From Prorocentrum cordatum (lineage: Eukaryota; Sar; Dinophyceae; Prorocentrales; Prorocentraceae): a stretch of 64,000 nucleotides of DNA. The position numbers and the translations under genes are program-made. The notes beneath the pieces were generated by a model that saw nothing but the letters and a program-made list of their open reading frames with translations, had not been told where the DNA came from and searched no databases. The stretch's first letter is position 1, and each line of letters begins with the position of its first letter. Positions 1-64,000 of this stretch are shown here, in pieces. The stretch is taken from positions 322,286 to 386,285 of the forward strand of contig CAUYUJ010014594.1 in NCBI GenBank assembly GCA_963575745.1, read 5' to 3'.

Positions 1-1447
1 TGACCTCAGCAACGACTCCATCGCTACCGGGTGCCGTGCCAGGCTTCAAAGACGCACGAGCCTGCATGAGCATGCCCATCGTGATGACTCTTCCCTCCAC
101 CCCACGGTCGTTGTGTCTGAGTTCCTGAAAGGCCTCCAAAGTCCGTTTTTCCTCCTCCGAGTTCGTGTAAGACGCCGTCGCATACCTAGTGATCTCCGTA
201 CTCCACCTAGTCCTGTCCATTGTCAGCACACCCTCACACTCCAGCTCCTTGAGGATACACCGTGAGGTCTTACTGGATCCCTTGTGGTCCTGCAGGAGTT
301 GGTTCCTCCTATGCTGTCTCCTCAGGGTCTTCCTCCTACGCAGCAGTTGTTTACGAGTATTCCAAAGGGCCCCACGCCTGATGGCAGACTCCACCTCTAT
401 GAGCTCCCTGGGCCTCTGAATAGGTTTGCAGTTGGGGCGCCCCTTAGTGTGGTCCACAAGCTTTGCCGTCTCCAAGAGTACCCGTCCGACCTGCTGCAGG
501 TCCGTCCCTACCGTGTCAGATGCAAGCCCCTCAATCGACACATCCGCAAGCACACGAAAGATGTTCCTCGCCGTGTCATCCGTCGGCTGCCAGCCAACCA
601 TGGACACAGGGCGGGGTGGCAAAGCTGGGCGCCTGATCTCCGCGGTCTTGAGATTTACCCAGACCAGAGCGTGATCACTATAGGCACTGGCTTTTGCACG
701 TATACCTGGCGTAGCTTTGATGGGTTCCACAAACTGGACCTGGCATCTCATTTCCTGGTGACCTCTTGCCTCATCCGCGCACCAACGTGTAGGGATGAGA
801 ATATAGTCAAGCACACGCTGCACATGTGTGGAACAGTACGGTATATGTGTGATACGTCGATCTCCATATGTGTTCGCCGCACAGATCCCCCAAGTACTCA
901 TGAACCTCATAAGCATATCCCTCCCCTCTGCATGGTAGTTCGCCTCCTCCCTCCTCCCGTCCACCTGCATAAGACCTCCTCCCGTCATTCCCAGCATATC
1001 AGGTTCAAGTTCCGTCTGAGCATCCATCCCCACCCATGGTATGACTCCAGCCTGTGTAGTTTGAAACATAGTAACACTGCACTTCGTAAGTACATCTAAG
1101 TATTCCCCCAAGTGGTCAACATCACGCATCACGCATGGTAGATACACTGATGTAACTAGAGCACCCCTGAATTCGACACACGCAAATCGTACCCCACTCC
1201 GTCGTGCAATCACATGTGGTGCCCAATCCCTGCACCATGCAACCGCCGCCTTGGAGCAGGAGCTATAGTGAATCTCCCATCCACATCTATTAAAAGTATT
1301 TGCACTGGTATGCTCACACTCTTGCAGACACACCATTTGAATTGACCTGGCTTCACATGCAGCGACCAGGTTGGGTACTTGACCGTCGGATATTTTCTGC
1401 ACATTCCAGGTTGCGACAACGGTCTCTGTCGCAGCCCTACCGCCCCG
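1..1447 (-). CDS. LINE A ORF2 (partial): APE-type endonuclease, start of reverse transcriptase
   Basis: Translating the minus strand from 1447 gives an open frame of about 482 codons to the window edge with no stop. It shows the APE endonuclease signature in order: ATWNV (codons 12-16), CLQE (Glu at 43), SVYLP, GMDAQ (Asp142), LDYILIP (Asp214) and SDHALV (Asp258-His259). The last residues, GSDGVV, match the start of an RT domain. The enzyme would nick target DNA and prime reverse transcription there. The usual D-x-N of the endonuclease is D-A-Q, so the Asn is replaced. The frame follows ORF1 directly in the same frame after a single TGA, and no ATG lies between that TGA and the TWN motif. ORF2 must therefore depend on readthrough, on upstream fusion before a nonsense mutation, or on a non-ATG start. 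Confidence 0.85.
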
Positions 1448-2548
1448 TCAATGATTCGGGCACCGTAGTGTCTGAAGAAACTGCACCTGGTTAATATCGG
1501 GCTCAACGTGTGTCAAATTGTCACCATAGAGGTTCCATCCTTTTGTCGGTCCCCATTCTGCAATCAATGTCTTTTGTGTAGTATCATCAGCATTCGGCAT
1601 ATACCACATATATGTCATTGGCGGACCCGTCTCACCTCGAAGAATAGCCGTCGCATTTCCCTTGATATCAGAAAATAATGCTTGAAACCTTCCTACCGCC
1701 CGAACATGTTCTATCTTCCATGGCTGGCATTCAACTTGAAATCGCACATTGGGAGGCAGTGAAGTGAGTCCCCGCCTGTAATCATTCTCCCACACACGTT
1801 TCGCTTCCCATAGGATCTCAGAGGATGTACCTGGCTTGAAATAGATCCTACCCCTCGTGCACGGCCAATATCTACCCGTATTCTCCTGAACCGTCCGATC
1901 CAAGTCCAGTGCCACCCTCTGTGTAGCATCAATTTGCTTAGAATCAATAAGACCATTCATCGCCGTCGTCAGTGCCTCCTGTGAAAGAGCCTCCCGCTGA
2001 CGTATCTCACGGTTCCTCCATCCCTCCCTTGAAACCCATCCCTTGAACTCAACATAACGTGGATTCCAAGCAGGATCGTGCCTGTCCGTACCCGCCTTCG
2101 TGGATCCACTTGCTACCGACAGCCCGTCCCCCTGCTTGAGCTTCTGAACTTCATTGGTGAGGTCCTGGATCGCCGATTCTGTTTTCGATACCCTGGAGTC
2201 CAGAGATGTTTTCAGACCGTCCATTTCCGTACGAATAGAGTTCCTGAACGATTGCATGTCTGCCGTCATAGTCTGTTGTCCCGTCATGATGGATCGAAAC
2301 ATCTGTTCAATGTCAAGGCCAGCTTCCTGGGCAACCTCATTCGCACCCAATGTCTGTCCCGCACCTCCTCCTTCTCCTTTCCCTCCTCCTTTGACATTAC
2401 GAGCACGGGCAGCTCTAGCAAACGCCCCACCCCCATCATCAATTGTCATGTCCTGGCCCATCGCATGCAAGCCTGGAGCACCTGAAACTGAAGAACCTGC
2501 TGGCATCGCTGGTGCAGCACCTGAAACTGAAGAACCTGCTGCAGCCAT
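1448..2548 (-). CDS. LINE A ORF1: coiled-coil, RNA-binding-like protein
   Basis: 366 codons starting at the ATG at 2548 (MAAAGSSV), the first Met after a lysine/arginine-rich stretch; the frame is open further upstream, but that part is 5' UTR with tandem duplications. Residues 1-30 carry a 13-residue duplication (PAGSSVSGA). Residues 40-65 are Gly/Arg/Lys rich. Residues about 78-139 form a heptad coiled coil rich in Met, Gln and Leu. The C-terminal half begins with RYVEFKGWV and looks like an alpha/beta RNA-binding fold. LINE ORF1 proteins trimerise through the coiled coil and coat their RNA; I infer that role from position and layout. The frame ends at TGA (1448-1450) immediately before the endonuclease frame. 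Confidence 0.75.
   Translation of the reverse strand: MAAAGSSVSGAAPAMPAGSSVSGAPGLHAMGQDMTIDDGGGAFARAARARNVKGGGKGEGGGAGQTLGANEVAQEAGLDIEQMFRSIMTGQQTMTADMQSFRNSIRTEMDGLKTSLDSRVSKTESAIQDLTNEVQKLKQGDGLSVASGSTKAGTDRHDPAWNPRYVEFKGWVSREGWRNREIRQREALSQEALTTAMNGLIDSKQIDATQRVALDLDRTVQENTGRYWPCTRGRIYFKPGTSSEILWEAKRVWENDYRRGLTSLPPNVRFQVECQPWKIEHVRAVGRFQALFSDIKGNATAILRGETGPPMTYMWYMPNADDTTQKTLIAEWGPTKGWNLYGDNLTHVEPDINQVQFLQTLRCPNH
2477..2542 (-). repeat. 39-bp tandem duplication in the ORF1 N-terminus
   Basis: A block beginning AGCACCTGAAACTGAAGAAC occurs at 2477 and again at 2516. The 39-bp period keeps the reading frame and duplicates 13 residues. Confidence 0.8.
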
Positions 2549-2564
2549 CTTCCTTTTGTGGCTG

Positions 2565-2650
2565 CGTAAGATATTGAAATCGTAACCTTCACCCTGCACG
2601 AAAGAGTTACGCAAGATATTGAAATCGTAACCTTCACCCTGCACAAACGG
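2565..2650. repeat. 45-bp tandem duplication in the LINE A 5' UTR
   Basis: The block starting at 2565 (AAGATATTGAAATCGTAACC) repeats at 2610 with a 45-bp period. A further imperfect duplication, with ATAACAATAACAAGTGCAG units, lies at about 2809-2875. Such repeats are common in LINE 5' regions. Confidence 0.8.
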
Positions 2651-2991
2651 TACTGTTGGTGTGAGCGATGGCACACAGATAACAGCTCTCCTGTCACCTC
2701 GAGGTGTCCCGACCTGTCTGGCAAGATAGTCCCAGTCAGCGTGACTGAAGTCGGATCCCCAGCACTCCGTCGTTCCAAGAGAGAGGAAAAGAGACAATTG
2801 CAGCAGTAGCAATAACAATAACAAGTGCAGGCGGCCTAGCACACGCAATAACAATAACAAGTGCAGCGGCCTAGCTGACCTCGATCTCGCTGAACCCGAA
2901 GAAGACGAAGAAGGCAGCGATGGCTGCCGCGCCGCCGTCCCGCGGCGGCGCGCCCCCCCCCACACGCTAGACGCCCGTGGGATCCAGACGC

Positions 2992-3003
2992 CTTGAGCCA
3001 AAA
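2992..3003 (-). other. Spliced-leader remnant at the LINE A 5' end
   Basis: The minus strand reads TTTTGGCTCAAG, the last 12 bases of the dinoflagellate spliced leader, directly before the LINE A 5' UTR. The flanking G-family repeat ends GGGTTTTGG in sister copies (about 32859, 34356), so six bases could be shared microhomology. CTCAAG is not explained by the repeat. Confidence 0.6.
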
Positions 3004-3311
3004 CCCGGAGAGCAAAGAGAACACGCACCGGAATGCTTTCCTCGCGAGCTCTCGGACGCTCGCGTGAACCGCTTCTGGAGCTCTGGGGAGCTCCCATGAA
3101 GTGCTTCTGAAGCGCTGCCAGGAACGCTTCCACGCGTGCCTGCACGCGTGCAGGCACGCGTGGACGCTTGCCGGAAGCTCTCCCGGACCCGCTGCCGGGC
3201 CCGGCAACCCTCTCCGGGGATCGTGGACCGGCGGAGATGGGCCGCTGGCGGGCACCACCACCGTCCGGCTTCTAATCTAAAACCCTCTAGCTCTCAGAGA
3301 GCTCTCCGGGA
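3001..3311 (+). repeat. G-family repeat (interrupted by LINE A)
   Basis: Ends ACCCGGAGAGC at the left and GCTCTCCGGGAA at the right, about 310 bp. It contains a perfect 34-bp palindrome at 3130-3163 built from ACGCGTGCCTGC arms. To its right the sequence resumes a beta tail (CATTGTCCGCCC). The related copies at 30-34 kb carry the same ends. Confidence 0.8.
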
Positions 3312-3339
3312 ACATTGTCCGCCCGGGCTGGGTCGACCA

Positions 3340-4365
3340 ACTAGCTCCACCCCGCCCCGGAATTCCTCTAGCTCATCGATAACGAAGAGCTCTACGAGGT
3401 AGCGCTCTGGGGGGCCCCTCTGAAGCGCTCCGTCCATGCGCGCCTGCACGCGCGCAGGCACGCGTGGACGCGTGGCGGAAGCGCTCCCGGACCAGCTGCC
3501 GGCACGGGCGAGCCGCTGCGGGGATCGTGGAGCGGCGGAGTTGGGCTGCTGGCGGGCACCACCACCATCCGGCTTCTAATATAAAAACCTCTAGCTCTCA
3601 GAGAGCTCTCCGGGAATATCCTTCATACATTAGCAAAACCAACTAAAAGTTAACACTTTGTCCGCCTCGGCCGGATCGGCCAACTAGCTCCACCCCGCGC
3701 CGGAATTCCTCTAGCTCATCGATGCCGAAGAGCTCTACGAGGTATTACTCTTAAGCTTCAGGCAACTAGCTAAGGGAGGCTCTACGAGTCACAGCCCGAG
3801 TTGAGTTCCCGGATAGCCTCTTGGGCTAGATAGGGTCGTCAGAAGAGAAGCTGGCGGGTGCGCGTGCGTCGCCGCACCCCTCCGCTCACCGCTCCACGTT
3901 CCTTCTGTGAGTTCCCGGGTTCTGCAGCGTGTCCCGGGGCGCCTGTTCCGCTACGTTCCCGTTGAACGTGCCCCAGAGGCCTCGCGAAGCTTCCCGGGCG
4001 GCGTGCCTTCACGCGCGCAGCGTGCCCCCACGCATGCAGGCACGCTTGAAAACGTCGCTGTCAGCGTTTCAGACGCGCTTCAGGGGCGCTTCCCAGCGAC
4101 CGTCGAGCTCCGCTTCGCGCGGTTTCCAGCGCCTCCGCGCACGTCTAAGACGTGCATCTGGCCGCACTCCATGCGCACACAGCGTGTGGAGCAGTACCTC
4201 GTAGAGCTCTTCGGCAACGATGAGCTAGAGGAATTCCGGCGCGGGGTGCAGCTAGTAACTCGTAGAGCTTCCCTAAGCTAGTTGCTGGAAGCTTAAGAGT
4301 AATACCTCGTAGAGCTGTTCGGCAACGATGAGCTAGAGGAATTCCGGCGCGGGGTGGAGCTAGTT
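3340..4365. repeat. Mosaic of T1/T2 modules and G-family pieces
   Basis: T1 forward at 3342-3402 and 3684-3745, a T2 remnant to about 3802, a partial G copy at 3405-3616, and T1 in reverse at 4195-4256 and 4303-4364 with a T2 remnant between. The stretch 3803-4190 is GC-rich and only loosely resembles the G family (imperfect CACGCATGCAGGCACGC); I see no gene there. Confidence 0.7.
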
Positions 4366-6239
4366 AGTCGACCCGACCAGAAGAGACAAAGTGGCGTCTT
4401 TGGGTCGGTTTTCCTAAGATTTGAAAGATATTTGACCATTCATTTTGAGAAAGCAGATTCTTCGCACCTGTAATGGGTTATGCCGCGTCTGCCAGTCAAA
4501 TTCTTAGGTCTCTAGCTTCAATATTATTATCAAAACACTTGGAGGAACCGACTTTGGATGAAAACCAAAACAACGTGATTTTTCGAGTTTTTCGGCTCTC
4601 GCTTCAGAATAACTCGTAAAGTTTCCCTTAGCTAGTTGCTGGAAGCTTAAGAGTAATTCCGGGGCGCTGGAGACCTAGTTGGCAAGAAAAATCTCGACGG
4701 ACCTTTTGGTGACTTTGTCGGTTGAAAATTTTTCCCGAAATTCAACCATTCGTTTGAGCTCTAGTATTTTTTCCCGTGATATTCGATCGTATTCCCGCTC
4801 GCCGTCTTAATCTCAGCTCGATCGGGTAGATAGTACTGCCAAAAAGCACATTGGCGGGATCGGCCGTTTGGTGTCATCTTGACGTGCGTTGTCCATTTGT
4901 TGTACTTAACTCGAGCTGTAAGAGAGCTACAGAGCTGATACTTACAGAAACCGATTCAGAAACATCAGGCGCGCTCGTCTGTTGCATCCAGGAGGTCTGA
5001 ATTCGGTCTGCTGCCCGAGCTAGGTCCGCGGAACTATTCGTATTGTTCGAGTCATCTTGAGAGTTGCTGTTGGTTTTCCGTACTTAACTCGGGCTGTAGG
5101 GGGGCTACAGGGCTGGTAATTGCAGGAACCGATTCGGAGACATCAGGCGCGTCCGCCAGCCGCATGCAGAGGTCTGAAATCGGTCTGCTAATCGAGCTAG
5201 ATCCGCAAAACTATTCGTATCGCTCGGTCATCACGACAGGGACGGTCGGTCTTCTGCACTCAACTCGAGCTCTAGGGGAGCTACAGAGCTGATACGCACA
5301 GAAACCGATGCAGAATAATCAGGCGCGCTTGTCTGCTGCATCCATAGGTCTGAACTCGGTCTGCTACTCGAGCTAGGTCCGCGAAACTATTCGCATCGTT
5401 CGAATCATCTTGAGAGGTGCTGTCCGTTTTCGCACGTAACTCGGGCTGTAGAAGGGCTACAGAGTTTATACGCACAGAAACTGATTCAGAATCATCAGGC
5501 CCGTTCGTCTGTTGCATCCAGAGGTCTGAACTGGGTCTGCTACTCGGGCTAGGTCCGCAAAACTATTCGTATTCTTCGAGTCATCTTGACAGATGTTGTC
5601 CATTCTCTGTATTGAATTCGGGCTGTAGGAGAGCCACAGAGCTGGTACGCACAGAACCTGATGCAGAAGCATTTGGAGCGTTCGTCTGTTGCATCGAGAG
5701 GTCTGAACTCGGTCTGCTACCCGAGCTAGGTTCACAAAACTATTCGTATTCGACCGACATTTGTTCCTAATGATGGTGAATTTCTTCACTGAACTCGAGC
5801 TGCAGAGCAGCTCGAGAGCTCTTCGGCCGAAAAATCAAAAGGACATCATGAGGCGCGAAGCATCTAGACGCTTGGTTTGGGTCTGTTGCGAGCGCAGACG
5901 CCAAACACGGATTCGTACTCTGCTATTTTCTCCCTACTGGTATTTTCTACACGCTGCAGATGAGCTATAGAACTGTTCAGCACAGCAATGGCATATCACT
6001 AGACGCCTGAGATCAGTCTGCTATCAGCGCTCGGGCTGAAAAAACTATTCGTTCTGTGCTAATTGTTTGGACACAATATATGGTCAGGAAGCTCTACGAG
6101 TCCCCCGGCGGTAAGAAAGGTTGACGGTTTACCGCCGGCGCCCAGTTTTTCTTCATGTGTTCAGAGGAGCGCTGTGCAAGAAAGAGCTCTACGAGGTGCC
6201 CGGCAGTAACCTGGTTGACGGTTTACCGCCGGTTCCCAG
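4366..6239 (-). repeat. Beta element (reverse) split by a nested alpha
   Basis: Beta body in reverse (4366-4609) continues at 6146-6239, where its head hairpin ends in CCCAG followed by T. The alpha at 4610-6145 separates the two halves. The sister copy at about 35905-35930 shows the uninterrupted sequence, so this is a nested insertion. Confidence 0.8.
4610..6145 (-). mobile_element. Full-length alpha element (reverse), nested in beta
   Basis: Runs from TAACTCGTAAAG at 4610 to the head hairpin (arms CCGGCGGTAA and TTACCGCCGG) and CCCAG at 6145. The inverted subterminal repeats are near the two ends. The core is a run of about 177-bp satellite units (about 4880-5760) recognisable by TTCGAGTCATCTTGA and AGGTCTGAACTCGGTCTGCT. 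There is no coding sequence; short open frames are satellite translations. Confidence 0.8.
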
Positions 6240-6478
6240 TTCCCGGGGAGCTCTCTGAGAGCTAGAAGGTTTTAGATATGAAGCCGGACGGCGAGGTGCC
6301 CGCCAGCAGCCCATCTCCGCCGCTCCACGATCCTCGCAGCGACTCGCCCGTGCCGGCAGCGGGTCCGGGAGCGATTCCGGCACGCGTCCACGCGTGCCTG
6401 CACGCGTGCAAGCACGCATGGAGGCGTGCCTGGCAGCGCTTTCGAAGCGCTTCAGGGGAGCCCAGGAGCTCCCCAGAA
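6240..6478 (-). repeat. G-family repeat, reverse
   Basis: Begins TTCCCGGGGAGCTCTCTGAG and carries an imperfect copy of the ACGCGTGCCTGC palindrome near 6380-6420. It is cut at the right by the head of the next beta element. Confidence 0.75.
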
Positions 6479-6479
6479 A

Positions 6480-6882
6480 CTGGGAACCGGCGGTAAACCG
6501 TCAACCTGGCTACCGACGGGGACCTCGAAGAGCTCTTTTCTTGTACGGCGCTCCTGGGAACACATGGAGGGAGCTTCTGGAGCGATACCCGAAAAATTCG
6601 AAAAATGACGTTATTTTCTGTTTTTAGGCAACGTCGGTTGCTCCAAGTGTTTTGGTAGTAATACTGGACCTATGGGCCTGGAAATTTCACAGGCGCACGC
6701 GGCATAACCCACTACAGGTGCGAAAAATCTGCTTTCTCAACATAAATTGTCAAATATCTTTCAAATATTCGCAAAACCGACCCAAAGTTAACACATTGCC
6801 CGCCCGGGCCGGGTCGACCAACTAGCTCCACCCCGCGCCGGAATTCCTCTAGCTCATCGATAACGAAAAGCTCTACGAGGTA
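6480..6882 (+). mobile_element. Complete beta element
   Basis: From CTGGGAACCGGCGG through the hairpin, a body containing TTTTGGTAGTAATACTGGAC and GGCATAACCCACTACAGG, to the T1-like end GAGCTCTACGAGGTA. About 400 bp, the reference length for the family here. No coding sequence. Confidence 0.8.
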
Positions 6883-7735
6883 AGATTTCCCGTCCCCAAG
6901 GGTCTCTTCGCTCTCCGGGTTTTGGACTGGGAACCGGCGGTAAACCGTCAACCAGGTTACCGCCGGGCACCTCGTAGAGCTCTTTTCTGAGCTCCTCGCA
7001 CGCGTAAGGGTGCTTAGATTCAAAGCAGACAGCTTCTCGGAGCATTCCTAGAAAAACGTCGAATTTGCATTTTTCGGTGTGAACTTGATGTCGGTTGCTC
7101 CTAATTTTTCGATAGTGAAACTCTCTCTAGAAAGCTGAGCTGCTCGCAGAAGGAAGTTTGGACACTAATGCTCGGCGTAAAAATCTGTTCTCAAAATAAA
7201 TGGTCAAATATCTTTCAAATCTTAGCAAAACCGACCCAAAGTTGTCACATTGTCTCTTCTGGTCGGGTCGACTAACTAGCTCCACCCCGCGCCGGAATTC
7301 CTCTAGCTCATCGATGACGAAGAGCTCTACGAGGTACTAGCTCCACCCCGCACCGGAATTCCTCTAGCTCATCGATAACGAAAAGCTCTACGAGGTACTA
7401 GCTCCACCCCGCGCCGGAATTCCTCTAGCTCATCGATGCCGAAGAGCTCTACGAGGTACTAGTTCTCCAGCGCCTCGGAACTGGCGCCGGCGGTGAACCA
7501 TCAACCTGGTCACCGCTGGAAGCATCGTAGAGCTCCTTAGACGCGCAAGAGTGCTCAGAATCGACGCACGGAGATTATTGGAGCATTTCTTGAAAAAGAT
7601 AAAATTTACACTTGAAACAGGCGGCAAACAGTCAACCAGGTTACCGCCGGGGACCTCATAGAGCTCTTTCCTTGCCCATCGCTCCTCGGAACACGTGAAG
7701 GAAGATTAAGCTAGATCCGAAAAACTTTAAAAAAT
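6883..7735 (+). repeat. Beta/gamma fragments with a T1 tandem trimer
   Basis: A short G-family end (6883-6926), a head at 6927, then a gamma-like body. Three T1 copies lie head to tail at 7278-7338, 7339-7398 and 7399-7459, each joined as GAGGTA|CTAGCTCC. A gamma head starts at 7481 (hairpin arms GGCGGTGA and TCACCGC), and a further beta head lies near 7613. Confidence 0.75.
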
Positions 7736-8734
7736 CGGTCGCATACAAATAGTTTTGCGGACCTAGCTCGAGTAGCAGACTCTGTTCAGAGCTCTAGATG
7801 CTTCAGCCGACCGCCCTTGATGATTATGTATCGGTTTCTGTGAGTACCAGCTCTGTAGCTGTGCTAGAGCTGGAGTTATGTGCAGAATACCGACAGCGCC
7901 TCTAAAGAGAACTTACGAAATACAAATAGTGTTGTGGACCTAGCTCGAGTAGCGGACCGAGTTCAGACCTCTCGATGCAACAGACGCACGCGCCTTGTGA
8001 TACTGAATCGGTTCATGTCCGTACCAGCTCTGTAGCTCCTCTAAATCTTGAGTTGAGTACAGAAAACCGACATCACTGGTCAAAATGATTCGAAGAATAC
8101 AAATAGTTTGACGGACCTAGCTCGAGTAGCAGACCCAGTTCAGGCATCTGAATGCAACAGACGAACGCGCCTGATGATTCTGAATCGGTTTCTGTAAGCA
8201 TCAGCTCTGTAGCTCTCCGAAATCTCGAGTTAAGTACAGAAAACCGTAAGCGCGTGTCAAGATGACTCGGAACACAGTCGGTTCCTCCAAGTGTTTCGAT
8301 AGAAATACTGCACCTACGGACCTGAGAATTTGACTGGCAGACGCGGCATAACCCACTACAGGTGCGAAAAATCTGGTTTCTCAAACTGAATGGTCAAACA
8401 TCTTTCAAATCAAAGCAAAACCAACCCAAATGTGACTTATTGTCTCTTTTGGTCGGGTCGGCCAATTAGCTCCACCCCGCGCCGGAATTCCTCTAGCTCA
8501 TCGTTGCCGAAGAGCTCTACGAGGTAATATTCGGTGTGAATATGATCTCGGTTCCGCCAAATATTTCGATAGTAAAAATTCTCCGGGAGAGCTCAGATTC
8601 TGGCAAAACAAAAAAAAGATACCAATGCTGGACGTAAAAATCTTCTATCTAAAAATGAACGGTCAAATATCTTTCAAATATTAGCTAAACCGACCCAAAG
8701 TCGTCACATTGTCCGCCGGGGCCGGGTGGGTCAA
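7736..8734 (+). repeat. 177-bp satellite block, then beta tail, T1 and gamma-like body
   Basis: About three satellite units at 7736-8270, then a beta body (8275-8465), T1 at 8466-8527 and a fragment resembling the gamma/beta hybrid body. Nothing coding is visible. Confidence 0.7.
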
Positions 8735-10070
8735 CTGGGCGCCGGCGGTAAACCGTCAACCTTTCTTACCGCCGGGGGACTCGTAGAGCTTCCTGACCAT
8801 ATATTATGTTCAAAGAATTAGCAGAGAACGGATAGTTTTTCAGCCCGAGCGCTGATAGCAGACTGATCTCAGGCGTCTAGTGATATCCCATTGCTGTTCA
8901 ACAGTTCTATAGCTCATCTGCAGCGTGTAGAAAATACCACTCGGGAGAAAATAGCAGATTACAAATCCGCGTTTGCCGTCTGCACTCACAACAGACCCAA
9001 ACCAAGCGTCTAGATGCTTCGCGCCTCACGATGTCCTTCTGATTTTGCGGCCGAAGAGCCAGTGAAGAAATTCACCATCAGTTTGAAAAAAATTGTCGGT
9101 CGAATACGAATAGTTCTGTGAACCTAGCTCGGGTAGCAGACCGAGTTCAGACCTCTCGATGCAACAGACGAACGCTTCAAATGCTTCTGCATCAGTTTCT
9201 CTGCGCACCAGCTCTGTAGCTCTTCTACAGCCCGAATTCAATACAGAAAATGGACAAATCTGTCGAGAAGACTCGAAGAATACGAATAGTTTTGCGGACC
9301 TAGCCCGAGTAGCAGACCCAGTTCAGACCTCTGGATGCAACAGACGAACGGGCCAAATGATTCCGAATCAGTGTCTGTGCGCATGAGCTCTGTAGCTCTC
9401 CTACCGCCTGGGTTACGTGCGAAAACGGACAGCACCTCGCAACATGACTCGAATGATACAAATAGTTTCGCGGACCTAGCTCGAGTAGCAGACCGAGTTT
9501 AGACCTCTGGATGCAACAGACGAACGCATCTGATTATTCTGCATCGGTTTCTGTGCGCATCAGCTCTGTAGCTCCTCTAGAGCTCGAGTGAAGTACAGAA
9601 AACCGACAGCCCCTGTCGAGATGACCCAAGCGATACGAATAGTTTTGCGGACCTAGCTCGCGTAGCAGACCGACTTCAGACCTCTGCATGCTACAGGCGG
9701 ACGCGCCTGATGTCTCCTAGTCGGTTCCTGCGATTACCAGCCCTCTAGGCCCTCTAGAGCCCAGTTAAGTATAGAAAAACGACAGCACCTCTCAAGATGA
9801 CTCGAACAATACGAATAGTTTCGCGGAAAAACCGTCAACGCGTGTCAAGATGACTCGAAACAGCCGGTCCCGCCGGGATGCTTTTCGGCAGTAATATGCA
9901 CCCGATCGAGCTGAGATTAAGACGGCGAGCGGGAAGAAGATCGAATATCACGGGAAAAAATACTAGAGCTCTAACGAATGGTTGAATTTCGAGAACAATT
10001 CCAACCGACCAAAAGTCACCAAAAGGTCTGTCGAGATTTTTCTTGCCAACTAGCTCTCCAGCGCCCCGGA
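8735..10070 (+). mobile_element. Alpha element
   Basis: Head CTGGGCGCCGGCGG at 8735, subterminal ACTCGTAGAGCTTCCTGACC, then satellites with GACTCGAA or GACCCAAG at 9270, 9446, 9623 and 9799 (period 176-177 bp), then the GATCGAGCTGAGATTAAGAC end region. It is cut off at the A before the next head at 10071. Confidence 0.8.
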
Positions 10071-10102
10071 CTGGGAACCGGCGGTAAACCGTCAACCTGG
10101 TT

Positions 10103-13100
10103 TGTTTGTTTGGACTCGCGTTCCCAGCTGAGTGCAGCTGGGCGAGGACCGGTCCCGCAGAAGCACACGGGCAGCGCTGAGCAGCGCTTCGGCTGCCGAC
10201 AATTCACATTATGTGACTGTAGCTCCTTCAAGGAGCCACGCGGCCTCGGCCACATCCCTCCAAACAGCAAACTCATGCCCAGCAGTGAAGGGGCCCATGG
10301 TTCTCGCGGAAGCGATGCCTATCTCACTGGGATTGCACTGAGTATTGATTAAGCCGATCTGAAGCCAGAAACCACATCCTGATCCTTGCTGGTCAACCCC
10401 GCCATCAAAGCCACCCCTGATAGCGAACGGTAAGAGATAAGTTTCGAATGGATATAGATAACAATGAGTTCTGTAGAATGTGCGGCCACATCTGGCCTCA
10501 TGCGTCAATTCATCCGCTCGTGTATTGTCCCCCCTGAATTCATGTCTCCATATCTCACGCCCCAAGGCAGCAGGCCTCAGATTGAAACACGCAGCGAGCT
10601 CAAAGGTACAATCAATCATGGCAGCTGTCCTCTTGCAGTAGCCACGATTCTCACATCTCCATTTCCCCTGTAGCCAGGAGCAGATAAGTAATGAGTCACC
10701 CTTGAACTCAGCAGCAAAACCCTCTGAGGATATATCCCACACAGTCGCACGTTCCTGGATCATAGCATAACGTATTGCAAGCTTGGCGGACTCTTTGGGG
10801 TCGTACTTGGGGTGCAGAGGGTTGGTCGCGATGTCGACCGCCTCAGTATCGGCCTTCTCTCGAGCCTCAGGGGAGCCTCGAGGTCCATTAGGAGAGCCCT
10901 TCCAAGACACCACAAAGTAATCATAGACCTTAGTTTTGTTGTATTGTGTAAGGAGTTGCTTCCATACCTCCAAGAACTGAACCCAATCGCCCCGCACAGA
11001 CTCCCACCACTTTTCCCCAAAGAACTGAATGTAGGGGAACTGCCAGGACCGACCGCCCACAGACACAGGGCCTCCACGAAGCCGCTTGCCCGAACTAGAT
11101 AAGGCCCTGTTGCCGTGTTGTCGTAGAACCTCTGTCATTGTGTCGCGAGCCGTGACCCAGCCAACATTGTACATCATAAGCGCACGTCGGGAGTCTCGAA
11201 AGGCCCTCCTCCCCTTTGAGACGGCAAGTGGCTCGCCTCTGAGAGCGTGGGCAGCTCCCTCTCCAGAGGGCATCGGCTGTGAGCGGGCAATGGAACAGGC
11301 AACCTGCGAGCAAAGATCCTCCAGCCGCCTCTCCATATCCGTAATCCCCCCCTCCACCTCCATCACAGTCGCTGCAGGTACATCCTCCCCCCGTCCATCC
11401 GCAAAGCGAACACGTTTAGCACGTTGAGTCGTTGATCCCTCCACCTCTACCTCCGTCCTTGCCGTCCTGTCCTCCTCCGAAGATAGTAAATATTGCCTCG
11501 TGGAGCGCATCATGCCCCAGCTCTTCCAACACAGCATCTGCAAAGCCGACGGGAAACCCCCAACGCAGAAGATTGTCCTGACTCGTGTCAGTGCAGCTGG
11601 CCGCCATACCTCCCACCCCACATCTCCTGGCTTCCTCCTCCCTGACATTCTCAGAAGACACATACCCTCGAACGCGTGGATAACCCTCACACACTCACTG
11701 TCAATCGTGAAGGCCTCTGCTGCATATAAAAGACGGCTCTGCACAGTCGATTGATATCGACGAAACTCCTTCACCAGAGGCAGCGCCCTGCACGTAAAAT
11801 ACTGCACCTGCGCAAAGAATGCCCTTCGGGCCTGCTGGACGCGCTCCTGCACATCCGTGTGGATAGAAGTGAAACTTCTGGGAATCTGATACCCCAGCAC
11901 ATTCAAACTCTCAACCTGCTTGAAAGGTACAGTCCGCGAGCCAATCTGAACCGTGACCGTATCAGTGTACTGAGTACCACACACCATCATCTCTAGACTC
12001 TCCTCCTTCCACTCCATCCCCCAATCCCTGAGAGCAGTAGTGAAGGCAGTGGCCGCTACCTGCGCCTCCGATGCTGACTTGGCGGCCAGAAAAATATTGT
12101 CAGCCCAGAGAGCATGATTCCAACGTGCATACCGACAATGATCATCATGGCATGGCATCTCGACTCCGACACCGCGCTGATCCAGGCGAGCAATCACATC
12201 ACGCCACATAGCAATAGTGACAATAGTGAACGCGATAGGTGATTCGGTACCCCCAGTACGGAGCGACCTATCCCACTGCACACTGGGGATTGTCACTCCT
12301 TCAAACAGCACCGTGCATGAAGTAGATGAGAGAGGCTCCAATAGCGCATACTGTAACCGTGCACTGATCCCAAGGGCCGTCATCGCTCTCGAGACTGTTG
12401 GCAACGTCACAGCATCGAACGCCCGCTCGATGTCACAGCTGAGGAGCCACGCCGTTTGATCTCGCCCCCATGTGGAAGCATGTTGTGTAATACATTTCAT
12501 GGCCGATGAAATCTCCCAGCAACGTCGTCCGCTAGTAAAACCGTAAACCGCCATATCACTCATGAAGGGTTCCACACATCGTTCCAACAAAATCGTCACA
12601 CACGTAAGATACCACTTGGCCAAGGTATTTCCGACAAGCAGGTTCCTCGTTTGTCGCAGTGTTTCTAGTTTGCTCGTTTTCGGCATAAGTGTTAGGTATA
12701 CTTCCTGCCATTCCCTTGGTGTCGGGCGAAGCCCGTTGAATATATCAGAGAAAACCTTACCAATAGCACGCACTGACCTCCACGAAAGAGACTTGAGAAG
12801 TTCAACCGAGATGCCGTCGGGCCCACAGGCCCGTCCTGTTCGGAGCCTGCTCCGCGCCTGCAGAATAGTAGAGTATGTAATCGTAAGTGTGTTGTCCGAA
12901 GAGGCTGTAGGTTGAGATGCATGGCGACGCAGTGTGGACACAAGCTCCCGATTGCGGGCTCTGGGGTCATCACAAGTCATACTCTGCACAGCATATCGCT
13001 CCACCTCCTCCGCCCACAGTTCCCTGTCCTCCGTCATCATAGTCGTAGGCCCCATATCCCCTCCCCCAGTGTCCGTCACCCTCAACTCCGTCACACGTGT

Positions 13101-13533
13101 CCTCCTCCCCTTCCTAGATGGTAGCGCCTCCCACTCCACCTTCCGTCGGCGATATTCCCGCGCAAGCGGTCTGATGCGACGTCGAAGGTCCCGAGCCAAC
13201 GCTCTGTCCTTCCTAGCATGTGCCTCTCTGAGTTGTACCTCCAGCTCGGCATGCTGAGGAGTCCTACTCGGCGGGAGCCCTCGAGAGTACCTGGGGGCCC
13301 TCACCGTGAGGAGCGGTAACGCATGTCCAGCAATCGTTTCAGCAAGACGTTGTGGGGGCACCGTCGGGATCTGGACGTCCGCCAGGACCTGAAATTGGGC
13401 CTCCTCCCGATACGATTGGAACTCTTTGTGGCTTGTGTGGTGGTTAGGGGGGCCTTGATATTTCGTGACCTGAGGGTTCTGCATATGGAACTCGGCGTAG
13501 ACACAGGCATGATCCGAGAAGTTGGTAGTCGGG
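10103..13533 (-). mobile_element. LINE B: 5'-truncated non-LTR retrotransposon in a beta hairpin loop
   Basis: The 3' end lies at the left: tail complement TGTTTGTTTGG next to CAACCTGGTT, with a stem-loop CCCAGCTG-AGTG-CAGCTGGG at 10123-10142. The 5' end is truncated inside the endonuclease, just before its SDH motif. At the 5' junction (about 13534-13548) lies a gamma-type right arm (GGTCACCGCCGGGGAC) followed by the host beta arm (GGTTACCGCC), which suggests extra gamma sequence was carried in with the cDNA. Confidence 0.85.
10209..13533 (-). CDS. LINE B polyprotein (5'-truncated): endonuclease end, RT, permuted RNase H
   Basis: One uninterrupted frame of about 1,100 codons ending TAA at 10209. 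In order: NFSDHACVY (end of the APE endonuclease), GPDGISVELLK, the LMPK and R..LVGNTLAKWY fingers, YGFTSGRR, motif A SCDIERAFD, motif B LRTGGTESP, motif C HALWADNIF (Asp at 12099-12101), a thumb region, a linker, then an RNase H-like domain. There the four acidic residues come in the order GDSLL (10695-10697), RADELT (10512-10514), FDGGVD (10404-10406), HEFAV (Glu 10272-10274). It copies element RNA at a nicked target. The open frame continues a little past 13533 only because host repeat sequence happens to lack stops. Confidence 0.88.
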
Positions 13534-13862
13534 GTCACCGCCGGGGACAGGGTTACCGCCGGGGACCTCGTAGAGCTCTTTTCTTGCACGGCGATCGTCG
13601 GAACACATGAAGAAAGCTTCTGGAGCGAGACCCACAAGACTCGAAGAATCACGTTTTTCTGTTGTAATCCAACGTCGGTTCCACCAAGTGTTTTGATAGT
13701 AATAATGCACCTACGGACCTAAGAATTTGACTGGCAGACGCGGCATAACCCACTACAGGTGCGAAAAATCTGGTTTCTCAAAATGAATGGTCAAATATCT
13801 TTCAAATCTTAGCAAAACCGACCAAAAGTTAACACTTTGTCCGCCCGGGCTGGGTGATCCAA

Positions 13863-14184
13863 CTGGGAACCGGCGGTGAACCGTCAACCAGGTTACCGCC
13901 GGAACCCTCGTAGAGCTCTTTTCTCGCACGGCACTCCTCGATACACATGAAGGAAGAGTCTGGAACAAGACCCAAAAAAACTCGAGAAATGACGCTTTAT
14001 CTTTTCATCCAAAGACGGTTCCGCCAAGTGTTTTGATAGTAATACTGCACCTACGGACCTCAGAATTTGACTGGCAGACGCGGCATGAAAAATCTGCTTT
14101 TTCAAAATGAATTGTCAGATCTTTCAAACCTTAAGAAAACCGACCCAAGGTCATCACATTGTCTCTTAAGGTCGTGTCTGCCAA
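13863..14184 (+). repeat. Beta element truncated at CCAA
   Basis: Head CTGGGAACCGGCGGTGAACC (one arm mutated), a beta body, cut at GCCAA where the next alpha begins. No coding content. Confidence 0.75.
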
Positions 14185-15142
14185 CTGGGCGCCGGCGGTA
14201 AGCCGTCAACCTTTCTTACCGCCAGGGGACTCGTAGAGCTTCCTTGCCATCTATTATGTCCGAAAGATTGGCAGAGAACGAATAGTTTTTCAGCCTCCGC
14301 TGATAGCAAGACTCGAAGACAAGACTGAGTTCAGAGCTCTAGATGCAAGAAACGCACGCGCCTCATGATGCCGATTGATGTGCGTACGAGCTCTGTGGCC
14401 CTCCCACACATCAAGTTAAGCACAAAAACCGACAGCCTCTGTCAAGATGACTCGAGTAATACGAATAGGTTCACGGATCTAGCTCGAGTAGCAGACCTCT
14501 AGGTGCCATAGATGAATCCGCCTGATGATTTCGAATGGATTATGTAAGTATAGCTGTCCTACAGCTCGAGTTAAGTCCAGAAAGCCGACAGCATCTGTCA
14601 AGATGACTCGAATAATACGAATAGGTTCGTGAAGATAGCTCGAGAGCAGACCGAGTTCAGACCTCTAGATGCAACGAATGAACGCGCCTGATGATTCTGG
14701 ATCGGTATCTGTTAGTATGAGCTCTGTAGCTGTACTACAGCTCGAGTTGAATACAGAAAACCGACAGCCCTATTAAGCTGACTCGAATAATACGAATAGT
14801 TTCGCGGATCTAGCTCGGATAGCAGACCGAGTTCAGACCTCTAGATGCAACAGACGAACGCGCCTGATGATTCTAAGAGGGTTCCTGTTAATATCAGCTC
14901 TGTAGCTGTCGTATAGCTCGAGTTATGTTCAGAAAACCGCCACCGCGTGTTAAGATGACCCAAGACGGACGATCCCGCCGCAGTGCTTTTTGGCAGTAAT
15001 ATCTATCCGATCGAGCTCAGATCAAGACGGCGAGCGGACAAGGAATCGAATATCACGGAAAAAATACTAGAACTCTAACGAATGGTTGAACTTCGAGAAA
15101 AAATGTTCAACCGACCAAAAGTCATAAAAAAGTCCGTCGAGA
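14185..15142 (+). mobile_element. Alpha element
   Basis: Head CTGGGCGCCGGCGGTAAGCC, subterminal repeat ACTCGTAGAGCTTCCTTGCC, about three satellite units, then the GATCGAGCTCAGATCAAGAC end region. Truncated at GTCGAGA by the next head. Confidence 0.75.
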
Positions 15143-15809
15143 TGGGCACCGGCGGTAAACCGTCAACCAGACTTTTTTTGAGTTTGAGTCAGGGCGCGGA
15201 CAGCTGTGAAAGCTGAGCCCTAAGACTCCCAAACGGAGCACAGGGTAGCTAGAGAAGGCACCTCTTATCATTACACTGCCGAGCCACTGAGGCGTAGGCA
15301 TCGGAATAGGATGCAGGAACAAGGAAAAGGATGCAACACAACATGTGAGAATGCAAAGGTGTTGGAACAGGTTAGAGAATGGTGTAAGCGCTGGTTGAAA
15401 CGCTACCCAAAACGTGTTCCACGGCCATACAATGCCGTTTTACTGCGTTGATCAAAGCAACAGCCGATCAGCAGCATATGCTTCCACAGACCGCCCTCCA
15501 ACGAAGAAACCGTGGAGGCCGACTAGTTCATGTTTACGTTGTATATCACAAGCGAAGCAGAGTGAAAGTTAGAGTTGAAGTCTTGAACAGAACTCCTCGG
15601 AACACACGAAGGAAGCTTCTGAAGCGAGAGCTGAAAAACTCGAAAAAAACACAATTGTTCGGTTTTCATCCAAAGTCGGTTCCGCCAAGTGCTTTGATAG
15701 TAATCTTGCACCTACGGACCTGAGAATTTCACTGGCAGACGCGGCATAACCCACTACAGGTGCGAAAAAACTGGTTTCTCAAAATGAATGGTCACTTGGC
15801 AGCGCCCAA
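15143..15809 (+). repeat. Beta element hosting fragment F
   Basis: Hairpin left arm (GGCACCGGCGGTAAACCG) at 15146-15170; the beta body resumes near 15578 (CTTGAACAGAACTCCTCGG). The right hairpin arm is missing, so the insertion deleted roughly 40 bp of host. Confidence 0.7.
15170..15577 (-). mobile_element. Fragment F: short retrotransposed 3' end
   Basis: Begins after CGTCAACCAG with ACTTTTTTTG (A-rich tail on the minus strand) and a stem-loop CAGCT-GTGAA-AGCTG at 15201-15215. These are the same tail-plus-hairpin signature and target as the LINEs. No recognisable protein; probably only the 3' UTR of a truncated copy. Confidence 0.6.
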
Positions 15810-16383
15810 CTTGGAACCGGCGGTAAACCGTCAACCAGGTTTTTTGCGTCTTTTGCGAAGGCCGGTTCGAGCTCCCATGGGAGCAGGCCTAAACACAAAG
15901 AACCTAAACAGCGAAGCTGTACAGGAAGACAGCGAAGCTGCAAAGATTAAAGCAGAGGTGCATCAAACAGCGAGGCTGTACAGATATGCACAAGACTGCC
16001 CATGCACAAGAATATAACACTAAAACAGTGAAACGCAATATCCACTGGTTTATACAGCGACCACACGAGAAGCAGTGAGAGACCATACAGTGACCACTGG
16101 TTTATACAGCGATTACCGTCTCAACACCACTCAGAATGCACAAGAGATTAAAGGTCAGAATGCAGATAAGATCAGAGGCCTACTTTGAGGCACCACGTGA
16201 CAAATCACGGAAAGTCACGTTCAAACGTCAATGAGCACTCAAATCAAGGAAGCAACGAATGACCTACTTTGAGGGATCAAGCGAAGCTCTTATTCAACAC
16301 ACGCGCATGAACGACAACACACACACGCATGAAGAAAGGCAACGCAATGACAAATCAAGCGTGCAGGATCAATCACATGTGCA

Positions 16384-16650
16384 TCATCTGTGCCGTTTCC
16401 GATGCTTCTTGCCGCTCCGCGTCAATGCACTCCTGGAAGTAGAACTCTGAGGACCCCCTTGTTGCGAATCATCCTCCTCGGAACTTTCAATTCCCAATTG
16501 CAGCCTGTATGCATGAAGAGCCTCAGTCCTACGCTGAAACTCCTGTCTCGGGAGTCGGTGTAGCTCACGCCAAAGAGCACTGACATCGCCACCGGCAAGG
16601 GCCCAGTCCCTGGCAGCTTGCCACTCGTCCTCCGTCACTGCTGAACTCAC
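16384..16650 (-). CDS. C-terminal ORF piece in retrocopy G
   Basis: Conceptual product of about 88 residues: TEDEWQAARDWALAGG near the start, a helical Arg/Leu-rich middle (WRELHRLPRQEFQRR), a Ser/Glu acidic stretch and a basic end (GKKHRKRHR). It is in the same frame as the acidic ORF upstream, separated by one TGA near 16663 and about four codons. I do not recognise the family. Confidence 0.5.
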   Translation of the reverse strand: MSSAVTEDEWQAARDWALAGGDVSALWRELHRLPRQEFQRRTEALHAYRLQLGIESSEEDDSQQGGPQSSTSRSALTRSGKKHRKRHR

Positions 16651-16662
16651 AACTGCATTAGA

Positions 16663-16916
16663 TCAACTCCCAGTCGTTGAACTCCCAGGGTGTGAAGTCA
16701 TAGAATCTATATAATGAGAACAATGCAACTGCTCATTCCGCAACTCCTCATTCTGCAACTCCTCACCCTGCAACTCCTCATCATGCAACTCCTCTTTCAG
16801 AACACCTGGATCAAAAGAAACAGAAACCCCTTCCGATCTTCCACGAATCTCCACATCCTCGTTCTCCTTCTCCACCTCCGACATCTTAACATCAGCTGCC
16901 GACTTAACAGGGGCAA
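16663..16916 (-). CDS. Acidic repeat protein piece in retrocopy G
   Basis: Encodes KSAADVKMSEVEKENEDVEI, then pentapeptide-like repeats (EELHD, EELQG, EELQN, EELRN). The first part duplicates the sequence encoded at about 19250-19400. It reads on in frame after the TGA into the 16384-16650 piece. Highly charged, no known domain. Confidence 0.5.
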
Positions 16917-17094
16917 TTATTCACTGCGTGGAGCTCCCCATATGCGCATCTACTCGCATGGACCTGTCCGCCGTGAATGTCTAGGCGCAAGAGCTCTCGA
17001 ATATTAACGGGCTTCAGTTGTGACGGTCTGGACATCAATCTAACTGCGAATGAATTGGAGTATGAATGAGCCTCAGTAGTACGAGCGCGTCTCT

Positions 17095-17760
17095 GTGCAT
17101 GAGCCTGGGGCCTCCTGGGGCCTCCTGAAACCTACTGGGGCTTCCTGGGGTCTCCAGGAGCCTCTTGGGACCTCCTGGGACCTCCTAGGAAGGTTTCGCG
17201 CCCCAGGGGAGGCGCAATATATAGCAACAGACGTGCAAAAAACATTGCGGATTAGAGCCACAGGAGAATTGCAATCTATAGGAACACGCGTAAAACACCA
17301 AGGACTCGTGCCCCAGGAGAGGCCCAATACATAGGAACATGAGTAAAACATTTAAGATTGTGTACACAGGAGAAGGACCATCTATATAAACAGACGTAGA
17401 ACATCAAAGAATCGTGCTCCAGGTGAGGCCCAATCGATAGGAGCATACGTAAAACACATGGGATTGGAGCCACTCCTGTTGCCTTCTGAGGCCTCCTGCT
17501 CCTGGGGCCTCTCGGGGCCTCCTGTTGCCTTCCGAGGCCTCCTGGCGCTTCCTGTTGCCTCCTGGGGCCTCCTGTGGTTTCCTGAAGCCTTCTGGAGCTT
17601 CCTGGGGCCTCCTGGAGCCTCTTGGGACATCCTGTAGCCTCTTGAGTCTTTCTGTGGCCTCCTGATGCCTCCTGGGACCTCATGTGGTCTCCTGGAGCCT
17701 CCTGGAGCCTGTTGGAGCCTCCTGTGGCATCCTGAGAAGAATCTGCGCCCACGAGCCTGG
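17095..17760. repeat. CCTCCTGGGGCC minisatellites and a 53-bp tandem array
   Basis: Degenerate 9-12 bp CCTCCTGGGGCCTCCTG units fill 17100-17190 and 17475-17735. Between them five copies of a 53-57 bp unit start at 17205, 17262, 17315, 17368 and 17421 (AGGAGAGGCCCAATACATAG type). Confidence 0.85.
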
Positions 17761-17799
17761 CCACCAAAACTAGCAAACCGATCGAGACATCCTCAAAAT

Positions 17800-18577
17800 C
17801 TGGCCCACCTGGGGGGTGAAAATGAGCGCCCCGCTCGAGACATCCTCCAAATCTGCTCCGAAAGCGAAGGATGTTGGGCCCAGAAACAAGCAAACCGCCT
17901 GAGACATCCCCACAAAATGGCCGCGAACGAGCCCGTGCAACCACCCCTGGCGGCCCCCCTTAGGGGTGCTGAAATGAGCGCCTCGCTCGAGACATCCTCC
18001 AAATCTGCTCCGAAAGCGAAGGATGTTGGGCACAGAAACAGGCAAACCGCCTGAGACATCCCCACAAAATGGCCGCGAACGAGCCCGTGCAACCACCCCT
18101 GGCGGCCCCCCTTAGGGGTGCTGAAATGAGCGCCTCGCTCGAGACATCCTCCAAATCTGCTCCGAAAGCGAAGGATGTTGGGCACAGAAACAGGCAAACC
18201 GCCTGAGACATCCCCACAAAATGGCCGCGAACGAGCCCGTGCAACCACCCCTGGCGGCTCCCCTTAGGGGTGCTGAAATGAGCGCCTCGCTCGAGACATC
18301 CTCCAAATCTGCTCCGAAAGCGAAGGACGTTGGGCACAGAAACAAGCAAACCGCCTGAGACATCCCCACAAAATGGCCGCGAACGAGCCCGTGCAACCAC
18401 CCCTGGCGCCCCCCCTTAGGGGTGCTGCAATGAGCGCCTCGCTCGAGAAGTCCTCCAAATCTGCTCCGAAAGCGAAGGATGTCGGGCACAGAAACAGGCA
18501 AACCGCCTGAGACATCCCCACAAAATGGCCGCGAACGAGCCCGTGCAACCACCCCTGGCGGCTCCCCTTAGGGTGCT
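17800..18577. repeat. 152-bp tandem satellite, about five copies
   Basis: Units containing CTCGCTCGAGACATCCTCCA and CAAAATGGCCGCGAACGAGC repeat every 152 bp with few differences. Long overlapping minus-strand open frames here are a by-product of the repeat. Confidence 0.9.
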
Positions 18578-18790
18578 GAGTATGAGTAAGTCTGTGTATG
18601 AGTAAGTCTGTGTATGTGTACGTCTGGGCATGACTAATACTGTGTATGAGTAAGTCTGTGTATGAGTAAGTCTGTATATGAGTATGTCTGAGTGTGAGTA
18701 TGTCTGAGTATGAGTAGGTATGAGTATGAGTGAGTCTGAGTATGAGTAAGTCTGTGTATGAGCAAGTCTGAATATGTCCGACAGGAGGGG
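18578..18790. repeat. TATGAGTAAGTCTGTG microsatellite-like array
   Basis: Imperfect units of TATGAGTAAGTCTGTG and TATGAGTATGTCTGAG repeat for about 200 bp, ending in an AGGAGG-rich stretch. Confidence 0.85.
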
Positions 18791-18862
18791 AGGAGAAAAG
18801 AGGAGGAGGAAGGAGGAGGAGTAGGAGGCGTCCAAGTAATAACAAGAACCCCATCTTAGGAT

Positions 18863-19687
18863 ATGGGGAAAAACAACAGACATGTAATCCTCGTTATCCT
18901 TCTCCAACTCCGACATCTTCACATCAGCTGCCGTCTGAGCAGGAACAGGAACGTGCGAACCCACGTGCGCTACCTCATGATCAACACGCTGAGTCTTTAG
19001 GGTCTGCCCTACAGGCTCCCCAAGGACAGCATCATGCCCCGACCTGAAACTCATAGTGTTCTTCTTCGGCCTCCTCGATATGGGACGCAGCCTCGCTTGA
19101 AGGGGTATTTCATAAGAAGCCACTGAAGGCCGATCATCAAACTGGGCCCGCCCAGATGAAGAGCTCCCAACATGAAAATCAGAGGCGCCATGATCAACAC
19201 TGGACCTGTGATAACAAGATATCTCATGATCAACATCCTGATCACCCTGCAACTCCTCATCATGCAACTCCTCTTTCAGAACACCTGGATCAACAGAAAC
19301 AGAAACCCCTTCCGATCTTCCACGAATCTCCACATCCTCGTTCTCCTTCTCCACCTCCGACATCTTAACATCAGCTGCCGACTTAACAGGAGCAAAAACA
19401 ACAGACATGTTATCCTCGTGATCCTTCTCCAACTCCGACATCTTCACATCAGCTGCCGTCTGAGCAGGAACAGGAACGTGCGAACCCACGTGCGCTACCT
19501 CATGATCAACACGCTGAGTCTTTAGGGTCTGCCCGACAGGCTCCCCAAGGACAGCATCCTGCCCCGACCTGCACATCATAGTTTTCTTCTTCAGCCTCCT
19601 CCGCTGCCGCCGGGATCCGGCCGAACCGGCGGCAGCGGGATCAGGGGCGCCCTGCGCCGGACCAACGCCACACCGCGTCGCCGCCAT
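18863..19687 (-). CDS. Retrocopy G main ORF: Ala-rich then acidic duplicated protein
   Basis: A Met at 19687 (MAATRCGVGPAQGAP) starts a frame with an Ala/Arg-rich N-terminus, a basic RRQRRRLKKK stretch and then two copies of a module (AVLGEPVGQTLKTQRVDHEV ... MSELEKD.ED.MSVVF). The first copy continues into APVKSAADVK; the second stops at MSVVF at about 18863. The matching continuation lies at 16916, so about 1.95 kb of minisatellite-rich DNA interrupts the gene; its ends do not show GT..AG. The frame is open upstream of 19687. Function unknown; a structural (gag-like) role is only a guess. Confidence 0.5.
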
Positions 19688-19964
19688 GACCGAGGCCACG
19701 GCAGCCGCGGCGGCTGCGACAGGCCTGCGCGGGGCACCTGCCTGAACAGCAGCGCGGACCGCTGCCTCCACAAGAGATGCAGCCAACGCGGCGCCGCCGT
19801 CGTCCCTCACAGTGAGAGCACCGTGTACAGTATGAGGAACCAAAGACTCCTTACTGCACAATGCAGCTCGAGACGAGGGGGGCCCCAGCGGTGAGGCCTG
19901 GCCGAGCAGGAGGTAAACTCTGCCCAACCTAGTCACCGCCGGGAACCTCGTAGAGCTCCTTACA

Positions 19965-19983
19965 CTTGAGCCAAAATGGCTAC
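19965..19983 (-). other. Spliced-leader relic at the 5' junction of retrocopy G
   Basis: The minus strand reads GTAGCCATTTTGGCTCAAG, 19 consecutive bases identical to the 3' end of the 22-base dinoflagellate SL. It is followed by TGTAAGGAGC from a gamma repeat. The gamma copy at 39858 has TTACCAG immediately before that same TGTAAGGAGC, i.e. an AG acceptor. SL relics in retroposed cDNAs are established for dinoflagellates. Confidence 0.9.
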
Positions 19984-20311
19984 CGCCTGGAACCTCGTAG
20001 AGCTCTTTTCTTGCACGGCGATCGTCGGAACAAATGGAGAAAGCTTCTGGAGCGAGAAACAAAAAACTTGAAAAATCAAGTTTTTCTTGTATTATCCAAC
20101 ATCGGTTGCTCCAAGTGTTTTGATAGTAATACTGCACCTTCAGACCTGAGAATTTGATTGGCAAACGCGAAATAACCCACTACAGGTGCGAAAAATCTGG
20201 TTTCTCAAAATAAATGGTCAACTATCTTCCAAATCTTAAGAAAACCGACCCAAGGTCATCACATTGTCTCTGAACGTCGGGTCGACCAACTAGCTCCACC
20301 CCGCGCCAGAA

Positions 20312-21505
20312 CTGGGCGCCGGCGGTAAACCGTCAACCTTTCTTACCGCCGGGGGACTCGTAGAGCTTCCTGACAAAATCGAAAAAATGCAGAGAACGAA
20401 TAGTTTTTCAGCCCAAGCGATTTCAGACCTCTCGATGCAGCAGCCCAACGCCCCCGATGCTTCTGGATTGTCTTCTGTACGAGCCCTGTAGCTCTCCTAC
20501 AGCCCGAGCTACGTGCGTAAATCGACAGCACCTCTCAAGATGACTCGAACAAAACGAATAGTTTGGCAAACCCAGCTCGAGTAGCAGGTAGCAGACCGAG
20601 TTCAGACCTCTGAATGCGACAGACGAACGCGCCTGATGATTCTGAATCGGTTTCTGTGATTATCAGCCCTGTAGCCCCCCTACAGCACCTCTCAAGATGA
20701 CTCGAACAATACGAATAGTTTCGCGAACCTAGCTCGGGCAGCAGACCAACTTCCGAGCTCTGGATTCGACAGGCGGACGCGCCTGATGTCTTCAAATCGA
20801 TTCCTGTGACCACCAGCACTGTAGCCCCCCTACAGCCCGAGTGAGTGCAGAAAACCGACAGCACCTCTCGAGATGACTCGAACAATACGTATAGTTTCGC
20901 GATTCTAGATCGGGCAGCAGACCGAGTTCAGAGCTCTGGATTCAACAGACAAACGCGACTGATGATTCTGAATGGGTTTCTGTAAGTATCAGCTCTATAG
21001 CTGTCCTATAGCTCTATAGCTGTCAGCAAGTACAGAAAACCGAGAGCGCCTGTCAATATGACTCGAATAATACGAATAGCTTTGCGGACCTAGCTCGGCT
21101 AGCAGACCGAGTTCAGACATCTGGCAACAGACGAACGCGTCTGATCATTCTGAATCGATAAGGTGTGCTTACCAGCTCTGTAGCTGTCCTGTATCTCGAG
21201 TTAAGTCCAATATACCGACAGCGCGTATCAAGATGACTCGAAACGGCCGATCCCGCCTGGACGCTTTTTGGCAGTAAAAGGTACCCGATCGAGCTGAGAT
21301 CAAGATGGCGAGCGGGAATAAGATCGAATATCACGGGAAAAATACTAGAGCTCTAACGAGTGGTTGAATTTCCAGAAAAAAATTTCAACCGACCAAAAGT
21401 CAGCAAAAGGTCCGTCGAGATTTTTCTTGCCAACTAGCTCTCCAGCGCCCCAGAATTACTCTTAAGCTTCCAGCAACAACTTGCTAAGGGAAGCTCTACG
21501 AGTTA
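20312..21505 (+). mobile_element. Alpha element, clean insertion in T1
   Basis: CTGGGCGCC at 20312 to GAGTTA at 21505. The left flank GCGCCAGAA and right flank TTCCTCTAGCTCATCGA join to give the uninterrupted T1 sequence seen many times elsewhere. This fixes the element ends with no more than a 1-bp target duplication. About four satellite units inside. Confidence 0.85.
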
Positions 21506-21522
21506 TTCCTCTAGCTCATCGA

Positions 21523-22547
21523 CTGGGCGCCGGCGGTAAACCGTCAACCTTTCTTACCGCCGGGGGACTCGTAGAGCTTCCTGGCCATGTATAATGTCGG
21601 AAAAAATTGCAGAGAATAAATAGTTGTTCAGCCCAAGCGACTGCAGACCTCTCGATGCAACAGCCGAACGCCCCTGATGCTTCTGGATTGTTTTCTGTGC
21701 GCACCAGCTCTGTAGCTCTCCTACAGCCCGAGTTACGTGCAAAAATCAACAGCACCTCTCAAGGTGACTCGAACAATACGAATAGCTTCGCGAACCTAGC
21801 TCGAGTATCGGACTGAGTTCAGACCTCTGAATGCGACAGCCGGCCGCGCCTCAAGGACTTCAAATCGATTCCTGTGATTGCCAGCCCTCTAGCCCCCCTA
21901 CAGCCCGAGTTAAGAGCAGAAAACCGACAGCACCTCTCAAGATGACTCGAGCAATACGAATAGTTTCGCGGACCTAGCTCGGGCAGCAGACCGAGTTCCG
22001 AGCTCTAGATTCGACAGGCGGACGCGCCTGATGTCTCCAAATCGATGCCGCCTACAGCCCGAGTTAAGTACAGAAAACTGACAGCACCTCTCAAGATGAC
22101 TCGAACAATACGAATAGTTTCGCGAACCTAGCTCGGGCAGTAGATCGAGTTCAGAGCTCTGGATTCAACAGACAAGCGCGCCTGATGATTCTGAATCGGT
22201 TTCTGTAAGTATCAGTCAGCTCTGTAGCTGTCCTATAGCTCGAGTAAGAAGCAAAAAACCGACAACGCCTGTCGAGATGACTCGAAACGGCCGATCCCGC
22301 CTGGACGCTTTTTGGCAGTAAAAGGTACCCGATCGAGCTGAGATCAAGACGGCGAGCGGGAATAAGATCGAATATCACGGGAAAGAATACTAGAGCTCTA
22401 ACGAATGGTTGAATTTCGAGAACAAATTTTCAACCGACCAAAAGTCACCAAAAGGTCCGTCGAGATTTCTCTTGCCAACTAGCTCTCCAGCGCGCCGGAA
22501 TTACTCTCAAGCTTCCAGCAACTAGCTAAGGGAAGCTCTGCGAGTTA
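21523..22547 (+). mobile_element. Alpha element
   Basis: CTGGGCGCC at 21523, complete to GCGAGTTA at 22547, directly joined to the next beta head. About three satellite units with the CGATCCCGCCTGGACGC end region. Confidence 0.8.
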
Positions 22548-22579
22548 CTGGGAGCCGGCGGTAAACCGTCAACCAGGTT

Positions 22580-23573
22580 TTTGCGGACTTTGCGGTCGAC
22601 TGTGCAGGCTTTCCAGCCTAGTCGGAAGCAAGGAGCGGACGCATCGGGAGTAGGCGGAAGCCTCACCGATCCAAACGATCAGAGGCGAAAGCCAACTCTT
22701 ATAAGGAGGATGAGAGGTCAAGCACACACACACGACAACAAAGGCATGGCGTGAGTGAGCACAATCAATATCACATCATGTCCTGTCCGAAATACGCTTG
22801 TACAACCCGCGGCAAGATTATAATCGCATGCTCAACGGCCGAGATCTCGGCATCAGTCACTGTTGAAGTTGGATCAATCGAGAACGCCGCACTATACACC
22901 TCCGTCCATATAAGATCATGGCTGAGCGGCTGCCTTGAGAGCCTCGATATCCGTCCAACATCTATCCAGCACCCGACTCCTACGCCGTCGCAAGAGACGC
23001 CACCATCGAATCCAGCTCTGATGGCACAAACGCGAAACACCTGTTGTAACTGAGGGGCGTAAAGCCCTATCCTATCTCGAATCACTGGTGGCCCGACACG
23101 GGCCGTATGAGCGAGTACATCTGCACGCGTGTTCCATTCCCTATATGTGTGGTCGACAATTTCCCTCCCATGACAGGCAGGCCTAATTCCAAACCTCTGA
23201 CACATGTTGTCAAGTTGGTTAATCATTCTGTTGGTCCTATCCTGATATGTACGATTAAGCACCCTCCAGACACCCTGAAGCCAAGACACCACCAGAAGAC
23301 TGTCCCCAGAAATGTACACAGGGATCCCAAATGAGTCGAGGTCGTACTCAACCCCCTTCATATTTTGTAACGCGATACGTTTGGCCAGTTTGTCGTTGAA
23401 AGCCGCAGTGCCCTCTTGAGCCCCATAAGTGTGTAGGTCGTTTTGTGTGATAGTATGTACCTCCTGCAGGGCCCCACCTGTTGTACCGTACCCTTGTCTT
23501 TTCTGAAAATAACTCGGCATCGTCTGTGTACACATGTGTTCGCAGAACTGAACATACGCAGCATCTGTCGGCG
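22580..23573 (-). mobile_element. LINE C: strongly 5'-truncated LINE with a 10-bp target duplication
   Basis: Flanked by perfect CAACCAGGTT duplications (22570-22579 and 23574-23583) in the beta hairpin loop. The tail complement is TTTGCGGACTTTGCGG, next to a stem-loop AGGCT-TTCC-AGCCT (22606-22619). Only the C-terminal coding part was copied. Confidence 0.9.
22771..23535 (-). CDS. LINE C fragment: permuted RNase H domain
   Basis: 254 codons, truncated at the 5' side by the insertion. It preserves the permuted RNase H order: GDSLLVVSWL (Asp 23302-23304), NTRADVLAH (Asp 23119-23121), FDGGVS (Asp 23005-23007), DAEISAVEHA (Glu 22846-22848). The acidic motif set is complete. A Met for independent translation exists but is probably chance. 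Confidence 0.8.
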   Translation of the reverse strand: MCTQTMPSYFQKRQGYGTTGGALQEVHTITQNDLHTYGAQEGTAAFNDKLAKRIALQNMKGVEYDLDSFGIPVYISGDSLLVVSWLQGVWRVLNRTYQDRTNRMINQLDNMCQRFGIRPACHGREIVDHTYREWNTRADVLAHTARVGPPVIRDRIGLYAPQLQQVFRVCAIRAGFDGGVSCDGVGVGCWIDVGRISRLSRQPLSHDLIWTEVYSAAFSIDPTSTVTDAEISAVEHAIIILPRVVQAYFGQDMM

Positions 23574-23890
23574 CAACCAGGTTACTGCCGGGACCCTCGT
23601 ACAGCTCTCAATAGAGCAAGTCGGTTCCGAGATAACAGCAGAACAACGCTTCTCGATATCGGCTTGAAAAATAAAGAAATGTTGTTTTCGGTCGTACACA
23701 ATGTTGGTTCCCCCTAATCTTTTGAACGACATAATGCAGCTAGGGCCCTGGGGATTGCACCATCGAAAGCGCCATGATTCACTGCATAAAATAAAAATTC
23801 GAATTTGCAAAACGAATTTCAAAATCTCTCACTATCTTCGAAAAACCGCCCCCAGGTCACCACATTGTCCGCCCGAGCCGGGTTGGCCAA

Positions 23891-24848
23891 CTGGGAGCCG
23901 GCGGTAAACCGTCAACCAGGTTACCGCCGGGAGCCTCGTAGAGCTCTCGTCTGCACGACGCTGCTTGGAACACATGGGGGGGAAAAAGCTTTTAAAATTA
24001 AGTTTTTTAGCTTTCACCGAAAGTCGGTTGATTCAAGTGGGGAACCGACAGCACCTCTCAGATCACTCGTATAATACGAATAGTTTCGCGGATCTAGCCC
24101 GAGTAGCAGACCGAGTTCAGACCTCTCGATGTAAAAGACAAACGCGCCTGATGATTCTAAATCGGTTTCTGTAAGTAGCAGCTCTGTACCTCTCCTAAAT
24201 CTTGAGAAGTACAGAAACCCGTCAACGCGTGTCAAGATGCTCGAAACGGCCGACGGTTCCCTCAAGTCTTTTGATACTAATATTGTAGCTACGGACCTGA
24301 GAATTTCACAGGCAGACGCGGCACAACCCACTACAGATGAGAAAAATACCGGTTCCCAAAACGAACTTTACAATTTTGCACAAAGATTGCACTGGAAACC
24401 GGCGGTAAACCGTCAACCAGGTTACCGCCGGGCATCTCGTAGAGCTCTTTTCTTGCACAGCGCTCCTCGGAAAACGTGAAGGAAGCTTCTGAAGCGAGAG
24501 CCGAAAATCTCAAAAAATGACGATCTTTCGGTTTTCATCAAAGTCGTGTCCTCCGAGTTGTTTGATTGCATATAACATCTGTGGACCTGAGAATTTGACT
24601 GACAGACGAAGCATAACCACTCGCCTTCCTCCATCTCTGCCTGCTCACCGAAAAAGCTTATCAGATGACTGAGAAAAACGCTTTTTTGGCCTCGATCCAA
24701 AGTAAGTTCCTCCAAGTGTTTTGATAGTAAACCTGCTCCTAGAGCCATAAAAAATTAACCAGCATCTGCGCCAGAGCTTACTACAGGGAATGAAAATCTC
24801 ACTTCTGAAAACGAATTTCAAAATTTTGCATAGAGGAGGAAGAAGAAG

Positions 24849-24936
<88 letters not shown>

Positions 24937-25002
24937 GATCCCATGCTACCACATCCTCTCTTTTGGTCGGGCCGGCCAACTAGCTCCACCCTGCGCCCGA
25001 AC
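23891..25002 (+). repeat. Beta variants with one satellite unit and a long A tract
   Basis: A beta head at 23891, an internal 177-bp satellite unit at about 24045-24240, a second beta head at 24395, and a tail with an 87-base A run at 24849-24935. T1-like CTAGCTCCACCCTGCGCCCG precedes the next head. No gene. Confidence 0.7.
24849..24935. repeat. Homopolymer A, 87 bases
   Basis: An uninterrupted A run preceded by AGAAGAAGA. The sister copy at about 28845 has only seven A at this place, so the tract has expanded inside the repeat and is not a retrotransposon tail. Confidence 0.9.
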
Positions 25003-25401
25003 TTGGAACCGGCGGTAAACCGTCAACCAGGTTACCGCCGGGGCTCTCGTAGAGCTCTTTTCTCGCACGGCGCTGCTCGGTGCACACCAAGGAAGCGTCT
25101 GGAGCAAGATCAAAAAAACTCGAAAAATCACGTTTTCATGTTTTATCCCAAGACGGTTGCTCCAAGTGTTTTGATAGCAATACTGCACCTACGGACCTAA
25201 GAATTTGACTGGCAGACGCGGCATAACCCACTACAGGTGCGAAAAATTTGGTTTCTCAAAATGAATGGTCAAATAGCTTTGAAATATTCGCAAAAGCACC
25301 CAAAAGTTGCCACTTTGTCCTTTCTGGTCGGCTCGACCAACTAGCTCCACCCCGCGCCGGAATTCCTCTAGCTCATCGATGCCGAAGAGCTCTACGAGGT
25401 A
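25003..25401 (+). mobile_element. Complete beta element
   Basis: CTTGGAACCGGCGG to GAGCTCTACGAGGTA, 399 bp, with intact hairpin arms and a T1-type end. A useful reference copy; no coding content. Confidence 0.8.
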
Positions 25402-25487
25402 TTCCTCTTAGCTCTTTGCTGAAGAGCTCTACGAGGTACTTGGTAGCGTCCAAAACTGGAAACCGGCGGTAAACCGTCAACCAGGTT

Positions 25488-28437
25488 TTCGCGGGCTTTG
25501 CGGTGGGGTCCTCCAGCACATGCAAGCAGCGGTGCTCCCCGCGGCCACCAGGCGCAAGTGGCTCTACCGAGCGTGTGAGACGCTATCTATAACGGACGCA
25601 ATCTGCGAGATTGAGTGAATTAGCTTCGAGGCGGCCGTTAACTCACAGACCGTCACGGTTGACTCCCTATCGAGGCCAAACGCCTCTTCGGCAATCACGT
25701 GACACTGTATAGCATTTTTATGTTCTACAAAAGCCTGCAGCCACCAGCCTCCCCCAGCCCCAATATCCGAGGTGCCTCCGTCGAAGTAACCCCTCAATCC
25801 TAAAACTTTCGAAGTATATAAAGGGGCAAGATACTCGTTTCTCTTCGATGTGTGTGGGCAAGCTCTGCAAGCCCACGTGAGTTCATCAGCATAACTGTTA
25901 CCCTCCCTATAAAGATGCTTGATTGGGTCAGCCCCCGCACACGCAGTTCTCAAACAGGTGTCCGTTATACCATCAAGAGTGTTTGTGCCGCCTCCAAAGT
26001 GTTGTTATAGCCCATGTTCGTGCACCTCCAGTGCCCTCTTATCCATTGGACCACACACAAGCTGTCACCCAGTATTTCAAATGGAATCTTATCAGACTCA
26101 TAGTCAAAGATAGTCTCATTTTCAAAGTTATGAGCAATGCGACGCGCAATCCTATCATTATTAACTTTCGTCTCCTCCTCCTCCGTACGTACAACCGAAA
26201 CTCTAGGTTTGGCCAGATAGTCGAGAATGGCGGGCAGGTGCAATCTTTTGAGCAACTTCTCAACGAAAATCGACCAATCTTCTTTCCCAAACATCATAGT
26301 CTCCCACCACTTCGTATTGCCATTTTGATCAGCAATGAAGACATCTTCCCATTTTCTCCAACCGACGTATTTAGTCCCACCACGCCATCCAAGAAGAGCA
26401 GCCTGAGAATCCCTCGAGCGTGCAGCGAACGCGCGACGATGAGCGGCCCAGTCACCTGACGCATGCATCATGCCCAACCGCGCCTGAGAGTAGGCGTTGA
26501 GTTTGAAGACATTCACGTTTGCGCCAGAGGGTCGTGCCTCTCGCGGCTCACTATCATGATTAGAAGAGGGGGGGTCCCGTGGTCGCTTACTTCCCTGTGG
26601 GGCAGCAGACTGACTATCGGCGGAAGCGATGGGGTCATCATTCACCTGAGCAATACACCGTCTCTTTTGACTGCCCCTTGGCGAACATATTTCATCCCGA
26701 TCTCTTTTGTCGCATGGGCGTTGGGGCTGTCTGACACGCTTGGCGAGCTCCTCCTGGCTCGCAGTGAGACTCGGGCCAGGGCACCGCTTCTCTCCCCTGG
26801 CGGCCAGACGGGTCTCCACAATCTGCCTGCGACGATTCTTGGCCGCGGGCGTGGGTTCGCTCTCACCGTCGGCTGGGGGGGCTGTGGCCACAGGACTGAC
26901 AGTGCCTTGGGCTTCGCGCTGGCTGCTCCTTTCTTCCAGGAGCCTGGCGCACTCAAACAGATGCGCCACCTGCAGCGGATCACTCAAAGGAACTCTTATT
27001 CTGGACGCAGACGACACACGACCAGAAGAACAATGAGCATCCTTTTTGTTCGGCTCCAAAGAAACTCTTATACTGGACGCAGACGACACACGACCAGAAG
27101 AACGTTGACAATCTTTTTTGTGCTCCGTCAGTCCCCCACGGCTACCAAACATAGCCGCAGGTCTCTGGGGCTCAGGCGAAACACTCTGAGGCACAGCACG
27201 AGGCGGACAATGAGAATGAATGGAGTGTGTACTGTGTGTGTGCAGCGTAGCTGTCGGAATATAACAAGGCAACTGATCGAAAGAACTTCCTCTCTCAGCC
27301 TGCGGCACAGAAGACATCGAACGAAGGTGTGCATGCTCTCCACTGTTCGTGTGCAGCGTAGCTGTCTGAATATAACTGGGCAACGTGTCGAAGGAACGGT
27401 CATCAACCTGCGGCACAGGCAACAAAGAATGGACATGTGTTGTATCATCACTGTGAGTGTGCAGCGTAGCTGTCTGAATAAAGCTGGGCGCGGACTCCAA
27501 AGATCGTTGGCCAGACAACTGAGGCACAGGCAAAGAAGAATGGACATGTGTGTGAGCCTGACTGTACGTGTGCAGCGAAGCTGTCGGATCAACATGTACT
27601 CTGTCTGTGTGCAGCGTAGCTGTCGGGATATTTTGACACGCAAAGCCTCTGGCAAAGCAAGCAATATCTTTCGCCCAGAGCCAGTTCTTGTGAATGAAGA
27701 GTTCCACCGCCGACTGAAATCCAAGGTTGGCGAACTGGTCGCGAGCATACTTGAACCTCCTCTTTTGGTAGACCGTCCAATATTCAGTCACTCCTTTCCT
27801 CCTTCCTCCGATGATAGCTAATAGCTTTCCTTCCCAGGAGAATATTTTTTTGTGCCGTGATGTTGTCAATCGTCATCCCTTCAATTGCGAAAAGTAGCTT
27901 ACTCTGGATACGGAGTCGGTATCGCTGGAATCGTCTCTCAATCGGGATGCGATGACTTCTATAATATTCGATGTCGGCAAAGAAGGCACCACGGGCACGA
28001 TCCAAGTTGAATTGCAGATCGCTATGCTGTGTCCAATATCTGTCCAACCTGTAACCCAGGATGTCCAAAGTGTTAACGCATTCAAGTTTATACGTGTGGG
28101 TCTGGATATGAAGAACTACATCATTCGAGCCATTGACGCCAAAGGGGATGAGCTTGAGAGAGGATGGTTTCCAATTGAGGCCGGCCTGGAGCAGGGGGAG
28201 AGTGAGCTCAGTCACCATGGTCCTGAGCTGCCGTTCATCTCTAGCGTACAGCAACAAATTGTCCGCCCAGAGGGCATGTGAAATCGTCGATCTAGTGGGC
28301 ATGGGAACGGGGGACTCGACTACATAACCCAGATCACGCCCTGGCCAGGTCCCGACGATATCATTCCACAAGGCCACACTCACCACTTTGAATATGAATG
28401 GTCCGTCCACCCCGCCCGTCCTGATACTCCGATCCCA
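25488..28437 (-). mobile_element. LINE D: truncated, frameshifted LINE
   Basis: Inserted after CAACCAGGTT. Tail complement TTCGCGGGCTTTGCGG, then a stem with GGGG..AGCAC..GTGCT-CCCC (about 25505-25540). The 5' end is truncated in the RT palm (WDRSIRTGG). No target duplication is visible, and about 12 bp of host are missing at the 5' junction. Confidence 0.85.
25564..28437 (-). pseudogene. LINE D polyprotein with two frameshifts: RT, His-rich repeats, permuted RNase H
   Basis: Three frame segments. 28437 to about 27850 has RT motif B SIRTGGVDGP, motif C HALWADNLL (Asp 28261-28263) and the thumb. About 27850 to 25995 continues the thumb, then 4-5 imperfect repeats with QTATLHTHS and VHSLLPVPQ, then a linker and GDSLCVVQW (Asp 26064-26066). 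About 25995 to 25564 has SYADELT (25885-25887), FDGGTS (25780-25782) and CELTAAS (Glu 25642-25644). The first shift lies at an A7 run (minus strand) near 27850, consistent with one inserted A; the second lies near 25990. The RNase H order is again permuted. Confidence 0.85.
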
Positions 28438-28924
28438 ACCCGGGCACATCGTAGAGCTCTTTTCTTGCATAGCGCTCCTCGGAAAACATGAGTGAAGCTT
28501 CTGAAGCGAGAGCCGAAAAACTCGAAAAATGACGATTTTTCGGTTTTCATTAAAGTCGTGTCCTCCAAGTTGTTTGATAGCAATACAACACCTGCGGACC
28601 TGAGAACTTGACTGACAGACGCGGCATAATCACTCCCCTCCCTCCATCCATGCCTGCTCACCGAAAAAGCTTATCAGATGACTCAGAAAAACCATTCTTT
28701 GGTGTCGATACAAAGTCGGTTCCTCCAAGTGTTTTGATAGTAATACTGCTTCTAGAGCCATAAAAATCGAACCAGGATCTGCGTCATAGCTTACCACAGG
28801 AGTTGAAAATCTGACTTCTGAAAACGAATTTCAAAATTTTGCATAGAGTGAAAAAAACCGACCCCAGGTTACCACATTCTCTCTTTTGGTCGGGCCGGCC
28901 AACTAGCCCCACCCTGCGCCCGAA

Positions 28925-30271
28925 CTGGGAGCCGGCGGTAAACCGTCAACCAGGTTACCGCCGGGATCTCGTAGAGCTCTTTTCTCGCGCGGCGCTGCTC
29001 GGAACACACGGTAAGAGCTTTCTCAAGCGTGAAGAAACAAGCTCGAAAAATAAGTTTGCTCCGTTTTCATCTAGCGTCAGTTTCCGTGATAGTAACATTA
29101 CCAGACCTGACACTTGGACTGGCAGACACACGTGAGAAATATATGTTTTCTTCTGATTTCTGTGCAGGAGAGCTCTGACGCTCATCTGCGGCTCGAGTTA
29201 AGTGAAAAATTCACCATCAGTTCGAAAAAAAATCAGTCGCATACGAATAGTTTTGCGAACCTAGCTCGAGTAGCAGATCTGGTGAGAGCTCTAGATGATT
29301 CAGCCGAATGCCTCTGATGAATTCGAATCGGTTTCTGTACGCATCAGCTCGCTAGCTCACCTACAGCTCGAGCTAAGTACATAATACCAACAGCGCCTGT
29401 AGAGAGAACTTGGGAAATACGAATAGCGTCGCCTAGCTCGAGTAGCAGACCGAGCTCAGACCTCTCGATGCAACAGACAAACGCGCCTAGTCATACTAAT
29501 TCAGTGAATGTACGCACCAGCTCTGTAGCTCCTCTAAATCTTGAGCTCAGTACAGGAAACCGACAGTACTTGTCAAAATGACTCGAAGAATACGAATAGT
29601 TCTGCCGACCTAGCTCGAGTAGCAGACCGGGTCAGACCTATGGATGGAATAGACGAACGCGCCTGATAATTCTGAATCGGTTTCTGTAAATACCAACTCT
29701 GTAGCTTTCCTGAATCTCGAGTTAAATACAGAAAACCGCCAACGCGTGTCAAGATGACTCGAAACACAGTCGGTTCCCCTTGAGTCTTTTGATAGTAATA
29801 CTGCAACTACGGACCTAGGAATTTGACTGGCAGACGCGGCATAACCCACTACAGGTGGGAAAAAATACCTGTTCTTAAAACGAACTTTCAAATTTTACAC
29901 ACACACAAAATCTTCTACGAGGCATTATGAAGCGATTTCTGTTAGAATCAGCACTGTAGCTATCCAAAATCTCGAGTTAAGTACAAAAACCGTGAAGGCG
30001 TGTCAAGATGGCTCGGAACCTATTCAGTTCCTCCAAGTGTGTTGATAGTAATACTACACCTACAGACCTGAAAATTTGACTGGCAGGCTCGGCATAACCC
30101 ACTAGAGGTGCGAACAAACTGCTTTTTCAAAATAAATGGTCAAATATCTCTCAAATCTTAGGAAAACCGACCAAAAGTTAACACTTTGTCCTTTCTGGTC
30201 GGGCGGGCCAACTAGCTCCATCCCGCGCCAGAATTCCTCTAGCTCATCGATAACGAAGAGCTCGACGAGGT
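28925..30271 (+). repeat. Beta copies with embedded satellite
   Basis: Beta head at 28925, a short body, satellite units at about 29215-29770, a second beta body (GGCATAACCCACTACAGGTG at about 29840) with an additional partial satellite, ending in T1 at 30211-30271. No gene. Confidence 0.7.
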
Positions 30272-31060
30272 ATTCCTCTTAGCTCTTTGCTGAAGAGCTC
30301 TACGAGGTACCCGGAGAGCAAAGAGACCTCCCGAACGGGACATCTTCTCTGGAGAGCTCTGGGGGGCTCCCCTGAAGCGCTTCGAAAGCGCTGCCAGGAA
30401 CACTTCCACGCATGCCTGCACGCTTGCAGGCACGCGTGGACGCCTGCCGGAAGCGCTCCCGGACCCGCTGCGACCTCCGGCGAGTTGCTGCGAGGATCGT
30501 GGAGCGGCGGAGATGGGCTGCTGGCGGGCACCACCACCGTCCGGCTTCTAATCTAAAACCCTCTAGCTCACAGAGAGCTCTCCGGGAAAAACCGACCCAA
30601 AGTTACCACATTGTCGCTTAAGGTCGGGTCGGCCAACTAGCTCCACCCTGCGCCCGAATTCCTCTTAGCTCATCTTGCCGATTAGGAGCTCTACGAGGTA
30701 CTAGCTGCACCCCGCGGCAGAATTCCTGTAGCTCATCGGTGCCGAAGAGCTCTACGAGGTATAACGAAGACTCTACAAGGTAAACCCGGAGAGCGAAGAA
30801 CCTCTTGAACGGGAAATCTTTCCTGGAGAGCTCTGGGGGGCTCCCCAGAAGAGCTTCTGAAGCGCTGCCAGGAACGCTTCCACGCGTGCCTGCACGCTTG
30901 CAGGCACGCGTGGACGCGTGCTGGAAGCGCCCCCGAACCCGCTGCCGACCCAAACGAGCCGCTGCGGGGATTCTGGACCGGCGAAGATGGGCTGCTGGCG
31001 GGCACCACCACCGTCCGGCTTCTACTCTGTAACCCTATAGCTCTCAGAGAGCTCTCCGGG
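30272..31060 (+). repeat. Two G-family copies separated by beta tail and T1
   Basis: G copies at 30309-30594 and 30783-31060, both with CCCGGAGAGC ... GCTCTCCGGG ends. T1 modules at 30645-30700 and 30701-30761. Sequence after each G copy resumes beta (AAACCGACCC, AATATCTTTC), so G copies are insertions. Confidence 0.8.
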
Positions 31061-32540
31061 AAAATATCTTTCAAATATGCGCAGAACCACCCAAAAGTTG
31101 CCACTTTGTCCTTTCTGGTAGGCTCGACCAAGTAGCTCCACCCCGCGCCGGAATTCCTCTAGCTCATCGATGCCGAGGAGCTCTACGAGGTATTTTTCTT
31201 GCCAACTAGCTCTCCAGCGCCCCGGAATTACTCCTGAGCTTCCAGCAACTAGCTAAGGGAAGCTCTACGAGTTACTAGCTAGACCCTGCGCCCGAATTCC
31301 TCTTAGCTCATCTTGGCGAAGAGCTCTACGAGGTGCTAGCTCCACCCCGCGCCGGAATTCCTCTAGCTCATCGATGCCGAAGAGCTCTACGAGGTATTAC
31401 TCTTAAGCTTCCAGTAACTAGCTAAGGAAAGCTCCACGAGTTACTAGCTGCACCCCGCGCCGGAATTCCTCTAGCTCATCGATGCCGAAGAGCTCTACAA
31501 GGTACGATACCAAGTACCTCGTAGAGCTCTTCGGCATCGATGAGCTAGAGGAATTCCGGCGCGGGGTGGAGCTAGTTCCCGGAGAGCTCTCTGAAAGCGA
31601 TAGGGTTTTATAGTTTAGAAGCCGGACGGTGGTGGTGCCTGCCAGCAGCCCATCTTCGCCGCTCCAGAATCCCCGGAGGGGCTTGTAAAACGTTGCAGGG
31701 TGTCCAGAGGCGCTTCCGGCACGCGTCCACGCCTGCCTGCCGGAGTGCAGGCACGCGTGGAAGCGTGCCCGAAGCGCTTCAGAGCGCTTCAGGAAAGCCC
31801 CCCAGAGCTCTTCAGGGAAGCCATCCTGTTCCGGAAGTTCCCGGAGAGCTCTCTGAGAGCTAGAGGGTTTTAGATTCGAAGCCAAACGGTGGTGGTGCCC
31901 GTCAGCAGCCCATCTCCGCTGGTCCAGGATCCTCGCAGCGATTCGCCCGACCCGGCAGCGGGTCCGGGAAAGCTTCCGGCAAGCGTCTACGCGTGCCTGC
32001 ACGCGTGCAGGCACGCGTGGAAGCGCTCCTGGCAGCAAGTGGGAACCGGCGGTAAACCGTAACTCGTAGAGCTTCCCTTAGCTACTTGCTGGAAGCTTAA
32101 GAGTAATACCTCGTAGAGCTCATCGCTATCGACGAGCTAGAGGAATTCCGGCGCGGGGGGGAGCTAATTGGCCCACCCGACCAAAAAGGACACAGTAACT
32201 CGCAGAGCTTCCCTTAGCTAGTTGCTGGAAGCTTAAGAGTAATTCCGGGGCGCTGGAGAGCCAGTAACTAGTAGAGCTTCCCTTGGCTAGTTGCTGGAAG
32301 CTTAAAGAGTAATACCTCGTAGAGCTCTTTGGCATCGATGAGCTAGAGGAATTCGGGCGCGGGGTGCAGCTAGTACCTCGTAGAGCTCTTCGCCAAGATG
32401 CGCTACAGGGAACTCGGGCGCAGGGTGGAGCTAGTACCTCGTAGAGCTCTTCGCCAAGATGAGCTATGAGCTAAGAGGAATACCTTGTAGAGCTCTTCGG
32501 CAAGATGAGCTAAGAGGAAGTCGTGCGCAGGGTGGAGCTA
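31061..32540. repeat. Array of T1/T2 modules in both orientations with two G copies
   Basis: Forward T1 at 31134, 31277, 31337 and 31445, T2 pieces between, then a switch to reverse T1 at 31514. Reverse G copies lie at 31576-31838 and 31838-32036. Reverse T1/T2 modules at 32106, 32317, 32374 and 32433 follow. Modules are joined at GAGGTA|CTAG or its complement. Confidence 0.75.
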
Positions 32541-34375
32541 GTTCCTGGAGAGCTCTCTGAGAGCTTGAGGGTTTTAGATTAGAAGCCAGACGGTGGTGGT
32601 GCCCGCCAGCAGCCCATATCCGCCGGTCCACGATCCCCGGAGAGGGTTGCCAGGCCCGGCAGCGGGTCCGGGAGAGCTTCCGGCAAGCGTCCACGCGCGC
32701 CTGCACGCGTGCAGGCGCGCGTGGAAGCGTTCCTGGCAGCGCTTCAGAAGCACTTCAGGGGAGCCCCCGAGAGCTCCAGAAGCGCTTCACGCGAGCGTCC
32801 GGGAGCTCGCCAGGACAGCTCTCCGGTGTGTGTTATCTTTCCTCTCCGGGTTTTGGACGCTCCCAAGCTCCCGGAGAGCTCTCTGAGAGCTAGAGGGTTT
32901 TACATTTGAATTTGAAGCCAGACGGTGGTGGTGCCCGCCAGCAGCACATCTCCGTCGGTCCAGGATCCTCGCAGCGACCTGTGCAGCGTCGCAGCGGGTC
33001 CGGGAGAGCTTCTGGCAAGCGTCGACGCGTGCCTGCACGCGTTCAGGCTCGCGTGGAAGCGTTCCTGGCAGCGCTGCAGAAGCGCTGCAGGGGAGCCCCT
33101 CAGAGCCCCAGAAGCACTTCACGTGAGCGTCCGAGGGCTCGCCAGGACAGCTTTCTGGTGTGTGTGCGTTCTACCTCGTAGAGCTCTTCGGCAAGATGAG
33201 CTAAGAGGAATTCGGGCGCAGGGTGGACCTAGTAACTTGTAGAGCTTCCCTTTGCTAGTTGCTGGAAGCTTAAGAGTACCTCGTAGAGCTCTTCGGCATC
33301 GATGAGCTGGAGTACCTCGTAGAGCTCCCCGTTATCGCTGAGCTAGAGGAATTCCGGCGCGGGGTGGAGCTAGTTGGTCGACCCGACCAGAAAAGACAAA
33401 GTGCTGACTTTGGATCGGTTTTTCCGGGTGAGCTCTCTGAGAGCTAGAGGGTTTTATATTAGAAGCCGGACAGTGGTGGTGCCCGCCTGGAGCTCCTGCA
33501 CGGCGGTCCACGTCCGCCGCAGCGCCTCGCCCGACCCGGCAGCTGGTTCGGGGGCGCTCTCCACGTGTGCCTGCACGCGTGCAGGCACGCGTGGAAGCGA
33601 TCCTGGCAGCGCTTCAGACGCGCTGCAGGGGAGCTCCCCAGAGCCCTCTAGGAAATATTACCTCGTAGAGCTCGTCGGCATTGATGAGCTAGAGGAGTTC
33701 CGGCGCGGGTGGAGCTAGTTGGCCGACCCATTGAACTTCGGGTCGGTTCGACGAACTTTGTGAGAGATTTTCCCGGAGAGCTCTCTGAGAGCTAGAAGGT
33801 TTTAGATTAGAAGCCGGACAGTGGTGTCGCCTGCCAGCAGCCCATCTCCGCCGGTCCAGGATCCTCGCAGCGGCCTGTAAAACCTCGCAGCCAGTCCAGG
33901 AGCGCTTCGGGCACGCGTCCACGCGTGCAGGCACGTGTGGAAGCGTTCCTGGCAGCGCTTCAGAAGCGCTGCAGGGGAGCCCCCAGAGCCCCAGAAGGGC
34001 TTCACGAGAGCGTCCGAGGGCTCGCTAGGACAGCTTTCCGGTGTGTGTTGCTTTTCCCGGAGAGCTCTCTGAGAGATACAAGGTTTTAGATTAGCAGCCG
34101 GACAGTGGTGGTGCCTGCCAGCAGCCCATCTCCGCCGGTCCAGGATCCTCGCAGCGGCCTGTAAAACCTCGCAGCCCGTCCCGGAGCGCATCGGGCACGC
34201 GCCCACGCGTGCCTGCACGCGTGCAGGCACGCGTGGAAGCGTTCCTGCTGCAGGGGAGCCCCCAGAGCCCCAGAAGGGCTTCACGAGAGCGTCCGAGGGC
34301 TCGCTAGGACAGCTTTCCGGTGCGCGTTGCTGTCGCTCTCCTTCTCTCCGGGTTTTGGACGCCACCAAGTGAACA
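32541..34375 (-). repeat. Cluster of five reverse G-family copies
   Basis: G copies at about 32541-32869, 32869-33174, 33425-33652, 33773-34056 and 34055-34364, separated by reverse T1 modules (33173, 33281, 33311, 33659). Several retain the ACGCGTGCCTGC palindrome; at 34203-34236 it is perfect over 34 bp. Confidence 0.8.
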
Positions 34376-35681
34376 TTCGTTTTGAGAACCGGTATTTGTC
34401 GCATCTGTAGTGGTTGTGCCGCGTCTGCCAGTGAAATTCGCAGGTCCGTAGCTGCAGTAACTCGTAGAGCTTCCCTTAGCTAGTTGCTGGAAGCTTAAGA
34501 GTAATTCCGGCGCGCTGGAGAGCTGGTTGGCAGGAAAAATATCGGCTGACCTTTTGCTGATTTCTGTCGGTTGAAAATTTTGTTCTCGAAATTCAACCAT
34601 TCGTTAGAGCTCTAGTATTTTTTCCCGCGATATTCGATATCATTCTTGCTCGCCGTCTTGATCTCAGCTCGATCGGGTACCTTTTACTGCCAAAAAGCGT
34701 GTAGGCGGGATCGGTCGTTTCGAGTCATCTCAACAGGCATTGTCGGTTGTTTGTACTTAACTCGAGCTCTAGGACAGCTACAGAGCTGATTCTTACAGAA
34801 ACCGATTCATAATGATCAGTCGCGATGTCTGTTGAGTCCAGAGCTCTGAACTCGGTCTACTGCCCAAGCTAGGTTCGCGAAACTATTCGTATTGTTCGAG
34901 TCATCTTGAGAGGTGCTGTGGTTTTCTGTACTTAACTCGGGCTGTAAGGGCGCTATAAGGCGGGTAATCAGAGGATTCGATTTGAAGACATCAGGCGCGT
35001 CCGCCTGTCGAATCCCGAGCTCGGAACTCGGTCTGCTGCCCGAGCTAGGTCCGCGAAACTATTCGTATTGTTCGAGTCATCTTAAGAGGTGCTGTCGGTT
35101 TTCTGCACTTAACTCGGGCTGTAGGGGGGCTGCAGGGCTGGCAATCAAGAGAATCGATTCGGAGACATCAGGCGCACCCGCTTGTCGCATTCAGAGGTCT
35201 GAACTCGGTCTGATACTCGAGCTAGGTTCGCAAAATTATTCGTATTGTTCGAGTCATCTTGAGAGGTGCTGTCGATTTTCGCACGTAACTCGGGCTTTAG
35301 GAGAGCTACAGAGCTCGTACGCACAGAAAACGATCCAGAAGCATCAGGGGCGTTCGGCTGTTGCATCGAGAGGTCTGAAATCGCTTGGGCTGAACAACTC
35401 TTCGTTCTCTGCAAATTTTTTCGACATTCTATCTGGTCAGGAAGCTCTACGAGTCACCCGGCGGTAAGAAAGGTTGACGGTTTACCGCCGGCGCCCAGTG
35501 ATACTATCAAAACACTTGGCGGAACCGTCTTTGGCTGAGAACTAAAAAGACCTTCTTTTTCGAGTCTTGAGCTCGCGCATGAGAAAGCTCCTCCAACGTG
35601 TTCGAAGCAGCCCCGTGCGAGAAAAGAGCTCTACGAGGCTCCCGGCGGTAACCTGATTGACGGTTTACCGCCGGCTCCCAG
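34376..35681 (-). repeat. Beta (reverse) split by a full alpha
   Basis: Beta pieces at 34376-34457 and 35499-35681 flank an alpha (34458-35498, TAACTCGTAGAG to GCGCCCAG). The uninterrupted sequence is visible at about 35822 (GTGCAGTATTACTATC), so the alpha is a nested insertion. The alpha holds about three satellites. Confidence 0.8.
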
Positions 35682-36259
35682 TTGGCCGACCCGGCCAATG
35701 TGACGACTTTGGGTCAGTTTTGGCAAGATTCGAAAGATATTTGACCATTTCTATGAGATACCAGATTTTTCGCACCTGCAGTGGGTTATGCCACGCCTGC
35801 CAGAGAAATGCTCAGGTCCGTAGGTGCAGTATTACTATCAAAACACATGGAGGGACCGACGTTGGATAAAAACACAAAAACGTGATGTTTCAATTTTTTG
35901 GCTTCTTACTCCAGAAGCTTTCTTCATGTGTTCCGAGGATCGCCGTGCAAGAAAAGAGCTCTACGAGGTTCCCGGCGGTAACCGGGTTGACGCTTTACCG
36001 CCGGTTCCCAGTTCCCCTCCCCGACAGTCTCTCTTTGCTCTGCGGGTTTTTAACGCTACCAAGCGCTCAGATTTGAAAGATATTTAACTATTCATTTTGA
36101 GGAAGCAGATCTTCACGCCGAGCATTGGCATATAAACTACGTTACCTCAGCAGCTCAGCCCTCCCGGAACTGGCGTTATGTTGACTCCGAAAAATCCCAA
36201 TTAAACGTTTTTGTAAAAAAGCTCGCAGAAGCTCTCCGCTTCGATGCTCAGCTTTCTTA
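35682..36259 (-). repeat. Beta element (reverse) and gamma-like fragment
   Basis: Reverse beta at 35682-36011 ending in GGTTCCCAG, a short G end, then a reversed gamma/beta hybrid body (CCGAGCATTGGCATA) up to the next head. Nothing coding. Confidence 0.65.
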
Positions 36260-37084
36260 CTGGGCGCTGGCGGTAAACCGTCAACCTTTCTTACCGCCGG
36301 GGGACTGTAGAGCTTCCTGACCGCATAATGTCCAAAAAAAATCAGGGGGCGAATAATTTTTCAGCCCGAGCGATTTCAGACCTCTCGATGCAACAGCCGA
36401 ACGCCCCTGATGCTCCTAGATCGTTTTCTGTGCGCACGAGCTCTGTAGCTCTCCTACAGCCCGAGTAACGTGCGAAAATCGACAGCACCTCTCAGATGAC
36501 TCGAACAATACGAATAGCTTCGCGAACCTAGCTCGAGTAGCAGACCGAGTTCAGACCTCTAAATGCGACAGACGGTCGCGTCTGATCTCCAAATCGATTC
36601 CCATGTAACCACCAGCCCTGCAGCCCCCCTGCAGCCCGAGTTAAGTGCAGAAAACCGACAGCACCTCTCAAGATGACTCGAACGATGCGAACAGCTTCGC
36701 GGACCTAGCTCGGGCAGCAGACCAAGTTCTGGATTCAACATCAGATCTGTAGCTTTGTTGAATTCCGAGAACAAAAATTTCAACCGACTAAAAGTGACCA
36801 AAAAGTCCGTCGAGATTTTTCTTGCCAACTGGGAGCCGGCGGTAAACCGTCAACCAGGTCACGCCGGGAGCCTCGTCGAGCTCTTTCCTCGCAAGGCGCG
36901 TCTCGTAACAAGCGGGGGGATCCTCCTCATAGGTGAGCGGAAACTCGAAAAAAAAATGTTTTTCTATTTTTTTTTTTCAAAATAGTTCCTTCAAACATTC
37001 TCCGCCCAGGCCGAATGAGTCATCTAGCTGCACCCCGCGCCGGAATTCCTTTAGCTCATCGATGCCGAAGAGCTCTACGAGGTA
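36260..37084 (+). repeat. Truncated alpha followed by short beta with T1
   Basis: Alpha head CTGGGCGCTGGCGG at 36260 with two satellites, cut at CTTGCCAA; beta head at 36829 with a shortened body and T1 at 37025-37084. Confidence 0.7.
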
Positions 37085-38339
37085 CTGGGCGCCGGGGGTA
37101 ACCGTCAACCTTTCTTACCGCCGAGAAACTCGTAGAGCTTCCTGACCATATATAATGTCGAAAAACAAGTGCAGAGAACGAATAGTTTTTTCAGCTGGAG
37201 CGATTTCAAACTTGTCGATGCAACAGCCGAACGCCATGCTTCTCGATTAGTTTCTTGCGTACGAGCTCTGTAGCTCTCCTAAAACCCGAGTTACGTGCGA
37301 AAAAATATCAGACCAATTTCAACCTCTAAATGCGACGGCCGACGCGCCTGATCTCTTCAAATTGATTCCTGCGATTGCGAGCCCTCTAGCCCCCAGACAG
37401 CCCGAGTTGAAAAAACCGACAGCATCCTCAAGATGACTCGACTAAGTTTCGTAAACTTAGCTCGAGCACAAAACCGATTTCCGAGCTCTCGATTCGCCTG
37501 ATAGATACGCCTGATGTATCCAAATCGATTTCTGTGATTACCGGCACCTCTCAAGATCACTCGAACGACACGAATAGTTTGGCGGACATAGCTCGAGCAG
37601 CAGACCGAGTTCAGAGTTCTCGATTCAAGAGACGAACGCGCCTAATAATTCTGAATTTATTTCTGTAAGTATGAGCTGTAGCTGTTCAATAGCTCGAGTT
37701 AAGTACAAAATGACGACATTGCGTATTAAGATGACTCAAAACGGCCAATCCCGCCTGGACGCTTTTTGGCAGTAAAATATACCCGCTCGAACTAAGATCA
37801 AGATGTCGAGCGGGGATAAGATCGAATATCACAGAAGAAAATACTCGAGCTCTAACGAATGGTTGAACTGGCGCCGGCGGTGAACCGTCAACCTGGTCAC
37901 CGCCGGGAACCTCGTAGAGCTCCTTCTATACGTAAGAGTGCCCAGAATCGAAGCAGAGAACGCAGTAGATTTCCTTGAAATCTTGAATTTCAAATTTTAA
38001 ATGTCAATCTGAGGTCAGCTTCCTGCTTGGCTCGGAAGAATTTGTCGACGAAATCAGCTCAGAATTCGAGAGGCAACTTCTGTGATGCAGAGCTTCGCTC
38101 TGCAGAATTACTAGCCCAAACAAATGGGTAGAACTTCAATATCGGCTGAGCCAGACCGCGGATGGTATGATCGCGTTCCTTTTCCAAATTTCGACTAGCT
38201 TCACTCTGTCGCCGAATTCCTCTGCTCTATCACCATTAGAGCTCTACGAGGTATTTCGAGAACAAAATTTTCAACTGACCAAAAGTGTTTAAAAGGTCCG
38301 TCGATTCTTTCCAACTGGCTCTCCGGTGCGCCGAAATTA
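37085..38339 (+). mobile_element. Alpha element carrying a cleanly inserted gamma
   Basis: Alpha head at 37085; the body reaches GGTTGAA at 37867, is interrupted by gamma, and resumes TTTCGAGAACAAAATTTTCA at 38254. Truncated at 38339 by another gamma head. Confidence 0.8.
37868..38253 (+). mobile_element. Complete gamma element in an identified empty site
   Basis: CTGGCGCCGGCGGTGAACCG to GAGCTCTACGAGGTA, 386 bp. The host alpha reads GGTTGAA|TTTCGAG in sister copies, so insertion was between A and T with no (or at most 1-bp) duplication. The hairpin arms are GGCGGTGA and TCACCGCC. No coding sequence. Confidence 0.88.
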
Positions 38340-38676
38340 CTGGCGCCGGCGGTGGACCGTCAACCTGGTCACCGCCGGAAACCTCGTAGAGCTCTCCACA
38401 CTGGTGAGAGTGCTGAGAATCGAAGTAGAGTCATGAAACAGAGATTTTTCGAAAATCTTCATTTACGATTTTTTCGATGTTCATATTCGCTCAGTTCCCG
38501 GAAGTCAACTCTCAAGAAAATACATCGGGAGAGCTGAGCTGCCGTCAGAGAGGAGTTTATATGCCAATGCGACGCGCAAAAATCTGCTTTCTCAAAATAA
38601 ATCGTTAAATATCTTTCAAATTTTCGCAAAACCGACCAAAAGTCATAAATTTGTCCGCCCGGGCCGGATCGACCAA
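38340..38676 (+). repeat. Gamma/beta hybrid element
   Basis: Gamma head and early body, then a beta-like tail (TTCTCAAAATAAATC ... CCGGATCGACCAA). On the minus strand it reads CTCTCACCAG just upstream of TGTGGAGAG, an AG acceptor-like site. Confidence 0.65.
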
Positions 38677-38756
38677 CTGGGCGCCGGCGGTAAACCGTCA
38701 ACCTTTGTTACCGCCGGGGGACTCGTAGAGCTTCCTGACAATATATAATGTGAGAG

Positions 38757-38825
<69 letters not shown>

Positions 38826-39857
38826 CGAATAGTTTTTCAGCCCGAGCGATTTCAGACCTCTCGATGCAACAGCCGCACGCCCCTGATGCTTCTGGACTGT
38901 CTTCTTTACGAGCTCTGTAGCCCTTCTACAGCCCGAGTTACGTGCGTGAATCGACAGCACCTCTCAAGGGAACTCTAACAAAACGAATAGTTTGGCAACC
39001 CAGCTCGAGAATCAAACCGAGTTCAGACCTCTCAATGCGACAGGCGGGCGCGTCTGATGTCTGCGAATCGGCTCCTGTGATTACCAGCCCTGCAGCCCCC
39101 CCACAGCCCGAGTTAAGTGCAGAAAACCGACAGGATGGCTCGAACAATACAATAATTTCGCGGACCTAGTCCGGGCAGCAGACCGAGTTCCGAGCTCTGT
39201 ATTCTACAGGCAGACGCGCCTGATGTCTCCAAATCGATTCCTGTGATCACCAGCACTGTAGCCCCTCCAGCTCGAGTTGAGTGAAGAAAACTGAGAGCGC
39301 TTCTCAAGATCATTCGAACAATACGAATAGCTTCGCGATTCTTGATCGGACAGACAAACGCAACTGATGATTCTGAATCAGTTTCTGTAAGCATCAGCTC
39401 TTTAGCTGTCCTACAGCCCGAGTTAAGTACAGAAAACCGAGAGCGACTGTCAAGATGGCTCGAATAATATGAATAGGTTTGCGGACCTAGCTCGGCCAGC
39501 AGACCGAGTTCAGACATCTGGATTCAACAGGCGAACGCGCCTGATCATTCTACATCGATTAGCTGTGCTTACCAGCTCGGTAGCTGTCCTTAAGCTCGAG
39601 TTAAGTTCAGAAAACCATCATCACGTGTCAAGATGACTCGAAACGGCCCATCCCGCCTGGACGCTTTTTGGCAGTAAATGGTACCCGATCGAGCTGAGAT
39701 CAAGATGGCGAGCGGGAATGACCTCGAATATCACGGGAAAAAATACTAGAGCTCTAACGAATGGTTGAATTCCGAGAACGAAATTTTCAACCGACCAAAA
39801 GTCATCAAAATGTCCGTCGAGATTTTTCTTGCCAACTAGCTCTCTAGCGCGCCGGAA
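38677..39857 (+). mobile_element. Alpha element with a 64-base A tract
   Basis: Head at 38677; a run of 64 A at 38757-38820 replaces the short A tract seen in other copies. About four satellites follow. Cut at GCGCCGGAA by a gamma head. Confidence 0.8.
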
Positions 39858-40302
39858 CTGGCGCCGGCGGTGAACCGTCAACCTAGTCACCGCCGGGAAC
39901 CTCGTAGAGCTCCTTACACTGGTAAGAGTGCTGAGAATCGAAGTAGAATCCAAAAATAAAGATTTTTCGGAAATCTTCATTTTCGATTTTTTCGATGTTC
40001 ATATTCGCTCAGTCCCGGGAAGTCAACTCTCAAGAAAATGCATCGGCAGAGCTGAGCTGCTGTCAGAGAGGAGTTCATATGCCAATGCTCGGCGTAAAAA
40101 TCTGCTTTCTCAAAATGAATGGTCAAGTATCTTCCAAATCTGCGAAAACCGACCCAAAGTCACCACTTTGTCCTTTCTGGTCGGGTCGACCAACTAGCTC
40201 CACCCCGCGCCGGAATTCCTCTAGCTCATCGATAACGAAGAGCGCGCCGGAATTTCTCTTAAGCTCCCAGCAATAACTTGCTAAGGGAAGCTCTACGAGT
40301 TA
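39858..40302 (+). repeat. Gamma/beta hybrid with acceptor-like site, T1 and T2 remnants
   Basis: Its right arm and following sequence (CAACCTAGTCACCGCC through CTCCTTACACT) match retrocopy G's 5' flank base for base over about 42 bp. On the minus strand CACTCTTACCAG precedes TGTAAGGAGC, the position where the SL is joined in G. Confidence 0.75.
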
Positions 40303-42493
40303 CTGGGCGCCGGCGGTAAACCGTCAACCTTCGTTACCGCCGGGGGACTCGTAGAGCTTCCTGACAACATATAATGTCGAAAAAAAATTACACTGAAAAA
40401 ATAGTTTTTCAGCCCAAGCAATTTCAGACCTCTCCGATGTAACAGCCGAACGCCCCCGATGCTTCTGGATTGTCTTCTGTACGAGCTCTGTAGCTCTCCT
40501 ACAGCCCGAGTTACGTGCGTAAATCGACAGCACCTCTCAAGATGACTCGAACAAAAAACAAATAGTTTCGCAAACCTAGCTCGAGTATCAGACCGAGTTC
40601 AGACCTCTGCATGCGACAGGCGGACGCGTCTGATGTCTCTGAATCGATTCCTGTGATTACCAGCCCTGCAGCCCCCCTACAGCCCGAGTTAAGTGCAGGA
40701 AACCGACAGCACCTCTCAGGATGACTCGAAGAAGACAAATAGTTTCGCGAACCTAGTTCGGGCAGCAGACAGAGTTCGGAGCTCTGGATTCGAAAGGCGG
40801 ACGCACCTGATGTCTCCGAATCGATTCAAGTGATTACCAGCCATGCAGCCCCCCACAGCCCGAGTTGAGTGCAGAGAACCGACAGCATCTCTCAAGATGA
40901 CTCGAACAATACGAATAGTTTCGCGATTCTAGATCGGGCAGCAGACCGAGTTCAGAGCTCTGGATTCAACAGACAACGGCCACTGATGACTCTGAATCAG
41001 ATTCTGTACGTATCAGCTCTGAAGCTGTCCTGTAGCTCGAGTTAAGTACAGAAAGCCGAGAGCGCCTGTCAAGATGACTCGAATAATACGAACAGGTTTG
41101 CGGACCTAGCTCGGCTAGCAGACCAAGTTCAGACCTCTGGGTTCAACACGCGAACGCGGCTGATCATTCTGAATCGATGTGCTGTGTTTACCAGCTCTGT
41201 AGCTGTCCTAAAGCTCGAGTTACCTTGAGAAAACCGGCAGCGCGTGACAAGATGACCCGAAACGGCCGATCCCGCCTGGACGCTTTTTGGCAGTAAAAGG
41301 TACCCGATCGAGCTGAGATCAAGATGGCGAGCGGGAATAAGATCGAATATCACGGGAAAAATATCAGAGGCCTAACGAATGGTTGAATTCGAGAACAAAA
41401 TTTTCAACCGAGCAAAAGTCGTCAAAACTGGGCGCCGGCGGTAAACCGTCAACCTTTGTTACCGCCGGGGGACTCGTAGAGCTTCCTGACAACATATAAT
41501 GTCGAAACAAATTACACAAAAAATATTTTTCAGCCCAAGCAATTTCAAACCTCTCGGATGCAACACCCGAACGCCCCCGATGCTTCTGAATTGTCTTCTG
41601 TACGAGCTCTGCAGCTCTCCTACAGCCCGAGTTACGTGCGTAAATCGACAGCACCTGAATCGACAGCACCTCGACAGGCGGACGCGTCTCATTTTTCTGA
41701 ATCGATTCCTGTGATTACCAGCCCTGCAGCCCCCTCTACAGCCCGAGTTAAGTGCAGGAAACCGACAGCACCTCTCAGGATGACTCGAACAATACGAATA
41801 GTTTCGCAGACCTAGTTCGGGCAGTGGACAGAGTTCGGAGCTCTGGATTCAAAAGGCGGACGCGCCTGATGTCTCCGAATCGATTCCAGTGATTACCAGC
41901 CATGCAGCCACCCTACAGCCCGAGTTAAGTGCAGAGAACCGACAGCATCTCTTAAGATGACTCGAACAATACGAATAGTTTCGCGATTCTAGATCGGGCA
42001 GCAGACCGAGTTCAAAGCTCTGGATTCAACAGACAACGGCCACTGATGATTATGAATCAGATTATGTACGCATCAGCTCTGTAGTCCTATAGCTCGAGTT
42101 AAGTACAGAAAACCGAGAGCGTCTGTCAAGATGACTCGAATAATACAAATAGATTTGCGGACCTAGCTCGGCTAGCAGACCGAGTTCAGACCTCTGGATT
42201 CAACAGGCGAACGCGCCTGATTATTCTGAATAGATTAGCTGTGCTTACCAGCTCTGTGGCTGTCTTCTATCTCGAGTTAAGTCCAATATACCGATAGCGC
42301 CAGTCAAGATGACTCGAAATTGCCGATCCCGCCTTCACGCTTTTTGGCAGTAAAAGGTACCCGATCGAGCTGATATCAAGATGGCGAGCGGGAATAAGAT
42401 CGAATACACGGGCAAAAATACTAGAGCTCTAACGGATGGTTGAATTTTGAGAAATTTTCAACCGACCAAAATTCCTCAAAATGTCCGTCGAGA
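40303..42493 (+). repeat. Two head-to-tail alpha elements, right-truncated
   Basis: Heads at 40303 and 41428. The first stops at GTCAAAA, the second at GTCGAGA, each immediately before the next CTGGGCGCC. Satellites of about 177 bp fill both. No coding content. Confidence 0.75.
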
Positions 42494-44190
42494 CTGGGCG
42501 CCGGCGGTAAACTCGTAGAGCTTCCTGACCATATATAATGTCAAATAAATTGCAGAAAAACGAATAGTTTTTGCAGCCTAAGCGATTTCAGACCTCTTCG
42601 ATGCAACAGCGGAACAGCACCTCTCAAGATCACTCGAACAATACAAATAGTTTCGCGAATCTAGCTCGAGTATGAGACCGAGTTCAGACCTCTGAATGCA
42701 ACAGCCGGACCCGCCTGATGTCTCCAAATCGATTCCTGCGATTGCTAGCCCTGCAGACCCCTTACAGCCCGAGTTAGTGCAGAAAACCAAGAGCACCTCT
42801 GAAGACGACTCGAACAATACGAATAGTTTCGCTTGGGCAGCAGATCGAGTTCAGAGCTCTAAATGTGACAGGCGGACGCGACTGATGTCTCCGAATCGAT
42901 TCCAGTGATAACAGCCCCGCAGCCCCCTCACAGCTCGAGTTGAGTGCAGAAAAGGGACAGCACCTCTCAAGATGACTCGAAGAACACGAATAGTTTTGCG
43001 GAAATTGCTCACACCGAGTTCTGAGCTCTAGATTTGGCAGCTCTGAATGCGACAGGTGGGCGCGTCTGATGTCAATCGACCCCTGTCATTACCAGCCCTG
43101 CAGTCCCCCTACAGCCCGAGTTAAATGCAGAAATCCGACAGCACCTCTCAGGATTGACTCGAACAATACAGTAGTTTTTCAGACCTAATTCGGGCAGCAG
43201 AACGAGTTCCGAACTCTAGCTTCGACAGGCGGAGGCGCCTGCTGTCTTTGAATCGATTCCTATGATTACCAGCTCTGCAGCCACCCTGAGGGAGAGTTGA
43301 GTGAAGGAAACCGAGAGCACTTCTCAAGATGACTCGACCAATAGAAATAGCTTCGCAATTCTAGATCGGACAGCCAGACGGCCGAGTTCAGAGCTCTGGA
43401 TTCGATAGACAAACGAAACTGATGATTCTGAATCGGTGACTGTGAATATTAGTTCAGTAACTTTCCTACAGCTCGAGTTAAGCACAGAAAACCGAGAGAT
43501 CCTGTCAAGATGACTCCTATAATACGAATATGTTTGCAGACCTAGCTCGGCTAAGAAACCCAGTTCAGACCTCTGGGTTCAAAAGGCGAACGCACCTGAT
43601 CATTCTACATCGATTAGCTGTGTTGATCAGCTCTGTAGCTGTCCTAAAGCTCGAGTTATATTCAAGAAAACCGTCAGCGCGTATCAAGATGACTCGAAAC
43701 GGCCGATCCCGCCACAGTGCTTTTCGATGGTAATATTCACCCGATCGAGCTGAGATCAAGATGGCACGGCAATGAGGTCGGATATCACAGAAAAAGTAAT
43801 AGATCTCTAACGAATCTTTAAATTTTGAAAACAAAATTTTGCGCCGGAATTACTCTCAAGCTTCCAGCTACTTAGGGAAGTTCTAGGAGTCAGTCACGGA
43901 AAGTTCCGTCGAGATTTTCCTTGCGAACTAGCTCTCCAGCGCGCCAAAATTACTCTGAACTTTCCAGCAACTTAGAGAAGTGCTAGGAGTCAGTCACCAA
44001 AAGTTTCGTCGAGATTTGTCTTGCTAACTAGCTCTCCAGCGCGCCAGAATTACTCTTAAGCTTCCATAGAGAAGCTTCTAGGAGTCAGTCACTAAAAGTT
44101 CCGTCGATATTTTTCTTGCCAACTAGCTCTCCAGCGCGTCCGAATTACTCTTGCGCTTCCAGCAACTGGCTTCGGAAAGCTTCACGAGTT
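42494..44190 (+). mobile_element. Alpha element ending in a four-fold T2 tandem
   Basis: The head at 42494 has lost most of its hairpin (CTGGGCGCCGGCGGTAAACT runs into the subterminal repeat). About six satellites follow. At 43842-44190 the T2 end with its upstream GTCACCAAAAGTTCCGTCGA is repeated four times with a period of about 100 bp. Confidence 0.75.
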
Positions 44191-46194
44191 ATCTTGGTAG
44201 CGTCGAACACCCGCAGAGAGAAGAGACTCTTTCGGGAAGGAATTATGGAACCGGCGGTAAACCGCCAACCAGGTTACCGCCGGGGCCCTCGTAGAGCTCT
44301 TTCTACACAGTGCTCCCCAATAAATATTGAGAAAGGCTCTGCAGCAAGTCCCAAAAAACTCGAAAAATCACTTTTTATATTTTATCGGTTCCGCCAAGTC
44401 TTTTGATAGTAATACTGCGCCTACGGACGTCAGAATTCACTGGCGAAAGCGAAAAAACCCACTAGAGGTGCGAAAAATACCGGTTCTTAAAACGAATTTT
44501 GAAATATCTCAGAAAGTTCGTCCAACCGACCGAAAGTTCGCACACTGGCGCCGACGGTGAACCGTCAACTGGGAGCCGGCGGTAAACCGTCAACCAGGTT
44601 ACCACCGGGAGCCTCGTAGAGCTCTTCTTCTGCGGAGCTGCCCGCTAGACATTCAGAGAGTTGTTTTTCAAGATGTCCTGAATTCAAGACAGAAAACGGA
44701 CAGCACTCGTCAAAATGACTCGAAGAATACGAATAGATTTGCGACCTAGCTTGAGCGGCAGACCGAGTTCAGAGCTGTAGATCGAACAGAGGAATGTGCC
44801 TCATAATTTACAATTGGTTTCTTAAGCATCAGCTCTGTAGCAATCCTATATCCCGAGATACGTACAGGAAAGTGCCAAAGCGAGTCAAGATGACTCGAAA
44901 CGGCCGTCGGTTCCAGCAAGTGTTTTGATAGAAATATTGCAGCTACGGACCTGAGAATTAAACTAGCAGTCGCGGCATAACCTACTGTACGTGAGAAAAA
45001 TACCCGTTCTCATAACGAATTTTCAAATTTTGCACAAAGATTGAAAACTCGACCTAAAGTTACCACATTGTCTCTTAATGCCCGATCGGCCAACTAGCTC
45101 CACCCTGCGCCCGAATTCTTCTGAGCTCAGCTTCGAAGAGCTCTACGAGGTACCTGGTCACCGCCGGGAACCTCGTAGAGCTCCTAGCACGCGTCAGGGT
45201 GCTCAGCATCAAGAAAAGGGCTTCTGGAAGCATTTCTCCAAAAAGAGAAAACATGTTTTTTTTCAGATCGAAATGAAGTTGGTTTCGCCAAGTGTTTTGA
45301 TAGTAAAAGTGCACCTAGAGAGCTGATATTAAGACGGAGAGGCCCTCATAGTCGTCCACAGCTGCGAAGAATCTGCTTTATCGAAATAAATGGTCAAATA
45401 TCTTTCAAATATTTGCAAGACAACCCAAAAGTTATCACATTGTCCGTTCTGGTCGGGTCGACCAACTGCGCGGTACACCGTCAACCAGGTTACCGCCGGG
45501 CAGCTCGTAGAGCTCTTTTGCTGCACAGCGCTTCTCGGAACACATGAAGGAAGCTTCTGAAGCAAGAGCAGAAAAACTCGGAAAAACACGATTTTTGGTT
45601 TTCATTCAAATTTCGCTCCCTCAAGTCTTTTGATAGTAATACTGCAGCCACGGACATGAAAATTTCACTGGCAGATGCGGCACAACCCACTACACGTGAT
45701 AAAAATACTGGTTCTCAAAACGAATTTCAAAACTGGCGCCGGCGGTGAACCGTCAACCTGGTCACCGCCGGGAACCTCGTAGAGCTCTAACACGCGTAAG
45801 AGTGCTAAGTATCAAAAGAGAGAGCTTCTGGAAGCATTTCTCGGGAAAAGAGAAAACATGATTTTTTATGTCGACATAGAGTTGGTTTCGCCAAGTGATT
45901 TGATAGAAAAAGTGCATCTAGAGAGCTCATATTAAGACGCTGAAGCCCTCATAATCGTCTATAGGTGCGAAAATCTGCTTTCTTAAAATAAATGGTCAAA
46001 TATCTTTCAAAAAATCGCAAGACCACCCAAAAGTTATCACATTGTCCGTTCTGGTCGGGTCGACCAACTAGCTCCACCCTGCGCCGGAATTCCTCTAGCT
46101 CATCGATGCCGAAGAGCTCTACGAGGCATTTTCGATGAAGTGAAAAAAACCGACCCCGGGTTACCACATCCTCTCTTTTCGTCGAACCCGCCAA
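44191..46194 (+). repeat. Beta and gamma fragments, partly nested
   Basis: Beta at 44246; a 27-bp gamma head at 44545 interrupted in its own loop (GTCAA) by a beta at 44572; satellite piece at about 44690-44930; T1-like end at 45099-45152; headless gamma at 45153; beta at 45467 with a degraded left arm; gamma at 45735 with T1 at 46067-46126. No gene. Confidence 0.65.
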
Positions 46195-46227
46195 CTGGGC
46201 GCCGGCGGTAAACCGTCAACCTTGGTT

Positions 46228-49200
46228 TTTTTTGCCTTTTGCGATCTGTCTAACGGCTGCCAAAAGCAGCCACAGTTCGTTTCTTCAGCCTAACCCTACG
46301 GGCGAAGTTACGGGTTACACTAAAGATGGCCTCGCAGAGGCTCGATAAAGCTTCGAATTCAGTGTTCATGGCAGAATATTGAGGGGGAAGGCCAAACGCC
46401 TTCGATTTGATCAGCACCCACTGTGGTCTATCCAGAAAGGCGAAGCTCCCATATATTGAATGAGATGCCGATGCTTTGATCAATCCCTCCAGCCACCAAC
46501 CTGCTCCTGCTTTATCCTTATCGACTCCACCGTCGAAAGCGCCCCGCAGGGCGTAGAGGTCATACTCCTGTAGCTCGTGAGTCCTATCATACTCTATATC
46601 TCTGATGCGTGCAATGTGAGTTAATTCATCAGCCCTCAGATTTCCCTCCCGATAGACATGCTTCCCTATGTCTCCTCCGACCGTGGCTCCGACAACGTTA
46701 AACTCCTCATGCAACTCGTGAAACTCATTTTGTATTTCGGCAATCTGTCTGGCATATGTTCGGTTGTGGATCTTCCACTCCCCGTTTAACCACTTAATCG
46801 TGGCCATGTTATCTCCCTGGATCTCCACTGGCAGCCCTCGTGCAATCCCCTGTTCGTACTCCCACCAGTCCGTCATCGTCGCGAAAACATGTGCGAGTCT
46901 CTTGGCCTGCTTTGTATTTTCCGCCCGTGTTGGTGCCTCCTCCTCCTCCCAAGTGTTAGGTCCCACCCGTTTTTCTTTCTCCTGCTTAAAATGTCGATCG
47001 AATGCAAGTCCCGTCCTCTGTTTGATATGTTCAATCCATGCTTTCCGCGTCTCCTCATCATGTGTCAAGTGTTTCCAATACTCATCTCCCCGAAAACTTT
47101 CAAATGTAGCGTGCCATGATGTCTGGCCTATTGCCTGGCAATCAATCCTCCGTCGTTTTTCTGACACCTCTGGGTTCTTCCAATTTTTACTCAGCACCCT
47201 GATCGCTTCATTGTACAAATCACGTCTCTCTGTCCAACGTTTCATACCATGGAACATCGCCAACCTCGCAGTCATGAAACTGTGGCACACACTTGATGAT
47301 TCTCGCCAAGCTCCACAACTCTGTTGACTGCCAACCGCATCTGTCGCGATGTCCGCCGTCTTCAAGAACGAGCAACAATCCTTATTCCACTCCCATTGTT
47401 TTTGCAAGTACAACTCTACCAGGCTGGGATGTTTTTCACGAAATTTCTCCCTGGCAAAGTTATAGGCTCTGACATTGAAGCTGAACCATGATTCATCAAT
47501 CCTTTTTCGTACACCAACTATTTTTATCAAGCAACGCCCCTCAAACTTATGAATATCCTGCAATGCCGATTTGTCGATACTCGATCCTTCAACGCTATAC
47601 AAGAAAGTGCTCTGTACTTTGCTCACATACTTCTCCCATTTCACCGTCCACGGGACCGACCGACATCGATACAAGCTCATGTCTTGAAAGAACGCATGCT
47701 GAGCTTTCTGGATCCGATACTGCACATCCAAGTGCGTCCTCATTCGAGTGTGCAGCCGCACACCCAGAAAAGTAATCTCCTGCACTCGCGGAACGAAGAG
47801 TGTCTCCACCAAGCCGGTGGACGCGCCAGCACCCGCATGCTCAGACAATTCGCGCACACTGCAAGCTGAGGCAACAGGCTGCACACTACAAGCTGAGGCA
47901 ACAGGCACTCTTATCCACGACGACGAAGACACACGAGAATGAAGAGAATCCGTTTTTGCAGGCAACTGCGAAAGAACAACAGGCACTCTCATTAACGACG
48001 ACGAAGGCACATGAGAGTGAACATCTGGCACTGACATTGGCAAATGTGCATAAGAAAACGTCGTTGGTGCTGTCTCAGTGCAGAGATCGGGCACCGTGAT
48101 GGCTGTCACGGAGTCTGCGCTTGAAGCCTTTTGGCCGGGTATATTTCTATTCAGCGTAGCTGTCTGATATGTCTGTTCAGCGTAGCTGTCGGATATGTTG
48201 CTCAGCGTAGCTGTCGGATATGTCGAATGAAGATGTGATTGCGGCTCTGCCAACTGTGAATGAAGAAGTGATTGTGACACTGGCATAGAAGGATGAGGAA
48301 GCGGTGTATGTCCTGTCAACGGGGTTACTCTCGCAGCTGAATCCAAAGATGTGATCTCTGATCTCTGTCTTTTCGGTCCTTGCTCAAAAGATTTGGTCGG
48401 GATTGGGATCTCCAACGCCTCTGCCTCAAAGTCAACTCCAAACGTCGCTAACTCAATCGAACTGGGCTTCCACTCGAAGCCCCATTCTCGTATCGATATC
48501 GTAAGTTCCTGCATCATCGTGGAAATCATCTTATTACCCTCCTGTCGATCACCTTGGGCAAAGATGAAAAAGTTATCCGCCCATATCGCATGACTGAGAC
48601 TCTGATGGACCTCCATCTCCTGGGAGCCTTCGATCGTGCGAGAACTGGCTCCAACTTTTGCCTCGATCGAATCTGCATACGCCCTCGGTCTCTCGATGTT
48701 GTATCCGAGGCCTCTCTCTTTCCACGAGTGTATCGTCGGGGCAATCATCGCAATCGTGACAAGCACAAATAAGATGGGGCTCTCAACTCCTCCCGTCCTA
48801 ACACAGGTGTCCCACGGCACTGTCTCGCACTGGGTACTCTGGAAATTTGCCGACGCCGTGTTTCTCAGCATCGGCTCCAAGATAGCATACTGAAAAGAAG
48901 AAGGAACCCCCAGCACTCTCATTGCTCTCACACATGTCGTAAGTCGAAGGTGATCGTACGCTTTCAGAATATCACAACTGCAGAGCCAAAAGCTCTGTCC
49001 CTTCCCCCAAATCGAGGCATGTTTACCGATATGTTTAATCATCGAAGTGACCTCCGTCGTTTTCCTCCCAGACATAAACCCATATACATTCATCTCGGGA
49101 TCCAAGTTTTTGGCCAGGAACCTCTCCAGGACCACAACCAGGGAAAGCGAATACCACTTAGTTAAGCATGAAGAGACTGCAATCGCTCTGGTATCCTCCA

Positions 49201-50525
49201 AACTCGTAATCTTCTCACTCTTGGGAATGAGCGTGAGTATTATCTTGCGCCAGTCCTCTGGCGTCGGCTCCCGTCCCTCATATATGGCCGAAAACGTCTT
49301 AAATATCTCCTGAAGGTTCCCGAAGCCTAGAGTCTTCAGCATGCTAACCGTGATCCCGTCCTCCCCCGTCTGCTTGCCCACCGACAGTCTGGATCTGGCA
49401 TTCATCATCGCACTAAAGTCGAAAGTCAACCTGACGGTGTCCGTGTGGGCCTGGTCCCTGAGCTCCTCCATCACCTCCTCCGTCTCCCTCCTGATGTGCT
49501 CATTCGTAAACTTCCCCTTGGTATGCTCATACAGTGCCGAACTCCATTTTGTTTGATCCTCCTCCATCCTCCCATTGATGTTTAACTTAGTGATCATCTC
49601 GGTCCTGGTTTTCTTCTTTGATCTGCTGGCATACTTAAGCATGGCACACTTTAGGACATTCTTTTCCTTTCGCAACTGTCGGTTTATTTCTTTCCTCTCC
49701 TCCTCGTCCTCCCATTGTTTCAACCTTTTGGCTCTTTCCAGGGCTTTGTGTTTCTCTGACTTCTGAGGAACCTCTCGAATCATCTGCTTCGTCGGGATCC
49801 CCTCCGCCGCGCCTAGCATCACCTCGGACAACTTACCTGGTGGCACGTAGTCTCCCTCCCCCCGCTCCGTCACTAACCTGTCGTAGTTCTGGGCTGAGAA
49901 CAATCTGCGGCCTGGCTCGGTCTCTGGCTCCCATTTGGGGTGTACGGGTCGTCTCATTTTTACTCTCGGGGCCGGGCGGATCGATACGGGCAACTCCAGC
50001 AACACCGCTGCATGGTCCGACGTCTCATTACCTGTGTCCCTGACGTCCTGCCACTGTACTCGAGCTTCCCCCCACCACGCCGGAGCAAGAATATAATCGA
50101 GCACCTGCGGTACCTTTTGTGCACGAGTAAAATGCGCTGGAAGCCTTTCCCGAAACGTGTTCGACACCACAAGGTCCAGCTCAACAATAAGGTCGACTAG
50201 GGCTTCACGCATCCTCCTTTTCCTCCTCGCCCTCTCCGTCTCGAAGCCTCCCACCGCCTGTCCCACCTGCAAGTCCGTACGTACACCTCCTCCAGTGACC
50301 TCCTTTCCTCCTTCACCCCGTACATGTGCAGGCAACTCAACATTCGCATCTGTCAAGATGGCCACCTCAAAGTCTTTCCCCCCTTCTTGCTCAAACTGCA
50401 TACGTGCTGCCTGAATCTTCGACCTCACCAAGTTGGCTAGGGCATTGAACTCTGCCACCGCATTCCTTCTCCCCTCATGTGGAAAGTAGGCCGAGACAAC
50501 GATGATTTTGCCGACTACGATGAGC
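46228..50525 (-). mobile_element. LINE E: young LINE in an alpha hairpin loop, 12-bp target duplication
   Basis: Flanked by perfect TCAACCTTGGTT duplications (46216-46227 and 50526-50537). Tail complement TTTTTTGCCTTTTGCG; a stem-loop GGCTGC-CAAAA-GCAGCC at 46255-46271 overlaps the last codons. The 5' end is truncated within the endonuclease. The perfect duplication and open frame point to a recent insertion. Confidence 0.92.
46250..50525 (-). CDS. LINE E polyprotein (5'-truncated): endonuclease, RT, permuted RNase H
   Basis: A single open frame from the 5' junction to TAG at 46250, about 1,420 codons. The partial APE endonuclease has VVSAYFP, LTDANVELP, LDYILAP and SDHAAV. RT: GEDGITVSMLK, YGFMSGRK, motif A SCDILKAYD, motif B VRTGGVESP, motif C HAIWADNFF (Asp 48575-48577), then a Ser/His/Pro-rich insertion (about 47800-48340) before motif E TFLGVRL. 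RNase H-like: QGDNMATIKW (Asp 46811-46813), YREGNLRADELT (46628-46630), FDGGVDKD (46532-46534), NTEFEALSS (Glu 46358-46360). The N-terminus is missing, so the copy is probably immobile, but the catalytic part shows no damage. Confidence 0.9.
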
Positions 50526-51700
50526 TCAACCTTGGTTACCGCCGGGGGACTCGTAGAGCTTCCTGACAGTATATAGTGTGGACAAAAACTCCAAAGAACG
50601 ACTAGTTTTTCAGCCCAAGCGATTTCAGACTCTCAAGATGACTCTAACCAAAAAACAAACAGTTTCGCAACCCAGTTCGAGTATCGAACCGAGTTCAGAC
50701 CTCTGAATGCGACAGGCGGGCGCGTCTGATGTCTGCGAATCCACTCATGTGATTCCCAGCCCTGCAGCTCCCCTACAGCCCGAGTTAAGTGCAGAAAACC
50801 TACAGTATCGCCTCGAATAATAGAATAGCTTCGCGGACCTAGTGCGAGCAGCAGACCGAGTTCCGAGCTCTGGAATCGACCAACAGACGCGCCTGATGTG
50901 TGCAAATCGATATCTGTGACCCGCAGCACTGTAGCCCTCCCCCAGCACGAGTTGAGTGCAGAAAATTGAGAGCACTTCTCAAGATGACTGATGATTCCCC
51001 ATCGATGTCTGTGACAATGAGCCCTGTAGCTGCCCTACAGCTCAGTACAGAAAACCGAGAGTGCCTGTCAAGACGACTCGAATAATACGAATAGGTTTGC
51101 GGACCTAGCTCGGCTAGCAGACCGAGTTCAGACCTCTGGATTCAACAGCCGAACGCGCCTGATAATTCTGAATGCGATAGGTGTGCTTACCAGCTCTGTA
51201 GCTGCACTACAGCTCGAGTTAAGTACAGAAAACCGAGAGCGTCTGTCAAGACGACTCGAATAATACGAATAGGTTTGCAGGCCTAGCTCGGCTAGCAGAC
51301 CGAGTTCAGAACTCTGGATTGAACAGGCGAACGCGCCTGATAATTCTGAATGCGATAGGTGTGCTTACCAGCTCTGTAGCTGCCCTACAGCTCGAGTTAA
51401 GTACAAAATACCGACAACGCGTATCAAGATGACTCGAAACGGCCGATCCCGCCAGTGTGCTTTTTGGCAGTAAAAGGTACCCGATCGAGCTGAGATCAAG
51501 ATGGCGAGCGGGAATAAGATCGAATAGCACGGAAAGAAATACTAGAGCACAAACGACTTGTTGAATTTCGCGAACAAAATTTTCAACCGACTAAAAGTTG
51601 TGAGAAGTTCAGTTTTTTTTTTTCGAGCCAACTGGCTCTCCAGCGCGCCGGAATTACTCTTAAGCTTCCAGCAACTAGCTTGGGGAAGCTCTACGAGTCA

Positions 51701-54700
51701 TTCCCAGCCCTGCAGCCCCCTACAGCCCGAGTTAAGTGCAGAAAACCGACAGTATCCACTCGAATAATAGAATAGTTTCGCGAACCTAGTTCGTGCAGCA
51801 GACCGAATTCCGATCTCTGGAATCGACGAACAGACGCGCTTGATGTGTGCAAATCGATTCCTGTGACCCGTAGTACTGTAGCCCTCCCCCAGCACGAGTT
51901 GAGTGGAGAAAATTGAGAGCACTTCTCAAGATGATTCGGACAATACGAATAGTTTCGCGAACCTAGCTCGGGCAGCAGGCCGAGTTGAGAGCTGTCAGTT
52001 CGATAGACGAACGCGACTGATGATGTCCCATCGATGTCTGCGACAATGAGCCCTCTAGCTGCCCTACAGCTCGAGTTTAGTACAGAAAACCGAGAGCGTA
52101 TGTCAAGATGACTCAAAAAATACGAATAGGTTTGCGGACCTAGCTCGGCTGGCAGAACGAGTTCAGACCTCTGGATTCAACAGGCGAACGCGCCTGATAA
52201 TTCTGAATGCGATAGGTGTGCTTACCAGCTCTGTAGCTGCCCTACAGCTCGAGTAAGTACAAAATACCGACAACGCGTATCAAGATGACTCGAAACGGCC
52301 GATCCTGCCAGTGTGCGTTTTGGCAGTAAGGTACCCGATCGAGCTGAGATCAAGATGGCGAGCGGGAATAAGGTCGAATATCACGGGAAAAAAAACTAGA
52401 GCTCAGACGAATTGTTGAACTGGGCCCGGTAAACCGTCAACCTTTCTTACCGCCGGGGGAATCGTAGAGCTTCCTGACAATATATAATGTGGAAAATAAT
52501 TTCAGAGAACGACTAGTATTTCAGCGCAAGCGATTATAGACCTCCCAAGATGACTCTAACAAAAGAAACGAACAGTTTTCCAATCGAGCTCGAGTATGAA
52601 ACCGAGTTCAGACCTCTGAATGCGACAGGCGGACGCGTCTGATGTCTGCGGATCGCTTCCTGTGATTACCAGCTCTGCAGCCCCCCATACAGCCTGAGTT
52701 AAGTGCAGAAAACCGAGAGTACCTCTCAGGATGACCCGAATAATACAACAGTTTCGCGGATCTCGTTCGAGCAGCAGACCGAGTTCCGAGCTCTCGGTTC
52801 GACCAACGGACGCCTGATCTCTCGAAATCGATTCCTGTCACCAGCAGCACTGTAGCCCTCCCCAGCACGATTTAAGTACAGAAAACCGAGAGCACTTCTC
52901 AAGATGACTCGATCAATACCAATACGTTCGCGAACCTAGCTCGGGGAGCAGGCCGAGTTCAGAGCTCTTCATTCAACAGACGAACGCGCATGATCATTCT
53001 GAATGCATTAGCTGTGCTGACCAGCTCTGTAAATGTCCTGAAGCTCGAGTTATCTTGAGAAAACCGACAACGCGTATCAAGATGACGAAACGGTCGTTTC
53101 CGCCTGCCTGCTTTTTGGCCTTCAAAGTTATCCGATCGAGCTGAGATCAAGATGGCGAGCGGCAATAAGATCGAATATTATGGAAAAAATACTAGCTCAA
53201 ACGAATTGTTGAATCTCGAGAATCAAATTTTCAGAAGACCAAAAGTCACCAAAAGGTCAGTCGAGATTTTTCTTGCAACTAGCTCTCCAGATCCCCGGAA
53301 TTACTCTTAAGCTTCCAGTAATAACTTGCTCAGGGAAGCTCTACGAGTTACTTCCAGCAATAACTGGGCGCCGGCGGTAAACCGTCAACCTTGGTTACCG
53401 CCGGGGAACTCGTAGAGCTTCCAAGCTCGACTTCAGTTGAGAAAACCGAGAGCACCTACCAACATTCTGACTCATAGTGAATATTCTTTGAGCTCTGAAT
53501 GCGACAAGCGGACGCGTCTGATCAGACCGAGTTCAGACCTCTCAATGCGACAGGCGGACGCGTCTGATGTCTGCGAATCGACTCATGTGATTACCAGCCC
53601 TGCAGCCCCCCGAGTTAAGTGCAGAAAACCGACAGCATCTCTCAGGATGGCTCGAATAATATAATAGTTTCGCAGACCTGTTTCGAGCGGCAGACCAAGT
53701 TCTGAGCTCGCGAATCGACCAACGAACGCGCCTGATGTGTGCAATTTCTATGACCCGCAGCACTGTAGCCCTCCCCCAGCACGAGTTGAGTGCAGAAAAT
53801 TGAGAGCACTTTTCACGATGATTCGGACAATACAAATAGTTTCGCGAACCTAGCTCGGGCAGGCCGAGTTCAGAGCTCTCGATACAACCGACAAACGCGC
53901 CCGATAATTCTCAATCGATTTCTGTGACTGTAGGCTCTGTAGCTGCCTACAGCTCGAGTTAAGTACAGAAAATTCCGAGAGCGTTTGTCAAGATGACTCG
54001 AATAATACGAACAGATTTGCGGACCTAGCTCGGCTAGCAGACCGAGCTCAGACCTCTGGGGTCAAGAGGCGAACGCACCTGATGATTCTGAGTGCGATAG
54101 GTGTGTTTACCAGCACTGTAGCGCCCTGCAGCTCGAATGAAGTACAAAATACCCACCACGCGTATCAGGTTGACTCGAATAATACAAATAGGTTTGCGGA
54201 CTTAGCTCGGCTAGCAGACCGAGTTCAGACCTATGGATCAACAGGCGAACCCGCCGCATGATTGTGAGTGCGATAGGTGTGCTTACCAGCACTGTAGCTG
54301 CCCTGCAGATCGAGTTAAGTAGGTAATATCGACAACGCGTATCAAGTTGACTCGAATAATACGAATAGGTTTGCGGACCTAGCTCGGCTAGCAGACCGAG
54401 TTCAGACCTATGGATTCAACAGGCGAACGCGCCTGATGATTCTGAGTGCGATAGCTGTGCTTACCAGCTCTGTAGCTGCACTACAGCTCGAGTTAAGTAC
54501 AAAATACCGACAACGCGAATCAAGATGACTCGAAACGGCCGATCCCGCCAGTGTGCTTTTTGACAGTAAAAGGTACCCGATCGAGCTGAGATCAAGATGA
54601 CGAGCGGGAATAAGATCGAATATCACGGGAAAAAAATACTAGGAGCTCTAACGAATGTTCAAATTTCGAGAACATAATTTTCAACCGACCAAAAGTTGTG

Positions 54701-54826
54701 AAAAGTTCAGTTCTTTTTTTTGGAGCCAACTAGCTCCCCAGCGCGCCGGAATTACTCTTACCTTCCAGCTATAACTAGCTAAGGGAAGCTCTACGAGTTA
54801 CTTGCTAAGGGAAGCTCTACGAGTCA
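51701..54826 (+). repeat. Headless alpha fragment and two alpha elements
   Basis: A satellite block without head (51701-52419), an alpha with reduced head CTGGGCCCGG at 52420, and an alpha with a complete head at 53364 whose loop is CAACCTTGG. Period 177-178 bp (for example 54172, 54349, 54527). No coding content. Confidence 0.75.
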
Positions 54827-56364
54827 CTGGGCGCCGGCGGTAAACCGTCAACCTTGGTTACCGCCGGGGAACTCGTAGAGCTTCCAAGCTCGACTTAAGT
54901 TGAGAAAACCGAGAGCACCTACCAACATTCTGACTAATAGTGAATATTTTTTGACCTCTGAATGCGACAAGCAGACGCGTCTGATCAGACCGAGTTCAGT
55001 CCTCTCAATGCGACAGACGGACGCGTCTGATGTCTGCGAATCGACTCATGTGATTACCAGCAGACCTGTTTCGAGCAGCAGACCAAGTTCTGAGCTCTCG
55101 AATCGACCAACGAACGCGCCTGATGCAAATCGATTTCTATGAACCCGCAGCACTGTAGCCCTCCCCCAGCACGAGTTGAGTGCAGAAAATTGAGAGCACT
55201 TTTCACGATGATTCGGACAATACGAATAGTTTCGCGAACCTAGCTCGGGCAGCAGGCCGAGCTCTCGATACAACAGACAAATGCGCCCGATAATTCTCAA
55301 TCGATTTCTGTGACTGTAGGCTCTGTAGCTGCCTACAGCTCGAGTTAAGTACAGAAAATACCGAGAGCGCTTCTCAAGATGACTCGAATAATACGAATAG
55401 ATTTGCGGACCTAGCTCGGCTAGCAGACCGAGTTCGGACCTCTGGAGTCAAGAGGCGAACGCACCTGATGATTCTGAGTGCGATAGGTGTGCTTACCAGC
55501 ACGGTAGCTGCCCTGCAGCTCGAATTAAGTATAAAATACCCACCACGCGTATCAAGTTGACTCGAATAATACGAATAGGTTTCCGAACCTAGCTCGGCTA
55601 GCAGACCGAGTTCAGACCTATGGATTGGACAGGCGAACGCGCCTGATGATTCTGAGTGCGATAGGCGTGCTTACCAGCACTGTAGCTGCCCTACAGCTCG
55701 AGTTAAGTAGAAAATACCGACAACGCGTATCAAGTTGACTCGAATAATACGAATAGGTTTGCGGACCTAGCTCGGCCAGCAGACCGAGTTCAGACCTAGG
55801 GATTCAACAGGCGAACGCGCCTGATTATTCTGAGTGCGATAGGTGTGCTTACCAGCACTGTAGCTGCCCTACAGCTCGAGTTAAGTAGGAAATACCGACA
55901 ACGCGTATCAAGTTGACTCGAATGATACGAATAGGTTTGCAGACCTAGCTCGGCTAGCAGACCGAGTTCAGACCTATGGATTCAACAGGCGAACGCGGCG
56001 GATTATTATGAGTGCGATAGCTGTGCTTACCAGCTCTCTAGCTGTCCTACAGCTCGAGTTAAGTACAAAATGCCGACAACGCGTATCAAGATGACTCGAA
56101 ACGGCCGATCCCGCCAGTGTGCTTTTTGGCAGTAAAAGATACCCGATCGAGCTGAGATCAAGATGGCGAGCGGGAATAAGATCGAATATCACGGGGAAAA
56201 ATACTAGAGCTCTAACGAATGTTCAAATTTTGAGAACATAATTTTCAACCGACCAAAAGTTGTGAAAAGTTCAGTTCTTTTTTTTCGAGCCAACTAGCTC
56301 TCCAGCGCGCCAGAATTACTCTTAGCTTCCAGCTATAACTAGCTAAGGGAAGCTCTACGAGTTA
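54827..56364 (+). mobile_element. Full-length alpha element
   Basis: CTGGGCGCC at 54827 to GAGTTA at 56364, 1,538 bp, close in length to the reverse copy at 4610. It contains a run of satellites (55020-56090), including several nearly identical units with ATTCTGAGTGCGATAGGTGT, which suggests recent local amplification. Confidence 0.8.
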
Positions 56365-56391
56365 CTCGTAAGCGTCAACTTGTAAGCGTCT

Positions 56392-57168
56392 AAAACCCGG
56401 ATAGCGAAGCCAAGCGCGGAACGCCGCACGGGGACATCTGCCAGGCCTGAAACGATGCGCGGGACGCTGGAAACCTCGCAGGAGACGCTTGCAGGGGCGT
56501 CGTTTACGGTGCGTGGGGCCCTGCAAAGCGCGCAAGGAAGATCTGCCTAGGAGCCTGGAAGAACTGCCGAAGCTCTCCCGAAGCTCTGCCAAAGCGCTTC
56601 GCGCACCCTGGAGCCACGCGTATTGGGAAACGCTAGGAAGCCACGCTCCCGGACCCGCTGCAACCTCCGGCAGGGCGCTGCGGGGATCGTGGACCGGCGG
56701 AGGTGAGCGTGTCCCCCTCACCCCCCACCTCCGGCTTCTTATCTGAAACCCTCAGCTCTCCAAGGAGCTATCCGGGAAAAACCCGGATAGCGAAGCCAAG
56801 CGCGGAACGCCGCACGGGTACCTCTGCCAGGCCGCCTGAAACGATGCGCGGGACGCTGGAAACCTCGCAGGAGACGCTTGCAGGGGCGCCGTTTACGATG
56901 CGTGGGGTCATGCAAAGCGCGCAAGGAAGATCTGCCTAGGAGCCTGCGAGCACTGGCGAAGCTCTGCCGAAGCTCTGCCGAAGCGCTTCGCGCACCCTGG
57001 AGCCACGCGCATTGGGAAACGCTAGGAAGCCGCGCTCCCGGACCCGCTGCAACCTCCGGCAGGGCGCTGCGAGAATCGTGGACCGGCGGAGGTGGGCGTG
57101 TGCTCCTCACCACCCACCGCCAGCTTCTTCTCTGAAACCCTCAGCTCTCCAAGGAACTATCCGGGAAA
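56392..57168 (+). repeat. Tandem pair of variant G-family elements
   Basis: Two copies (56392-56778 and 56778-57168), about 388 bp each, with ends CCCGGATAGC and GCTATCCGGG. Relative to other G copies both ends carry the same complementary change. The inner part (CCGGACCCGCTGCAACCTCC, GGATCGTGGACCGGCGGAGG) matches the family. Confidence 0.8.
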
Positions 57169-58478
57169 CTAGCTCTACTCTGCGCCGGAATTTCTCTCCA
57201 ACATTCTGACTCATAGAGAATATTTGTTGCCCTCTCAATGCGACAAACGGACGCGTCTGATGAGACCGAGTTCAGACCTCTCAATGCGACAGGCGGACGC
57301 GTCTGATGTCTGCGAATCGACCCATGTGATTACCAGCACTGCAGCCCCGCTACCGAGTTAAGTGCAGACAATCGACCGCATCTGTCAGGATGACTCGAAT
57401 AATATAATAGTTTCGCAGACCTCTTTCGAGCAGCAGACCAAGTCTGAGCTCTCGAAATCGACCAACAAATCGATTTCTATGACCCGCAGCTATAGCTCTC
57501 CCCCAGCACGAGTTGAGTGCAGAAAATTGAGAGCACTTTTCACGATGATTCGGACAATACGAATAGTGTCGCGAACCTAGCTCGGACAGCAGGCCGAGTT
57601 CGGAGCTCTCGATACAAGACACCAACACGCCCGATAATTCTCAATCGATTTCTGTGACTGTAGGCTCTGTAGCTGCCTACAGCTCGTGTTAGTACAGAGA
57701 ATACCGAGAGCGTTGGTCAAGGTGACTCGAATAATACGAATAGATTTGCGGACCCAGCTCGGCTAACAGACCGAGTTCAGACCTATGGATTCAAAAGGCG
57801 AACGCGCCTGATAATTCTGAGTGCAATAGGTGTGCTTACCAGTACTGTAGCTGCCCTACAGCTCGAGTTAAGTAGAAAATACCAACAACGCGCATCGAAT
57901 TGACTCGAATAATACGAATAGGTTTGCGAACCTAGCTCGGCTAGCAGACCGAGTTCAGACCTATGGATTCAACAGGCGAACGCGCCTGATGATTCTGAGT
58001 GCGATAGATGTGCTTACCAGCACTGTAGCTTCCCTACAGCTCGAGTTAAATAGAAAATACCGACAACGCGAATCAAGTTGACTCGAATAATACGAATAGG
58101 TTTGCGAACCTAGCTCGGCTAGCAGACCGAGTTCAGACCTATGGACTCAACAAGCGAACGCCCCTGATGATTCTGAGTGCGATAGCTGTGCTTACCAGCT
58201 CTTTAGCTGTCCTACAGCTGGATTTCAATACAAAATACCGACAACGCGTCAAGATGACTCGAAACCGATCCCGCCAGTGTGCTTTTTGACAGTAAAAGGT
58301 ACCCGATCGAGCTGAGATCAAGATGGCGAGCGGGAATGAGATCGAATATCACGGGAAAAAATACTAGAGCTCTAACGAATTGTTGAATTTCGAGAACATA
58401 ATTTTCAACCGACCAAAAGTTGTGAAAAGTTCAGTTCTTTTTTTTCGAGCCAACTAGCTCTCCGGCGCGCCGGAATTA
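57169..58478 (+). repeat. Headless alpha fragment
   Basis: Starts in a T2/T1-like piece, then about six satellites and the alpha end region, cut at GGAATTA by the next head. No gene. Confidence 0.7.
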
Positions 58479-59970
58479 CTGGGCGCCGGCGGTAAACCGT
58501 CAACCTTGGTTACCGCCGGGAGACTCGTGGAGCTTCCTGTCGACTTAAGTTGAGAAAAAAAAAAAAAAGAGAGCATTTACCAACAATCTGACTTATAGTG
58601 AATAGTTTTTTACCTCTGAATGCGACAAACGGACGCGTCTGATGTCTGCGAACCGACTCCTGTCAGTACCATCCCTACAGCCCCCCTACAGCCCGAGTGA
58701 GGTGCAGAAAGCCGACAGCATCTCTCAGGATGACTCGAACAATAGGAATAGGTTCGCGGATCTAGTTCGGGCAGCAGTTCTGAGCTCTGTATTCGACATG
58801 CGGACGCGCCTGATGTCTCCAAATCGATTCAAGTGATTACCAGCCATGCAGCCCCCCTACAGCCCGACTTACGTCCAGATAACCGGCAGCATCTCGCAAG
58901 CGACTCGAACGATACAAATAGTTTAACGAATTCTAGATCGGGCAGCAGACCGAGTTCAGAGCTCTGGATTCGAGAGACAAACGCAACTGATGATTATGAA
59001 TTAGTGCTTGTGAATATGAGCTCTCTAGCTGTCCTACAGCTCGAGTTAAGTGCAGAAACCCGAGAGTTTCTGTCAAGATGACTCGAATAATACGAACAGG
59101 TTTGCGGACCTAGCTCGGCTAGCAGACCGAGTTCAGATCTCTGGGTTCAACAGACGAACGCGCCTGATCATTCTGCATGCATTAGCTGTGCTTACCAGCT
59201 CTGTAGCTGCCCTAGAGCTCGAGTTATGTCTAGAAAAGCGTTAGCGCATATCAAGATGACTCGAAACGGCCGTTCCCGCCACAGTGCTTTTCGATAGTAA
59301 TATTCACCCGATCGAGCTAAGATCAAGATGGCGAGCGGGAATAAGATCGAATATCACAGGAAAGAATACTAGAGCTCTAACGAATGGTCAAATTTCGAGA
59401 ACCAAATTTTCAACCGACCAAAAGTCAGCAAAAGTTCCGTCGAGATTTTTCTTGCCAACTGGCGCCGGCGGTGAACCGTCAACCTGGTCACCGCCGGAAA
59501 CCTCGTAGAGCTTATCTTACACGTAAGAGTGCTCGAAGTCAAAAGAGAGAGCTTCTAGAAGCATTTCTCGAAAAACAGAAAAATTGATTTTTTGGGGTTC
59601 GACATGAAGATAGTTGCGCCAAGTGTTTTGATAGTAAAAGTGCGCCTAAAGAGCTCATACTAAGACAGAGACGCCCTCATAGTCGTTTACAGGTACGAAA
59701 AATCTGCTTTCTTAAAATGAATTGTCAAATATCTTGCAAACATTCGCAAAAGCACCCAAAAGTTGTCACATTGTCGGCCTCGGCCGGGTCGGCCAACTAG
59801 CTCCACCCCGCGCCGGAATTCCTCTAGCTCCTCGATGACGAAGAGCTCTACGAGGTACTAGCTCTCCAGCGCGCCGGAATTACTCTTAGCTTCCATAACT
59901 AGCTAAGGGAAGCTCTACGAGTTACTCTTAGCTTCCAGCTATAACTAGCTAAGGGAAGCTCTACGAGTTA
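58479..59970 (+). mobile_element. Alpha element with a nested gamma before its T2 end
   Basis: Head at 58479; the body to CTTGCCAA at 59458; gamma at 59459-59857; then CTAGCTCTCCAGCGCGCC and a duplicated T2 end to 59970. Sister copies read CTTGCCAACTAGCTCTCC without interruption. Confidence 0.82.
59459..59857 (+). mobile_element. Gamma element in an identified empty site
   Basis: CTGGCGCC to GAGGTA, 399 bp, inserted between GCCAA and CTAGCTCTCC of an alpha. Ends agree exactly with the gammas at 37868 and 61858. Confidence 0.85.
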
Positions 59971-61029
59971 CTGGGCGCCGGCGGTAAACCGTCAACCTTT
60001 CTTACCGCCGGGGGACTCGTAGAGCTTCCTGACAATATATAATGTGGAAAAGAATTTCAGAGAACGACTAGATTTTCAGCCCAAGCGATTATAGCCCTAT
60101 CAAGATGACTCTAACAAAACAAACGAACAGTTTTCCAATCGAGCTCGAGTGTTCAGACCTCTGAATGCGACAGGCGGACGCGTTTGATGTCTGCGGATCG
60201 ATTCCTGTGATTACCAGCTCTGCAGCCCCCCATGCAGCTTGAGTTAAGTGCAAAGAACCGAGAGCACCTCTCAGGATGACTCGAATAATACAACAGTTTC
60301 GCGGATCTCGTTCGAGCAGCAGACCGAGTTCCGAGCTCTCGGTTCGACGAACGGACGCGCCTGATGTCTCGAAATCGATTCCTGTGACCAGCAGCACTGT
60401 AGCCCTCCCCCAGCACGATTTGAGTACAGAAAACCAAGAGCACTTCTCAAGATGACTCGAACAATACCAATAGGTTCCCGAACCTAGCTCGGGGAGCAGA
60501 CCGAGTTCAGAGTTCTTGGTGCAACAGACGAACGCGCCTGATAATTCTCAATCGTGTGATTATCAGCTCTGTGGCTGCCCTACAGATCGAGTTAAGTACG
60601 AAAAACCGAGAGCGTCTGCTACAATGACTCGAATAATACGAATAGGTTTGCGACCCTAGCTCGACTAACAGACCGAGTTCAGACCTCTGGATTCAACAGG
60701 CGAACGCGCCTGATCATTCTGAATGCATTAGCTGTGCTGACCAGCTCTGTAGTTGTCCTGAAGCTCGAGTTATCTTGAGAAAACCGACAGCGCGTATCAA
60801 GATGACTCGAAACGGCCGTTCCCGCCTGCCTGCTTTTTGGCCTTCAAAGTTACCCGATCGAGCTGAGATCAAGATGACGAGCGGGAATAAGATCGAATAT
60901 CATGGGAAAAAATACTAGAGCTCTAACGAATGGTCAAATTTTGAGAACCAAATTTTCAACCAACTAAAAGTCACCAAAAGGTCCGTCGAGATTTTTCTTG
61001 CCAACTAGCTCTCCAGCTCCCCGGAATTA
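59971..61029 (+). mobile_element. Alpha element
   Basis: Head at 59971, about four satellites, truncated at GGAATTA (inside T2) by the next head at 61030. Confidence 0.78.
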
Positions 61030-62335
61030 CTGGGCGCCGGCGGTAAACCGTCAACCTTTCTTACCGCCGGGGGACTCGTAGAGCTTCCTGACAGTTTATA
61101 ATGTGGGAAAGAATTTCAGAGAACGACTAGTTTTCCAGCCCAAGCGATTGTAGACCTCTCAAGATGACTCAACAAAACCAACAAACAGTTTTCTAATCGA
61201 GCTCGAGTATGAAACCGAGTTCAGACCTCTGAATGCGACAGACAGACGCGTCTGATGTCTGCAGATCGATTCCTGCGATTACCAGCTCTGCAGCCCCCCA
61301 TACAGCCTGGGTTAAGTGCAGAAAGCGGAGAGTATTTCTCAGAATGACTCGAATAATACAACAGTGCGCGGATCTCGTTCGAGCAGCAGACCGAGTTCGG
61401 AGCTCTCGGGTCGACGAAGGGACGCGCCTGATGTCTCGAACTCGATTCCTGTGACTAGCAGCACTCTAGCCCTCCCCGAGCACGATTTAAGTACAGAAAA
61501 CCGAGAGCACTTCTCAAGATACTCGAACAATACCAATAGCCTTGCGACCATAGCTCGGCTAGCAGACCGAGTTCAGACCTCTGGATTCAACAGGCGAATG
61601 CGCCTGATCATTCTGAATGCATTAGCTGTGCTGACCAGCTCTGTAGCTGTCCTGAAGCTCGAGTTATCTTAAGAAAACCGACATCGCGTATCAAGATGAC
61701 TCAAAATGGCTGTTCCCGCCTGCCTGCTTTTTGGCCTTGAAAGTTACCCGATCGAGCTGAGATCAAGATGACGAGCGGGAATGAGATCGAATATCATGGG
61801 AAAAAATACTAGAGCTCCAACGAATGGTCAAATTTTGAGAACAAAATTTTCAACCGACTGGCGCCGGCGGTGAACCGTCAACCTGGTCACCGCCGGGGAC
61901 CTCGTAGAGCTCCTTTCTCTTAAGAGCGCCCATAATCGAAGCAGAGAACTTCGCAGTAGATATGCTTGAATCTTTATTTTTTCATGTTTTTATGATAATC
62001 TGAAGTCTGGTTTCTCGTTTCGCTGAAAAGGATTTGTCGACGGAATGAGCTAAGAATTTCAGAGGCAACTTCTGTGGTGCAAAGCTTTTTTCGCGCAATT
62101 ATCAGCCGAAACGAATGGTTAGAGCTTGACAATCGGCTGAGCCAGGCCGCGGATGGTATGATTCTGTCTCTTGTCGAAATTTCGTCAACTAGCTCCACTC
62201 TGTCGTCGAATTCCACTATCTCTCATACCATGAGAGCTCTACGAGGTACCAAAAGTCATCAAAAGGTCCGTCGAGATTTTTCTTGCCAACTAGCTCTCCA
62301 GCGCTCCGGAATTACTCTTAAGCTTCCAGCAATAA
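61030..62335 (+). mobile_element. Alpha element interrupted by gamma
   Basis: Head at 61030; the body stops at CAACCGA (61857), gamma follows (61858-62248), and the alpha resumes CCAAAAGTCATC at 62249, continuing to a partial T2 at 62335. Confidence 0.82.
61858..62248 (+). mobile_element. Gamma element in an identified empty site
   Basis: CTGGCGCC to GAGCTCTACGAGGTA, 391 bp. The target CAACCGA|CCAAAAG is intact in many alphas. Arms GGCGGTGA/TCACCGCC. Confidence 0.85.
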
Positions 62336-63546
62336 CTGGGCGCCGGCGGTAAACCGTCAACCTTGGTTACCGCCGGGGAACTCGTAGAGCTTCCAAGCTC
62401 TACTTAAGTTGAGAAAACCGAGAGCATCTACCAACATGCAGAAATTCAGAGCACTTTTCACGATGATTCTGACAATACGAATTGTTTTGCAAACCTAGCT
62501 CGGGCAGCAGGCCGAGTTCAGAGCTCTCGATACAACAGACAAACGCGCCCGATAATTCTCAATCGATTTCTCTGTCTGTAGGCTCTGTAGCTGCCTACAG
62601 CTCGATTTAAGTACTCATAATACCGAGAGCATTTGTCAAGATGATTCGAATAATACGAATAGATTTGCGAACCTAGCTCGGCTAGCAGACCGAGTTCAGA
62701 CGTCTGGCGTCAAGAGACGAACGCACCCGATGATTCTCAGTACGACAGGTATGCTTACAAGCACTGTAGCGGCCCTGCAGCTCTAATTGAGTATAAAATA
62801 CCCACCACGCGTATGAAGTTGACTCGAATAATACAAATAGGTTTGCGGACCTAGCTCGGCTAGCAGACCGAGTTCAGACCTATGGATTCAACAGGCGAAC
62901 ACGTCTGATGATTCTGAGTGCGATAGGTGTGCTTATTAGCACTATAGCTGCCCTACAGCTTGAGTTAAGTAGAAAATACCGACAACGCGTCAAGTTGACT
63001 CGAATAATACGAATAGGTTTGCGGGCCTAGCTCGGCAAGCAGACCGAGTTCAGACCTATGGATTGAACAGGCGGACGCGCCTGATGATTCTGAGTGCGAT
63101 AGGTGTGCGTACCAGCACTGTAGCTGCCCTACAGTTCGAGTTAAGTAGAAAATACCGACAACGCGTATTCAGATAACTCGAACAATACGAATAGGTTTGC
63201 GGACCTAGCTCGGCTAGCAGACCGAGTTCAGACCTATGGATTCAACAGGCGAACGCGCCTGGTGATTCTGAGTGCGATAGCTGTGCTTACCAGCACTGTA
63301 GCTGCCCTACAGCTCGAGTTAAGTACAAAATACCGACAGCGCGTATCAAGATGACTCGAAACGGCCGTTCCCGCCGGTGTGCTTTTTGGCCTTCAAAGTT
63401 ATCCGATCGAGCTGAGATCAAGATGGCAAGCGGGAATAGACGAAAGCAGGCAATCCAAATACTAGAGCTCTAAACGAATGTCAACTTTGAGAACAAATTC
63501 AACTCTTGCAAACTGCGTGAAAGTTCAGTTCTTTTTTTCGAGCCAA
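62336..63546 (+). mobile_element. Alpha element
   Basis: Head at 62336 with CAACCTTGG loop, about five satellites, end region to GAGCCAA where the last head begins. Confidence 0.75.
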
Positions 63547-64000
63547 TGGCGCCGGCGGTAAAACGTCAACCTTTGTTACCGCCGGGGGATCGTAGAGCTT
63601 CCTGGACAACATATACTGTCGGAAAAAATTGCAGAGAACGAATAGTCTTTGAGCCCAACTCGAGTATCAGACCGAGTTCAGACCTCTGAATGCGATAGAC
63701 GGACGCGTCTGATGTCTCCGAATCGATTCCTGTGATTACCCGCCCTGCAGCCTCCCAACAGCGCGAATTAAGTGCAGAACGCCGACAGTAGCTCTCAAGA
63801 TGACTGGAAGAATGCGAACAGTTTCGTGATTCTGGATCGCGCAACAGACTGAGTTCAGAGCTCTGGATTCAACAGGCGAACGCGCCTGATTTGGATTCTG
63901 AGTGCGTGTAGTTGTGCTTACCAGCACTAGTACTGCCCTACAGCTCGAGTTAAGTAGAAAATACCGACAACGCGTATCAAGTGGACTCGAATAATACGAA
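63547..64000 (+). mobile_element. Alpha element, cut by the window edge
   Basis: Head (first C lost) at 63547, hairpin arms present, then two satellites; continues beyond the window. Confidence 0.75.

Follow-up and report, generated by a model that had tools for sequence, protein, structure and literature searches.

A predicted circularly permuted, archaea-like RNase H domain at the C-terminus of a group of dinoflagellate LINEs

LINE copies in the window and their shared 3' ends

The window analysed here, a stretch of 64,000 nucleotides of Prorocentrum cordatum DNA, carries on its minus strand four diverged LINE copies (B, C, D and E), each with the C-terminal domain that is the subject of this study. 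The features discussed below are as follows.

46250..50632, minus strand: LINE E open frame, 1460 aa, with endonuclease-like motifs, reverse transcriptase and a predicted C-terminal permuted RNase H
48461..49228, minus strand: LINE E reverse transcriptase core (aa 469-724), Pfam RVT_1, E 8e-10
46544..46837, minus strand: LINE E predicted permuted RNase H, first half, with β4 (GDN), two helices, β5, αE (ADEL) and the archaea-like Arg (profile and PDB matches, model)
46253..46543, minus strand: LINE E predicted permuted RNase H, second half, with β1 (FDGG), β2, β3 and αA (low base of the Glu codon, 46358) (register test, model)
10203..10721, minus strand: LINE B predicted permuted RNase H, to the aligned helix-A Glu beyond the stop (codon check, alignment)
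22774..23328, minus strand: LINE C predicted permuted RNase H, open throughout (codon check, model)
25564..26087, minus strand: LINE D predicted permuted RNase H in two reading frames, with a GDS/ADEL frameshift (codon check)
46202..46221, minus strand: LINE E 3' tail motif, 28 bases past the stop (motif scan)
10078..10097, minus strand: LINE B 3' tail motif (motif scan)
22555..22574, minus strand: LINE C 3' tail motif (motif scan)
25463..25482, minus strand: LINE D 3' tail motif (motif scan)

The reverse transcriptase places these elements among the LINEs, as RVT_1 matches both LINE E and LINE B (2.4e-13 in the latter) and the best PDB match of the LINE E enzyme is LINE-1 ORF2p (E 1.3e-6). 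A pattern scan of LINE E locates TDAN at residue 95, LDY at 178 and SDH at 205, which may be APE-like endonuclease motifs; no Pfam endonuclease match was found in LINE E, and simple patterns find no CCHC motif in LINEs E and B. The usual catalytic motif of reverse transcriptases is [FY]xDD. At this site three copies returned by the motif scan, E, D and B, read WADN (first base of the match at 48592, 28278 and 12116, minus strand), such that the second catalytic Asp is replaced by Asn. Residues 751-944 of LINE E (47804-48379, minus strand), a run of ~190 residues with no counterpart in copy B whose DNA holds tandem repeats of 25-27 bases, are an insertion between the reverse transcriptase and the C-terminal region. 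Tandem arrays whose repeat unit is close to 177 bases also recur many times across the window, at 4873-5746, 40480-41262, 55323-56100 and elsewhere.

All four LINEs share the 20-mer GGTTGACGGTTTACCGCCGG, located 28 to 196 bases past the stop. Allowing up to 3 mismatches, the window contains 46 matches to the motif, 41 on the minus and 5 on the plus strand, where 0 are expected. Conservation drops after CCAGT, which makes these bases the apparent 3' end of the elements. These features suggest that GGTTGACGGTTTACCGCCGG is a shared 3' recognition end without poly-A. Many of its copies possess a different, shared upstream arm, CCGGCGGTAA, that could pair with TTACCGCCGG, suggesting that the short elements with this arm are non-autonomous partners using the same enzyme. 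Taken by themselves, the tails of the four LINEs show no clear folding advantage over shuffled sequences (z 0.35 to -1.62).

The order of the catalytic residues and its conservation

A preliminary description of this DNA had named 16 codons, four per copy, for the acidic residues of an RNase H domain whose motifs appear in a permuted order. All 16 codons exist and encode the residue given, each coordinate being the lowest plus-strand base of its codon. On the minus strand the codons of LINE E descend from 46811 (Asp of β4) through 46628 (Asp of αE) and 46532 (Asp of β1) to 46358 (Glu of αA), and the same residue order is found in LINE C (23302, 23119, 23005, 22846) and LINE D (26064, 25885, 25780, 25642). 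For LINE B, the codons at 10695, 10512 and 10404 were correctly assigned, while the Glu at 10272 was not: it belongs to WRDVAEAA, which aligns with the strand-3 region of the other copies and not with the helix-A Glu. The equivalent Glu of LINE B is that of CELSA, at 10203-10205, just past an in-frame TAA stop at 10209-10211, and an intact relative exists. The motif order GD[NS], R..N.RAD, FDGG, Glu thus stands as described in E, C and D, and stands in B with a different Glu, giving Asp(β4), Asp(αE), Asp(β1), Glu(αA) in all four copies.

Residue spacings between the four acids are 61/32/58 in E, 61/38/53 in C and 61/36/67 in B (using the CELSA Glu); the spacing in LINE D, about 60/35/46, is taken from coordinates, as a frameshift between GDS and ADEL splits the domain of this copy into two pieces. 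The earlier view that similar spacing marks an ancestral arrangement, not damage, draws support from how far the copies have diverged: their pairwise identity within the domain is 30-43%.

Relatives outside the window were found with profiles. A protein database search with a single sequence identified no relatives among 851 candidates, and a profile built from E, B and C (A1) returned 23 proteins at E values up to 1, 21 of them at 1e-3 or better; a second profile (A3) listed 15 proteins, five of them new. One of the proteins, P0008, is from the dinoflagellate P. cordatum itself, and eight (P0005, P0010, P0018, P0019, P0022, P0023, P0027 and P0028) come from a Pyramimonas sp. transcriptome (EukProt). 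Five of the Pyramimonas fragments are 83-93% identical to copies B or C and three are 44-45% identical; contamination, shared origin and transfer cannot be told apart as their source. The remaining matches sit on contigs of 506 to 2,066 bases, or 10,275 bases for P0025.

An alignment of 22 rows (A2) was used to gauge conservation of the active site; it omits copy D and P0020-P0023, keeping the other three window copies and the remaining 19 of 23 proteins. With gaps excluded, the β4 Asp is present in 12/13 rows, the Arg in 18/20, the αE Asp in 20/20, the β1 Asp in 22/22 and the αA Glu in 20/20, counts in which some rows are partly non-independent (P0001 is 92% identical to C, P0002 90% to E and P0004 92% to B). 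These columns contain the entire active-site set of archaea-like type I RNases H (Asp, Glu, Asp, Arg, Asp), for which an Arg in place of the active-site His is given as diagnostic in the relevant passages of PMC4640811 and PMC5348765. Given that the copies are only 30-43% identical and yet retain the active-site columns across 22 aligned rows, this conservation exceeds what chance would leave. It bears directly on the possibility that the domain has a permuted RNase H fold but is catalytically dead, serving as a binder of RNA/DNA hybrids or as a spacer. The sole β4 Asp exception in the alignment, a Tyr in P0008, would fit such a role, but retention of all five columns across copies this divergent argues against it, and we regard a dead enzyme as improbable, if the foremost of the alternatives considered here.

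Relationship of the two halves to canonical RNase H

The first half of the domain can be related to the second half of canonical RNase HI by several profile comparisons. The Pfam RVT_3 match covers model positions 62-119 of 123 in LINE E and 63-122 in LINE C, is absent from LINE B and is found in 6/11 full-length members; its scores, 16.9 bits for the E domain and 15.1 for C, lie below the gathering score of 21.6. The NCBIfam model RNAseHI_Thmprot aligns over positions 71-133 of 143 with aa 1269-1342 of LINE E (E 0.0014), far under its cut-off. The best five PDB matches of the A3 profile are all RNase HI: LC11-RNase H1 twice (E 0.0018 and 0.0089), and Sulfolobus tokodaii twice together with Halobacterium (E 0.08 to 0.21). 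When the first half was aligned by HHalign to 84 canonical RNase HI sequences (80 loci from a contig scan and four others), the probability was 97.8% and the score 73.4, compared to 21.2 for the best of 200 column shuffles. At the level of sequence comparison, the HHalign and PDB matches show that the β4-αE half is homologous to the corresponding, second half of type I RNase H.

Evidence for the second half is of a different kind. An HMM of the canonical first half detected 0/24 proteins, and HHalign with the second half cut from alignment A4 aligned short pieces only. With 22 second halves the HHalign score was 14.9, a value reached by 10/300 column shuffles; against two other targets the score was reached by 9/300 and 24/300 shuffles, and in a larger run by 136/2000. 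In the alignment itself the Asp of FDGG falls on the β1 Asp of canonical RNase H and, at the same time, the Glu falls on the canonical αA Glu. In the register test, which was run on a second, larger alignment (22 second halves), 2000 column shuffles reproduced the Asp match 35 times, the Glu match 26 times and both together 0 times. At the sequence level, then, the second half is supported weakly by its score and well by its register.

Un-permuting 11 full-length sequences raised the best PDB match (LC11) from 20.2 to 24.3 bits and carried its start, previously at chain residue 71, back into helix A at residue 51; it left the displayed Pfam matches no longer than before. A profile rotation scan in which the second half was placed before the first gave modest rises in the best local score, from 61.6 to 64.8 against four archaeal-type sequences and from 50.1 to 55.5 against eleven canonical sequences.

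Structure prediction of the LINE E C-terminus, which the preliminary description had proposed as a check, returned the permuted element order, and the result was repeated for LINE C. The two domains are about 30% identical, AlphaFold gave a pTM of 0.83 for each, and both models, whose underlying alignments overlap, predict the order β4…β5-αE-β1-β2-β3-αA, with an αE-β1 linker of 12 residues in E and 19 in C. The canonical linear order, β1-β2-β3-αA-β4-...-β5-αE, is found neither by sequence nor in the two models, and because its linear order differs, the domain is classed as a permuted variant that would work like RNase H rather than as a plain member of the family.

The two models and the register test also weigh on a reading in which the halves have separate origins, a degenerate RNase H remnant being followed by an unrelated FDGG/Glu domain whose likeness to β1-αA is due to chance. 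Failure of profile scores to detect the second half is what this reading would predict, but the halves are co-conserved (D 22/22, E 20/20), none of the 2000 shuffles reproduced the paired register, and both models supply the missing β1-β2-β3-αA at the pTM given above for the whole chain. We therefore consider separate origins unlikely, slightly more so than loss of catalysis.

No canonical DGG...E pair, which would have spoken against the preliminary description, was detected upstream of the GDS motif. In each of the E and B open frames DG[GSA] occurs a single time, after the AD motif. Among 12 aligned upstream regions, 7 of them at least 100 residues long, no Asp/Glu column reaches 80% conservation, and P0007 is alone in having an FDGG there. 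The possibility that the permutation is only apparent, with halves swapped between two molecules or the fold completed by another RNase H segment from a different part of the element, faces this single DG[GSA] as well as the two models, in which one chain provides every element, and appears very unlikely. That the segments were reordered by assembly error or element damage is scarcely credible, for although LINE B has a stop and LINE D a frameshift within the domain, the order is common to four divergent copies and to proteins from other sources.

A natural permutant and its parallels in known systems

We consider it very probable that these LINE proteins end in an archaea-like type I RNase H that is naturally circularly permuted, goes back to the ancestor of the group and would clear away the template RNA once reverse transcription is done. 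In the predicted fold the chain would run through β4, two helices, β5, αE, the linker and β1-β2-β3-αA and terminate soon after; the LINE E protein does end after αA. At the native termini αE would have become linked to β1, and the chain would have been opened between αA and β4 to give new ones, with Asp(β4), Arg, Asp(αE), Asp(β1) and Glu(αA) retained in the new order. By analogy, the most likely substrate of the domain is the template RNA within the RNA/DNA hybrid that the adjacent reverse transcriptase makes during target-primed reverse transcription, and cutting it would parallel proposals for the RNase H of other retrotransposons. The swap would date to a single event before the families split, in which an entire RNase H was probably duplicated in tandem and the outer halves were then lost; the sequences analysed show no duplicated intermediate.

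The broader statement, which we hold to be likely though with less assurance, is that a natural permuted RNase H, perhaps the first to be described, was already fixed in the common ancestor of a LINE group that at least one dinoflagellate (P. cordatum) carries, and that it has kept its activity while the copies diverged to about 30% identity, alongside an unusual WADN reverse transcriptase. RNase H is among the most studied folds. If this reading is true, a catalytic RNase H fold can withstand being permuted naturally at the αA/β4 junction, and a permuted RNase H marks a clade of elements, providing a rare character for tracing LINE evolution. The permutation would also help explain why order-dependent profiles detect only half of the RNase H here, and it gives a testable statement of how a new N-terminus joins RNase H to reverse transcriptase. 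A natural permutant with its catalytic residues kept would amount to evolution's counterpart of a protein-engineering experiment. Engineered circular permutants exist for E. coli RNase HI, and these laboratory constructs, which are not natural, would show that the termini can in principle be joined.

Among the open-access matches listed, titles and opening lines of abstracts describe no natural circularly permuted RNase H. No word beginning 'permut' occurs in the main text of a survey of the RNase H-like superfamily (PMC3985635), nor in the main texts of PMC5348765 and PMC4640811. LINEs are already known in dinoflagellates, and the passages of PMC5890265 that treat them leave a permuted RNase H unmentioned.

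The closest solved reverse transcriptase to that of LINE E is LINE-1 ORF2p (8c8j, 8uw3). Human L1 is not known to have an RNase H domain. The nearest parallel is provided by plant (Ta11) and oomycete L1 elements, whose reverse transcriptase proteins, as described in PMC5348765, likewise terminate in an RNase H of the archaea-like type that has an active-site Arg; a CCHC motif lies upstream of their RNase H, whereas LINEs E and B have none by the simple patterns used above. Utopia non-LTR elements of oomycetes also share an archaea-like RNase H with these LINEs, but theirs is described in PMC4640811 as lying upstream of the reverse transcriptase, in contrast to the C-terminal position found here. 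Among cellular enzymes, LC11-RNase H1 (3u3g, 4h8k) and the RNases HI of Sulfolobus tokodaii (3aly, 2ehg) and Halobacterium (4e19) are, by sequence, homologous to the LINE domain in the β4-αE half; their structural rows show 22-29% identity over 75-82 residues. Whereas the catalytic residues of cellular RNase HI follow the linear order D-E-D-R-D, those of these LINEs follow D-R-D-D-E.
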